From assembly GCA_011503125.2 (NCBI GenBank), contig WWBZ02000051.1:2542001-2606000 (forward strand): DNA of 64,000 nt, in the 5' to 3' direction. The notes under the pieces are model-generated. The model was not told the origin of the DNA. It searched no databases and saw nothing but the letters and a program-made list of their open reading frames with translations. Positions within the stretch are counted from its first letter, which is position 1. Every line of letters begins with the position of its first letter. The position numbers were made by a program, and so were the translations under genes. Origin of the DNA: Botryosphaeria dothidea (lineage: Eukaryota; Ascomycota; Dothideomycetes; Botryosphaeriales; Botryosphaeriaceae). Of this stretch, positions 1 through 64,000 are shown in pieces.

Positions 1-965
1 GTCCCGAGGTTGAGGAATTCGTGTAGAGGCTGTAAAATCAGGGTTCACATCTGCATCTATCGCCAGAAACTCGACGGCTTCGGAAAGGTAAAGCGAACCA
101 TTTCCATATACGATAAGTTGAATAAGATTTGCTACCATCTTCTGATGGAGCTTTGGCATTTGACATAATATTCATTCATATGTCCCCTCCAGAGTAAGCG
201 GTAGACTTTTCCAGGTCTTTCTCAGTGTTCAACCGTCATAACAAGTCGATATGGCATCGATCTGACAAAAAAAACCCCCGTCAAAAATTTCCTCTGGCGT
301 GTCTTCGAAACACGCTCCGAGTGTCTTCCTGGTTGGATGAGTTTCACCTGCGAAATCGCGGATCTCTGTGAATTGTCCAATAATCATAGTTGAGGATGTC
401 AGCATACACAGACAATCCGTTTCCCTTATTTTCGACCAAAGAAATGCAAGGACCGAAATTTATGAGCCTTGTTTCAATGTCAGTTTCGTTTTGACTCATG
501 AACAGAACGTGAATGCCGGCGATAGGATGAATGGCATTGCTTGTGGTCTCGATCCACTCAAGAATGTATTGCCGCTCAACTTCATCCACTTCATTCAGAG
601 CATCCAGGATAGCAATGATCAACCCCGCTTGGCCTAACGCAGATCGGAGGAGTTCTTGAAGGGTTTCAATGGAAGGTTGCCGAGAAAGGTCGTAAAGCCC
701 TTGAGAAGACACTCTGACAGTCGATTTTAGACGAAGACACTGCTAGATGAGAGCCCGCAGCATTTGGTCGACAGACAGCGTTGTTTTATCTGACAAGTCG
801 AAAAGATAATATACCACATACTCTTGACCATTACTCAAATGCCGAATGATGGTTGAACTGAGAACTGTTTTTCCTAGGCCGGAAGGCCCATGGACCCATA
901 GAAAAGCATCTTTCTGTTCTTTCCAATATCGCACAAATAATTCATGCTCGAAAAACCATTGGCCT
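1..965 (-). pseudogene. Decayed NACHT/STAND NTPase gene, runs off the left edge
   Basis: Read on the minus strand, this is the core of a fungal NACHT-type STAND NTPase (heterokaryon-incompatibility/NLR-like). Visible in order are GSGQWFFEHELF (about 930-955), the Walker A loop GPSGLGKT (about 870-890), a Walker B-like LIIAILDALNEVDE (about 585-630), and past the NTPase core GSLYLSEAVEFLAIDADVNP (about 40-105), which resembles the helical segment after NACHT. The frame is broken repeatedly: TAG at 745-743, TGA at 346-344, a frame change near an eight-T run at 268-275, then TGA at 231-229 and 174-172 in the new frame. Each stop is one C:G to T:A transition from a sense codon that would fit. The family is known from vegetative incompatibility and immunity; this copy looks dead. 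The repeat domain, if any, lies outside the window. Confidence 0.8.
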
Positions 966-1149
966 GATCCCGGTTGTCGCTAACGAGAGATGTCTCTGTA
1001 TTTCTTGGATTGGTCGAGCGCCATCAACCAGCGAGTGAATCTATCGTCCTCAATAATTGTGCGAGTCGCTCGACCCTCTTGGTGGATCTGATGCACTACT
1101 ACAAGAATCAGGGCTCGGGATTGTATTGTGTTCATGAATGGAGCTCTCT

Positions 1150-1540
1150 ATTGTGTGCGAGTTCAGCCGCTGGCCTGGCCCGTTGGACATCTCGCCGAGG
1201 AATGTACATGGAAAGCAACTCTTTCGCATAGGCTGCTGAAATTGTTGCAGTGGCGTGGAAGCACAAGAATGTCTACATCGACACAAGCGCATGGTCTCCG
1301 AAATACTACGCCCCGGAGTTGATCCATTTCGCCGATACTACAGGCAGGAAGAAGGTGATGTTCGGAACAAACTTCCCGCAGTTGGGCTGGACGGCATGCG
1401 TCGACAACTTCAATAAGTATCTCGTGAATAAGGAGGGCGGGTTGAGGGAGAAGTCGATCAAGGATTTCATGGGCGGCAACGCTATTCGAGTATTAAAGCT
1501 CCCGCCAGTGCAATCAGATAGTCTCAGGCCCAGCCTGTGA
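1150..1540 (+). pseudogene. C-terminal remnant of an amidohydrolase-2 family metal-dependent hydrolase
   Basis: The stretch from 1232 to the stop at 1540 encodes AVAWKHKNVYIDTSAWSPKY, then KKVMFGTNFPQLGW and MGGNAIRVL, which is the conserved end of TIM-barrel amidohydrolases of the ACMS-decarboxylase-like group (NVYIDTSA, FGTNFP and GGNA-RV blocks). An acceptor-like CATAG sits directly before 1232. Upstream, around 1150-1185, LSIVCEF resembles the preceding strand but lies in another frame, and no start or N-terminal barrel (HxH motif) was found before the NACHT remnant at 965. I read it as a 5'-truncated, probably non-functional gene. A live gene with unusual introns cannot be ruled out. Confidence 0.6.
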
Positions 1541-1933
1541 GGAGTAATGCTCTGATTCGGCCGTATATTTTTGCCAAGGTATGTGTATTGATCATTGTAA
1601 TTAGTCCAAGCAAAAATGCTTGTGGAAAGATGAAGCAAGGAGGATGGGTGAACATGGAATTCGCTCGCCGGGTGGCCACGGCGCGCTGGCCACGTGCAGC
1701 CGAAGCAGTGAGCACGGAGAATATAAGCGAGATGGAGTCTGGTTCTATGTCTCCAAATCCAAGGTGCAGTTGTCTGGGTGGTTTTTGCATAAGAATGGCA
1801 AGGGTAAAGTAGCGTTGGGAACAAGGCACTTCACGAAGGCTCGGAACAAAAGCCCGAGGGAGATGACCGTCCCCAGCGACGCAATCATGTCAGCCGGCCG
1901 GCGTCTCCACTACCCCGCCACTCAACCCTCACA
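1541..1933. other. Intergenic, 5' side of the Zn2Cys6 gene
   Basis: No credible gene. Short open frames cross it on both strands without family resemblance. The last 100 bases before 1934 probably hold the promoter and 5' UTR of the regulator. Confidence 0.5.
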
Positions 1934-3907
1934 ATGAGCGGTGCAAGCCGCCATGTCGCCTGCAAGCTGTGCCGCGACCGCAAAGTCCGCTGTGACGGTG
2001 GCCAGCCGCGCTGCCAGCGTTGCACTCGCTCCGGAGACGAGTGCGTGTACACGCCGCCCTCCAAGCAGCAAAAGAACGGAGACCTGCAGCAGACCGTCGA
2101 GCTGCTCAAGGAGCGCCTGAGCCAGGCCGAAGCCGCCCTTTCGCTGCACCAAGCCAGTGCCACCACCACCGACGCCGGCATCTCTTCCGCCTCCGACAAC
2201 CCCGGTGTTGTGTTGGACACGCACGTGACGACTCCGGCTACCTTCAACCCTGACACCCTGCCCGACAACGATTCTGGCCCCGTATGTTTCGACTTCGACC
2301 TTCTTGATTTCGACGCCAGTCTTCTTGTTGCCCCTCACGTTCCTCCCAAGCGCCAGCATGAATTGCTGCCCGACGAGCTGCTGAGGGAGAACGTTCAGAA
2401 TGACTTGTATGTTCGTCTACTTCCTCTTCCCCTCAGCAAGGCTGACATGCTACAGGTCCAACGTATATTTCCGTCTCGTTGACTCGTCTTTTCCTGTCTT
2501 GGACCGCTCCGACTGTCCCGTGACGCTGTCCGACCCGCTCGCGTCCCAGGAAACAGTCGCTCTACAGCTGGCTCTCTTCGCCCATGGTGCCCTGCGCTGC
2601 CGTGCATACAACTTCCTAGCTGACGTCTGCTACGAGAGCGCCCGCCGCGCTCTCGAGCGCGTCGAAGTTGAGGCGCCTACTCAATCCACCAATGTCACCG
2701 CCCTTCAAGCCTACGTGCTCATCGCGCTTTTTGAGTTCCGCAAGGAGATCTTCACCAGGGCTATTGTCAGCGTCAAACGTGTTTCGTGGATTGCTCGGCT
2801 GCTACGCCTGCATCACCTGGACTCGGCTGGCATAAATGCGTCAGACCTGGATCCACGGGAGCAAGAGCGGTGCAGACGAGCTTTCTGGGCTGTCTTCATG
2901 CTCGGCATCTTCGTCCGCGTCGACTCTTGTGCTTCACCGCGCATGTTGATGGATGAGAGGGAGGCAAGTTAGCATACTATCCAAATCAGTGCGTGGCTAA
3001 TACTACGGCACCCAGATATCCACTCTGCTACCGGGCTGTTCACCCGACAAACCCATCCCGCTTGGCGACGCCTACGCCATGCCCGACAGTGGCAGATTGA
3101 ACCCTCACCAAGGCCTCGCTCTCTCTATGGCCATCGCCGGCCAGTGCATCTCCCTTGCAAATTATCTCAGCTGCGACAAGGCTTCAAGCTTCCTCCGCTG
3201 CGACTTCTGGACCAGACACGACCAGCTCAATGAAATCATAGACAATGCGAGAAAGCATGGCCTGGCCCATTTTCACTCGTCAACCGTCGGCCTAGACGCC
3301 GTTGCCCTAAGCATTCAGGCACTTCTGTATGCCTCGGAGCTCTGCCTCTACGAGACAGCCAAGCGCAAGTCCCGAGATATCTCTGTCGGAGCCGGCTTTC
3401 AGTCTACCAGCCGGCAGCGCCGGACGTCGGCTATGCTCGAATTCATTCAGGTTGCCAATCAGGTGAACCACGTGGACGGGAACAAAGTACTATTTCTCAT
3501 GCTGCGGTTAAGAAGCTTTACGCTGACCGTCCTTGCAGTTGCATCCTTTTACGCCGTGGGCTGTGTACGTAGCCCTTCAGTCATGCATCCGCCAGCTTCA
3601 GAGATGCAGCGGGGAACAGCAAGGTCAGGCACCCACGTCGCGGCCTCGTTCCCAGTCAGGGCCGCTCGATAGCACTTCCAGATCGGAGGATCCATCTGAC
3701 CTCTCGACACCTGACCCTACCTTTCCACAGCTACTCGACTGGGTCCATTTCCTCTTGTCTATCCTCTCAGACATTCAGCGAACCAATGCGTTTGCTAGAG
3801 CTTTTGAGGCTGAGATCCGCAAGGAAATAGAGGCTGGCGAGGATTTCGCCCGTAATCGTATTGTGGGCTTGTTGGATTTCCCCGTTGTAGAAAAGAGATA
3901 TGGATAG
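1934..3907 (+). CDS. Zn2Cys6 fungal transcription factor
   Basis: Predicted 606-residue nuclear regulator in four exons: 1934-2406, 2456-2963, 3016-3486, 3539-3907. Residues about 9-37 form a complete zinc binuclear cluster (CKLCRDRKVRCDGGQPRCQRC, then a sixth Cys in DECVY), followed by a linker and a short coiled-coil (QQTVELLKERLSQAEAAL). The middle matches the fungal transcription-factor homology region (SNVYFRLVDSSFPVLDRSDC, RRAFWAVFMLGIF, STLLPGCSPDKPIPLGDAYA), and the end has PFTPWAVYVALQSCIRQL. Intron 2 uses a GC donor (GCAAGT at 2964); the other two are GT-AG of 49 and 52 bp. The gene converges on the MFS transporter at 4279-6331, so a local regulator/transporter pair is plausible but inferred. 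The start is the ATG just before the zinc cluster, as usual in the family. Confidence 0.88.
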
Positions 3908-4278
3908 TTTCAAGGGCACGGAGATGGCGGACTACACGATTACAAGGGTGTTACGAAGGCTACATCTGAGCGTAGGAGTTGTGGCGTTATTCTTTATCTC
4001 CGGACAACTTTTTCCATTCATGTTCAGCAGAAACCTACACACACCATCTATCATGAAGCCATTGCATCCCCGATCAGCCGCTGGAACGCCGCCTTCTTCA
4101 GGTCTCGTATACATCTTCTCAGAACTGGTGGAATCTCAAAGGTATTGATTTGAGACCAGAATCTACGGGCCGAACTGTTGGATTTGAGAGTGAAGAGTGT
4201 GAGGTCAGAAAAGAGAGTAGATTCTGCCTCTCTCCTGAAAGGGAGGTTGGTAGGCTTGCTTATATACATAGGTGATAA
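3908..4278. other. Intergenic between convergent genes
   Basis: About 370 bases between the ends of the regulator and the transporter. Presumably 3' UTRs; nothing else recognised. Confidence 0.5.
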
Positions 4279-6331
4279 CTACATAACCGAGGATACTAAA
4301 GATCCGAGAGAGAGTGCCGATGCGGGGTTGGGCATCAAAGAGTGTTGTTGTATAAAGGATAGAATATTCGAGATAACTGAGATGCCTGAGGTAGTAAGGC
4401 AAGAAAGTCTGACACGAACAGAGAAGACGTCAATGGCGGCCACGTCAGCCCGCCACAACTGTCTCCTTGGGAACTTTCGCAGCCTAAGGATGTCAGCTTT
4501 ATTGCAAAAGAACAAAGAATGGAACCTCACTCCAAGCGTGAGCGAGCACAGGAGGCTCAGCGAAGCCACCGCCACGGCCGGAAGATAGGTATTGTCGAGG
4601 GCCTTGACGATCGCGTCTGTGACGCGGGAGGCAGTGCCGCCATCGAGCGTGGCGAACAAGTTGCTGCTGCTGCCGGCCAGCAGGTCGCGGGCATCCTGCA
4701 GCTTGTCGGCGGGGACGAGCGGCGCGATGGAGCTGTAGCCCAGGCTCTGGTAGATGATGCCGGCGACGGAGATGAAGAAGACCAGGCCCATGCCCTGCGC
4801 CACACTCAGAGCGCCGACGGCGTCAAGGGCCTCGTTGGGCGCGACTACGGCGGGCGTGGCGCCGAACGAGCTCATCAGCGTGGCGCCGCCGCCGATGCCG
4901 ACGACCACGCTGTAGCCGTAGACGCGGCTTGCGGACGAGTCCGAGTCCAGGGTATCTGTGCGGTCAGCCACGAAGCTTTCGAGTGGGAGAAGGAATACTA
5001 CTCACACAGCATCGCCGCCCCGGCTAGGCCGAGAGCAGAGCCAGCGATGAACCAGGGACTGATGTAGCCGGCCCGGCTCATCAAGTAGCCGCTTGCCAGG
5101 GAGAAGAAGACCACCATGAAGACAAAGGGTAGGAGGCGGACAGCAGCCTCGAGCGATGATTCTCCACGGGCGAACTGGAAGAACAGTGGGATGTAGAAGA
5201 TGGGGATCTGTGGGCGTTACTAAGGAGCAGATGAACAGAGCACAGAAGGGTGGGCCTACGTATGTCACACCAGCTCCTGCGAAGGCGCAGATCTGGAGTA
5301 CCATGAAGCGCCAATTGCGCAGTAACTGTGTAGGATACAAGCGGAATTCACGTGCGACGAATGGATGAAACCATTGAGTGAGGGCGAAGACAGGTAGCAG
5401 CACTCCAGTGAAGACCCACAAGGTGATCTCATCGGCAGAGTCCCAGGCATAGTGAGTGCCGCCGAAGTTGATGGCCATGATGAAGGCGATGCACCACCCG
5501 CAGAAGACGCCGCAACCAAGCCAATCAAATCGACTTGCACGCTCCCACCACGTCAGCTCGGCTCCCAAGTCGATTGACGGGAGGGTAAACAGCATGGCAG
5601 GCGCGCTGACCACGAAGACGACCAGGTTGATGTAGAAGCCCCAGCGCCAGGTGGCGCTGCTGTCGGCGAAGGCGCCGCCAACCTGCTCATTGTCAGCGAC
5701 ACTCCACTCAGAAGCGAGAATACTTCTAAACCTACTATCGGACCCAACACCGTGCCCAAACCCCAAACGGGCGATATCAGCGAGACGTAGATCGGCCGCT
5801 CGTTGGGCGTGGTGGTGACGTTGAAGTAAGTGATGCCGCCGACATACATGCCCGAAGCGCCGAAGCCTGCCATGGCCCGCCCGACAATCATGGCATTCAT
5901 CGTCGGCGCAGCCCCGGCAAGTGCGCTGCCTGCCTCAAACAAAACCACGTGTGTGATGTAGAGCCACTTGAGGTTCACCAGGCCGTACGATTTGGTCCAC
6001 GGCAGCTGCAGCGCCGCCGCCGGCAGCACGAACGCCGCGCCCAACCAGGGCAGCTTGTCGATCTCGCCTAGGTCGCGGACAATGTTAGCTTGGACGTTTG
6101 CAACCTGACACCCGGGTTAGCAGCAGCCTGTTCTTAGCTGTCGTGTGGGTGCTGTTTATGTACCACTGTTGTGTCGAGTGCAAACAGGAATGTCGAGCTC
6201 AGAACTGCCGCAACCGAGACCGCCCAGCGCCAGCCGGTCACCGGCCGCCCCTTGGCATCGGACTCAGGCGTTCCGGCATCCGGTGAGATCGTACACTCAT
6301 CTGACGATCTCTTTTCTGTTTGGTCCGGCAT
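4279..6331 (-). CDS. MFS transporter, 14-TM drug:H+ antiporter-like
   Basis: Plasma-membrane or vacuolar efflux pump, five exons on the minus strand: 6331-6164, 6104-5736, 5682-5260, 5207-5006, 4955-4279, joined by introns of 52-59 bp with canonical donors (GTACAT, GTAGGT, GTAGGC, GTGAGT). About 612 residues. Diagnostic pieces are FLFALDTTV in TM1, motif-A/B-like GRAMAGFGASGMYVGG, the motif-C-like run GLGTVLGPIVGGAFADSS, WRWGFYIN, and late helices YSVVVGIGGGATLMSSFG and SVAQGMGLVFFISVAGIIYQ. This arrangement is typical of the DHA2-like family found in fungal metabolite clusters. After ASLSLLCSLTLGVRFHSLFF the predicted C-terminus is long and atypical, so a small 3' intron or earlier end is possible. 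Substrate cannot be told from sequence. An inverted repeat lies in its promoter at 6504-6532. Confidence 0.88.
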
Positions 6332-7740
6332 TGTTGTTGTGGCAGTGGTTGTGCGGAGGTTGTCGTTGGAAGTAGGACGTCGTTTAGCGAAAGAAGATAG
6401 GTCGCTTTGCGCTTATTCTACAATAATTCTGCAGTACAAGATAGCCATAGGCTCTTGCGGCACCCTTGAGACTTTTTATCTGGGTATACTCGTCTGCAAG
6501 GTGTCTCGGGGCTGACAAATGGGTCCCCGAGATAGAAATGGTCCACCGCCCCTGTCTCGGCCCGAGCTCACCGAGTTCCCCGAGCTGTCCATGAAAGCAT
6601 GTAACGCAACAAAAGGCCTGTCATAATGTTCTTGAGGGCTCCCATACCTCGCATTGCGAACTAATATTCGTGCGGGTTTGAGACCGAGCACGTCTGTTTC
6701 TCAAGCTGCTGTTTATTGGCTGCGCGAAAGGCATCATCAATGAACAGAATCACAGCAACAGCCCGCAACTGATAATGTATTCCACAACCAATCAGCTTCC
6801 AGATTAGGGCTCCCTGCTGGAACATGGTTTAAGAGGGACTCGGCCCATTCAGCAGTGGTGGAGCAGCGTGAAGTTCCCCAGTGCCGTTATACTTGAGTCC
6901 ACATGGTAAGAGGTCCTCCGCCGATCATGAGGGTCGGGAACAGACATCCTTAGGTTAAAATCATCCTCCTAGAGTGTAGGCATAAAATTACATCACACTT
7001 CGTCTTAGGTTTCAGCATCGTCCATCCGAACAGCTTCACATGCAACATGGCCGTTGTGGCGGAGTTGATATCATGTACTCCTGCTTCGCAGACATGAGAA
7101 TACCGTTACAAAATTCAAATGCATATCAATGGTTCAGCTGGAGGGTTCTCAAGTCTAAACGTTGTTGCAAAGCACTTCGAGCATATCGTCAACTGTCATT
7201 CAATCATTCGCAAGGTGCAAGATAAGCGGGTCAAGCACCGCGAATCATCGGGCAGACCTCCCGACCGTTCGGAAAGATGTACACACTCAACTTTCACATC
7301 TCCCGGTCATTTTGGCTACTTTCGGCAGTTGGGGCAGGCCTGTGGATATCAAACGTACAGATTCGAGTTTTATTTCTCGTAGTATTGGCACAAAAATGAA
7401 ATTAATCCAAATTTGATGAATGGAGGCCTAATCATGGTCGTTGAATATGCTGAGGAGGTGGTCGAGCCTCAATCGGTTGTGCGGCATCATTTGATTGGCC
7501 GTACATGAGTCACGGTGTATAATCTCGTTCCGTCTACAGAGTCGGCCAACACCAATACGAGATCCCGAGGAGTCGGCTAGTCGTGTTTTATGAATAGCGT
7601 CCCCTCATCTAAGATTTGGGAGTCCGTAAAAGAAAGTGTGAGCGGGCCTGCCTGGAGAGCTTATATGTGAGTGATCCCTGAATTTTGCACGAAGTAGGAT
7701 CAAATTACAACCTACTAAACATTGTTTTCTTCCTACCACT
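6332..7740. other. Intergenic, 1.4 kb
   Basis: Apart from the inverted repeat at 6504-6532 I see no gene. Short frames at 7040-7416 show no family features. The right end is the likely promoter of the small secreted protein at 7741. Confidence 0.5.
6504..6532. promoter_or_regulatory. Inverted repeat TCTCGGGG / CCCCGAGA upstream of the transporter
   Basis: Two perfect 8-base inverted arms, 6504-6511 and 6525-6532, flank a 13-base spacer about 175 bases upstream of the transporter ATG. Inverted CGG triplets are the usual half-sites of Zn2Cys6 regulators, so this could be an operator for the neighbouring regulator. That link is inference. Confidence 0.35.
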
Positions 7741-8220
7741 ATGCGCTTACTCTACTTGATTTCCACCGGGATCGTTGCCCTTGGTGCTCCCGCTCTAGCG
7801 GCGAGTTATTGCAACAGCGGGTTCGACTTCCCGGGACATAGCTGCGTTCGTTTTCCCTGAAATTCTCCACTTGACAATCCACACTAATATCAAGCTTTGA
7901 ACAGCCTGCCGGTCAGAGCATGTACTGCGTATGTACTGCTTAGATATGAATGCCACATTTACTAACAGAGGTAGTGCGAGAACTATGGTAAACAGTCCGA
8001 CGAATACCCGACCTATAGGGGCGACTGTACCACCGAGCCTGGTGGTCGATGCGGTACCAATTTGAGCGGCATAGGTCACATTCCTCTATTCGAGACAGTA
8101 TTTACTGACTGAAGCGCAAACTTAGTACTCAGCATGCGTATGTCCCTGAAAACTCATTGGAATGTTTATATTTTGCTTTACTGACTACATTAGTGTGTGG
8201 ATTAATGGTTTCTATTTGCG
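7741..8220 (+). CDS. Small cysteine-rich secreted protein, multi-exon (3' end uncertain)
   Basis: An ATG at 7741 opens a clear signal peptide (MRLLYLISTGIVALGAPALA, then AASYC). Joining exons 7741-7845, 7905-7928 and 7975-8074 gives a short mature protein with six or more cysteines (NSGFDFPGHSC, PAGQSMYC, CENYGKQSDEYPTYRGDC, PGGRCGTN). Introns are about 59, 46 and 51 bp, with donors GTTCGT, GTATGT and GTCACA and branch-like CACTAAT and TTACTAAC. A fourth exon from 8126 and perhaps a fifth near 8194 are likely, but the final frame is unsettled, so the end given is approximate. Size, signal peptide and cysteine density fit a secreted effector-like or antimicrobial-like protein; no family was recognised. 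No single exon is long enough to stand out as an open frame. Confidence 0.5.
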
Positions 8221-8286
8221 TCCTTTATTTCAAGCCTGAGATAGCCTTAAATCAAGCTTTGACATCTCGAGAAGGTTTGATTTAGC

Positions 8287-9617
8287 TCAATACGCAGCCT
8301 TTGTCTCAACCTCCTCACTATCCGCAAATGGCTTGGCACCCATATGGCGCCACGCAGCGGCCGCGTTCATGGATGGACCCTTTGATTTCAAGTTGAAGAG
8401 CAGTTCGGTCCCACTGTCCGAAATATACATGACATCTTTTTTCTACGAATTCGTGAGCTGGAGATAATCCAAGACGTCATTCAGCGCTTACCAATCCAAG
8501 TGTAAGAAGGATAGAGTCATCGATCCATGAAGATTTGTAGTGGACTTGCGGTTCTTTGCCTTTGACTGCGAGTAGGATATTGTCGGCCGCAACGGTGGCC
8601 TGTTCCATGGCAGAGCGAGCATTTACGTTTCGTACGTCTGTCTTCGCCACTTCTCCAGCAATGTATACGTTCGGAAGAGAGTCATCCGCGATCTGCATGG
8701 TGGGCTTCACCCGGATATGGCCAGACTCTGCAACAGACGAAGGAGACAAGTCCGCAACAATCCCGGATACAGGCTTCTGGCCGGTGCTGCCAATCTGCAC
8801 TTGTTGTCAGCTACTCCAGCATCGGCCTACCATCATGAACCGGCACTCACCAAGAAATCACACTCCACCCTCCTCCCCGATCTCAACACCACAACGCCCT
8901 CTTCTCTCTCCACCACCCTCTCCCCCAGCACAACCTCGACTCCCAAATCTTCCAGCCCTTTCCTCGCTGCGTCTTTCAGCCTCTTCCCGAACTGCCCTAT
9001 CACCTCCTCTCTCGAATGCACCAGAGTGATGCTCTTCTCCGGATACTCACTCTTCGCATCCGCCGCCACCTCCACGCCCACCGCCCCTCCTCCCACCACG
9101 ACGATCCTCCCCGCCTGCCTCACCTTCTCCTGACTCGCCCTCAGCACCTCGACGCCCTCCCCCTTCTCCTCCACCCCGCCCATCAACCTCCCCACGCCCT
9201 CGTCCGCGGTCCCGTTCGCCGCCCCCGTCGCCACGACGACGTAGTCCCAGCGCACCTCGCCGCCGCTCCGCAGCCGCCGTACGGGATGAACGCGTGCGCC
9301 TCGTGGCCGGGCACGACGGCGTAGCGCGGCAGGGCCCAGGTGAAGTGGAAGTGCGAGCACGGCTCGACTACGACGACGCGGTGCGTGGGCGGGAGCGCGG
9401 TCGCGAGCAGCTTGGCGGCGTGGTAGCCGGCGAAGGAGGCGCCGATGACGAGGACGGTGGGGCGGGGATCCGGGGAAGCGGGGGCGGGGAGGGGACGGCG
9501 AGGGTAGCGGAGGCGGTGGAGCTTGGCGCGGATGGCGCGGTGGGCGGTGTCGGAGATGGCGTGGAGGGAGTAGCCGATTATTTCGAGGATGAGGCCGAGT
9601 TGGGCGAGGGAGAGCAT
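8287..9617 (-). pseudogene. AIF-like FAD-dependent pyridine-nucleotide oxidoreductase with internal deletion/frameshift
   Basis: N-terminal part (9617 to about 9280): start MLSLAQLG, FAD-binding VLVIGASFAGYHAAKLLA, then FTWALPRYAVVPGHEAHAFI. The second part continues in a different frame: RWDYVVVATGA, NAD(P)-binding RIVVVGGGAVGVEVAADAKS, then CDFL. After an intron (8795-8850) come IGSTGQKPVSG and LPNVYIAGEVAKTDVRNVNA; after another (8443-8491) the tail KKDVMYISDSGTELLFNLKS to the stop at 8287. In AIF/AMID-like proteins some 45-60 residues normally separate the FIPY and WDYLVVATG blocks. Here they abut in different frames with no plausible intron, so a segment is missing. It lies head-behind a broken terpene-synthase-like gene. 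A sequencing or assembly error is the main alternative. Confidence 0.65.
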
Positions 9618-9832
9618 GTTGGTTCTGGTGTTGGCGGTCACGGGGCGGGCGGAGTTCGGAGATGGGGCTGGGGATGCATTATCTGGTATCTGATCCGCCG
9701 CAGCTTTATACTTGTCCGAGACAGGCAGCAGTTCGGAGCAGGCAGCAGTTCGGGCATGGAGCCGAAGGACACATGTCCCGAGTTCGGAGGCCGAGTTATC
9801 CGCCGCACGCCGCAACCCTCGGTCGAACACTA

Positions 9833-10769
9833 TCAGAAGATCCACTTTCTCAGCTTCATAGACATGTCTGGCTGGGCCCTGTAGAGCTCATCACGGCGTT
9901 GACAGAAGTCGCGCTCTGCCTTGACGATCTTGCAGTTTATCTCATCCTCGGCGGCCTGTATGGAGAGCCCTTCCAAGCTCGACGGCGCTTACAATCCTCT
10001 TCGAATGGCCTGACTGCAGCTCTCTGTATCTCCTCCCCCATCTGAAATAATCATTCGCCAACAAAAGTCCTTCTATGGCTGCATCGATAATAGGCTGCAC
10101 GAGCTCGTGCTCTGCTTCCGAGAACATTGTTCCAAGACTGAACTGGAGCATTGGCCAGAAACCTGTCGCTTGATTAGCCTTGAACTCACAGAATGGAGTG
10201 TGTCTTCTTACAACATCCCACCGTTATCACTGCGGTATTGCAGGTATTCTGCGAGACAAGTTTCTTGGTCTTCATTGCTCTCGATTCCGGTGCCAGGCAT
10301 CTCTTATCGTCCGGATCCAAAGCAGCATAAAGCTTATCATGCTCAGCATGAGCCTCGTCAATGCTGAGGCCCTCGCCAGTGTCTGGACGCACTGTCAGCT
10401 ATATGAGGGGAATCTGGATGGGAGCACTTTACCATCACGAATAAGACCTAGGTCTGAGAGGTAGGCTAACACTCCCAGCCGCTCCGGAATAGCCTCAGGG
10501 TAGACGAGAGAAGACCAGTTCCCCGCTGGCGAGAAAGAGAAATAGGTGTGTTGCTCCCGGCCATCTCCAATTTCCCTTACCCACTCTCTGACAAAGCGGC
10601 GGCTTGCTGCGTCTGCGACATCATCTCGAGGATGGATGCGAATGGGAAGCGTTGTGAAGCAACCCGTCCGGCGGGCCTCATCGGCAGAGACGAGCTTTGA
10701 CTGGTACGACAGCGTGTCCATGGCGTGTAATTTCCTGTAAGAGGCAGTTGCTTGTTTTTCAGTGTTCAT
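9833..10769 (-). pseudogene. Broken terpene-synthase-like gene (N-terminal cyclase domain only)
   Basis: Pieces match the class I terpene-cyclase half of fungal bifunctional di/sesterterpene synthases (fusicoccadiene-synthase type): GCFTTLPIRIHPRDDVADAA, then GNWSSLVYPEAIPERLGVLA, YLSDLGLI, EYLQYRSDNGGM, FWPMLQFSLGTMFSEAEHEL, LLLANDYFRW (the NSE/NDY region), and EINCKIVKAERDFCQRRDEL ending at the stop at 9833. The aspartate-rich metal motif reads RDVRPD rather than the usual DDxx(D/E). EYLQYRSDNGGM is out of frame with both neighbours, and segments after KKLVSQ and after KRIV are missing. No prenyltransferase half follows. The start is 10769, or the internal Met at about 10721. I read it as a decayed cluster gene, transcribed in the same direction as the oxidoreductase beside it. 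Confidence 0.65.
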
Positions 10770-11548
10770 GGGGAGTGGTCTTTACCGTCCTTTCGTCCAT
10801 TCCAGACACTTTCATTCATTCAGCTACGTTCTCCCGTCTCTTCAGCTGAAAATATGCACCGTAAAATGAGCCCGCCCAACATTACCCCCTCAATAATACC
10901 ACAACAACTTTAATAAACAAGGATACCGTAAATTTATATCGACTCTAAGAAATCCACTCTACGTGCCTATATGCTTCGAAGATTATCATCAAAGCCGATT
11001 CTCTTGGAATATCTAAAAAAAAAAATCGTTTTTATGTATAGAATAGGCTATTTTACAACATTAAAGAGAAAGTTAAGTAGTATCTCTTAGCGAATTTGAA
11101 GAAAATTCTGTTAGATATATGGCCGCGATGGTATCCACAGTGGTGTACGAACACTCATGGTCAATCAAATCGCGATGGTCCAGCCGGAGCTCGCGAAAGA
11201 GATCAACCAGGAAGGTACATTCATTGCTGAGTCTTTTGATTGCGGAAGTATATGTTAACAGGAGAAGGGTTCACCTGGGAGTACAAGTGTCTCTTTGGCG
11301 TTTCTCGCAACAGCCAGGATTCATCACTTATACCTGATGGTATCTTACACACCGCGTACTATGACTACTACTCATCGTTCAACCTGATTGGAGTGCCCGG
11401 TCTTATTCTCTGGTTCTTCTATGTGAAGCTGCCATCCGTCACGAGAATCCCGAACTGCCCACGTTCGCATCGGTACAGGTCATCTTTATCGGGAACACTG
11501 GAGCCGAGCATTGAATGTGGTAGATAGTTCGATGTATCGAAAGGAGAC
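10770..11548. other. Intergenic with an AT-rich block
   Basis: About 10880-11110 is visibly AT-rich with a ten-A run near 11020. No gene was recognised; two short frames at 11119-11527 on the plus strand carry no family signal. The AT-rich piece could be a fragment degraded by RIP-like mutation. Confidence 0.45.
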
Positions 11549-11908
11549 CTATCTTGGTGGTCCCAAATACACATCCACCTTTTTCAATGAGCCCAAATTC
11601 TTGAGTCCATCAACGGTACAGGAATTAACATTAGCACCCAGCTTGTAAAAATACTTTTTCTTCCGGATAGTAACGCCGATACAGAAGAGTTCAGTAGATG
11701 CAGAAGCTCGGTTTGGTTCAAACCCGAACTTATCGTCATGCCATTTGATGTTCCCAGAACCCCCACAAGACTTTTTCTTCAGATCGCACGGAAACTGTTC
11801 TCCTTTGGGGCATGAATCGGCTTTACTGCAGCCTTTGGGATTCCCAGCCGGGTCAGACGCAGCGGCAGACATTATGGTCAGAATAGAGAAGAGGGCAGCA
11901 ATCTTCAT
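11549..11908 (-). CDS. Small secreted cysteine-rich protein (119 aa)
   Basis: Single-exon frame with an N-terminal signal peptide (MKIAALFSILTIMSAAA, likely cut before or near SDPAG) and a basic mature domain of about 100 residues with six cysteines (GCSKADSCPKG, PCDLKKKSCGG, LFCIG, NSCTV). That suggests three disulfides. It ends KKVDVYLGPPR. No known family was recognised. Size and composition match secreted effector-like proteins of plant-associated fungi, or a small antimicrobial. Neighbouring sequence is gene-poor. Confidence 0.72.
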   Translation of the reverse strand: MKIAALFSILTIMSAAASDPAGNPKGCSKADSCPKGEQFPCDLKKKSCGGSGNIKWHDDKFGFEPNRASASTELFCIGVTIRKKKYFYKLGANVNSCTVDGLKNLGSLKKVDVYLGPPR

Positions 11909-13054
11909 CTTTGATAGATTTCCTATTGTAACATGAGTGATAAAGCATCACATGGGTATTTCTAGTCATTCTCACCGAAGTCTTAGACGATTATGCAGTA
12001 GTAAATGGTATCTACAAGAGATACAAGCGGTATCGATTTGGAAGAGCTCCTTTATGATCGTTGATAAAGCCTGTGTGAAGAGATAAACAGGAACAGAGCT
12101 CGAATTGGGATGCTGAAGATCCTATAGAAATACTTGGTCTCGTGTTTCAGCTTTCAATTTACAAAGCCAACTAAAACTATGGAACGCCAATAGGCCAATG
12201 GGAGCTTAACGTTTAGTTTATTCTTATTTTAGACCAAGCCACTCCACCAGGAACAATCAGCCTTTCCACGATTCCCCGCCAGATGCATTATTCAACATAC
12301 ATTCGGTCCGGATCTCATACAGCTTTCCGGCTGCTTCGAGAGATTTCTTTCTTCTCTTCGCCGAGGTTGATGCACGCGGACAAATTCTTTAGAGACAGCA
12401 TGGCCACGGCTTGTCCAGCATGACTCTGATTCCGCACCTCCATGTGACAAAACATTGAATTAGCCTGATCTGTTGATACTCAAACATAGCCATCAATGGG
12501 GCTTCAGAAAGACAATTCATGCCATAGGAAGTGCATGTTTTGAAAGCTGAGTCCACTGACGCGTTGGAATCCAAGAGAGCACATCATAAAACCCCCGGAA
12601 CCCATTCGTCTTTCCAAAAAAAAAAAAAAACTTCCAAGTAACTCACACTTCCACAAGAACGTTTCTGAACTTCCGTACAGAAGCCTAAACCCATTCACAT
12701 AAGCTTCCCAGAGAATCAACGGGCAAAATGATGTTTACCCGCTCCCTGAACTACCTCCCGGGTGGCCGCTTCACTGACGAAGCGAACGGATGGTGCATAG
12801 CCTACCGGCCTCCTGGTTACTACAGTGAGAGGATCGCGCAGGACCAGCAGCAGATGCGCAATCCAGAGTAATTTAGCACAGCACCCAGCGGGATCAACGG
12901 TCACTTCGGACCTTGGGTGGTGCTGAATACCTGACTCAAACATATTACAACGGAGAATATCACAGTTACGGAAAGCCGAATGCCCCGCTTGCCCGGGTGA
13001 CTGTTGCAGCCTCCCCTACCGTTGCCACCTGCCCCTGTGATATAGGCTCCATCT
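11909..13054. other. Intergenic, 1.1 kb
   Basis: A run of 15 A lies at 12616-12630. A 47-codon frame starts at 12727 (plus) but has no recognisable feature. Otherwise nothing. Confidence 0.5.
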
Positions 13055-14855
13055 TCACGAAAGCAAATTCAGATCCCACCACTTGCACCGCGCGCTCGCC
13101 GCCGGATCCGTCGTCACGCCGATGCCGCCCAAAGTCAACGCCACCACGCCGCGCGCCTCCCCGTACTCCGGAACGCTCGGCAGCCCGTCCACGGCGCTGG
13201 CCGGCGCGCCCGTCGCCGCGAAACTGGTGATGTAGTCCTGGATCACGAACGCAACCGTCTCGTTGACCGGCAGCGACGGGTCGCCGCTGGCGCTCGCCGC
13301 GCCCGGGTCGTAGTACGTGTACGGTACGTCCTGGCCGTGCAGGCCGGGAGAGACGGCGAACAGGTAGCCGTGAGTGTCGTTGCGCGCGGAGAGGAGGGCG
13401 TTGGCGTTGCAAGCCGTGCTGCCCTCGGCGAGTATGAGGGCGAGACGCTCAAAGGGGTTCTTGTACAGCGCGTCGGGGCCGTTGTAGACGGGCGGGTAAA
13501 GGGTTGCTGTGATGTAATCGACGACGTCTTGCGAGGTGTAGGGGAGCGTGGAGCGGACGAAGGCGTCCAATTCGGAATCCGTATGGATTGGAGGGGTACT
13601 GAAAAGGGATTCGTTGGTGTTGTGGGCGGCCATGAGCTTCACAGACTTGTCGAATTGGCCGTGGTTGAGGAGGGATTTGGGATCGCCAGTGACGAAATCC
13701 CCATCGATGGTTGGACCGAAACTGGCCAGGGCCCAGGAGGATTCCCACACCTGCAGCGCATTTGCGGCAATGACCTGCTCCGAGGAGAGCTGCCTAGCTT
13801 CTTCTAAACCGCTGACGTTGGCCGCCTTGAGGAACGTCTGGAAAGTTTTCTCTTGATAGTACGGCGAGGGAACTGGGAGCCAGGCAGGGGATTGAGCTAT
13901 AGCCTGCTGAAAGGGTGCTTTGGCTTGACCTCCGAATGCCGTGACCTGGTGCAAGACAGAGCCGCCGCCCGCTGACTGCCCGAGGACGGTAACACGGTTC
14001 TTGTCGCCACCGAAGAGGTGAATGTTATCCTGAACCCACTGGAGGGCAAACCTTTGATCATGCAGAGCAGCATTGGCAGTTCCGTTTTCCTGGAACGTCG
14101 GTCCTGAGAGCCATCCGAGCGCACCGAGGCGGTAATTCATAGCCACGTAGATGACTCCATCGGAGCAGTTGGTGATGCTACGCTGGAGTAATCCGCTGGG
14201 AGACCCTTCTGTCTCCTTTGAGCCAGCCGTGTAGCCTCCGCCTAACATATTCGTTAGCAATTGATTGAGCATTTGGGGTTGCGTCCACACCATAAATCCA
14301 AACGAGGACAGGAGCTCCAGCTCCATTGCTCTTGCTCTCGAATACTTTCCGTGGTACGATCACATCCAAAAAGAGGCAGTCCTCGGTCTCACGCGTATCC
14401 CTCGGGGAATCGCTGGGAATGTTGGAGCTTGGAACATCAGTGTAGGAAATATTGGGGATTACTCCGGTTGTCAAATATTGCCCAAGGAATTCCAGCGCAA
14501 CTGCATTCCATGCGGCGCGCGCTTGAGGACAAACGCGGCCGACGCTGCCGTCGTTGATAACAGAGCGATTGGTGACTGGAGGCGCGGGAGCTTTGAAGCG
14601 CAGATCGCCAACGGGCGGAGCGGCATATCTGATGTTGGAGAAGTTGTAGTAGGCGCGGGATTCCTAGAACAGGTGAGTGGAAAGTTCAAAATGATACGAT
14701 TTTGGGATATTTACGTTGAATCCCGAGGCTCGGTAGAGCTCATAGCCTAGATCAACAACGGGCAGCGACGTCGATACAATTTGAGCGGATGTAAGGATTG
14801 CGGAGCACAAAACGCCAGAAGCTACAGCCCGGATATAGGGGCGTTGAAGCATCAT
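13055..14855 (-). CDS. Secreted type-B carboxylesterase/lipase
   Basis: Three exons on the minus strand: 14855-14715, 14663-14291, 14241-13055 (introns 51 and 49 bp), 566 residues. It begins with a hydrophobic leader (SGVLCSAILTSAQ). The alpha/beta-hydrolase core of the type-B family follows: YYNFSNIRYAAPPVGDLRF, EDCLFLDVIVPR, VLVWIYGGGYTAGS (oxyanion region), VIYVAMNYRLGALGWLSG, the nucleophile elbow GQSAGGGSVL, and a late HGQDVPYTYYDPG that supplies the catalytic His. It ends CKWWDLNLLS, a usual family terminus. Several NxS/T sequons support secretion. The likely reaction is hydrolysis of carboxylic esters or lipids; substrate is not deducible. The start is the first of two adjacent ATGs before the leader. 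Confidence 0.88.
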
Positions 14856-16571
14856 TTTCAGCAAAGCGATGCGAATTTCAAAACGAGCGGGCCCAGACAG
14901 AGGAGCTGGTAGGATATCAGGCACACAAATATTTCGAAGAGGGGCTATGCAGCATAGAATATCATTCCGCCTGCCCGTGGAAGCAATTCGCTGGCCGACT
15001 GTAGGATCCGATCGGTGATGCGGCAGTAGAAACAATACGACATGTGACGTGGGAAGAGCACAGAAAGCATTGTGGCTTACCAGATCAAGTAAATTGTGCA
15101 ACACACCTGTGCATAAGGGTGCCGAGCAGATGACGAAGAATGAAACTTTTGTTCAAGAATGGGAGTTGAGGTAGGAGCGTCGTATGAAAGCGCACGTGCG
15201 AGCTCGGCTCTTAAATCGTACATTAGGCTGCAATCGGTACGTGAAAAGGCTAAAACCGGGGCATTTAGTGTTGCTCCCGCCGCTGGTCACAGCACAGGAG
15301 AGTTTGCAGCTGGGCACCAGCGTACGGCAGGAAGCAGGGGGGCCTGTCTATCAGATCGTTTGGTCCTAAGGAGGGATTGCCCCACGAGATTCGTATAATG
15401 GAAATGCTAAGCCCCTTCGGAGACGTTTTCATGAGAAAAAGCATCATATTGAGGCTCAAGGAGTCATCCCTGAGCAGCGCAGTGCCTGCAAGTGTGTACA
15501 CAACAGAGGAAAGATCAGGCGGGGGTTGAGAGAATTTTGGGCGTTGCCGAAAAGCAAGAGCGAGCCGGAATGGCCTGGCGTCATCGGCTTGAGACAACGT
15601 TTATGAAGCGATAAAAATACCCCCGGAAGCTTAATTGCAAGAGCAGAATTGTGGCAACCACCTACTCTGCGCGCTGTGCCTTCCCTACGTATTATGATGC
15701 AATATTGGCCGAAACACCCACGGACATACAAGCAATCATTTTCGAAAGCAGATTGGCGAAGACGGTGGCAAGCCTTGGGACAAATTCATCCACCAACTTC
15801 TGAGCCGAGTTTCAGTCCTTAAGCCAGTAACCCAGCCAATCACGCACCCGCGTGCATGCCTCAGTGCAAGCGAACAGCTTTGGAATGGTGTCAGGAACGC
15901 CGCTCAGCCTTCCGTGCCGCTGTGAACTCTACCTTGTACAACATAATAACCTCTCTGAGCTAAAGGCCGGCCGAGTCAGAGCTGACGTCTCAGTGCAATG
16001 ACAAAAATGGCATAAGCTCACGTCCGGATTGATGCAACATGAGCGGCGACCTGTTCAACGGACTCGGAAAGATGCGGCAAGAGGCGTATTCAAAACGCAA
16101 GGGCCTGACAAGGCCCGGGCTGTCTTTGTGCTTAAGGGCCGTGCATCATGGTCTGAGGGTGCTTGTTTATATGCGTCAGATGCATTTATTTGCTCGGCAA
16201 TGATCCACTACCCGCTCGTAAGCTCCAGCCTTTCCACACTGCTGTCGATAGCCACTGAGGCCCTTTGCCAGACGAAACACTTTGTCAATTTGGATAATTC
16301 GACAGAGGACCTTCACTCAGATGCGTTCCGGCCTGCATTGTTAGCATGGGTACAATCTCGCTTCTGCTACGATTCACAACAATCCGCCCTTCACAGTCGC
16401 TATTGCGCCGCGCCGAAAGGAGAGCCATACTGTTCAGATACTGCTCGTCGTCATGGAATAACATTCCCTCCCGCTCACCAGCACATTATATTTGTATTAT
16501 ATCGACTAAGGCTGTCGGTGGCTTTGAAGATCACTCAGGAAAGGAGACACACTGACTGGGAGCCTTAACAG
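14856..16571. other. Intergenic, 1.7 kb
   Basis: No supported gene. A 179-codon frame at 16029-16568 (plus) has no signal, motif or convincing composition and I do not call it. Confidence 0.5.
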
Positions 16572-16703
16572 ATACACTGGTCTGTCTCATGGCTCTACGC
16601 CATAAACGTCTTTCTGGTCAAGACGACCATTCTACTCCTCTACCGTCGGATATTCATCGGTCGAGCACCTGGCGCGACGGCCGTCGCATGCCGTGAAGAC
16701 TGA
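16572..16703 (+). pseudogene. Fragment of a fungal rhodopsin-like integral membrane protein
   Basis: The frame reads IHWSVSWLYAINVFLVKTTI then LLLYRRIF, the very conserved helix (K-xxILLLY-RIF) of the large fungal family of seven-helix membrane proteins with the rhodopsin-like domain. An acceptor-like AACAG precedes it and a TGA closes it at 16701. No preceding or following helices were found nearby, so this is probably an isolated exon-sized remnant. Short length limits confidence. Confidence 0.35.
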
Positions 16704-17499
16704 TCCAAAAATGCCCGACCTCTTCACCGAACTTACCGCCGGGGCATGGGAATACTATCAAGGGGTCGACGACGGTCGATCTGCGGTCGACTCGGGGGTG
16801 TGTCAGCGAGTCATCGGTCTACGCCGGAGGCGGGCAGCGAGGAGTTGTTTCGGGATGGGATTTGGCGGAGTAATATCGACATTGGTCCGCTTGTGCGACT
16901 ATGTCCGCAGAGACAAATGAATGATAGATGGAACGTATTCTCCTTGTGCAATTTAAATGCCGAAGTTCCAGGGAGTCGCGGAGGGGGTATGGCGAGGACT
17001 GGCAACGGAGAAAATATCAGTACGATCCCAAGTCTCTCCCTCCACTCCTGATCAAAGCATTCATGGCTGACACTGTAAACAGCACGAGGAGAAATCTTCC
17101 AGACTCCCAACACGGTACGTCAGCGCTCATTGGCGAAGCTTCAGCAAAAACCCTTGCACTAGCATGCAGGCGCACGCTGCACGCTGCCCGAAGGAAACGA
17201 AGTCACCATGCATTAGCGAAGCCGCCAACGACCGTTGATGCCACTGCCACGACACGCAGCTCACTCCAGCCTGCCCAGACCTGCATCCGCGCAAAAACGA
17301 TGCAGCGCATAGGGACGCTCCACGCAGGCCTTCAGCCGCAGCCACCCATGTCAAAACCCGCCATTCGCGAGCGGGCCAGTCCGCCCTCCCTCTCGCCATT
17401 TAGAGGCCGTCATGGCCGTGTGCTGCGGATGATGGTAGAGGCGATCGCACGGTCACCTCTCTTTTGTTTCCCCACCATTTGTTCCATGTTCTTCTTCAG
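16704..17499. other. Intergenic, upstream of the STAND-N protein
   Basis: No gene recognised. The last few hundred bases probably include the promoter of the gene starting at 17500. Confidence 0.45.
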
Positions 17500-17900
17500 A
17501 TGGCCGAACTCGTCGCTTCGATAATAGCGCTGGCCGGCACGGGCGCCGCCCTCGCGCGCTCGCTGTACAGCGTCGCCGACGCCGTCGGCCCATCGTCATC
17601 GTCACCGTCGTCGGGCACCAGCAGCAGCAAGGATGCCCGCCTCGTCGCCGCCGAGGTGGCCCTGTTTTCACACTCGCTCAGCGAGCTGACGCACCACCTG
17701 GGGAAGCCGTCGAGCACGGCAGCCGCGCAAAGAGGGGGAGGGCTCTACGAAACCGCGCTCGTGCTGTACGACGCCTGCCGGCGCGTGCTGGAAGAGCTGA
17801 GGGCCGAGATCCCGGACGGCGGGCTGTTCGGTGGTGGTGGTGGTGTTGGAGCAGCGGCGCGGCGCGGCTCGGCGGCGACGGCCACCAGCAACAAGTCATC

Positions 17901-17949
<49 letters not shown>

Positions 17950-19790
17950 TTCCCGGCGCGCATGCGTTGGCTGTTCCACAAGCCGAAGATGCGCCATCTC
18001 CGGCTGGAGCTGGAGTCGCTGAAGACGGTGCTGGTGCTGCTCGTGGCGGCGCTAAACTACGACGAGGCGTCGCGCTCCGAGGCACCGCTGGCAATAACGT
18101 GAGAGCAAAAATAAAAAAAAATTCCCGCAAAAACTAGAGAATTTGCCGGCTAATTGGTGCTTTTCGATCTCAAAGCGACCCGCTGCGCGAGCACGTCACG
18201 ACCTTCCTCATCGCAGCCGAACACGCGGCGGCGCGGGTCATGGAGAGCGTCGAGGCGCTGTCGAGCGCGGCCGAGTCCGAGGTGCACAAGGACTTCCAGG
18301 ACGTCTTCAACAACGGCCTGCCACCCACGCCCCTCGACGCCGTCGCCGATGCCTCCGAGCACCGCTCGGCCTCGTCCACCACCGGCAGCGCGCCGCCGAC
18401 CGAGAGCTCGGAGGTGCCGCCGCCACGAACGCCCATGACGCCCGTGAGCGCTGCTGAGACGACGACGCGAAACAATGCCGCGGTGCTGTATAGCCCTAGC
18501 TGGCAGTCCGAGCGGGTTGAGCCCCGGCAAGGCGGGTCGGTGGCCACTGTGTACGAGCGTCTGCGCCGCGCTGGCATCGTGGGGCCCGCGGTTTTTGCCG
18601 CCGCGCATCCGTGGAGTGGAATGTCAGCGGGTCGCATCACGGTGGAGCGGCTGCTGGGTGACGGGGGCTCTGCGTTCGATGCGCTGAGCGATGCTCTGAA
18701 GCTGCGGGCGCAGCGCATGGCGTACCTGTTCGCGCTGGATGTGTTGGATGCTCGGCCGCCGGCGCATTGGACTTGGGATTCCGTCCGTCACGGCGGCACC
18801 TCGGCGAGGAACAGGAAGAGATCTGATGCTCGTCGCTTCGAGGAGGAGCACAGAGACCGGAGGGGCTCGTCGGTGCATAGGAAACCCAAGCCGTCTGGCG
18901 AACGGAACGCGAGCCTGAATCCATGGAACGTGGAGCCGAGGCTGGAGGAAGGTGTTGTGTTCGGTGATGATGGCCGTGTTCCTGATGAGCGTCCGGCATC
19001 TTCTATTCATACTGACTACCAGGTTTCGGAGGATCTCTCTGCTAGGCTTGCTCGTCTTGAAGAACTCTTGGCCAACCACGTCAGCTCTGTCCGGGGAGAA
19101 AAAGGTGAAGGTGCAAGAAGTGGTAGCTCCATGCAGGAGCAAAGTCCGCTCCGCGCAGATGAAGAAAAAGAAGGATTTCGCAACGCAAACGAGGGTTCCG
19201 AGGCTGGTGCGGACCAGGAAAAAGAAATGTGTCAGGTGAAGAAAAAAGAATCCAAAGAGTCCACAAAAGACATGAACACGCCACCGGACCCTTCACCTGC
19301 GGAGAGTAGGTCCATCGTTGACAGGTCGGAACATTTAGATATTGAAAACACAAATCATGCGTTGAATGAGGAAGACGCACCTGTGCTAAAAGCAGAAAGC
19401 CCGAAGGAAGAGACATCGCCACATGAAAGAGTTCGGGAAAGATTTGAACGCTCACGCTGGGAGAGAAAAAGAAATGTAGCAGGAGATAAGAGAAAAGTGG
19501 CAGAGGAGCAGACGAATACAGTAGAGGAAAAGCAAAAGCAAGATCAAGAGCTCGAACCTAGAACCTACCAGCCTTCCAGTCAGTCTCATCCACAACAAGA
19601 CCAAAAACAGGCTACGCCCAAGTCAGAAGAAGAGGATATAGACCTGCACCCAGGGTTCCGCCTGCCGGACCTGCAGGGTGCGAGAATAAAGCGGCAAGCC
19701 GAAGTCCACAAACCAAGCACACGAGCCGCATCCCTCGACATTCCTCGGCGTAGGTGCAAACTCGGCCAGCACCTGCATGCGGCTTCTTAG
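17500..19790 (+). CDS. Fungal STAND-type N-terminal-domain protein with polyserine tract and charged tail
   Basis: Two exons, 17500-18098 and 18176-19790, joined in phase (donor GTGAGA, acceptor CAAAG), giving 737 residues. The start MAELVASIIALAGTGAALAR, then ARLVAAEVALFSHSLSELTH and ALVLYDACRRVLEELRAEIP, resembles the helical N-terminal domain of fungal STAND/NLR proteins. KMRHLRLELESLKTVLVLLV and DPLREHVTTFLIAAEHAAAR continue it. A run of about 17 serines is encoded by a TCG microsatellite (17902-17948). The region after residue about 300 is low-complexity, rich in E, K, S and Q, with helical stretches (DLSARLARLEELLANH; FERSRWERKRNV). There is no NTPase domain, so it is a stand-alone adaptor-like version. 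Function unknown. Confidence 0.78.
17902..17948 (+). repeat. (TCG)n microsatellite, about 15.7 units, coding
   Basis: Uninterrupted TCG repeat inside the gene at 17500-19790, translated as serine. Its length is likely variable between isolates. Confidence 0.9.
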
Positions 19791-20542
19791 TTAATAGACA
19801 CAGGATATCCCTCGTCCCTTACATCGGCTCGGCCAGCGCTTGCACCGGCTCCCGTATCGACGGAACCCGTCTCACCCGCATTATCAACATCCGCGTCCGT
19901 ACGAGCATTTTCTTCACCGGTGATGGCCCGGTCAGTGTACAACCGGAGCCACACGTCTGTATCGACGGAGCTAGTGGGTGCTGGGCCACAGAGACAGCCG
20001 TCATCAAGGCCCGGCAAGGATTGGCATCACTTAAAGAAAAAGGGAATCCTGCCAAACGCTGACGCTCGATAAGAATTTTCTAGCTTGCAACCAAGACAGA
20101 TAGTCTGACCCAAATGTAAAGCAGAGAGGGATCATACCGATGTATTGTCCGGGCCACTCATCCTCGATGACTCTCCACATCCTTTCGAAATCACAAAGAC
20201 CGAAATTGAGATGAGAGGAAATGGAGCACCGATAAAATTTTCCGGATTTCGATTTCGAAGTCCAACTTCGAATCCCGTTCGCTCTTCTGTCGAGCTTACC
20301 CCCCTGATTCCATGATGTGATATCTCCATCCCAATCTCCCGAGTAGGCGCCAAGCTCCCAGCCCAAAATATACCAAGGTCCAAATTCCCCAATCCCGAAT
20401 ATGGACAAGAAAACCCTACTCGTATATTACAATCCCTCCTTTCCAAACCATTATCCATGCGAGCCCCTTCCCTCGATGTGAAAATTCCAACTTTTGATAC
20501 ATCCACGCACTTCCCTTCTTCGCCACCAAACACACATCTCCC
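19791..20542. other. Intergenic between convergent genes
   Basis: Nothing recognised. Frames at 20031-20533 on the minus strand show no coding character. Confidence 0.45.
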
Positions 20543-23500
20543 TTAACTCACCTCCCCAACAACCGGTCCAAACGGCACCGTTCCCACTCCATCCGCACCA
20601 CCACCAGAATCTCTTCCCTCACCGGCGCCGCCATTCGCGACCCAGTTGTCCAACAGCCTGCCCACCTCCCTAAAGCTCACCGGCTTCGTCATGTACAAAT
20701 CAAACCCACTCGTAAACGCCTCGCTCTGGTCCCTGCCGCTCGCGAGGCCCGTCAGCGCCACGATCAAGCTGGGCGGAGATCTCTCGTGCGGGGGCCGGCC
20801 GGCGCCAAAGTCGGCCTCGATGGCGCGGATGCGGCGGGTGGCCTCGAAGCCGTTCATGGTGGGCATGCTGATGTCCATGAAGACGATGTCGGGCGGGTGC
20901 GCATCGGCGAGCAGTGACGAGAAGAGTTGGACCGCCTGCGCGCCGTCGGCGGCCGAGTGGATCGCCGTGTAGGAGCGCTTGCGCATGAACGTCTGCAGCA
21001 GGCGCAGGTTGACGGCGTTGTCGTCGACGAGCAGCAGGCGCGGGGTGCGCGCCGCCGGTGGCGGCTGCGCGAGGGAGAGCCTTTTCGGCGTGGGCGTCGT
21101 GGAGGCGTCGCGCGAGGAGGCGGTGGCGGCGGAGACGGAGGATTTGCGGTTGGGAGCGGAGTTCATGGCGACACCCTGGGCGCTCATGGGGGAGGCTGGA
21201 GGCGCTTCGTAGAGGAGGCGTTCTTGGGGTGTCCAGGACATGGTTCGGCTGTGCTCGAATGGAGGTCGGTCGTGAGATGGGATGAAGGAGGGTGATATTG
21301 CGCCGTCGTCTGCTTGGGCGGTTGAAGGATCCGGAAAAGGGAACTCTTCGTTTTGTTCGACTGGTGGTACGGCGTCGGGAGGTGGCAGCGTATCCATCGC
21401 CATATGAGCATTCATGCTGTCTTCATTACCGAGGATATCTCCTTGGTGGAGGACGTTGATGGTTTCCGGTTGCTTTGTGCCGGTCTCGAGCGTGATTTGT
21501 TCGACGTGTGTCACCATTTCATCGATGGCCAGATCTCCTCTTGAATCGGGTGAGACTGCAGAATCCGCCACACTCCCAGAGTTCTTCTTTACTCGTCGTT
21601 CAAACACATTTTGCAATGCTCTAGCCAGCTTGTACGGCCCGACCGGCCGGGACAAATACTCCAAATGGACATGCTTCATGAGCTCATCCGTGACAGCATG
21701 CCTGGTGGCACTTGCACGGACAACTATGAGCATCGGACCATCCGCAAGGTTGCTGTTCAAACTCGGACAGGCCTGGATCAACTTTGGTAGATCAACTTCG
21801 TCGACCGCGATGAGATCAGTCTTGGTTTCGGGATGCCAATCTTCTATCCTGGCAAAGCCATACCAATCCGTCAAAAAGCATTCGAGCGATTCTCTGGCGA
21901 TATCCAGCGCACGGGTGGTGACAGGGTTCGTAAGACTGTCGAGATCTGATGACTTGAATAGAGCCGCGGTCATTCCGGTAGCCATTTCCTTGACGTGGTT
22001 TACGCTGTTTAGGATTGGACGTTCTATGCTCCCAGAAGAAGAAGATATTGGAGCCGACGCCGGCGTTGTCGTCGAATTAGTACCACTACTTCCACCCTTG
22101 ACCATCGGAAGGGTTACGACCACCTCAGTCCCTACACCTAGAGCGCTTCTGACGTTGATTTCGCCATTGAGCATATCCACAATGGACCTCACTAGGGAAA
22201 GACCGAGACCAGTTCCGGGATTCAAAGGCGATTCCTGTGCGAAGGGCGTAAATAACTTCGTCCTCAAATACTCCGGCGAGATTCCCTGTCCTGAGTCGGA
22301 TATCGTGAGTGTCACAATGCTCGTTGCTGGAGGGTCTTGGTTGGTGTCTCTTCTTTGTAGCGGCGGATCCTTGATATCCTTCGCAGTCAAGCTAACCTGG
22401 ATGAAACCTTGTTTAGTGTACTTGATTGCATTTCCAAAGAGGTTCATGACAATTCGTCGGAAAGCACCCGGCTGGGTGACAAAGTCCCAACGGCGCGCCT
22501 CGAGGTTCATGATGATCTCAACTTCTGGCCTCTTTACAGCCGCGGGAGTTCCATCTCCCAGCTCTCCCAGATTTCGGTTGGGACTGGGTAACAAAACTCT
22601 GTCATCTTGGCCCTCGAATGTCGTTATATCCCGGAAAACATGACCCAAGGCAACCCCTGCGACAACCTCTTCTGTTATGGCTGCAAGATCGATAGCATCA
22701 TAGATGTTCAGGGAAGGCTGTTGAATTATCGGATGTACCGTATTTGGCGTCGTTTCTTTCCGGTTCTTTCTTGCCTTACGAATGTTTCGCTCGAAAGAGT
22801 TGATCTTCGAGTAGTCCAGGACCATGTTGATCGTGTCCAAAAGTGTCCTTGCGCAACTGTCTGCGGTAGACACCAGGGCCTTCTGGTACGAGGAGCATTC
22901 TGTATCTTCGAGAAACTCGCATGATGCGAGAATTCCGTGAAGTGGCGAGCGCAGCTCATGCGATATCGATCCGATAAAATCGCTCTTCTGTTGATCTGCA
23001 ACAATCGTCGCAAGACGAGCAACCTCAGTCATAACACATGAACAAAAGGCTATTGAGTGCAGGAAGTCCGGGGTGTGGGAAAATGTCCGGAAGTCGGATG
23101 TGTTGTACGCGAAGCATGCGACCCACGATTCGATTTGCACGTCCCAAAGAGGGACAAAAATGACTTGTCGCGCTCCAGGAAAGTGTTTCGCGAGGATTGC
23201 AGCCTCACTTTTTGACGGCAATTGCCGTCTGGCGTTCGCAGGAATCGAGTAGAAATCCGCCGAGAGTGACTCCTCCCCTGACGATCCTTGACTGAGTCCG
23301 TCGTCGCCAAAACTGTAGAGCTTACCCCGGGGGTGACGCTTGATCAACTTTGCCAAATCTCCTGGTGGAAGTGGCATGAATGATTGCCGGCTAGCTCCCT
23401 GATCATCGTCATTCGTTGTGGGGGATTCCACATGCGCTAAAAGCTCGACTGAATGGCCAGAATCAGCAAAGGCGGGAGGATTCTCAAAGGACTGTTCCGT

Positions 23501-25018
23501 CATTCCACCGACGGAATCCCGATGTTGAGCGGCGGTCTCTTTCATGTCGTCCATAGAAGGTTTTACCGATGGCATAGGCGTGCCATCTGGGCGGAGGCCG
23601 GCAGTGGTGCTCATGAAAACGACTCCGCCGCCATTTCTCAGGGACAAGGATTCGAACAATCCTTTAGACGCTCGCTCGAATGTCTCAACATGATCGTCGT
23701 CTCCAACCCTTGAACTAGTCTCAGTCTCAGAATCATCTCCCGACTCCATGGACTCTGGCTCTTCCCGTTTCCTGGAGGCGTTGCTGCGGCGGCCGCTACT
23801 TTTGGTCGATCTCGGCGCGGTGGGCAATTTCGGGCTGGTAATCGATTCGGTTTCCTCCTCTCCCCTGACACTTCGCGCGGCCTTGTGCTCAGCAAAAGTA
23901 GCATGCCTTAAGCTCCGGGACTTCTGGTGGGTGATTTTTCGTTTCCGCTTGCGAAGCTGGTGTTCCGGATCTACGAAAGCTGCGAGACACATGTTCATGT
24001 TGACAGCGCGTTTCCGGTCTTCCTTCTCTTTCATGAGTTCCAGGTGTTCCATTACGTTCGACGCCATAATACTAAGGACTGTTACGAAGAGTAAAGTCAG
24101 TCGCAAGTGTCATACTGCCATGGATGCTCCTGGTGGAGCAAATTCTTCAGGGATGCAGCAGAAGTCCAGAGGACTGAAGCATGCGCTTGAGCCTGAAAAA
24201 CGGGCGACGCCGACCGCAGGGTCAAGTAGAAGAAAGCTCCAGTCCCAGACGGATTGCATCACGTTGTCGAAATGCTTTTGGTGCTTGCAAACTTGGCACA
24301 ATAACTGGGGAATCAATGGCAGACCTACATTTCCTGCAAGACTCATTGAGCGGCTCGCGCACTTTATCGTCCATGGCAAAGAGGGAGCCAATGGGAACAC
24401 CCTTCCTTGTTCTTAAGGGAACGCCGACATAGTATCTGGTTTGAGCTGTGAGCAAATAAATGAAGCAACTGCCTTAGTCAGGAACCTACTTAAAGTGCGG
24501 CTCACCAGCCACGAATGGCAGCGAGTTGAATCGCTCATCCTTGGTCAAGTCCAGGACTTCGAAGCACGGGGGCGCGCCATCGGGACCCGGATTCTGCTCA
24601 ATGGTGTGTTCGCACAAGCGACCAGCCTTGGGCACGCTGATGCACTGCGGCGGCGAAGTCAGCGAGGGAGCGGATCGGGCGGAAAGTCGCAGAATGGATT
24701 ACATACACCGGCCCAAACAGCATCGTTGGGAGCCTCATATTCCTCGCTGTTTGATAGGTCTAGCGTTTTGGTGCTTTCTGCGACGAAGTACTGGGTTTCG
24801 CGATCTATCAGGCTGACGAGGGCGCGCTGGACGTTCAGCCGCCAGGCAACAAGTTGGGCATGCGCGGTTAGGACGGTACACGGAACACCGGAGCGCGAGA
24901 CGGAAACGGTATTTTGCGGGCGGCGCGGCGGCTGGAAATACTTGTACAGCTCCCTCGCGCGCGAGGTGTCGCTGATGCTTGCCGCAGCGGCAGCGGCTTC
25001 GGACTGATGGGGCCCCAT
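20543..25018 (-). CDS. Hybrid histidine kinase (GAF - HisKA - HATPase - receiver)
   Basis: Four exons: 25018-24707, 24644-24506, 24445-24329, 24078-20543, total 1367 residues. Introns are 62, 60 and 250 bp. The N-terminus (about 25-190) is a GAF-like sensor: ARELYKYF, VQRALVSLIDRETQYFVAES, CEHTIEQNPG, YYVGVPLRTRKGVPIGSLFA, MDDKVRE. A second GAF-like block (about 480-545) precedes the HisKA box FIGSISHELRSPLHG with phospho-acceptor His near 562. HATPase N, G1 and G2 boxes follow (MNLFGNAIKYTKQG; SDSGQGI; GTGLGLSLVRSIVD). The C-terminal receiver has RLLLVDDNAVNLRLL, phospho-acceptor Asp in DIVFMDISMP and Lys in YMTKPVS. It should feed a phosphorelay (Ypd1-like HPt to response regulators). A Pbs2-type MAPKK lies 36 kb to the right. 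No membrane helices, so probably cytosolic. The stimulus is unknown. Confidence 0.9.
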
Positions 25019-25813
25019 CTTTTAGGGGTTGGTTGATGGTTTCGACAGCAATGCGGCGGTGGGAGACCCGTGGCCAGTGAGCACGAGTCGAGCACAGGGA
25101 GCTTGGGGGAGAATCAGTGGACCTTCGTGCGCATCAGCGCCACTGCGGTCGGGCTCCAGATATCTGTCGTCGGGCCCTAGACCAACGGCGGGCGGCGGCT
25201 GGCGAGGGAGGCCTGCCTTGTGCCAAGCAGCGCGCAGTTCGAGCGCTACCGTCGCCCGCACGATGGCGGTTCTGTTCGTGGCTTGGAGCATTTCTGTTCG
25301 CAGATCGGTCCAGGCCTGCAAAGCATTCCGACCTGTGAACCCTGATCCATGCCCAACCGAGCATGGCCGCCGCTGACCCCGAGCCGCACCGTCTCCAGAC
25401 TCCGCTCAGAGGGCCGCCCTGCAGCGCGCCCTCAGCTCGCTTCTTCCGCGCGCCAGCCAGCGTGTTGCCGGCGCTGTCTCCCCCAACGCCCCAAACTCGG
25501 ACCAGTCTCCGTGGCGAGTTGTCGCGAGTCTTCAGAATTTTTGCGATCAACGGTCGGGCCTTCTGAGCCTCGCTCTGACCCCCCTCGGAAATGAATGAAA
25601 GCGAGGCGCTGCGAACATGCACGTGGATCTGCTCCGTCCTAAACACCAGCGCGCGCGCTTTTCGCAGGGAGCGGCATTTGGAGTAGTCAGAAGCCGTTGC
25701 GTATTTGAGTCATCCGCTCTCGTGTAATCTAGCCAAACGCTTACGTGAGCGGTCCGGCTGAAGGCCCTTGACTCTTTAGTCGCGCAGGGACTTCCGCCAT
25801 GAACCACCTCGCC
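25019..25813. other. Intergenic, upstream of the histidine kinase
   Basis: Open frames exist on both strands but none has motifs or splice-consistent extensions. Probably promoter and 5' UTR of the kinase. Confidence 0.45.
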
Positions 25814-26716
25814 TTACTCCGTTCCCGCCGCCTCCGCCCTATCCTTCTGGCACTGCGGACACTCCAGATACAGCGCCGCGCAGAACTCGCGGATTGGCTG
25901 CCAGCCCTCCGGATCCTCTGTTACCACGTGATCTGCTGGGCATGCCCATCTCCATTTCCCATCCGTCGCCCTTTTCAGGCAGTTCTCGCCAAGCGTCCAG
26001 GACTCAAGTCCAAAGGTGATGGCCGTGAATCGTGGATCTGCCAAGTCCTTGAATTGCTGCGATACCTGACTCCAGAGCCATAAAGGATTCCACATGCGAT
26101 CAGGGACCGCGTGCACGTGAAGCCTGAGCTTCTCGACTCGTTTCATTGCCCCCAGACTCCTGGACACGCGGTTCCTTAGGCCCCAGTCGCGAGGCATGGA
26201 GCGCGGATCTCTGGAACCCAGCATATTGGACGTTGCGATGATGCGAATCTCACAGCTGCGGATCTTGGAGATGGTGTGATTGCCCAGCGGCCACAGATCC
26301 GCGTTGTGTTCGTTGGAGCGATCGACATCCAGAGTGAAGGTTGCCTTCTTGCAGAGCACATCCATGAATTCCCTGTGGAACTGGCGGTTGACGAGGAGGA
26401 TGCCGTACTTTGGGTACGACGGCTGCTTGCGCGGCGGCAGCCAGAACCTGAAAGGTTGCGGCGGGCGCATTGCCTCGGTCGGGAAGTGAGGCTTGCAATC
26501 TGGCTCGACCAGTTCGTCGTAAACCATGTCGCGGATTTCGGCTGGCAAGCCAGCGAAATTGAAAAATTGGGTGGGTTGTGCGGATCGGCATTGCCGATAG
26601 TAGAGAAGCAGCGGCAGCGAAATGGCAATTGCTGCGGCCAGGGTCCAAGCCGTGAGGGTCCAGCTGGCGAGCAGCCTGGACGCCGCCGCCGTCGCCGTAG
26701 CCAGAAAATGGGCCAT
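25814..26716 (-). CDS. Membrane-anchored 2EXR/F-box-like fungal protein
   Basis: Single exon, 300 residues. An N-terminal hydrophobic helix (LTAWTLAAAIAISLPLLLYY, about 21-40) is followed at about 54-72 by FNFAGLPAEIRDMVYDELVE. This is the LPxEIRxMIY signature of the 2EXR/F-box-like family abundant in Pezizomycotina. Later YGILLVNRQFHREFMDVL and RVEKLRLHVHA are in keeping with that family. The C-terminus has CPACDH-like and CPQCQKD pairs (WACPADH, LECPQCQKD), perhaps a loose metal site. Other family members lack the N-terminal helix as far as I know, so this may sit on an internal membrane. Function unknown. Confidence 0.75.
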   Translation of the reverse strand: MAHFLATATAAASRLLASWTLTAWTLAAAIAISLPLLLYYRQCRSAQPTQFFNFAGLPAEIRDMVYDELVEPDCKPHFPTEAMRPPQPFRFWLPPRKQPSYPKYGILLVNRQFHREFMDVLCKKATFTLDVDRSNEHNADLWPLGNHTISKIRSCEIRIIATSNMLGSRDPRSMPRDWGLRNRVSRSLGAMKRVEKLRLHVHAVPDRMWNPLWLWSQVSQQFKDLADPRFTAITFGLESWTLGENCLKRATDGKWRWACPADHVVTEDPEGWQPIREFCAALYLECPQCQKDRAEAAGTE

Positions 26717-28113
26717 GGCTCAACTGCTGTGAAAAGCGGGGGCTGGACTGAAAGGGCGGGCTAATGCCGAAAACAACACTGGCTTGACCGGAAAACGGAG
26801 GGGACGATGGGCCTGGATGGACTCTTGGGCGAGGACGATGCTGCTTCGCTGGCTTATACACTCTTCTGCTGCCTTGAGGAGTTAGCACAGCCACACCAGG
26901 CACGGGCCGTCATTATAAGGCTGAGGCAGCCCCTGTTGGAGTCTGGTGCGAGCTTGCTGGAGATGAAGATGTCAAGAGAGATGATAACAAGATGGTACGG
27001 CTTCTGCCGAGATGGCGCGCCCCGCTGCTGGCTGCGAGAGGAGACGGTGTGGGTTTGGCCCGACGAATGCGGCCGGGGAAACGGAGCGGCGTCCGTGTCG
27101 TGACCTGCGGCCTTCAGACGTCGACATGCGCCGCGGACGCAGAGATGGCAGACAAGCTTTGGGCGGGAGGATCGTTGTGCGAAGAAGCAGCAGCTGCGCC
27201 GTTCTGCTGTACCGGCGAGCGGGCCAAACGAGGAGATCAGCCGCTGAATAATGCGGGAAGCGAGCCCTGTGGCTTTCCAGGCCCAGGCACCGTCGTGCAG
27301 CTGGTGGATCTCCCGACAAACACCCTAATCACAACCGCACTCGTCGACTCCAAGGCTGACAGAGCTCTGCCCCGCGCGCGCTGTCAGCATCAGGCTGCCG
27401 TCGAGCAGCCATTCATCGCTGAGTCTCGAGATGCGTGACCCCGACACTCGACCGAGGCCGCCAGGATAACGTGTCGGCTGGCGGATCGTTGCCGAAACCT
27501 GCTGGCAGCCCTGTACAGCTTCGGCATGGCCCTACACGCAGCCGGGGTGGCTCTGCTCCTCACGCTGCCTTTCTACCGCTTTCCTCGCCCGATTCCGCCT
27601 TTTCGCTGCGCCTCTGGCGCCGGCCAGCCGGTTCGCGGCCTCCTAGCGACGCACCTCGCCGTGACTCTTCAGTTTCGCGCCCATCACAAGCGGGGATTCT
27701 GCTAGGATCAGCTGACACAGAGCTTGCCAAAAACTTGTGTCGTCCTTGCTTGCCCCGGCAACAACGGCATCGACAGCCAGTCCAGTTGCGTTGTCTCGTT
27801 CATTTCCGCTCGGGCCAATTGCACCCAGCGCCAACGCCTTGTGTGAGGTCATACTGAGCTTCTTCTGCACGGTGTCACGTAAACGCGAGAGGTCGCCCTG
27901 CTGGGCCTAGAGCGCGACAAAACTATGCGCGTTTACGCGCCTATCTTGTGATGAACCCTGATGTGTGCCCGGTGACGTTTGTTGTTGTCCCATGCGTATA
28001 AGATCTCGTTGTTCCTCCCGCCTCCTCCAATTGCTCGCCATTCCTCTGCCCAACACTGCAGCTCACCTCCACCTGCCCGTCCCCAGTGAACCAATCGCGC
28101 CAGATCTGACACA
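26717..28113. other. Intergenic, 1.4 kb
   Basis: GC-rich with many overlapping short frames; no recognisable gene. The 3' part should hold the promoter of the MARVEL gene at 28114. Confidence 0.45.
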
Positions 28114-28845
28114 ATGATTCTCTCCCGTCTGGTCTCCATCTTCCTTCGCTTCGGCGAGTTCGTCTCCGCCGCGGTATGTCAATTGCGATGACATTTTTAC
28201 CGCGCCTCTCACTGACGGATAATCAAGGTCTGCCTTGGCATTTCCGCCTACTTCATCCACAGGTACCACGATGGAGAAAGGAATCTTCCCAATGGTCGCA
28301 CAATCTACACCATTGTCATCGCCGCCGTATCCCTCGTCACCTCCTTGATCTGGATGATTCCCTTCACCGGCACCTTCTTCCACGTGAGTGCTGATTTCGC
28401 AACTTTGCAAGATGTCGCCTTTCTAACCCTCCTCTAGTATCCATTCGACTTTATTCTCTCCCTGGCCTGGTTCGCTTCGTTTGGCGCTCTCGTCGAGTAC
28501 ATCCACGACGCAAACTGCGGCACCGCCTTTGGCTGGCGCGGCCTCTATCGTGGTAGCTTCTGTGACAAGTGGAGGGCCAATGAGGCATTTGCCTTCATCA
28601 GCGCCTGCTTCTGGCTCGCTAGCACCCTCCTCGTAAGTTCACGACGTCCTGGCATTCTGCCTACCTCAAGATCTTCCATCCGCTAACGAACACCGCCACA
28701 GGGCGCTTATGTCTTCCACAAGAAGACCCGTCCCGTGGCCGTCGATGGCGCCTCGTAAGTTCCCAATAATTGAGTCACACGAGCCCGCAATCGTACTGAC
28801 TCGTCACGCAGCCGCAGCCGCTGGGGCCGTCGTTCCTACGTCTAA
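28114..28845 (+). CDS. MARVEL-like four-helix membrane protein
   Basis: Five small exons: 28114-28173, 28228-28383, 28438-28632, 28702-28754, 28812-28845, all with canonical splice sites. They give about 165 residues: MILSRLVSIFLRFGEFVSAA, VCLGISAYFIHRY, TIYTIVIAAVSLVTSLIWMI, FDFILSLAWFASFGALVEYI, DANCGTAFGW, AFAFISACFWLASTLLGAYV, and a short basic tail RSRWGRRSYV. Four predicted TM helices and the C...W loop between helices 3 and 4 are typical of fungal MARVEL/membrane-associating-domain proteins, which act in plasma-membrane domains and vesicle traffic. A second MARVEL-like gene lies 0.8 kb downstream on the other strand. Confidence 0.85.
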
Positions 28846-29633
28846 GGTCTGAGCTCCGGAACTCGGCAACCGAAAAGTGAGACGATGACGTCCGCATCTT
28901 CTCGAACGCTCGGCACCGCCATACCGAGACCAAGACACTAAAGCACAAGAGAATGAACCATGACGACGACCATACCCTCTCATTACGACGACTGATACCC
29001 TTCCTCTTTTCATGCTGGCACGGATCGATACCCTGGGGCTGGCTTTAATTGCGTGGAGTCGTGCGGCATTGCTTTACTCGTTTTTTCCTTTTGCTATACT
29101 CTAAGCATCACACCATTCTGAATCATCAGGAATAAACCATTCATGTTGCATATTTTCAGTGATCGTGCTGCATTCGGAACGCCCATCGTGTTTGCATCGT
29201 GAATTTCATGACAGATTCTGGCGTTCGAAGTCAAACAGGGCTGAAACTAGTTCACCCGGTGATATCACTGGTTTTTGCAAATACCAAATTCCAAATGCGA
29301 GCCCATGTCCCTTGCCCAGAAAACTCCCAAACCTTTTACGGTCGCGATCCCGTAGAATGTGGTAATAAGAAAATAAGAAAGAGGTTAAAAACGAACCCAA
29401 TAATTGGAGAAGAGGAAACAGGGTTCTCAAGAAACGAAGGGCAAACCCACCCAGCCCCGAACCTTAAAATGTACCATCCAGTCATTTTCCCTGTTCACAG
29501 GGTCCTTCATATCGACGTCACGCGTGCCTCTCCAAAACCAAACACTGCACAAACACGACTGCATGCCTCTTTCATCCACTCCGCCCCATCTCTTTGATTG
29601 CACACCATGTGGTGTTCACGCGCAACCGCCATT
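28846..29633. other. Intergenic between convergent MARVEL-like genes
   Basis: Likely 3' UTRs of both genes. No further gene recognised. Confidence 0.45.
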
Positions 29634-30450
29634 TTAGTACCGCGGCGGCGGCGTGAGGGAGCCGGCAGAGTGCACGCTCACGGGAACCTCCTTGTCGTTC
29701 ATCTCGACGCTGCCGCCCTCGTTGTCGATCTGCTTACGCGCCTTGCGCGCGTACCACTTCTCGATGCACCAGCCGAAGACGGCGATGACGAGCATGAAGC
29801 CTTGGAGAAGGAAGACCACAAGCGTGGCGTAGAGGGCGAATTTCTGTAGCACCGTGGTCAGTATGAACGGCTTAGAATTTGGGGGTGCAATATGCGCTCA
29901 CGCTCTCGGAGCACAGGCGATCGAATTCGCTGTTTGAGATGGACGACGGGACGGAGATGGAGGCGTCGGACGGGCGTTTGCCCTTGAACTTGCACGTCCA
30001 CGTCTGGATCGTTTCGACGTCGGGCGAGTTCTTGTTGAGCACGGCGGCGTAGACGAAGCAGCCGAAGGCGACGAAAAGAGTCGGGAAGGCGAGACCGAGA
30101 GTGATGAAGGCGCGAGCGGTGGTACGTTCCCGGAGGTTGAGCTATAAAGGACCTTGTGAGTACATGGACGATTAAGTTTTGTTATAAGATGACTTGCTAA
30201 CCTTAGGCAAGAGGCAGAGACCGATGAAAGCGAGGTTGAAAATTGTGATGACTGCACCGGCACCGATGAGGGTATTGGTTCCACGGACGTCGAAGTGTGT
30301 GCTCCATAGCGGTAGCCACCAGGGGTTCGATGAGTATTCTGCCCGGTAGACGGCAAGGGCGTGGCCGGCTGTGCCCATGATGCAGACGCCGAAGATGAAG
30401 CACAGGCCTGCGATGCTCAACTGAGCTATCCTGATGTGCGAGGGCTGCAT
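29634..30450 (-). CDS. MARVEL-like membrane protein
   Basis: Three exons: 30450-30202, 30141-29902, 29843-29634, 232 residues, introns 60 and 58 bp with donors GTTAGC and GTGAGC. Four helices are evident: IAQLSIAGLCFIFGVCIMGT, TLIGAGAVITIFNLAFIGLC, ITLGLAFPTLFVAFGCFVYA, and FALYATLVVFLLQGFMLVIA. The loop between helices 3 and 4 contains a Trp-Cys pair (QTWTCKF) and a second Cys (DRLCSES), as in fungal MARVEL proteins. The C-terminal tail is cytosolic, with KARKQIDNEGG and proline-rich SLTPPPRY. Role inferred: membrane-domain organisation or secretion. Confidence 0.85.
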
Positions 30451-31556
30451 TTTGCCTGAAGAAGACGAGGACTAGACGATCTACTAGAGAAAATGGGTAT
30501 ATTTCGGAAGGAGAATAGAATGCAAGAGATTATGCGGCAACGTGTGGTCGAAGTCCAGACTCCAGACGGCGAAGACGAGGGGAGGGTATAGAGAAAGACG
30601 TTTCTACGACTCCGCAGTGAGAAAACCTCCAACCTACAGGAGAGCAGGAGCCCGCGACGTTTAATACAAGGTCAGTGGTCTGGCAAATCTAATCACTGGG
30701 CGCGAAGGAGAGCCCATATTAGTAGCACACCCAGCCTGTCCGGGTGCACATCCACACAAGCGCCTATTCCGGGAGTCGGCATTGACTGGGGAGGAGCGCC
30801 TGCATTCGCGCCAACCAGAGATGATGCAGAACCAAACCTGCAGGCCGGCATGGATGCTATTTCTGGGCCTTTGGAAGAGATCTCCAAGCACCAAGCTTCT
30901 CGCGAAAGCAGTGGGCGCCAAAAAGGCGGCCTTCGCGTGCTGGTCAAGCTTCGAATCACGGCTCGCGCAGAGCCCTGCTTAGCGATATGCAGGGGGCTCC
31001 GTGCGAGACACGTCCATGATTCGCCTGCCCGACTTGACTGGTGGAGCATGAGCTATTCATGGCGGAGGGTGTGGGCGGATGGCTGGAGAGAGGGCGCTTG
31101 TGGCATTGTTGTTGCAGGGATGTTCGGCTGCGTGATTCGCTGGGGGCAATTGGGGTGGAGTTGGGCGCTTACCGCTGAACGGTTATAGATGGCGGTCTGT
31201 GCGCGGCCTGGTTGCGCAAAGGGTGCGTTGCCAAGAAGTTTCTTGAGACGATCGAAAGTACTGTCTTTTGAGATGGGGTGGAGATGATCATCTTGCTTAT
31301 TGTGAGCAGAAGAATGGCCGCGCAATGCGCCGGGTATTACATTTATTCTGATTCGCATGGTTTGAGTGACGCTGACCATTCCTACAGTAAGACCGCAATG
31401 GCTGCTTAGCGCTAAGAACGTCTTACATTCCGCGTTTCTCTGGAGAGGAAACTGTTGTCGAAGCGCCGAACGCCACTGTGCTTCATGGCAGTCCTGGTGT
31501 GATGATATGCAGTTCTGAAACAGACCCCAGATCTCCGCTTCCCGCTCTCTGGCAAC
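30451..31556. other. Intergenic, 1.1 kb
   Basis: No gene recognised. The right portion is the 3' flank of the LysM gene, whose last exon could continue, since a GTAAGT donor overlaps its stop at 31557. Confidence 0.45.
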
Positions 31557-32619
31557 TTACAGTTGCCCCGTGAGACTCCCACTTGCCGACCACCTGCTCC
31601 GTCCAATCCGCGCTTTGTTTTTGCCCTTGGAATTTGCTTCTAACGGATGCTCTTTCTCCCACCGTTCATCATCCTTATATGCTTCTATGGCGGCGTCTAA
31701 ATCGTAATCGGCTTGCTTGAGGTATAGTAACGCGATGTCATACCTGAAAGAGATGTCTAGTCAGCTCCATCTGATCTTGCCTATAACCTCCACGTGAAAC
31801 CGTCGAAGTGTGATATCAAGCGAAGAGAATCGCAACATCTAGCGCAGATACACATGCAGAGTTAAGGCTTTCGTCCGGACGTAGGTGTAGTCGACTTGCT
31901 GACACTTACTTCCGGACGAATGATGCGACTCCACATGCACGTCTGCACTTACTACTGGGCTAGTTCAGGCCCAACTTGTAGCAAGGAAACACTTACTCGG
32001 CCACTTTGCACGCCACCATCCACTTGCGCAGTTTAACCTTACGAGCTTCCTCCTCCTCGCCTTCAACCGGTCGCGGACTCAAACTTACACCTCCTTTATA
32101 GTATTCCCCAGGTATCAGAACAGTTCTCCTGCCATGCAAGAGGTGGTCTGCGAAGATATTGTTGGTTTTCCTGAGCGCGTTTGCCGGCACACCATATCTC
32201 AGGGACAAGTTGGTGACAGTATCATTATCGGGATCGACAAAATGTAACACGTCTGGTGCTGGCTCGTTCGTGTTCTTCTCGGAGGGCGGTTGCACCGGCT
32301 GATGTTCTTCATATGGCGGCGGTCTCTCGTGGGTATCAACGCGGGCTAAAGTGGCGTGGCGAGGCCTCGGCGATGGTGGCGGCGAGTATGCAGGAGGGTC
32401 TCGTAGACCTTGTGGGAGAGGAGACGGCGTGATGGATACCTGGCAGAAGGGGCAATACGTCGCGAATCGCGGATTATCAGACATGCATCGTGAGCATATG
32501 GCGCGTCCACAGCACTCGAGACGACGCTCGTACTGAGCGGGTTTCTCGGTCTTCTCGTCATACGTAGGCGGAATAGTGGAAAGGAGCGCGGCGCAGGTAC
32601 AGCAAGCTTCTGTGGACAT
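31557..32619 (-). CDS. Intracellular RING-like zinc-finger plus LysM-domain protein
   Basis: Two exons, 32619-31997 and 31743-31557, about 269 residues. Residues about 5-65 hold a cysteine-rich finger (ACCTCAALL, LECCGRAICSRCM, TYCPFC). A Pro-rich linker (PPAYSPPPSPRPRH; RPPPYEEHQPVQPP) follows, then a LysM domain (VLHFVDPDNDTVTNLSLRYG, VPANALRKTNNI, TVLIPG). The end is helical (KLRKWMVACKVAE-YDIALLYLKQADYD, then LDAAIEAYKDDERWEKEHP) and resembles a UBA-like module. There is no signal peptide, so this is the intracellular LysM type, not a chitin-binding effector. The start is the ATG before STEACC; an in-frame ATG at 32727 is less likely. The 253-bp intron carries a hairpin element at 31871-31919. 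The stop codon overlaps a possible GTAAGT donor. Confidence 0.78.
31871..31919. repeat. 49-bp inverted-repeat element, copy A (inside an intron)
   Basis: Arms TCGTCCGGACGTAGGTGT (31871-31888) and ACACTTACTTCCGGACGA (31902-31919) are inverted repeats matching at 16 of 18 positions around a 13-base loop. The left arm matches that of the element at 41798-41848 at 16 of 18 positions. It lies in the long intron of the LysM gene. Confidence 0.7.
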
Positions 32620-33402
32620 GGTGCTATGGTTTGTATGGTAAAGTCTGAGTGTAGACAGAATGTGGCGGCGGCGAGTGGGAGGTGTTTGGGTGTAACAGGA
32701 GTCTCCGAGCACCTCCGCAACTGCCACTTTCTGACATCACCAAGGGTGCGGTGCCGCGGTCCGGCGGCACGCGTACGCTGCTGATCGATGAGATGATCTG
32801 GGCGTGTCAACAGCAGAGGCAGTAGACTGACTCGTTTGAGAATTCAATATATTTGGGCTCTGGGAGACTACTAGTGGGAAGATTGCTCCACCTCTCCCTG
32901 GCTGCCTCGATCTAAGCGTCGTCTGGACTGTCCGTCAGCTGCAGATACCCGCCACTTTGCACGGGATCCCCGATAAGATAAGCAAAACGCGCCAACCGCA
33001 TCCGGAAGCGTAGACGAGCCCACCGAGAAATTGCTTTCGCGACAACCTCAGCAAACTTCGCGCCGCGACCTCCGACCATCTGCACGACACGACACCCGAC
33101 GCCCCGTCCTTCTCGAGGTATGTCATGACGACTGAATTCTTCGGAGTGCCCTTCAGGTAGCCTGGAGGATGCAATCATTACGGTCTGCGAGCGCATGCGG
33201 CTACTCGGAAACGACAGCACGATGCGCCGTGGTCGCGTGGTGATACGCTTCCTCCTTCGCGACACGAGCTGAAGAACCCTCTTGGTCTTGCTACCTGGGG
33301 GCACTCTTTGCGCTCTATGGCTTCTGAAGGCTAACTTAATTTCTGGACGCAGATACCTCAGTCCGCTCCGCAGCCACTTGAGAATCTCGTACCACCGCCA
33401 AA
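32620..33402. other. Divergent intergenic region between the LysM gene and uS8
   Basis: A minus-strand frame at 32912-33304 is not supported by any motif. The last 100 bases before 33403 should include the uS8 promoter/leader; a 5'-UTR intron is possible. Confidence 0.45.
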
Positions 33403-34056
33403 ATGGTCAAGACCTCCGTCCTCAACGATGCGCTCAACGCCATCAACAACGCCGAGAAGTCTGGCAAGCGCCAGGTCCTGATCAGGCCCAGCTCCAAGGT
33501 CATCATCAAGTTCCTGCACGTCATGCAGAAGCACGGTACGTCGAGGATTTTCTATACCCAGCATTTTCCATCCAAGCCACCCCCTTCCTCGGGCTGATAA
33601 CTAGCCAATGGTTCGATTTGCACCACAACCATTGGCCTTTAAGTGTCCGAGAGATCAAATCTGCGAAGATCTTACACGTTTTCTGATATTTCTGTGATTT
33701 CCAACGTTTAATCTTCCGCAACATACTGATTTTTTTTCAACAGGCTACATTGGCGAGTTCGAGGAGGTTGACGACCACCGCAACGGCAAGATCGTTGTTC
33801 AGCTCAACGGCCGTATCAACAAGACCGGTGTCATCTCTCCCCGCTACAACGTCCAGCTCAAGGACCTCGAGAAGTGGGTCGTCAAGCTTCTTCCTTCTCG
33901 TCAGTTCGGCTGCATCGTCCTCACCACCTCCGCTGGTATCATGGACCGTAAGTTACTCCGCACAATTTTGATCTCTATGGAGATGCTAACTACTTGGTAG
34001 ATGAGGAGGCCAGGAGGAAGCACGTCGCTGGCAAGATCCTTGGTTTCTTCTACTAG
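33403..34056 (+). CDS. rps22: 40S ribosomal protein uS8 (Rps22/S15A)
   Basis: Three exons, 33403-33535, 33744-33947, 34001-34056, encode exactly 130 residues, the family length: [20 protein letters not shown], then [40 protein letters not shown], and the C-terminal [18 protein letters not shown]. It is a small-subunit protein that binds the 18S rRNA central domain. Intron 1 is 208 bp, four times the local norm, and contains a perfect 10-bp hairpin (33605-33637). Long introns in ribosomal-protein genes often hold regulatory RNA or snoRNA. Confidence 0.96.
33605..33637 (+). ncRNA. Hairpin in uS8 intron 1
   Basis: GCCAATGGTT (33605-33614) and AACCATTGGC (33628-33637) form a perfect 10-bp stem with a 13-base loop inside the intron. 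I do not see clear C/D or H/ACA boxes, so this is a structural element of unknown role rather than a called snoRNA. Confidence 0.4.
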
Positions 34057-34500
34057 AGAGCAGGATTTGTTAGGGCAACGTTGGGCTTAGACAAACATCA
34101 ACCAGGGGATTTAAAAAGTTTTATGACATCCACGGCGCGTGAATTTGCCTCCGCATCTGCGGGGCATTGACCTCTGCAAATACGGTGTAGAAAAAATGCA
34201 ATGAAATCTCGCCGAAGACCGGGCCCACTTGCAATGATTTTCGTGAATCGTTTACAATGTGACGTCAGCACTGTAGATAGGCTCAGGCCAAGGCAAATTT
34301 ACTTGGGATCCCTAAGCCCTGTTAAGTTGTATCGGTAGAGTCCTGTGGAGTCATTTTCACCCTCCAAAATCATTTGACTGTTCGTGAACCGAGGCAGGAG
34401 CAGCCCTGTGCGCGGCTCATTCTACCGGCAACCGGCTGCGGCTTTCACCATATCGCGAACACCCTCCTCATTTGTACGCTCGACAACCTCGCACGACACA
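34057..34500. other. Intergenic between uS8 and the tau55-like gene
   Basis: Both genes are on the plus strand. Holds the uS8 3' UTR and the next promoter; nothing else seen. Confidence 0.5.
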
Positions 34501-35811
34501 ATGGTCCTTGAGACGATATACGTTGTCAGGCATGGCGTAAGTCGAAGCGCGCGAAGACTCAGGCGCAGCACCTGATCGGACTCCCTGCATACCCATCTCC
34601 TCGATCCTGGACCCTGCCCCGCCCTCGAGATCTCCCCCAAGTTCGCCGAAGAGCCTCATCTCGACTCCGCTCTCCAAGCACACCTTCGCGATTGCCGAAG
34701 CGCAATGCCATCACGTCTACACCCAGGCAAGAAAGCTGACTTATGCGCCTCACCCTTTGCGCGCTCCATGACAGTTCCGCATGAACTGGGTCGTTGACCC
34801 AAACACCGGCGAATACAAGAGCACTACCCTCTCCTCCACGCCTACCGGTATCCCGTCCGACCCAGCACTAGCTAGCTATGGCGAGCAACAAGCGTCGCAG
34901 CTGGCAGACAGGCTGCTGACTCTCGACCCACCCATCGACGTCATCTACTCAAGCCCGTTCTACCGTTGCTTACAGACGCTGAAGCCGGCGGCGGAGCGCT
35001 TCTTCGCAGAGAACGGGCGGCTAAAGGACGGAAAGATCAGGGTCGAGAACGGGCTCGGGTGAGTTCTCCACGCCTTCCCAGGTCCAACAGACCACGGCTG
35101 ACAGCGTCTCCCAGCGAATTCTACGGCCTCGCCCGCTTCGACCACCCCTCGCCCGCGCCACTGGCCGTCCTGCACACGCACTTCCCCTCGAAGCTCGACC
35201 CGGCGTACGCGCCGGTGCTGGTCCCCAGCACCAACGGCGAGTCCATCCCGGACCTGCACGACCGCATCGCCTACACGCTGTCGCGCATCGTCGCTGCGCT
35301 CGACGCCGACCCGCGCGGGCCGCGCGCGCTGCTGATCTGCACCCACGCCGCCAGCATGATCGCCATCGGCCGCGCGCTGACCGGCCGCATGCCGCCCGAT
35401 GAGGGCGAGGAGGACTTCAAGTGCTTCACGTGCGCGCTGAGCCGGTTCGATAGGAAGAAGGGCGCTGAAAGGGAGGCGCTGGCGGCGGCGGAGAAGGAGG
35501 TCGGCGAGTGGAGCGCCGAGCGGCCGGACGATATTCCGCGGGTGAGTTGGAGGGAGGGCAGGGGCGTCGGTGGTGGCTGGACGTGCGTCCTCAATGGCGA
35601 CTGCAGCTTCTTGAGCGGCGGCGAGGAGAGGGGGTGGTAAGTGCTGGACTGTCCTGGTGCAGAGAGAAGGCTGGAAGCGCTGACGTATGGGGACAGGAAA
35701 TTCTCTGGCGATGAGGCGTTCTTGACCGATCCGAACGCTTTCAACGACAAGTTGAATACTGGCGAGCCGGTGCCGTCGACGAGTGCTGCGGCCGATGCCT
35801 CGAAGTTGTAA
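34501..35811 (+). CDS. Histidine-phosphatase-fold protein, TFIIIC tau55/Sfc7-like
   Basis: Four exons: 34501-34536, 34775-35058, 35115-35636, 35697-35811, 318 residues. The catalytic RHG motif is split by the first, 238-bp intron: VLETIYVVRHG joins to FRMNWVVDPNTGEY. Then come PSDPALASYGEQQASQLADR, DVIYSSPFYRCLQTLKP, ESIPDLHDRIAYTLSRIV and the second catalytic His in RALLICTHAASMIAIGRALT. Fungal members with RHGFR-NW and a C-terminal W-KFSGDEAF block belong to the family of TFIIIC subunit Tfc7/tau55 (Sfc7 in fission yeast), needed for RNA polymerase III transcription. Some relatives are only annotated as phosphoglycerate mutases. The assignment to TFIIIC is by this motif pattern; its place among ribosomal genes fits but does not prove it. 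Confidence 0.82.
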
Positions 35812-36426
35812 GGGCTTGCTGAAGAGCCTAGATTTTCCTTCGTTTTGGTATTTTGGACACGGAACTTTAAGTTAAATGCAGTATGGTGGAACAATAGAGC
35901 ACGGGAAGAGTAAGACGTCTTGGATCATATGAGTTATGGATCGAGATACCTTGTTTAGATAACAGGAATAGAGTGCTTCTTAGCAGGCTTTACAGGCAGA
36001 ATGAGAATCGAGATGTCAATAAGTCACGGCGAGGACATTGCAATCAATGCCCACTCATTTTCTTCTTGGATATTGAGTCACATGTGAAATACACAAAAGA
36101 GATGTCGGATTGTAGTGCTTTCATAGAGCTGATACTGGATGCAAAATAAAACCCACAACTGATATCACAGAGCCGCGTGACGTCACCCTCGCGGCGCATC
36201 TAATTTGCTTTCGGGAGCCTCATCGGTCGAATCGATTTTTTAGACAACATGATATCGTATGTGTTCAAGAGACCCGATTCGGGGGTTTGAAAACTGAGCA
36301 ATTGTCGCCCATGTATCCATCCGACCTCTCAAAAGCAGTCCTTTCGAAACACCGGCAAGGTCCCATGTAACCCCCATTTTTTTTCTCCGTCGGAAGCCAG
36401 TTCCCCCCGAAAGTTCAAATGCCCAT
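35812..36426. other. Intergenic between convergent genes
   Basis: 3' flanks of the tau55-like and uL22 genes. Nothing else recognised. Confidence 0.5.
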
Positions 36427-37332
36427 CTAAGCGGTGATGGCCTGGCGAATGCGCTGGCCGCGCTGCCTGGAGTTCAACCTGGCGGCCTCACGCTCAGCGA
36501 CGTGGGGACCCTTCTGGACGACCTCCTCGCCCTCGGTGAGGATGAGCTCGATGTGGCAGGGGTTGGACATGTAGGGGTTGATCTGGGTGGTCTGTCAGCA
36601 CATATGTTCCGTCGAGTCGTCCGGTGGTGGTAACTAACGCGACCGTGCGCACGGTAAGTGCGTCTCCGCTGCTTGGGAGCCTGGTTGACCTGGATGTGCT
36701 TGATGATGAGGTTGCTGGTGTCAAGACCCTTGGTGTCGGCGTTGGCCTCGGCGTTCTTGAGGAGATCGGAGAGGAACTTGGCGGACTTGACGGGCCAGCG
36801 GGCCTTGGAAACACCGAACTGCTTGCCTGTTGTTCACATCTCTTAGCCAATGTCCAAGGAAATTGGCAGACGTCTTCCAAAATTCCCGCCCTTTGAAAAT
36901 CATGTCCATCTCGCAATGAAGGCAATCCAAGCATCCGTAGAGCATCATCTCGAAAGGCGACGGAGCAACTCACCCTGGGCGGCGCGGCCGGTGGAGCCGG
37001 CGTACCTCCTCATGGGGACGGCCTCCGACTTCTCCTGGACGTTGTCGAGGTACTGGAGGGCGCGCTCAAGCTTCCAGCCGTTGATGGCCTGGGCGGTCTC
37101 ACGGGTGTTCTTGAAGGAGACGCGGAGGTAAGAGCCGCGAGCGCGAGCGCTCTTAGCGGACTCGATGTCGTGGGCAGCGTAGCGGACCTAAAGATGCAGC
37201 AGGCATGGTCAGCCAGCTGTATTCTTTTCGAAATTTTGACAGCACGACAGGTGCGCGGCAGGGAGTAATTCGGCGGGCGGGCAGCGACTGCAATTGCAGC
37301 GCATCGGGGGGCAAACGGCGTGCTCGTACCAT
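36427..37332 (-). CDS. rpl17: 60S ribosomal protein uL22 (Rpl17)
   Basis: Four exons on the minus strand: 37332-37330 (the ATG alone), 37187-36974, 36826-36639, 36582-36427; 186 residues. Protein starts [21 protein letters not shown] and contains [60 protein letters not shown] and [16 protein letters not shown]. It lines the peptide exit tunnel of the large subunit. Introns are 142, 147 and 56 bp. An initiation codon cut off from the rest of the frame by an intron is a familiar arrangement in fungal ribosomal-protein genes. It diverges from fibrillarin across a 322-bp promoter. Confidence 0.95.
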
Positions 37333-37654
37333 CGTGAGGGAGTTTGACGGAGGGTCCTGGTGTGTTGTCGGGGTGGTCGTGTCGTCTCGCTGGGCAGAAG
37401 AGGGAGTGAGGTTCGACCTTCGCATCGCATTTTCGCCCGCCGCGCGTGGGCAGTGCACGGGCCACCACCCGGCCGTAAGCGAGCGCGCGACTGGCCATTG
37501 GCAGCCACGGGCGCGCAGCTTCTGCAGGCGAACTTTTTTACCACCCGAAGCTCGCCCACCGCAGCGTCGACTTGACCCAGCAACTCCCCCAGCGTCGCTG
37601 CCTGTCGCTCACGAAACACTCCCCGCACGAACCTTTTCAACCTCAACTCATACA
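37333..37654. promoter_or_regulatory. Shared divergent promoter of uL22 and fibrillarin
   Basis: The 322 bases between the two start codons serve a ribosomal-protein gene on the left and a rRNA-processing gene on the right. The segment is GC-rich with a T-run (CTTTTTTACC, about 37534) near the fibrillarin side. Co-regulation of ribosome-biogenesis genes is expected; no specific site was identified with certainty. Confidence 0.6.
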
Positions 37655-38969
37655 ATGGCCTTCACTCCCAGAGGCGGCCGTGGCGGTGGTCGCGGTGGCC
37701 CGCCCAGAGGCGGTGCCCGCGGTGGTGGACGAGGTATTTTACACCCTCTATTTCCTGCTCCAAGTGTTGCGCGACCCTCACGAGGTATCTGTTGTGTCTT
37801 TCAGAAGATCCACCAGAGATTCCTTGCTGTGCGCATATTTTACCGCAGAATTGAGCATCGCAGCCTTGAACACTTAGCTAACATTTATCTCCACTAGGCG
37901 GCTTCGGTGATCGCGGCGGCAGGGGCGGTGGCCGCGGTGGTGGCCGCGGTGCTCCTCGCGGCCGTGGCGGTCCTCTTGGTCGTGGTGGCCGTGGTGGTCC
38001 TCGCGGTGGTGCTCGCGGTGGTGCTCATGGCGGCCCGAAGGGTAAGTTTTTCTTAACCTATAGACCTTTACTGAATTTATGAGTTGCTGACCGAGATCTT
38101 CTCCTCTTCAGGTGGTGCCAGGGTCATCATCGAGCCCCACAGGCACTCCGGTGTCTTCGTCGCTCGCGGCAAGGAAGATCTGCTGGTCACCAAGAACCTG
38201 ACGCCTGGCGAGAGCGTCTACGGCGAGAAGCGCATTCAGGTCCCCACTTCCGGCTCTGAGAATGCTACCGATGAGAACGGCGACCCTGCGCCTGCCACTA
38301 CCACCGAGTACCGCGTCTGGAACCCCTTCCGTTCGAAGTTGGCTGCCGGTATTCTTGGTGGCATGGAGAGTAAGCTCTTCCGCCGACAGACAAAAGTGAA
38401 CATATAGGCTGATGAGGGACAGACATCTACATGAAGCCTGGCAGCAAGGTTCTCTACCTTGGTGCCGCCTCCGGAACCTCTGTTTCGCACGTTGCCGATA
38501 TTGTCGGTCCCACCGGTCAGTTCTCACATTTGATCAGTATGTGTCCGGCGAAGACTGACCTGCTTTAGGTACCGTTTACGCTGTTGAGTTCTCTCACCGT
38601 TCTGGCCGTGATCTCGTCAACATGGCTACCCACCGCACCAATGTCATTCCGATTGTCGAGGACGCCCGTCACCCGCTCAAGTACCGCATGCTTGTCTCGA
38701 TGGTTGACTGCATCTTCGCCGATGTTGCCCAGCCCGACCAGGCCCGTATTGTTGGCCTCAACGCCCACCTTTTCCTGAAGAACGGTGGTGGTGTCGTCGT
38801 GTCCATCAAGGCCAACTGTATCGACAGCACGGCCGCACCTGAGGCCGTCTTCGCCCGTGAGGTTCAGAAGATGCGTGAGGAGAGGCTGAAGCCCAAGGAG
38901 CAGCTCACTCTGGAACCTTTCGAGAGAGACCACGCTATGGTCTGCGCCGTCTATGCGCGCAGTGACTAA
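37655..38969 (+). CDS. nop1: Fibrillarin, box C/D snoRNP 2'-O-methyltransferase
   Basis: Five exons: 37655-37733, 37898-38041, 38112-38369, 38423-38515, 38569-38969, 324 residues. The first 75 residues are the glycine-arginine-rich domain ([20 protein letters not shown] and repeats). The catalytic domain follows: [39 protein letters not shown], the AdoMet site [54 protein letters not shown], and the end [17 protein letters not shown]. It methylates pre-rRNA in the nucleolus. All four introns fall in the same phase (after codon position 1). The two 5' introns separate blocks of the GAR domain. Confidence 0.97.
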
Positions 38970-39548
38970 GCTTTTCGAAATTTTGGAAAAGTAAAAGGTT
39001 CTTGATTTCGTGGGTCTTAATTGGGTGAAATCTCCATGAGCGGCTGACTTTGTAAGATGGGTCATGATTCACTCTGCCCGGGCTGAGGGTCTTTCTTCGC
39101 ATGGAGGGTTCCACATTTCTCATTTTGCGGTGTACATTCGGCTCCGGGAGTTGCGGCGTTTACAGTGGTTGATGAGCTACGCGGCCCTCTTCTAAATTAC
39201 AACAAAAGCCGGATTTTTTCTGTGTTCTATCTTTTCTTACTGTGCCAATAATCTCCATGCAAGTACTAAGACAAAATGAGACCTATTGGTGACGTTCAAT
39301 TTCGCATTCACCTCCTTTTCCTTCGTCCGTTCGCAAAAGATTTCAAATTCTACTTGCAGACTCCTGCTGTCAGGCGCCAGCCTAGCACCCACCGGTCGCC
39401 TGTCCATCAACGAACTGTTCATAGGTGAGTGGATCCAGCAGCTAGTTTGGATCGTGCCGACTTTTTTATCTGCAGAACACTGCGGGTGGATTGGCGCAGT
39501 GGTTGGTGAAACTACTGCCAGTCGGCCGCATCACAGCTACGACCCAGT
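38970..39548. other. Intergenic between convergent genes
   Basis: 3' flanks only; no recognised element. Confidence 0.5.
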
Positions 39549-39938
39549 CTAACTCTTACTAGTCCGCAGGACAAGCTTCTTACCCGACCTGCCCGTCAGG
39601 ACGACATCCTGTTGAGTGGACGCCGAATTATCAATCGATGTCTCTGAGGCTTGTCGCGGGCTTTGCTCCTCTTGCTGATTCTTGGTCTTCTCCTGCGCTG
39701 CCTGTCCCGCCTGCGCAGCTTCCGAGAAGCTCTCCCCTATAGCCCGTGCAGCCTCGCTTTCTACCTCTTCTGGGAGCTCATGTTCTTTCATTCCCTTCTC
39801 CTCCTCTTCCTCCTCCTCCTCCTTGTCATTTTCATGGGTTTCGGCCTCCACCGCATCGCCGTCCATAGCGTTATCGAAGCCAAAGGACCCCGCTGATAGC
39901 ACAGCTTCCGTAGGGCTAGGCGTCGGAGTAAGCGTGCG
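39549..39938 (-). other. Open extension beyond an in-frame TGA of the acidic protein gene
   Basis: Directly after the TGA at 39941-39939 the frame continues RTLTPTPSPTEAVLSAGSFG, then an acidic part (KEEEEEEEEKGMKEHELPEE) and ends GRSGKKLVLRTSKS. Composition resembles the upstream protein, so this may be its former C-terminus cut off by a CGA to TGA change, or be reached by readthrough or an undetected intron. Confidence 0.45.
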
Positions 39939-41533
39939 TCAGGATGCGTCTGAGGCGGTCCAAGAGACAACATCATAATCAGGCCGGCCCTGTTCTCCAG
40001 AGCGCGGCACAGCAGCATCGTTGCGAGCAAGTTGATCCTCGTCCTCCCCGCCGCCGCTGCCAGGAGATGCAGTTTCCTGCTGCGGCTGCTGCTCCTCCGC
40101 TTCAACGGCCTCCTCGCGTTCACCGTTGTTTCGCTTCTGCCTTCCCAAGCCGCGACTACCCCGCCGTCCTTCGCCGTCCCGGCGCCGCATCTCCTCGAAT
40201 TCGTGCACGCGGCCGCCCCTCTCCGGATCCGCGATCGCCTGCGTGGGCACCCACCGCGCCATCCTGTCGCTCAGCGTCCAGAAGTACTCGCGTCCGTCCG
40301 GGTTGTCACGGATGTTTGTGCCCCGCGTGACGGTGATGACGCTGTCATTGCTTGTGTCGGCGGTGCGGTGGTGGTGCGGCGGTGTGGCGGGCTTGTATAG
40401 GCCTTCCTCGTCGTTGTCGTCATTGCCGGGCGTGGGCGGTGTCGTGATGATGTGGCAGGGGTCCGGGGTGCGATCATTGTCGCTGTTGCTGGTGTTGGTG
40501 TTGCAGCGGAGCGGAAGGATGACTTCGTGGCCCGAGGAGGTTTGGTCAGCTGTCTCAGTAGGCTGCTCGAGGGCAGGGGCGGGCGATGAATGGCTCGATG
40601 TTGGCGGTTCAGGGAAAAGTGAGGAGGGGATTCGGTGGCGCATGTGGGACTCTAGATATCTCCGCGCACCAGGGCGGTGTGGCTGATGGGTGTGGAGGGA
40701 GGCGAAGATGTCGGAAGCGGCGAGGGTTCCGGGACTGGCGATATTCCCGTGTGATTCGGAGAAGCTGGGAGGGACGAAGAGGAGGATCCGAGATCTGCAA
40801 GAGGCGCGAAGCGGTTTTTATGAGGGCTGAGTGGAGGGACGGAGTAGTGGTGGCGTTGCTGAGAGTTGATGTCCATCTTGGAAATACCATCAGTTAAGAT
40901 GGTGGAAACGGAATCGCTACTGTGGTTATCCCCAGTCCGACGATCGTGTTCGTCTATGGGACCTTCTTGCAGCTTCTTTCCTTCCCCATCCCCGTCCTCG
41001 TCCTCGTCCTCGTCCTCTTCTCCTTTCCCCTCTTCCTCTTCCTCGTCGATTTCCAGAAAGTCTTCCGCCGTCATCGCTTCATCCAAATCCTCCTGCGGTT
41101 CCTCCGACTCCGACTCCAAGCTCCTCCTTTTACAGCGCTGCATATGTCCCTCTTCCAACTCCATCTTCTTGCGTTCATGCGTGAAGTCTTCTTCCTCCAT
41201 CTTCTTCTTGATCATATCAAGGCACTGAGTGGCCTCCTCCAGCTCGGCAAGCGCGGTCGGCCAATCGCCCTCTTCTCCCTTGTCCAAAATGTCATCGTGC
41301 CTGGCATAGGCACGCTCCTGTGTCAATCTGGCCTCGTTCAGCTGCCTCTCCAACCTCTTCTTCCTCGATCCATGCGCCTCATTGAGCGCCTTGAGCTTTC
41401 CCTTCAGCTCATCGTTTTCCCTTCCCCATCTGTTCAGGCGATCGTCGCGCTCTTCAAGCATGAGGTCGCTGATCGTGTCGCTTCTGGGTCTCTCGTCGCA
41501 GACCCATTCATCGGATGCTGTATCGTCGAACAT
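39939..41533 (-). CDS. Acidic coiled-coil protein, fungal-specific, unknown
   Basis: Two exons, 41533-40736 and 40682-39939, are inferred. The 53-bp intron (donor GTCCCG, acceptor CATCAG) restores one frame and gives 513 residues. The N-terminus is a coiled coil (DDRLNRWGRENDELKGKLKA, LERQLNEARLTQERAYARHD), followed by a strongly acidic stretch (FLEIDEEEEEGKGEEDEDED), a Ser/Pro-rich part, then NPDGREYFWTLSDRMARWVP and a basic/acidic tail. No known family was recognised. The weak donor makes the exon junction uncertain. After the TGA at 39941-39939 the same frame stays open for 126 more codons to 39549 with similar acidic composition (see the next entry), so the terminus is in doubt. Confidence 0.6.
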
Positions 41534-42492
41534 GGCTTTTCGAAAGTGTTATTGCAGGTTCACTGGGCTTCAGAATGGGTTGGATGTTTAAAAACCTTCG
41601 GGACCGCAAGGCCGCAGAGACGTCAGACTTAAAAAATATCATTGCAAAAGTCCAGCAATCATCGGGATCTGTCTATTGAAAGACTGTTCCAGTCCTGCAG
41701 TTTTCTCAGATCTCATCCATTATCCAGCTGCATGTTCAAGCTGGCTCGTGCATCATCCCGTTTGTTCTCGGGACAATGCCGCGGGGAGTTGAAGCAGTCA
41801 TCCGGACGTAAGTGTTTATGTTTATCTTTTACACTTGCGTCTGGATGAATGCTTTGGCTTCGCATACAGAAACCTAAGCCCACTTTTCATTGTCTCAGTA
41901 ATGCTTTCAATGAGAGAAACTTGGATGTAAAACCGGATCGAACAATCAAGGCTTTAATACGTAGGACGTTGTTTGTCGGGCCTGCAGAGCCGCCAAGCCC
42001 ATCCCATTCTCTCTGCAAAATACTCGTCAAAGTATTGAAAACCAAGGTAAGCAAATGTTTCCACCTCAGGCCCCTTCCTTCTTGTAAGCTGATCGGAAAA
42101 TTAAAAAGCAGTTCAACTCATCTTGACCTCCAATTTCGAAGGCAATCCTGTCGTGATGCAAGCTACCTTGCGTGAGAATGCGCAAACAGCGCCCAGAAGC
42201 CCTAAAATGCTGCAGGATATTCTGAGAGGAGAAATCACTCAGTCACTGGCAATTTTTTTTTAATGGAGCAAAGCCAAAAACAAACTATCCTCGGGAGATG
42301 CGGATTACCACCGCCGTAATGTTAGTATCAAGACCAGTACATCCATCTGAAGGGTCAAATGAGTTGAACGATGCTGTAACCGGTGTGAAATGAATCCTCG
42401 GGGGTGGCGGTGCTGTTTGAAGTATAGCGTGCAATTGTTGGTTTTGGTGTTCGCAAATTGACTGTGAGCACCAACTTTCTCAGTCTCTTTTT
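41534..42492. other. Intergenic, 1 kb, with a palindromic element
   Basis: Contains the inverted-repeat element at 41798-41848. Otherwise no gene; a nine-T run lies near 42254. Confidence 0.5.
41798..41848. repeat. 51-bp inverted-repeat element, copy B (intergenic)
   Basis: Arms TCATCCGGACGTAAGTGT (41798-41815) and ACACTTGCGTCTGGATGA (41831-41848), matching at 16 of 18 positions in inverted orientation around a 15-base AT-rich loop. Sequence and geometry match the element at 31871-31919. Confidence 0.7.
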
Positions 42493-43335
42493 TCAGTGCC
42501 ACCTAGTCTGTGAGCTTTTGTTCTCGGACTCTCTTTTGGTGATGTTGCCTTGGTGGAGGTCATGTTTCGTGAAGGCGTTGACTTCGAACCCGTCTCCAGA
42601 GTCCCCAATACCCTCTTCTTTGATATCCTCATCCTCGTCATTGTCTGTAAGAAAGAAGCTCCCCGGATATTTCAGGGCTGCCTTCTCCCTTGCTAAGGCC
42701 AGCTCTTGAAATTCCTCATCTCGAGGACCGACGGGGAAAGTGGTGCCGAATCCCTCAGGGAACATGTAATCTGCAGGCCGCTGAAGAGGTTCAAGGACAT
42801 GCATATACTTGGTGCTATGAATACTGCTGAGATTCGTGTCGAGAAAGTGCCAGAATGGGCCATAGTGGTCGCCGTCCCGTTCTAGAAGCGTCTCGCACTC
42901 CTCGCGAGATGGAAGATATTTGAAATTGAGATTCCTTCCCTCCCATTCCTTTGAGCGAATGGATAGGCAGCTTCTGACGTTCCAGATCCTCTGTTCCGTC
43001 TCCTCTTCTTGATTATCTTTCTCCCCATTGTCTTGCTCTCCTTCGCTGGTCTCAGGCGCCACCTCCTCGAAAGATCCCTGGAAAGCAGAGTTCCGACGGG
43101 GACGGGCTTTGTGGAAAGGGTTGGGAGGAGCTGGTGTGCCGCCTGCGGAGTGACTAGAGGGACCAAGGCCACTATTTCTGGCACTGTGTGAAGTTGCTAT
43201 TGTGCGCGAATAATTAGTGGATCGGACAGGCCAATTCTGAGGGATCAATCACTCATGGTCCTCCTTCTCGAGCGCAAAGGATATGCTTTTTCTGATGTCG
43301 AGGAGGAGTGCTTGCTCAAGGAGTAGTGCGGACAT
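42493..43335 (-). CDS. Fungal-specific protein of unknown function
   Basis: Two exons, 43335-43253 and 43183-42493, joined by a 69-bp intron (donor GTGATT, branch-like CACTAAT, acceptor CACAG), 257 residues. It starts MSALLLEQALLLDIRKSISF, has a polar linker with a Glu-rich part (EQDNGEKDNQEEETEQ), then a more ordered core: WNVRSCLSIRSKEWEGRNLN, FKYLPSREECETLLERDGDH, YGPFWHFLD, YMFPEGFGTTFPVGPRDEEF. The core looks folded, but I recognise no family. The first exon was recovered only by splicing, since no ATG opens the long frame. Confidence 0.65.
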
Positions 43336-46300
43336 TGGATGTTCTTAGTGATCTTTTTCTGTATGGTTGCGTTAACAAACCGGATTCTCTTGGTGTCTGC
43401 GCGTGATGTGTAGCAAGTATCCTAAGCTGTGCTGTCCGCGGGGGTAGCAATGATACTTGGTTTCGTTGGTGTCGAAGTGAGAGGAAGATGTGTGGCAGGA
43501 TGAGCAACAGTAACTGCGTTTGGAAGGGTTGGGGGGAGATGTCTTGCCATGAGGGAGCAAGAGCGCGTGTCGAGACAAATCTGAGTTGACTCGGGAAGTA
43601 GGACTATGCAGAAAGGAAGCGGCCGAAGCTCGTCGCCGCCTACTCAAAAGCTTTGGCACCCTGAAAGTTCCATATGCGGCTACGCGACGCAGTGATGTTG
43701 TGCTACGGAATCCAGTGCCTATTGAAACGCCACAGCACTCGTTCGGGAACTTAAATATCTTCTCTGCTTATGTCGATGTTCTACGGAGGCAGCACTTTGC
43801 GCAAGGTCTAAGCCAGCCCGTTTTTGAAGTATTGCCGGTGCTAAATGGCACTGCCTTTTCGGGTATGCGAATGCATCATAAAGAGACCTAGAACCTTTTT
43901 TGACATAAGCGGGTAGTTTCTGGATTTGGATGGTGAACAATAGTTTTCAGAGCCATGGTCAATAACACTGATGAAGATGACTAGCCTGTCCTGTCAGCAA
44001 ATTTGCAACAATTCTGCAGAAAACGAAGTGCACACCAATGATTTCTGATTATTTTCAAATGCGGTTCTTTCTCAGAGTGTGCTAGCTCAGGCCATTCCTC
44101 GAGTGTCGCCATCTTTCCTAATATTCCATACCTCAATTGGACAGTCATTTTTGACGTCAAGGGGTTATTTTTTTCCGGATGGCCAATCACAAAGGCTCAG
44201 AGAATTCGCGGCTTGCTGTCAACGCGCGTATCTGAGATCATGGGGTACTCCATAAATTGCTGTCACGGGAAACTAGGCTATACAGAGGCGTCAGCTTTTA
44301 TCGAGCACCGGGCTTGTGAAACGGGAGGAGAAAAATGGCCCACAAGTTGATCACATTGCTGCTTCCAGAGTGACCTCTGGCTCCTAACCGTCCTGATCCA
44401 GCTTCATCTCAAAAGGAGAGATGCTTTGCCCAAGACTGCCCAATCCTATGACACAAGCTGTGAAGCTCAGACTTCTTGCCGAAAGGGGTATCTTCCGAAA
44501 CATCCTCCCGGCTTCGCAAAAAGACTTGCAGGATTCAGAGCAGTGGTGTTCCGAAGTGGGCCGATTAACATTTCGATAACGCCTCTCCTCTCTGAAGACC
44601 ACACTACTGGACGGAACGGACGGAGCGCGGGCTAGCTGAAGCACACCGAATCGATAACCAGCTCACGTTGGTCGACCTCTCACCGCACCAACACAGGGAA
44701 TATGCTGGCTGCGGCTGCAGAACCAAGAATACAAGGAGACGGTCTCGAAATCGGCCGACAAAGACCCTTGAAGTGTCTTGGTGTCGACGGCAAGTCTGCA
44801 TTACCTCTCTGAGTTCGATAGCGGGCCGAGGCGAGGTTCGGGGAGTTTACTTGTCAGGGTTGATCCTTCTTGACTGCAGGCTCTTAGCGCGCGGATGGCT
44901 GCTGGCGTCTCCGGCTTCATATTAGATTGCAAGGTGAGCAAGCGGTGAGACGGATTCTTGAGAGTTGCATATAGAACAGCGGCTTGTGGACCTCTCGGGA
45001 GGCTATTTCTGATAGTCGTCGGGCTGATAGCATTCCTGTGATATTGCCGGCAGGGCCGTATTAAGCAGAAAGAGGTGGATGATCAGGAGTCCTCATTTTC
45101 TGTACCCTGACGAAGTACGGACGATGGATGAATGATGATGGTTTTGAGGCTTGACCGTCATCCAGTCAGGGCGGAGTGGGAGATGTCTCGAGGGCGCGGG
45201 AAATAGGATGTTGTTTGTGTACCTGCGGACCCCAATACCAGCAGTTTGGATACTTTGCAGGAGATATGCACCCTGACACAACCCCAGTGTACACACGTGA
45301 AGTCTGATGCACAAGAGTTATGTAGACAGGGGGTGCAGCGCCCTTGCACATGCCGGCAACGTGGGCGGCATAGCAAAAGTCGTTGCCGCTCAACGCCTTC
45401 CACTTACTTCCCATCCACACATGCAGGCAGTCAGCACCGGAAGGAACAGTCGGACGCATGCACGCGGCCAGCAGCAGACACGGCCCTTCCGCATTGGAAA
45501 GACAAATAATCCTGAAATGGCCTCATCCAAGCAAACACCAGCCGCCGATGCTTCTACCTGCTACAGCAGCAGCGGCCCCCGCTTTCCCGCCTCCTCTTCG
45601 TCCTTCCGCTGACGGCGCACCTCATCCAGCAACAGCCCGTTCTCGGCGCTCGAGTCAGTGGCCCAGAGCCCTTGAACCCCGAAAAGGCGTTTTGCTGCAG
45701 CCGCGGGCATGGTGCATGCAGCTGTAGCGTCGGCAGCGCGGCTCCAGCCACCATCCGACCACTAGAAGAACGACACGGGGTCCAGCACGCTGCAACTCTT
45801 CTCTCTCCTCCACCAACGCAAAAATAACGACCAAAAAGAACAACTCTATCGCCGCTTGACTCGCACGGCGTGATCGTCGTCCCATCCCGCAGCTAAAAGA
45901 TTTTCTCGTTGCAGCACGCTTAGATTGCTTCCTGGCTTCCGTGCTGTCCACGCAACTGCGAAGACGCCATTATCATCGCGACATCTTCCCCATGCAGCAG
46001 CGCCTGTGTCACGATGAGCGCTGTCTCATGGGACCTTATCGAGCCATCCCGCCGGTTCCCCTCACATTTCATTTTGCTGATCCGCCCAGCTGGGCCCAAC
46101 CTCTAGTCTTCTTTCTCTATCCCACCAACCGCTCCGCTCACCAGATTTTCATCTCTCTTCAGCCCGTGTGGACCTGTGGCGACATGACACGCCATGCGGG
46201 CATTCCCCAGAACCGCTGTGCTGCTGCGCCGTTTCATGTATATGCGACGCAGTCAGGCAAGGTCGCGTCCGTCTCTACATGCAGCAGTAGCGCCCGCTCA

Positions 46301-47161
46301 GCATCAGCCCGCCCAGCCATCACGAAAATCTCCTCTCACGGTTGGGACGATCAGATGGCAAATCCGTTAATCTCGTGAGATTGATACTAAGCGCGCAGTA
46401 CATACACGTGGATCTTTTTTTTTTTTCCGCCGGGAGAACCCAACCAACGACGATTCCCCCTCTCACGAGGGAGGCGTCAAGAGGTTTTGCTGGTTGGTAG
46501 CTATGTGTATGTACGTGTACGCGAGGTGCCCCCACTCGGGATGTGTAAGTGCATTGCAGCAAAAAAAACAAGCGCGTTCCTGTGGGTGTGTTTGCCAGCC
46601 AGCCAGCCAGGGCAAATAGGCTTCGCTCTCTACAGTAGCCAATGCCTTTTCTTCTCCCCCTCCCACTCTCGGCTCTCCTTGGTCCTGTGGGAGGTAGCAG
46701 GGTTGCGGCGGCCAGCCAGCTAGCAGCGCGCTGAAAACAAGAAGGTCATAGAGAGAGGGCGAGTCGTAATTCCAGAAAACGAGCAAGCTATGGGAAAGCA
46801 TGAGAGGAGGTGAAAAGCAACGCGCTGAACAGTAAAACAAAGCGCCTTAGAACAAGGGTGTCATCGAAGTGGTTCCCTGTCTCAAATGTCAAGCCGCCCC
46901 AGATTCGTTAATTGTCAAGTGAAAAATGTCGTGATAGAGGGGGAAAAAAAGCGAGCAAACAATACTCCAGAGCTGTCCGTCGCTCGTTCCCATAGATTCG
47001 GTTACCCTTCCATCTCTTTCCGTCTTCGCCATGGGTGTATTCTTCGTGTGTCATGCAAGCAGCAACAACCTTTCGATGATGAAGTAATAAACTCGACCTT
47101 CTCTGTATCATGCCTATGACAAGTTCAGGCGTGATTGAGGGTAAGAGGGTCAGAGACATGT
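43336..47161. other. Long intergenic region, 3.8 kb
   Basis: No supported gene. Frames at 43586-43891, 45246-45727 and 45941-46378 lack motifs and splice-consistent neighbours. A 13-T run near 46417-46429 and a CCAG-repeat (CCAGCCAGCCAGCCAG, near 46597-46612) are the only simple features. It could hold a non-coding transcript or a gene without recognisable exons. Confidence 0.45.
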
Positions 47162-47770
47162 CTAGTCCCACCACGTCGTCCTCTGGATGCGGCCATGCTC
47201 TTGCAAGATGCCGAGCACGGCGGCGCTGTCGACATCAAGGCCGTATAGCCGCTGGAGAGGCTCGGCAATCATCATCCAGTCGAGGTGCTGGACGTCGAAC
47301 AGCTCAAGCACGATCTTCTCAAGCACTGTCCGCGGCTCCTGGCAGGAAGGCGGCTCGGGGGCGTATGGCGGAGCGGCTGCGTCGTAGTGACGGTAGCCCG
47401 GGCCATGGTAGCGACGGAGGCGGCGGCGTTTGATGATGCCGGCGTCGGTCCTCTGTGGCGTCCAGGCTGTTGTGATGTTGGAGGAAGTGGTCGAGCCGCA
47501 GGTGGACGGCGATGAGCAACCCACCGGGACGAGGTTGTCGTCTGGTGTGCGGGGCGGCTGAGGCGCCGCCGGTACTGGCACCGCATCGCCAGTGTCAGAA
47601 GGCGGGATTGTGAAATCGTTGGAGATCCAGGCGGCCGTGGCGCCTGTCTTGGAGTAGGTCGACTGTGCCGACGACGGCCGCAGCAGCCGTGTCACGGCAT
47701 CGAGGACCGGCGAGAGAGGTCTCAAGATCTGGGACCGAGACTTGGAGAGGACGAGTCCCCGTGAAGACAT
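47162..47770 (-). CDS. Hypothetical protein, 202 aa
   Basis: Single uninterrupted frame: MSSRGLVLSKSRSQILRPLS, a Pro/Thr-rich middle, basic KRRRLRRYHG, then a helical C-terminal block VLEKIVLELFDVQHLDWMMI, AEPLQRLYGLDVDSAAVLGI, LQEHGRI-QRTTWWD. The C-terminal block looks folded and could be a small helical domain. Family not recognised. Overlapping long frames on the opposite strand (GC-rich DNA) lower confidence. Confidence 0.55.
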   Translation of the reverse strand: MSSRGLVLSKSRSQILRPLSPVLDAVTRLLRPSSAQSTYSKTGATAAWISNDFTIPPSDTGDAVPVPAAPQPPRTPDDNLVPVGCSSPSTCGSTTSSNITTAWTPQRTDAGIIKRRRLRRYHGPGYRHYDAAAPPYAPEPPSCQEPRTVLEKIVLELFDVQHLDWMMIAEPLQRLYGLDVDSAAVLGILQEHGRIQRTTWWD

Positions 47771-48502
47771 GATGAGGGTATTTTAGGGCGGGAAAAACGG
47801 GAATAGCAAAAATGATCGATTACATTGAAGGTAGGGAAAAGGTTCACCGGTCAGTAGTACAGCAAAGGCACCGGATAGCCTGGCAGCAAGGCAGAGGGCT
47901 CGTGGGGCTCCAGCACTTACTTATCGTAAACGCATGCTGCGTATCAGGTCCTGGCATACCAGAGAAAGCAATGCACTGCAAGGCCAGCGGGTGCAGACGC
48001 ACATTGTTGAAAGGCGGCGGTAGGCCAATCAGTCGGGATGGGGCATCGGGGAACGGGAGCTGGCGCAGAAATAGAAATCCGCGGCACTGGCGAGCGGCGT
48101 CGCGCCTCGGTGGATTCTGGGGAGCGCTGCAGTGTATATTGACGCCGGACCGGGGGGTGACGTGGACCGCTTCTGCAACCGCTGGGAGCCAAGCCTGCAT
48201 CCTATTTGAACGTTAAACAGCCCTGCACTGCTCGGAATTCCAGAACGGGGTAAAAAGTGGCAAGACGGATTAGACACGGACCCGCACAGAGAGTGACTTG
48301 CAAAAATGTAATATTTTTTGAGGGATGTCTGCAGGTATGTTGGATTGCATGCCCGGCCGTAATAGCCGGCTGACAGCCTCTCATTGTCCGTAACAACGCA
48401 ACTTCTCCAGTATCGCAATTGTTGCCGTGCGTAAAGCCATTGCAGACTCCCACCAGAACCCAATGCCCACGCCGATAATCCCCACTCCGAAACCGCAAAC
48501 CC
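47771..48502. other. Intergenic, upstream of the 202-aa gene and downstream of uS13
   Basis: No gene recognised; promoter of the former and 3' UTR of the latter. Confidence 0.45.
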
Positions 48503-49090
48503 TTAACCCTTCTTCTTGGAGACACCGACGGTGCGACCGCGGCGGCCGGTGGTCTTGGTGTGCTGACCACGGACACGGAGACCCCAGTAGTGACGCAGAC
48601 CACGGTGGGCGCGGATCTTCTTCAAGCGCTCGAGATCCTCACGGAGCTTGGAGTCGACACCGTTGGCGAGGACCTGGTAGTCCTTGCCGTCGACAATGTC
48701 GCGTTGCCTGTTCAAGAACCAGGTGGGGATCTTGTACTGGGTCGGGTTTTGGATGATGGTGACGATGCGCTCGAGTTCTTCCGAGGTAAGTTCACCGGCG
48801 CTGTTTCGCATATCAGCCTCCGCTCTGCATTCCCGCATTCTTCTCGGTTGGCGCTTTACCGCTTGCTGAGGTCGACATCGGCCTTCTTGCAGACCAGGTT
48901 GGAGTAGCGGCGACCAACACCCTTGATCTTGGTCAGGGCGTACATGACCTTCTGCTTTCCATCAACGTTGGTGTTGAGGAGACGCAGAATGTACTGGAAG
49001 TTGCTCTTCTCTCCTGAGACGAGCGCTGCCATCGGGGTTAGCTGGGCGACATCGCGAGGGCGTAGCAGGGCGCATTCGGCACGTACACAT
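48503..49090 (-). CDS. rps18: 40S ribosomal protein uS13 (Rps18)
   Basis: Three exons on the minus strand: 49090-49087 (ATGT only), 49025-48860, 48800-48503; 155 residues. The four-base first exon joins by a 61-bp intron (donor GTACGT, branch GCTAAC, acceptor GGCAG) to give [20 protein letters not shown], the conserved start. A downstream in-frame ATG at 49032 would give MAALVSGEK and is rejected as the start. The rest is canonical: [78 protein letters not shown]. The protein sits in the 40S head and contacts tRNA and the intersubunit bridge. Confidence 0.95.
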
Positions 49091-50186
49091 GGTGGGCAAC
49101 TGGTCGTTGTCGGCTGTCGGGTCGTCGTCGTGGTTGTCACTGGGCGGAGGCGAGTAGGAAGGGCTTTTTGGAGAAGTGTGGGCGGCCGCTTAGTTTTTCC
49201 GAGGTTCGCCCAAGCGCTTTCCCGTTTCGGGGTGTGCCGCCGCTCAACCAGCGACACTGTCCAGTTCTTTCGACCTCGCTGTACTTCCGATATGCTCTTG
49301 GCCACCTAGTTCCTCAATTTTTCAGTGTCTACTTCTTTGTAATCCTCGTGCACTCTTCCCGCATTCTTGCATAGCCTTTTAGAAGGGGGAGATCGCAGGT
49401 CTTAGCACAAGCATCGTCAAACGTCAACGAGCACAGCTTGAGGACAGCATACGCGGTTGGCATAATTGGACTGCTCACTGCAAATGTCCGTTATTGAATA
49501 CTACAGGATTTGATAGTCGGTCACAGGTTACGGAATGTGATGCTCTCATTGCGGTATAGTGAATAAAGAATGGTTACACAAGGTGGAGTGAACATTCTGA
49601 GGCCTCATGACTGTGGTTGTGCGTGCCTACACAGTATACTCTTGAGAGCGAAGGCAGAATAATGCGAAACATTTTCGGGTGTAAGGTGTGGAGGGATCTG
49701 CGACTGTCAAGACCGTGCTTACAAGGTGTTGCGCGTATGGCAGCATCAAAGCGCTCAAGGCCTGCGATTTCTTCTTAAGAGGCACGAATATTATTGGCAA
49801 AACCACTTTAAGCGAACATCATCAAGCATCGGATGACCTGGAAAGCCCCGTCATGAACTCTCTGCGCCCATTTGCACCCAAAATTGACTGGACGAATTTT
49901 GGAGTCGCGACGAGGTGTGCGGGCGCGCCATCACGTGGGATAATCTTGGCAATTTTAGGGCTGTCATTCGCTGGCGGAGCTCGAGCGCAAGACACCTGTT
50001 CAGTTGGAGGCGCATCTTTCCAGTCCCCTTCGATACGACACCCAGAACATGCCACATATCCGGCCCAGCTACGCCTGAATTTTCTGTACATCCCCCACGC
50101 GTACAGTCGCCGCCTGCGAGAAACTCTTGCACGTCTGAGCTCCGTCGCTTTCGCATCGCCGTCCCTCTGGGACACCGCCGTTCATT
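49091..50186. other. Divergent intergenic region between uS13 and sec63
   Basis: 1.1 kb with two promoters. No gene recognised; frames at 49688-50262 have no features. Confidence 0.5.
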
Positions 50187-52437
50187 ATGTCCACCGACTA
50201 CAACTATGACGAACAGGTGCGCGTTCTTTGCGCCCCGCGCCCGCACAACGCCCACCTACTGACTGCGCCGCCAGGGACAATTCTTCCCGTACTTCGTCGT
50301 CACCATCACCGGCCTGGTAACCATTCCGGTCACCATCTCGCTGCTCACTCGCAGCAAGGATCTTGAGAACACGGCCTCGAGAATACAGTCCGACTTCACG
50401 CCCGACCATGTCGATCTCATTGAGGGCCAACGCAAGAAGCTGCGCCGCCAGGAGCGCAAGTTGGGCAAGTTCTTGTTCGCCCTGGGCGGCTGGGTAGTTA
50501 TGGCTTGGATGGTCTATCTCATGGTCGTAACCGCACGAACCGTCCCCAAGATCTGGGATCCCTATGAGGTTCTGGGAGTATCCAGGGTAAGACCGCATGC
50601 GCATACTCGGCGACTTCATTCTGATTATCTGTAGTCTGCCTCTGAGAAGGAGATCAAGTCTTTCTACCGCAAACTCTCCATCACTCACCACCCCGACAAA
50701 GTCCAGCCCGACCCGGCAAAGAACCTGACCATAGACGACATCAATGAGAAATGGGTCGAATACACAAAGGCTTTCAAAGCACTTACTGATGAGGAGGTTC
50801 GCAACAACTACCTGCAATATGGCCACCCCGACGGCAAGCAAAGTTTCAGCATTGGCATCGCCCTGCCGAAATGGATCGTCACCGAGGGCCATGGTAGATA
50901 CGTCTTGCTCGGCTACGGAATTGTTCTTGGAGTTGTCCTGCCTTACCTGGTTGGCAAGTGGTGGTATGGCACTCAGCGCGTTACCAAGGAAAAGGTCCTG
51001 GTCTCTAGTGCGGGCAACATCTTCAAGGAATACAAGCCGGATCTGAGTGAGGGTGGCGTTCTTGCCGCTCTCAGTACTGGAGCTGAATTTGAGGAAGCGC
51101 TCAGAGGAAATAAAGCTGAGGCTGGTCTTTCCAAGGTAGAGTCGAAGCTCTTCCAAGAGGGTGAGCTCTCTCCTCTCGCCGGAGGCCTTAGCGTCAAAAA
51201 CCGTCAGACTTTGGAGGAACTCGATGAAGGCGCTCGCAGGAAGGCTCTCGCTTTGCTTTGGGCCTACCTTGGCCGCGTGGAGCTTGAGGACCCAACGCTC
51301 AATGCTGAAAAGTTCGAGGTTGCGCCAATCGCCCACAAGCTCAACGATGCTTTCTTTGCTATTGCACTTGCTTACGGAAACACTCAACCTCTTCTGGCAT
51401 CCTACCACACCTCTCAGAACGTCCTCCAGGCCATTCCTCCGAAGTCTTCGCCTCTTCTCCAGCTTCCTGGCTTTACCTCAGCTGTTGTTCGCGCAATCGA
51501 AGGTGAGAGCGCGCGGGTACACATGAGCATTGTGGAATACATGAACCTTTCGGAAGATGAGAGGCGCAAGCGCGCAATTGGTCCTGGCCTTCTGTCGGAG
51601 AATGAGTACGCGACCGCTCAGAAGGTTGCGCGCCAACTCCCGCATCTTCATGTCGAGAAGGCTTTCTTCAAGGTTCTTGGTGAGAAGGTCATCATTCCCA
51701 GCAGCTTGGTCCAATTTGTCGTCAAAGCTCGTATCATTCCTCCTGGCTCCACCAACGTTCCCCCGGTCAACGAGAAAGACCTCGAGGATGTCGACCCCAA
51801 GGAAGGTGATCTGGATGCCCTCCATGGCCGCAAGAAGGGCGACGAGGCAGAGGAGGCCAAGAAGGCCGAAACCGCCGGTCAGCCTCCGCTCGCCTACGCT
51901 CCGTACTTCCCCAGGGACCACTCCCCGAGATGGCACGTTTTCCTCTCAGACAGCAGGCAAGGCAAGGTCGCGGTTCCTCCGTTCACGTTCACCAAATTCG
52001 ACAAGCCCCTGTTTGATGAGCAAGGCAACCCGACCTATAACGTTCAGACTCTCAAGATGCAATTCGGTGCTCCGCCCCAGCCTGGCCAGTACAAGTTCAC
52101 CATGAACCTTGTGTGCGACAGCTACATTGGCATGGACACCAAGATGGATGTCACCCTTGTCATCGACCACCCATCGAAGGCAGCAGAGATCGAAGAAGAA
52201 GAGGACATCAGCGAGCCGGATGAGGGTAAGTGGCCACAATACACTGGCAAATTTGAGAGCATTGCTAACCCAAGCTTAGATACTATTGCAGGACAGATGG
52301 CTGCCATGAAGGGCGGCGAGACTAAGAAGCCCAAGGTCCGTAAGGTGGAAGAGTCCAGCGGCAGTGACACCGAGGGAGACGAGGATCTATCGGATACCAG
52401 CGAAACTGATACCGATACCGATACCGATGAAGAGTAG
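50187..52437 (+). CDS. sec63: ER translocon subunit Sec63
   Basis: Exons 50187-50216, 50275-50586, 50635-52225 and 52280-52437, 696 residues. Start MSTDYNYDEQ-GQFFPYFVV, TM helices TITGLVTIPVTISLL, FLFALGGWVVMAWMVYLMVV and YVLLGYGIVLGVVLPYLVG. A lumenal J domain lies at about 104-175 with the HPD triad (SITHHPDKV, about 134-136) that recruits BiP/Kar2. Two Sec63/Brl regions follow (AIAYGNTQPLL-like AIALAYGNTQPLLASYHTSQ; LVQFVVKARIIPPGS; PRWHVFLSDSRQGKVAVPPF). The acidic cytosolic tail ends SDTSETDTDTDTDEE and is the likely Sec62 contact. The last intron (52226-52279, 54 bp, donor GTAAGT, branch GCTAAC, acceptor CTTAG) is a multiple of three without stops; if retained, the product is 714 residues. 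Confidence 0.95.
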
Positions 52438-53447
52438 TGGATTTAGAGCTGCGGCCTTTTTAAGTGTATGATTGGTATGCATTGGTTAGGCGTTTATGAG
52501 GCAAAGAAAGGCTGCTGCTCTGCTCTGCTCTTACTGGGGGTTCTTCCTTCTTATGCTGCGCGTCCTGTTTCAAGGAATACCTTCCGATTTACCCTTGAGG
52601 GCTTGGGCGCGCTTGTTTGGGCTCAAAAAATTATTGTACAGAGGCTGGGCAGACAAGGTGGTAGCGGAATATTCCCTTTGAGAGCTTTCTAATTCGAATT
52701 TGAACTATGTTTAGATGGACCGGTCGTCGTAGCGATGTTTGTGCACTCAAGCCTCAGTTGCTGGAGGCAATTCGATATGTTTTATGCTACTGTCAGCATA
52801 GTGCGATGACGACGGCCAACGCCAATAGACCGTTCTAGACACAGAAGGGGTGACGTGCACCATACCGTCACCGAACGTTCGTCGCTCGCTCTGTTTTTGA
52901 TTCTGCTCCGTAGACAGAGCTAACGGCTTTTTCGACGCCTCGCACAGCAATTCCATAAGCCACACGTGCATACATTCGGCAGCTTCCCGAGTGACGGCGT
53001 TTTTGAGGTAGTTCTGCTAACCCATTGCGGTATGTGTATCCCAGTGGCAAGCCCATTGAAAGCGCGCCAATACGACCGTCTTTAAACCGCGGTCTGTTTC
53101 GCATATGGCTCGATGTGGCTGCTGAGCGGTGCTTTTTCGCCGTAGGACCCCCTTTTATTCCTTGGGTCGAACTATTGTCGTCGTGTTGGTTGTTGTGCGC
53201 AGGCGTAGGTTGATGATTAGAAAGTTGCCAGCGCTAAAGGGATGAGGGAGTTAAGTCTAGAATCCTACCGGCGCCACGGCGGAGGGCGGGATTACTGCAA
53301 CGGGTATGTGACGACACAGTGAGGGCTTAGCACACGTGTCTGCATTCCTTCGAAAAAAGAGCGCATGTATCTGATGGATTCATGGTACTCGACGGTCTGG
53401 CAAGACCAGGAGGAGGATTTACCGACTCGGCGCTAATGCTTCTGGCA
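52438..53447. other. Intergenic between sec63 and the periodic array
   Basis: sec63 3' flank, no gene. A degenerate array-like motif may be present at about 53246-53271 (AAGTCTAGAATCCTACCGG). Confidence 0.45.
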
Positions 53448-56400
53448 TTGGACGTCGCAAAGAATCCTTTACCATGTGTTGTGCGTTATGTGGCGTCGCT
53501 CGGTTCGTCAGCTCTCCCGTCCGGCTTCTCGTTCGTGTTCTCGAACACGCTGACGCTCAAGGCTTCTCCACGGGCATGAAGTCCTGCAGGCGTGGGACTG
53601 CTGGGTGAAGCTTGACTCGTCATCTTCAGACGTAGGAAATGATCCGCTGGCTGCACTATTGCACGATGATTGGCGCAAGGACGTCCTTTTGGACACGCAG
53701 TGCTGAGAACCCGAGGAATGTTGTAAGTATGGTCCTTCTTGGGTCTCACTCTGGCCCTTGCCACTTTCCACTGGCGGTTTCGGAGAGAACAACTTCCAAC
53801 GTAGGAATGGATCCTTCCATCATGATGGCGGAGAGCGGCTGGTGAAGTACAGTAGTGCCGAGACACACTGCTCACGTAGTTCCAGATGCTTGGATGCATT
53901 TGAGGGGTCAAGCCCTCGTTTTGGCGCCTCTCCATTGGCTTTGTCGAATGCACCCTTGGACGTAGCAAATGATCCTTCTATGCAGTCTTACGTGGTTGTT
54001 GCCCTCGAATCATCGCGGAGCCATTTTTTCTGTGTCTTCGAAGTACCTTTCACAGCTGCGAAGTTCTGGACTGTCGACCGCATGCATCTGCCCGGATGAG
54101 TCGACAACATTGAACATAGGAAAGATTCCTACCCAGGTTTCGCATTCATCCATACCACCCTCCGCTGGCCTTCGATCTGTTTCTTTCAGCTCGGCCCGGT
54201 AGTGGTGACCGGACCGGCATTTCCGAGCGGGTCGGGGCCGTGGTAGTGCAACCGTAGAAACAAAGCTCTCGGTGAGAAAGGCGGGCGGCCGGGGCCATCG
54301 CTCCACCGCAGAACCCTGACGCCGGTCTTTTCCTTAACGGTATTATTGCCATTCCAGCCGTGGTCACTCCGATGAACCTCGGGACAGACTTGCAACGTCG
54401 AACGTAGGTAAAAATCCTTTCCAGATCTTGCCGTGCTCCGTGGCTTTACGGCTAACGACCATTGCTTCTTTCGCGCCCCGTAGCGAGCTATTGGGGGGTT
54501 TTTGATAGCTTCCCCGCAAGAAAGGTTCCGGAATGTCTCTGGGTTTTCTAGCGTTTTGCGCCGTCAGGTACCTTCAAACGTAGGAAGGAATCCTTCCCAC
54601 GTCACTGGGATCGAGTGACCTATGGGACTCCGATAGCCTGGATGCACCCGTGCATTGACCATTTAGTCAGAGATGTCTGGCTTCTGATTGATGCTTTCTT
54701 TGTCTAGCTGGCGCGGCCTGCGAAAAGAACTTCAGACGCAGGAAATAATCCTGCCGAGCTGGCCGAAGCGGTGCGGCTGGTCGTGAGGACCGGTACTTTT
54801 GCACTTGGTGCTGTTTCTGGAAGATGGCGCGGAGTTGTGTCCCTTGTACGACCTACTAAGATTTTCTTTGACGGATCCTCGAACGTAGGAAAGAATCCTT
54901 CCATGTGACTGTTGCTCTTTCAGACGGAAAGTGTCATCTTCATGTGAAAAGCTGAGAATATTGAATGTAAGGAACAATCTTTCCCCGGCATTACTATCTT
55001 AAGTGTCCCTTCCCATCATCCTTCACATGAGAAATCAAGGTTTAGGGGATACCTCACAAACGAGGTGAGTTGGGAGAATGTCGAACGTCGGAGAATTCAG
55101 TTCCCTGTCATTGCAGCATCATTCTTGCAGTCAATATTCCTTGCTGTGAGATGACGCGGCCTCTTCCGTCCAGGGTCATGAAGTGGACAACTTCAGCACA
55201 CACCTGGATCCATAATAGCTTCATAACCTATTCCCCCCGGGGACTAGAAGCAATGGAGAATTACCCCCGGCGTTTGCTGCACTGGCGGCAGTAAGCCAGT
55301 ACATGGCGGAACTCGGAGACCACAGTAGTTGTTGAGATGCCTTAGGCTGACGGTATACTCCGACGTCTTTGCACGGCAAGTGTCGTTCCGTTCCAAACTA
55401 AGCTATAGTCGAAAACATTAGGACCACTCCTGAAGCCCATGGATGACCCTAATGACTGTTCTGTGAAGGTTCAGATTGGAAAAAATTCTCCTAACCATAG
55501 CAGCTGGAAGAAGTTTCGAAGGTTCGTCTGGCCTGACCACTCTCTCCGTTGCAGCCACTGATCTGATTGCTTGGACGGAGCTTTTGTGGGTTTAATTGGC
55601 TAATCCGCTGAACGGCATGTGGCCGTTGAGAGCATCTTACAACGCCTGAAAGAATCCTTCGATGCCACTGGTGGCCAGTGGCTGATAGATCAACGCAGTG
55701 GTCGGAACAATAGAGCTGTGCTGTTGAAGACGGCTTCTCTACGGTGCTCCTGACTTAGGCATATTCGGTAATAGGTCCTGGAATACGAAACGAGTATCGC
55801 ACGTATCTGTGGATCCTCCCAAATATATATATACAATCTTTGAGCGAGTACAAGGGCTCTCGGCCGGCGCGGCGCAGCGCCATCTACGAGATGTGGAGAA
55901 ACGGATGCTCACGGCTTGCTAAAGTGGGAGTATGCTTGAACGTCTAAAAGGCTCCTTCCGGTCGCCGAGGTCCACAATGGCGCCGAGCTTTCAAACACGA
56001 GGATCAGACCATAGGTCTTCTACTGAACGCCATTATTGTGAAGTTTGGCAGATTTCTGGCGCAAGTTAGCTTGAAGTTTGCTTTTTGACGCAGCACGAGT
56101 AAGGCAACATTAAACGTCTGAAGAAATCCTTCCGCCCGATGCTTAGTACAATGGTTGCAAGTATAAGCGTGCCAGGACACAAACACCTCGGCATCCCGGC
56201 CACATTCATTTGAGGTGAGTGCAATACTTGGCTTTCGCCTCACTCTCGCTCACTCTATTGCAGTCCTCATCCTCGAACGTCGCAAGAATCCTCGCGCGCC
56301 CAATAGATTAAGTGGGCCGAGACCATTGCCATTTCAGGCAGTAATTGAGAGGGGAAAGCTGCTCCCCCGGGTAAGCCCCAGGATCTGCAGGATCGTGTTC

Positions 56401-59400
56401 CTGGAAGCTTTTAGCCTTTCTCCCGTCTCGCAGATAGGAAAAAGCAAAAATCACGATAACAGAGCGACAATGTCGAACGTCTGAAAGAATCCTCCAGGAG
56501 CTCTTTTTCGCAGCTGCCGGCACTTCTTCACCGCCACATCAGGTAGCCACTTAACGCACCAACCGTCCCCACAGCCCCGGTACCGCCCCCGGCGCACTGT
56601 GTACATGCGTGGTGTCCTTTCGCCTTTGCATGGCGCATCAACCATTCTGCCCACCACGGCTCCAGCTTTCGGCTCTTGCCATAGTTCGAAGTCTGGGGCG
56701 TCGAGCGCGTCGGGGAAATCCTTTCGGTGATATTGTGTTTCGCCGCAAAGGCACTACCACACGGGGAAACGCTCAGAGAGTTTGGAACACTTTGCGGCCG
56801 TACCAGCTGCGAAGTTGCGCCAACTGCTGGATTGTGCATACCACACGGTTCACCATTAGCCAACAACTTCGAACGTCTGAAATACCCTTGCATTTGCCTA
56901 AATTGGCCTTAGCTGGCCAGCTTAGTCCCGATGTTTGCAACCTTGTAGCTGCACACTACGTAGCTAAACATACCTCCTTAGGTTGAGGATATGCAGGGGG
57001 CTTCCTTTGTTCTTTGCTTTTGCCCCGGCCTCCGCAATTCGTGTCTCTCCGCACAACTTCCAACGCCTAAGGCATTCATTCGGCGTATTCATGAAAAAAG
57101 CAGTGGTGCGCCTTGCCTGCCTGCCGCCCGAGGTGAGTGTAAATGTGCTCGTGTAGGCCCGAGAGCAGCTACAATGGCCGGTACGGGCTTCTCAACTTTG
57201 AACGTCTGAAAATCCCTTCGGAGGTATAGTAGCCTCGAGATTGGCCGTGAGCATAACTGCTTCTAGCAATGCACTGGGATGTTCAAGAAGCAATTCGTAA
57301 TCGTTGCGGCTCGGGCCCTTCGTAACATAAGATTGATTGGGGTTTACCCTGTCAATGGGACCGAGAATCTCCGGTAACCAGAGACGATCGTAAAGCTACC
57401 AGTCGGCGGTCGTGACAACTGAAAGTCTCAACAGCGCCCCGAGACCAGGGACCCAACACTCTAGACCGTCGGCTACTTTCTCTGGGTCAATATCTTCGAA
57501 CGTCTGAAAAATCCTTCGGCGACGTCGCAGCGAGTAGAACCTTGACCATTGCCGCATGAAGCAACTGCCGGAATATGTGTCGGCCACCATACCCTGTCAA
57601 CTGCATCAAACCCTAATAAGTGCGGCTTCGGCTGCCACCAGAAAGATGTTCAAACGTCTGGAAAAATCCTTTGATCCTCCGCGATTTGCCATACCCATTT
57701 CGACTCAGGTTACGACTCAATTTCCTGGTTACATCGGCCGCAAGACGTATGATCTTCATAACCCTCGACAACATTGAACACAGTCCCACCCCTGTTCGAG
57801 CATGCTGCGCGGTAAAGGCAAGATTTGCCGTGGTAGAGTGGGTCAGCCAGACTTTAATCCCACGATGCCCCTCTCACAGAGCCCCGGCAATCATCCAAGG
57901 TACTTCTTCATCGCATTTCCATACTTAGCTCTCGTATTCTATAACAACCTCGAACTTCTGAAAGAATCCTTCGGAAGATCTTCTCCAAGTAAAGGGCCGT
58001 AGCTCCCATACCATCACCACATCTCATTAGTTTCCGTAGTCATCACCTCACGAAGATGAGACCAGCGGAGCAAAATCCATCTCTGCTCCGGTTCTAAAGC
58101 TAATTCGTAGCGTTGAATGTCGAAAAGGGATCGTCTCGCCAGCCAAAGAAGAGGTGGCGGCTTGAAGACCTTGGTCTTCGAGGGTCCAGAACAACAAAAC
58201 AGTGACGCCTCCACGACTTGGAACCCACGCGGCTCAAAGCAGCTAGCATTCGGGAGTGACGGACCGTAGCCGCCTCATAAACAATTTATCCAACCACAAT
58301 CGAGAAGATACGTCTTTCGTATACATGGTCAGTGCGACACCAACGCAAACACGTAAGCTAATTATTTTCTTAGCTGGCGAAACACACTACCACTGCACCT
58401 GTCAGGAGGTTCCCAGTGGTTCTGATGGACGATCACTCTCTCGCCCGCGGAGAAAGGCTCCGTAGTCGTGACGCAAGCTCTTCTATTCTGACAAGTTCAC
58501 TCATCAGACGGAGAGTCGTCCGTGATCCCGGCGGGCTGGAACAGTTCGACCGGCTACGCGGCCTAAAATAACGGCTCCGTTACGTTAGCGGACCAGAGGC
58601 AACTACTTGTGGGATTGGTGCGAGCCAAAAGAGGCCAACCAAACACCAACACCAATAGTCTGCTGCCAAGAATGCGGGCACTACCAACTCAAATTCTCTG
58701 ATGATGAATACCTCAAAGAGGACCAAGATCAACTTCGAACGTCTGAAAACTCTCTCGGCGGCATTTCTGAATTCAAGCACACTAAAGACAACGCCCAACC
58801 CTGATTCCTTGTCACCAACCACGTGGTCCTGTGGCTTTGGAGTCGGATTATGCTTCAAGTGGAATCGTACATCCACCACTTTTGTCCTATATTCTTACCC
58901 ATGAAAGTGTCAGTAATCCTACATGCTCCCGCGTCAGTATTGCATCTACCGTCAGAAAACATAGCTGTGAACCCCGCTCAAGTCGACCACCTCATCGACG
59001 GACTCGGTACACTCCGCTGGCGTCCCCCTTTTCTCTCGGGCAGTCCCGTACCCAAACCACCACTCGCCCCTCATTCCAGAAGCCCAACAGGGAGTTCGCC
59101 GCCATGCAAACACCCAAACTCCCAACGCCAGAAAAGGAGATTTCTGGCCCCCGATCAGAGGTCACCCCACCAATAACTTCCAAATCTCGATCGAGCCCAT
59201 CATGTTCAAACGTCTGAAGGCAGCTTCCGTTCTTCCGTCAAACGTCTAGCAGGCGCTTTGAACCCTTGCCATCCCCACTTCCAAAGGCATGTACCGTTCT
59301 CTCTGCCCCCAGCGTTGGGAGAGGGCAACCTCCGAAGCAGCTAATCAGACCCGACTACCACCACCACCACCACCGCCGCCGCCGCCGCCTTAATTTCGAC

Positions 59401-59532
59401 CGCCCTCCACGTTCAAACGTCTCAAGGCACCTTCCGCCCTACAACCACACGTCTAAAAGGCAACACCCGAGAACGACAACAGCGCAAAGCCACCTCTCAA
59501 ACAACATCGAACGTCTGACGGGCGCTTCCGCC
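53448..59532 (+). repeat. Non-coding array of a 20-26 bp motif at about 158-bp periodicity
   Basis: No credible gene in 6.1 kb. A motif close to AACGTCTGAAAGAATCCTTC, usually preceded by ACAACNTCG or CTTC and followed by GG or C, recurs on the plus strand. Clear copies begin near 53448, 53624, 53792, 53955, 54107, 54397, 54571, 54729, 54878, 54957, 55079, 55635, 55935, 56108, 56271, 56471, 56700, 56867, 57056, 57197, 57493, 57648, 57949, 58111, 58731, 59204, 59236, 59411, 59446 and 59505. Weaker ones are near 54249, 55244, 55408, 55467, 55797, 57352, 57770, 58442 and 58553. Successive starts are mostly 140-175 bp apart, and several gaps are near multiples of that. DNA between copies shows no obvious mutual similarity. 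Left copies have the form ACGTAGGAARGAATCCTTCC (near-palindromic), right copies CTGAAAGAATCCTTCGG. Base composition is ordinary, not AT-rich. Confidence 0.82.
59356..59389 (+). repeat. (CCA)n(CCG)n microsatellite
   Basis: Simple triplet run inside the right end of the motif array, changing from CCA to CCG units. Confidence 0.85.
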
Positions 59533-60898
59533 CGCCGCATGCGGAAGGAGTAAGAGCTCTTACCACGTATAAAAGGCACGGCAAGGGAACGTTTGCAAAT
59601 AGGAAGAACGCGGTAAACTCCAAGCGCGTCACACGTTATGAACGAAATCAACCAAGGCCATCAGTGCGTAGGGCTGTGGCCGCATGATGTGCGCGCGACC
59701 AAATTCCCCCATTTCGCACGGGTCGCATGATGGAGTGAGGAGAGAGACAAGAGACCGGCCAGGCCGGAACCACACCGGGCCATCCCGCTGTGCCGCACAA
59801 CCATATAAAGATGGGGGGATAGGCCCAACGCGTGAGTGGTCACGCGGAGATGGGAGGATTTGGACAGATAGAGAGAGGGGGGCAGAGTGGCGAAAATCGT
59901 AATTGCGGCGCTCTGTTGCTGCGCGGTCATAGCGTCGCATCTCATCGCCAAACCGGGGGCGAAAAGCGCATCGTAAAGGCCGATCGGATGACTGCGACGA
60001 GCGAGATCTCACGTTTGCTGCAGGAGCGTGGAGAAAGTAAGTTGACACGACGAGTATGATAAAAAGCCAAGCAATAGTACTGATAGCAATCCTCTCAAAA
60101 TGGATCTAAGATGCTAATTGGACCAACCAATATTGCCCTTACATGTACAAAGAAGAGAAGGTAGAAGGCGGCGTCAGTACAGAAGGAAAGTGGCCTTTGC
60201 TCATCTGCCATCACGCCGCTTGGGGAAGGGAAAAACACACAATATAGCAAATGTACGGTTGCTCTCGCATGTCCGACGTGCGTATGACGAACCACACCTG
60301 TTCAAAACCTCCATCACTCGAAATCCTCCTTGCGTGTAGTATTTTCCGTGGCCACCCGGAAGTCAAAAGAAAACAAAGTCCCGGTGCAGACATTTGAAAA
60401 CACATTAAAACCATCTCGTGGGGCTGCGTGATCGAGGACTCGAGATTTATCTGCGCAAGAGCGAAGCGCTCTGCGCATTAGATGAAAAGACGTGGAACAT
60501 GGAGTGTGAAAATAGGTGTGGGAGAGGTAGATAGGAGACTCGCATAGGAGAGAGAAATAAGGTAGCCCGGTTCCGCTATGAGACAGAAGAGACACATCAA
60601 ACCAATTCCCAGCCCATCGTGCTTGCCCTGCCATTCCGTGCCATCCCTTCTTTCATACTCATTCCATTGCATCAAACCAGATAGACAGCCATCCCACCTC
60701 AAGAAAATCATCAAACACCCGACTCTCTTGTGCATGACGGGAACAAAAAGAAATTCATTGTTGCTCATGGTCGAAAAAGACTCCGGTACCGCTCCAGGCG
60801 GGATGGAGAGATCGATGAAACGAAGATTATGCGCGCAAACGATCGTCTTCACTTTTCTCGTCGTATCCCAAACAAACAAAAATCGTACAGGATGCTCA
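59533..60898. other. Intergenic, 3' side of the MAPKK gene
   Basis: No gene recognised. The array motif does not continue beyond about 59532. Confidence 0.5.
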
Positions 60899-62970
60899 TT
60901 ACTCCTCGAGGGGAGGCGGCGGTGGAACATCCGGAGTAGCCGATGGAGTGCCTTGAGGGCTTGAGACCGCATCCAGAGGAGCAGCATGCAACGCAGGCTT
61001 TTGGCTCTGTGCCAGTTTGCCACTTCTCTTCTTCTCTATGGCATGAATGACCCATTGAGCGACTTCTGGATCCTCGGGGGCTTCCTTGCCGGTGTAGTCC
61101 ACGTGGACGCCGGGGGCCGCGGCAGTTTCCTCGCTCTCTTCTTCCTCTTCGGTAATGGTCGCGGGTTTCAGGAGAGGTGCTAGCCATGCGTGTTGAAGAA
61201 GCATGGCATAGGTGGGGCGGAGATTGGGTATTTTGTTTAGACAGCCGCGAACAAAGTTCCGTGCGGCCTCGGAGAAGCCGTCAGCGGGAAGGTCCGGAGG
61301 TTCGCCGTCGACAATTGCCTGTTTGACGTCATTCGCTGATCTGGACCGTCTAGACATTCGTCATCGAGGGAAAATTAACTTACGCTGAGTTGGCTGAAGA
61401 TGTTGTTGTAGGTTTCGGGTGGGTAAGGGTATCGGCCCATGGCGCATTCAATGATAGTCAAGCCCAAACTCCAGATGTCGCTCTGCACGCTGTACGTGCC
61501 GCCACCAGGGTTGGCACCGGCCTGTGCAACACCTCCATTCGATATCCTCTCGGGGGCCATATAACTCTGGCAGCCGATGTTCGTCTTGGCTATGCTAGCA
61601 ACCAAATTACCACTGACACCGAAGTCGCAAATCTTGACCTGGCCCTTGGAGTTGATGAGAATGTTCGTTGGCTTCACATCACGATGGATGATGTTGTGGT
61701 CGTCTTTGAGCGCCTTGAGGCCCATTGTCGTCGCAAGCGTAATTTTCCGTAGGACGTTTTCCGGGATTCCTTCTCCGTAGAGCTTGTCTATCGATCCGCC
61801 GTCCATGAACTCCATGCAAATGTATACCGCACCCTCTTGGAAGAAGGCTCCGTAAAAGTCAACGATGTAAGGGGATACGCAACGGTGCAGAATGTCGAGC
61901 TCCATGATAATGGCCGCGAACTTGGCGTCGTCCAGTTCCAAACGGATCTCCTTCATCGCCATGACCACACCCGTCGTGCCAGTAGCAGCCTTGGCGGACG
62001 TCGGGCTCGAGTCAGTCGTGAGATCGTTTTTGTTTGCCGGCGAACCAGGAACTACTGGCATAGAATGGGCTTTGTTTCCCGCCAGGCCAAGACCCGGTCG
62101 CCTCATCTGCGGCCGAGCATGCCTGACCTTGTACACTGTGCCATAGTTGCCTTTGCCAAGCTCGTCCAGAGTGTCCACCTCATCAAGAGAAATGCTGAAC
62201 GACGAACCACTGGCAAACTCAACGCCCTTGTTGGTGAGGGTCGCCTTGCCAGCAAACCGCAAGCTTCCAGTCTCCTTGTCCAAAAATTCGGAATACCTCT
62301 CCAGCATGGAGCCGCCATTGGGCTGAGCGCCGGGATTTTGCGCGCCTCCAGCTGGCCCTGACCCGCCGTTGATGTCCCCCAACTTCAGATTTGGTTTCCT
62401 CCGACCGCCAGGGGCTGGGCTCGGTGTTCCGTTGGGTTGCGAACCGGGAAGACCGCCGGGCAAAACCATGCCACGTTTCTCCGCCAATGAAGGTTTGTTC
62501 CCGCCGCCCGGCCCTCGCAGGCCAGGGACCGCAGGCGCGGAAGGGAAATGAGGTATTCCCGGCTTGCCTGCCTGACCGGGCAACTGAAAGTTCTTTGGGA
62601 TACCTCCCGCAAAAGCGGCGCCGGGGGATTGAGGCATTGGGCTTTGAGCGCTCGTGGGGGCTGGACCGGCCTGTGGCCTGGACAGTTGGACAGCCTTCAT
62701 GCGGTCAAGAATGTGTTGCGGAAGACCGCCGCCATGCCTGGAGACGGTGGGGTGTTTTGCGCCGGGCTGGCGAGCGGCGTTGAGGGCACCCAAGGGCGTC
62801 GACGAGGCCGTCATGCCGGAGGTGGTGGGAGCGGTCGACACAGAACGGCCGAGCGGCGGCTGGGCAACAGGAGAAGAGGGCGAAGGCGAGGGGATGTCGG
62901 GGCTCGAGGGCGACTCGAGCGGCGAGGAGACGTCGGACAGCTGGTCCTCGTCGGGGGTTGAGGCGGCCAT
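60899..62970 (-). CDS. pbs2: MAP kinase kinase, Pbs2 type (HOG pathway)
   Basis: Two exons, 62970-61384 and 61318-60899, 65-bp intron, 668 residues. A long Ser/Pro/Gly-rich N-terminus with LPQHILDRMKAVQLSRPQ precedes the kinase domain. Visible are DELGKGNYGTVYKVRHA (Gly loop), VVMAMKEIRLELDD (VAIK Lys), an insert of about 45 residues between them, CMEFMDGGSIDKLYGEGIPE, the catalytic loop IIHRDVKPTNILI, DFGVSG, and the activation segment SIAKTNIGCQSYMAPERI, whose S-x-A-K-T sites are the MAPKKK targets. GCQSYMAPERI is a Pbs2 hallmark within MAPKKs. The end is acidic then proline-rich (TITEEEEESEETAA; DVPPPPPLEE). It should phosphorylate Hog1 in the osmo/oxidative stress pathway, which in fungi sits downstream of hybrid histidine kinases. 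Confidence 0.93.
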
Positions 62971-64000
62971 TGCGATTGTCCAGCCTCTGCAATTGGCGGG
63001 GCGGCGTGGATGCGTTTCGCGGAGAGAAAGATGTGACGCGGAGGGCGGGTAAGAGATTCGCCGGGGGAGAGCGTGGGGAGCGAGGGGGAGGCGAAGGAGG
63101 AGGAGGGTCGCAAAGGTCTGGAGCGGGTGGAGGAGTGTGGCGGTGCGAAGGGGAGGAGTGGAAGAGGTGAGCCAGGCGTGACGTAGCTAGCGGGAGGTGG
63201 TGTTACGGAGTGGAGAGCGGCGGCGTGGGGACTTGCAGCAAGACGGCCGCGAAGCGAGCGCGCGGAGCTGAGCACTGGCAGCTGGCAACTGGCAACTGGG
63301 CCCGGCAGCTGTCACCGTGCAGCGCAGCCGGGCAGCAGGCAGGTTTCTGGCGCAAAGGCGTTAGGACGAGCGCAGCTGTGTCCCGTCTCACAGTGTGTGC
63401 CATGAAAGAGTTACACCCGCCGGCCTCACCACTGACTGATCGCCGCGTGCGCGCAGCAGCTTGCGACAATCGAGCCCAAGGCGGCGAGCGGGCGCACGTG
63501 ACGAGCCAGAGGGCGAGCAGCACGGCCGCGCCGGGGCCAGGCTGGTGCGTGGGCGTGCACGACAGGGAGGCCGTGAGAGGCGGGCCTTGGGTGGCGCTGC
63601 TGCTGCGACCGGGATGGCTGCCAAGAGTGTGGGCCATCTTCTGCAGAGCTGCAGCGCGCGCCCAGACTGCCCTGACGCGATAGCGCTTCCATCGCACGCC
63701 CCGCCAAGCCCAGCACAGCTGAAGACGAAGGACACCGTAATTCTTGATTCCCGCCTGCACCGCCGCGCGTCTTATCGTGCTCCTATAAACTCTTTTCTTG
63801 CCGCCTCGCAGCCCTCTGCGTCGCCCCAGACCGTCGCTCATCGCCAATCGCCCCTCGACTGCGCCTGCCTGCGTCTTCCGCCGCAGTGCTCAGACAAGAC
63901 CTGTGACAGACCACTGCGCCCGCGGTAGCCTATCTCCAACCGCCCGCCCCGGTTTCCACCCCCAAACACCCTTCGCGCCAGAGCGCGCTCTCCTCAAAAT
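62971..64000. other. Upstream region of the MAPKK gene to the window edge
   Basis: A purine-rich leader (GGAGG/GAAGG runs, about 63060-63170) lies next to the start codon. Beyond it GC-rich DNA carries overlapping frames on both strands without motifs. No gene is called. Confidence 0.45.

Follow-up and report, generated by a model that had tools for sequence, protein, structure and literature searches.

What a short box repeated over and over in a single orientation is doing between two ordinary genes is the question raised by a locus of Botryosphaeria dothidea, where 8.5 kb of non-coding DNA separates the convergent genes sec63 and pbs2 (Table 1). The window, i.e. the whole stretch of 64,000 nucleotides analysed, corresponds to C47:2,542,001-2,606,000 of the 51.7-Mb assembly, and its positions are used throughout unless a contig is named. 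The Sec63 and DnaJ domains at the left and pbs2 at the right, whose protein is identical to a B. dothidea record, place the array where the preliminary description had put it.

An iterated ungapped profile gave 27 boxes, all on the forward strand, with the A of AACGT at 53,451-59,510 and scores of 17.7-39.4 bits; elsewhere in the window it exceeded 8 bits at two places on the forward strand and one on the reverse strand (best 10.3). A sequence-only covariance model built from the 27 boxes re-finds them by construction (E 2e-7 to 0.057), and in a scan of the window no further site stood out. The next-ranked site lay at 10,041 (+, E 0.46), that at 54,583 (-, E 0.96) corresponded to the palindromic portion of a box, and four forward sites within the array (58,109, 56,708, 59,237 and 57,767) followed at E 2.4-9.3. 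Thus, the one-orientation array reported previously was confirmed, while the number of copies, given there as at least 30, is lowered to 27 firm ones because nothing else in the window stands out. The 20-mer used in that description had 8 matches within 3 mismatches, against 0.02 expected. The core consensus of the main array is CAACTTCGAACGTCTGAAAGAATCCTTCG, and column information spans -8 to +20 around AACGT, with a sharp drop on either side. Boxes 2-10 and boxes 14-27 differ by A versus C, mostly as GTAGG versus GTCTG, and box 1 and boxes 11-13 are mixed in this respect.

Table 1 Coordinates of the flanking genes, the boxes of the main array and the further arrays. Positions without a contig refer to the window.
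Feature	Position	Strand	Basis	Remarks
sec63, 3' exon	50635..52437	+	Pfam DnaJ and Sec63; ORF	left flank, transcribed towards array
Box 1	53443..53471	+	profile	
Box 2	53621..53649	+	profile	GTAGG type
Box 3	53790..53818	+	profile	GTAGG type
Box 4	53951..53979	+	profile	GTAGC
Box 5	54105..54133	+	profile	ATAGG
Box 6	54393..54421	+	profile	GTAGG type
Box 7	54569..54597	+	profile	GTAGG type
Box 8	54727..54755	+	profile	GCAGG
Box 9	54874..54902	+	profile, 39.4 bits	GTAGG type, top score of array
Box 10	54956..54984	+	profile	GTAAG
Box 11	55076..55104	+	profile	
Box 12	55633..55661	+	profile	
Box 13	55792..55820	+	profile, 17.7 bits; covariance model, E 0.057	weakest of 27
Box 14	55931..55959	+	profile	
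Box 15	56105..56133	+	profile	GTCTG type
Box 16	56268..56296	+	profile	
Box 17	56468..56496	+	profile	GTCTG type
Box 18	56864..56892	+	profile, exact core search	exact genome-wide core
Box 19	57054..57082	+	profile	
Box 20	57193..57221	+	profile	GTCTG type
Box 21	57491..57519	+	profile	GTCTG type
Box 22	57645..57673	+	profile	GTCTG type
Box 23	57945..57973	+	profile	
Box 24	58730..58758	+	profile, exact core search	exact genome-wide core
Box 25	59201..59229	+	profile	GTCTG type
Box 26	59408..59436	+	profile	
Box 27	59502..59530	+	profile	GTCTG type
pbs2, MAP kinase kinase	60899..62970	-	C-terminal ORF assigned by eye	right flank, transcribed towards array, two ORFs
L083	C47:1,033.2-1,036.3 kb	-		13 boxes; 1.56 Mb from main array
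L080	C47:2,426.9-2,427.2 kb	-		4 boxes; gaps 88-106
ARR2	C47:3,342.1-3,351.3 kb	both, in runs		21 boxes above threshold of 14
L061	C29:2,597.6-2,598.3 kb	-		6 boxes; 4/5 gaps 74-87
L060	C36:2,002.2-2,003.5 kb	+		6 boxes
L084	C69:785.6-788.9 kb	mixed		6 boxes

Pairwise comparison of the spacers gave a mean local score of 15.78, against 15.49 in shuffled sequences (sd of mean 0.10), and the best pair scored 26, against a mean best of 28.2 in the shuffles. This is a very slight excess, without alignable homology, and Tandem Repeats Finder listed no array at the locus. The intervening DNA is therefore unrelated and conservation is limited to the box, as had been proposed, and the array is not a young satellite. 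Its GC content is 0.523, and RIP indices of 0.73 and 1.15, versus 0.61 and 1.25 for the window, bear out the absence of any sign of RIP. A protein-coding exon was rejected: the 99th percentile of the codon-model score was 0.03 in the array, against 0.23-0.42 in sec63 and 0.07-0.31 in pbs2, both of which were part of the training set. AT and GC skews flip sign at about 55-58 kb, inside the array, such that in 53,000-60,000 T and G are in excess at the left and A and C at the right; the switch could be a trace of convergent read-through from sec63 and pbs2. Three copies of GAGGTGAGT, which resembles a 5' splice site, are present in spacers of the array (near 55,062, 56,213 and 57,132). The H/ACA snoRNA snR44, at 33,587-33,726 (+), was the sole Rfam match in the window at the gathering score.

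In a search of the genome, whole-box patterns matched mainly the main array, and two matches 0.74 Mb away had the 5' half alone in common with it. This 5' half, CAACTTCGAACGTC, has 44 exact occurrences in the genome, against none of the reversed pattern and 0.37 expected, which we grouped into 36 places, some of them mutual copies. The 18-mer CAACTTCGAACGTCTGAA was found within 3 mismatches at 139 sites (100 of them, and all 44 exact CAACTTCGAACGTC sites, were listed) versus 55 for the reversed pattern, and a degenerate form of the core at 111 sites versus 24. A similar 18-mer had 18 matches in bacterial and archaeal genomes, where about 15 were estimated by chance, and none in viral contigs. 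The earlier interpretation thus holds as regards an array and was incomplete in that the 5' half occurs genome-wide, with further arrays, and the box consists of two modules. Four array regions are located on contig C47 alone, and at many other places there are only one or two boxes. The list of arrays was drawn from the stretches analysed, such that arrays with weaker cores may be missed and many single-box flanks are short. A unit of about 1.9 kb is present on contig C40 (14.3 kb) as an inverted pair and again at C18:66-67 kb (97-99% identity), and the core sites of C41 are arranged likewise. At L069:1,809-1,944 and L072:949-1,082 the 137 bp surrounding a box are 84% alike, and L071 seems distantly similar to them. 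A U2 snRNA gene lies close to the second array (L052:7,296-7,486, -; C47:3,353,295-3,353,485).

The spacing of the boxes had been described as near a nucleosome repeat. In the main array 15 of the 26 gaps measure 139-200 bp, a range picked after inspection of the data, against a mean of 3.8 and a maximum of 12 in 20,000 random placements; with a 60-bp range left free, P was 0.0002 (5,000 random placements). The best period, from adjacent and next-adjacent differences, was 156 bp, a value without its own null, and the spacing noted earlier is thereby borne out. In L083 the best period was 153 bp, with a free-range P of 0.045. Spacing on the nucleosome scale does not hold for all arrays, since the spacings of L061 and L080 are mostly 74-106 bp and ARR2c and L060 have no clear period.

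A dispersed core amid unrelated flanks, with a nucleosome-like period in two arrays, might also be left by a mini mobile element, if box-sized insertions into nucleosome linkers had seeded the arrays. This origin is very improbable: target-site duplications at 109 boxes were no commoner than in shuffled pairings, and a look-alike dispersed inverted-repeat element does not score. No terminal inverted repeats were found at the conserved stretch of 18-29 bp. The look-alike is a near-palindromic, MITE-like element of about 80-85 bp with inverted ends around GGAGTSGAAGCATTCGTCCGGACG; one arm of it has 232 sites within 3 mismatches, against none reversed, and the nearest listed ones are at C47:2,629,039 and C47:2,636,322, right of the window. 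Its inner part resembles the box, and kinship between the two was rejected because the profile scores of its sites are weak (per-site p about 1.3e-5 for the best, 2e-4 to 8e-3 for the rest).

Alignment of 70 boxes outside the window disclosed the shared motif CAACTTCGAACGTC(G/T)(G/C)(A/G)A, beyond which, within 130 bp, only columns -3 and -94 passed the 99.9% null. The 24 bp following the core are alike within clusters and differ between them (z 17.3, cluster-label permutation), as deduced from 94 of 122 boxes in 13 clusters of at least three; places with fewer than three boxes were dropped, and L064 and L076 (copies of L063), L053 and L054 were omitted. By cluster, z was 12.1 in the main array, where the value is inflated because the profile that picked its boxes included the 3' half, 12.1 in L080, 7.9 in L083 and 6.4 in L061. 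ARR2c was moderate (2.9), and the other eight clusters (-0.9 to 1.8) had no second-half likeness. Thus, the second half is array-specific in five of the 13 clusters; boxes outside the main array had been picked with a core profile of 18 positions, 4 of which lie within the tested stretch. Overall, neither the 48 bases upstream nor the 48 that follow the tested stretch were alike within clusters (z 0.3-1.2); single blocks deviated, for instance 48-72 bp downstream in L060 (z 4.3). Sharing of GGAGTCGACTCC in L060, an impression by eye, was rejected (within-array z 1.4).

The second half-site is GAATCCTTC in the main array, and GCCAAGGGGTTGGC and CTACGGCCGTG were found one each in two more arrays. 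YGANTCG, a palindrome around one free middle base, is common to ARR2c and L083, which lie on the same contig at a distance of 2.3 Mb. The L080 module with ACGTC occurs nowhere else within 3 mismatches (4 matches; reversed control 1). Genome-wide, the short pattern linking the core with GANTC was not enriched (222 versus 293 reversed), and a longer type-B pattern had 12 matches versus 12 reversed, eight of the former in the two type-B arrays.

Array-specific 3' halves and unit lengths, mostly in one orientation, would fit local duplication, and the main array falls into two blocks, its left and its right boxes; both features are in favour of decayed old satellites in which the box, devoid of function, would be the slowest part or be kept by local copying. 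Such an origin appears improbable, considering that the same core lies at 36 places amid unrelated flanks and that the spacers are at saturation and the boxes are not.

The simplest reading is instead a putative site for protein binding, of which the first half is constant and the second, in some arrays, specific. Accordingly, the binding-site array suggested in the preliminary description is retained as the best explanation: the arrays would be clustered sites, at dozens of intergenic places, for a sequence-specific chromosomal DNA-binding protein or a related family, to which we assign a probability of about 0.45. Its support comes from the genome-wide excess of the motif, including the 44 exact cores against none reversed, from the unrelated flanks of the 70 boxes, from second halves that are alike within clusters, from the period in L083 and the main array, from covariation at shuffle level in the main array and from the position of all 33 box loci outside coding runs. 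One part of the protein would read the common half-site CAACTTCGAACGTC(G/T), and the following half-site, which is peculiar to the array in several cases, would be read by another domain, by a partner or by a paralogue. A repeat every 153-156 bp is about one nucleosome repeat, and therefore the bound protein could occupy successive linkers; it would then create a phased, polar block of chromatin, here between two convergent genes. The long oriented site, its clustering, the nucleosome-scale period of two arrays and the location between genes all fit an architectural protein of the chromosome; protein binding, linker placement and a boundary or chromosome-organising function are inferred. Convergent gene ends would be a natural place for such a protein. 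Counting against docking sites are the eight of 13 clusters without an array-specific second half, the limited occurrence of the period, the flank likeness in L060 and a gene-3'-end bias not significantly different from that of the control.

A structured RNA had been named as an alternative, and the boxes might be hairpin-bearing repeats within a long non-coding RNA, or else small-RNA promoters like the nematode 21U-RNA motif. Some 3' halves are indeed palindromic (L080), and the 32 nt after the core have a slight folding excess (mean percentile 0.41; 70 boxes outside and 12 inside the window); the mean folding z was -0.29 on the forward strand of the array, -0.53 in its left part and +0.09 in the left flank. 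Covariation, assessed in a single hairpin register of the main array, was at shuffle level, with 113 of 500 shuffles as high. The array had neither an Rfam match nor a tRNA, and T-run signals were lacking, as were words at a constant distance other than the next box. YGANTCG cannot fold into a hairpin and can be read by DNA-binding proteins, which favours docking sites. The RNA alternative was thus not borne out and is regarded as quite improbable. An Rfam scan of 20 box loci returned U2 alone, and an origin from a small-RNA promoter, a tRNA or a SINE was rejected, as no signals were found in the loci scanned.

The main rival of docking sites for a chromosomal protein is a plain transcription factor, in which case the box would be the core of a fungal regulator and the arrays huge clusters of its sites, acting as enhancer or silencer and without any architectural role. 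A core of 14-18 bp with many single sites is typical of such factors, whereas 27 sites in 6 kb between convergent genes, at their 3' ends, would be unusual for a regulator. This explanation, which is considered unlikely, does not account for the array-specific second halves, and a Pfam scan of 40 neighbouring ORFs disclosed no functional theme among the few named neighbours. None of 33 box loci fell within a coding run, compared with one or two of 35 control loci, a comparison that says little because the control loci are mostly the intergenic inverted-repeat element. At the 20 of 33 loci with a callable flank (simple codon model, middle threshold), flanking genes face the boxes with the 3' end in 18 cases and the 5' end in 7, against 14 and 11 for the control (P 0.38; with the two remaining thresholds, 0.59 and 0.22). 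The preference for gene 3' ends stays a hint because the difference from the control is not significant.

A bolder form of the docking-site reading is a sequence-addressed system of chromosome organisation in a fungal lineage, comprising a universal half and an array-specific address, with the largest array phased by nucleosomes and the whole read by a protein family. This form is speculative and unlikely; if true, loci would get an identity of their own for looping, pairing or boundary formation. We know of no sequence-specific counterpart in fungi of the task that CTCF-like proteins have in animals. A site that is oriented, clustered and spread over the genome, in intergenic DNA with an ordinary GC content, is a concrete candidate for a part in chromatin organisation, and common plus array-specific halves would be an unusual way of addressing individual loci.

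In a literature search outside which preprints and most subscription papers fell, the letters of the box retrieved unrelated papers only, and no description of such arrays was found in titles and the beginnings of abstracts; excerpts of the B. dothidea genome paper (PMC7325678) treat repeats in general terms. The arrays resemble CTCF clusters and the Su(Hw) insulator array in that long, oriented sites for a presumed architectural protein are clustered, but differ from them in motif and in the near-nucleosome period, and CTCF is not known from fungi. According to excerpts of one article, CTCF is restricted to higher metazoans and the limits of fungal chromatin loops and domains are not fully characterised, AT-rich heterochromatin (N. 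crassa, E. festucae) being named as one possible means (PMC10246852). Replication-fork-barrier arrays of the Sap1, Reb1 and Fob1 type also consist of polar sites in one orientation between genes, although with different motifs.

Comparison with the CENP-B box of alpha satellite, a short box kept while the rest of the repeat diverges, is an analogy only. The CENP-B consensus is nTTCGnnnnAnnCGGGn; the core of the present box has TTCG but lacks CGGG at the required place, and the boxes are dispersed over many contigs, with unalignable spacers. TFIIIC B-boxes, which form clusters in the boundary repeats of fission yeast, have the consensus GWTCRANNC, and the core, on its reverse strand, contains a similar GTTCGAA. 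However, the closing C is missing, since the reverse strand is GACGTTCGAAGTTG and has T at that place in 63 of 70 boxes (core position 2 = A), and the box extends well beyond. No tRNA genes were found in the window or in 34 box loci, which alone does not exclude TFIIIC because extra-TFIIIC sites need none. The meiotic pairing centres of C. elegans are sites of the zinc-finger proteins HIM-8 and ZIM, with a motif type that follows the chromosome. Here, by contrast, modules of three types occur on the single contig C47 (that of the main array, that of L083 and ARR2c, and that of L080), so that the type is not chromosome-specific; like the pairing centres, the arrays repeat a short motif many times amid unrelated spacers, and a family of related proteins serves the variant motifs of the pairing centres.
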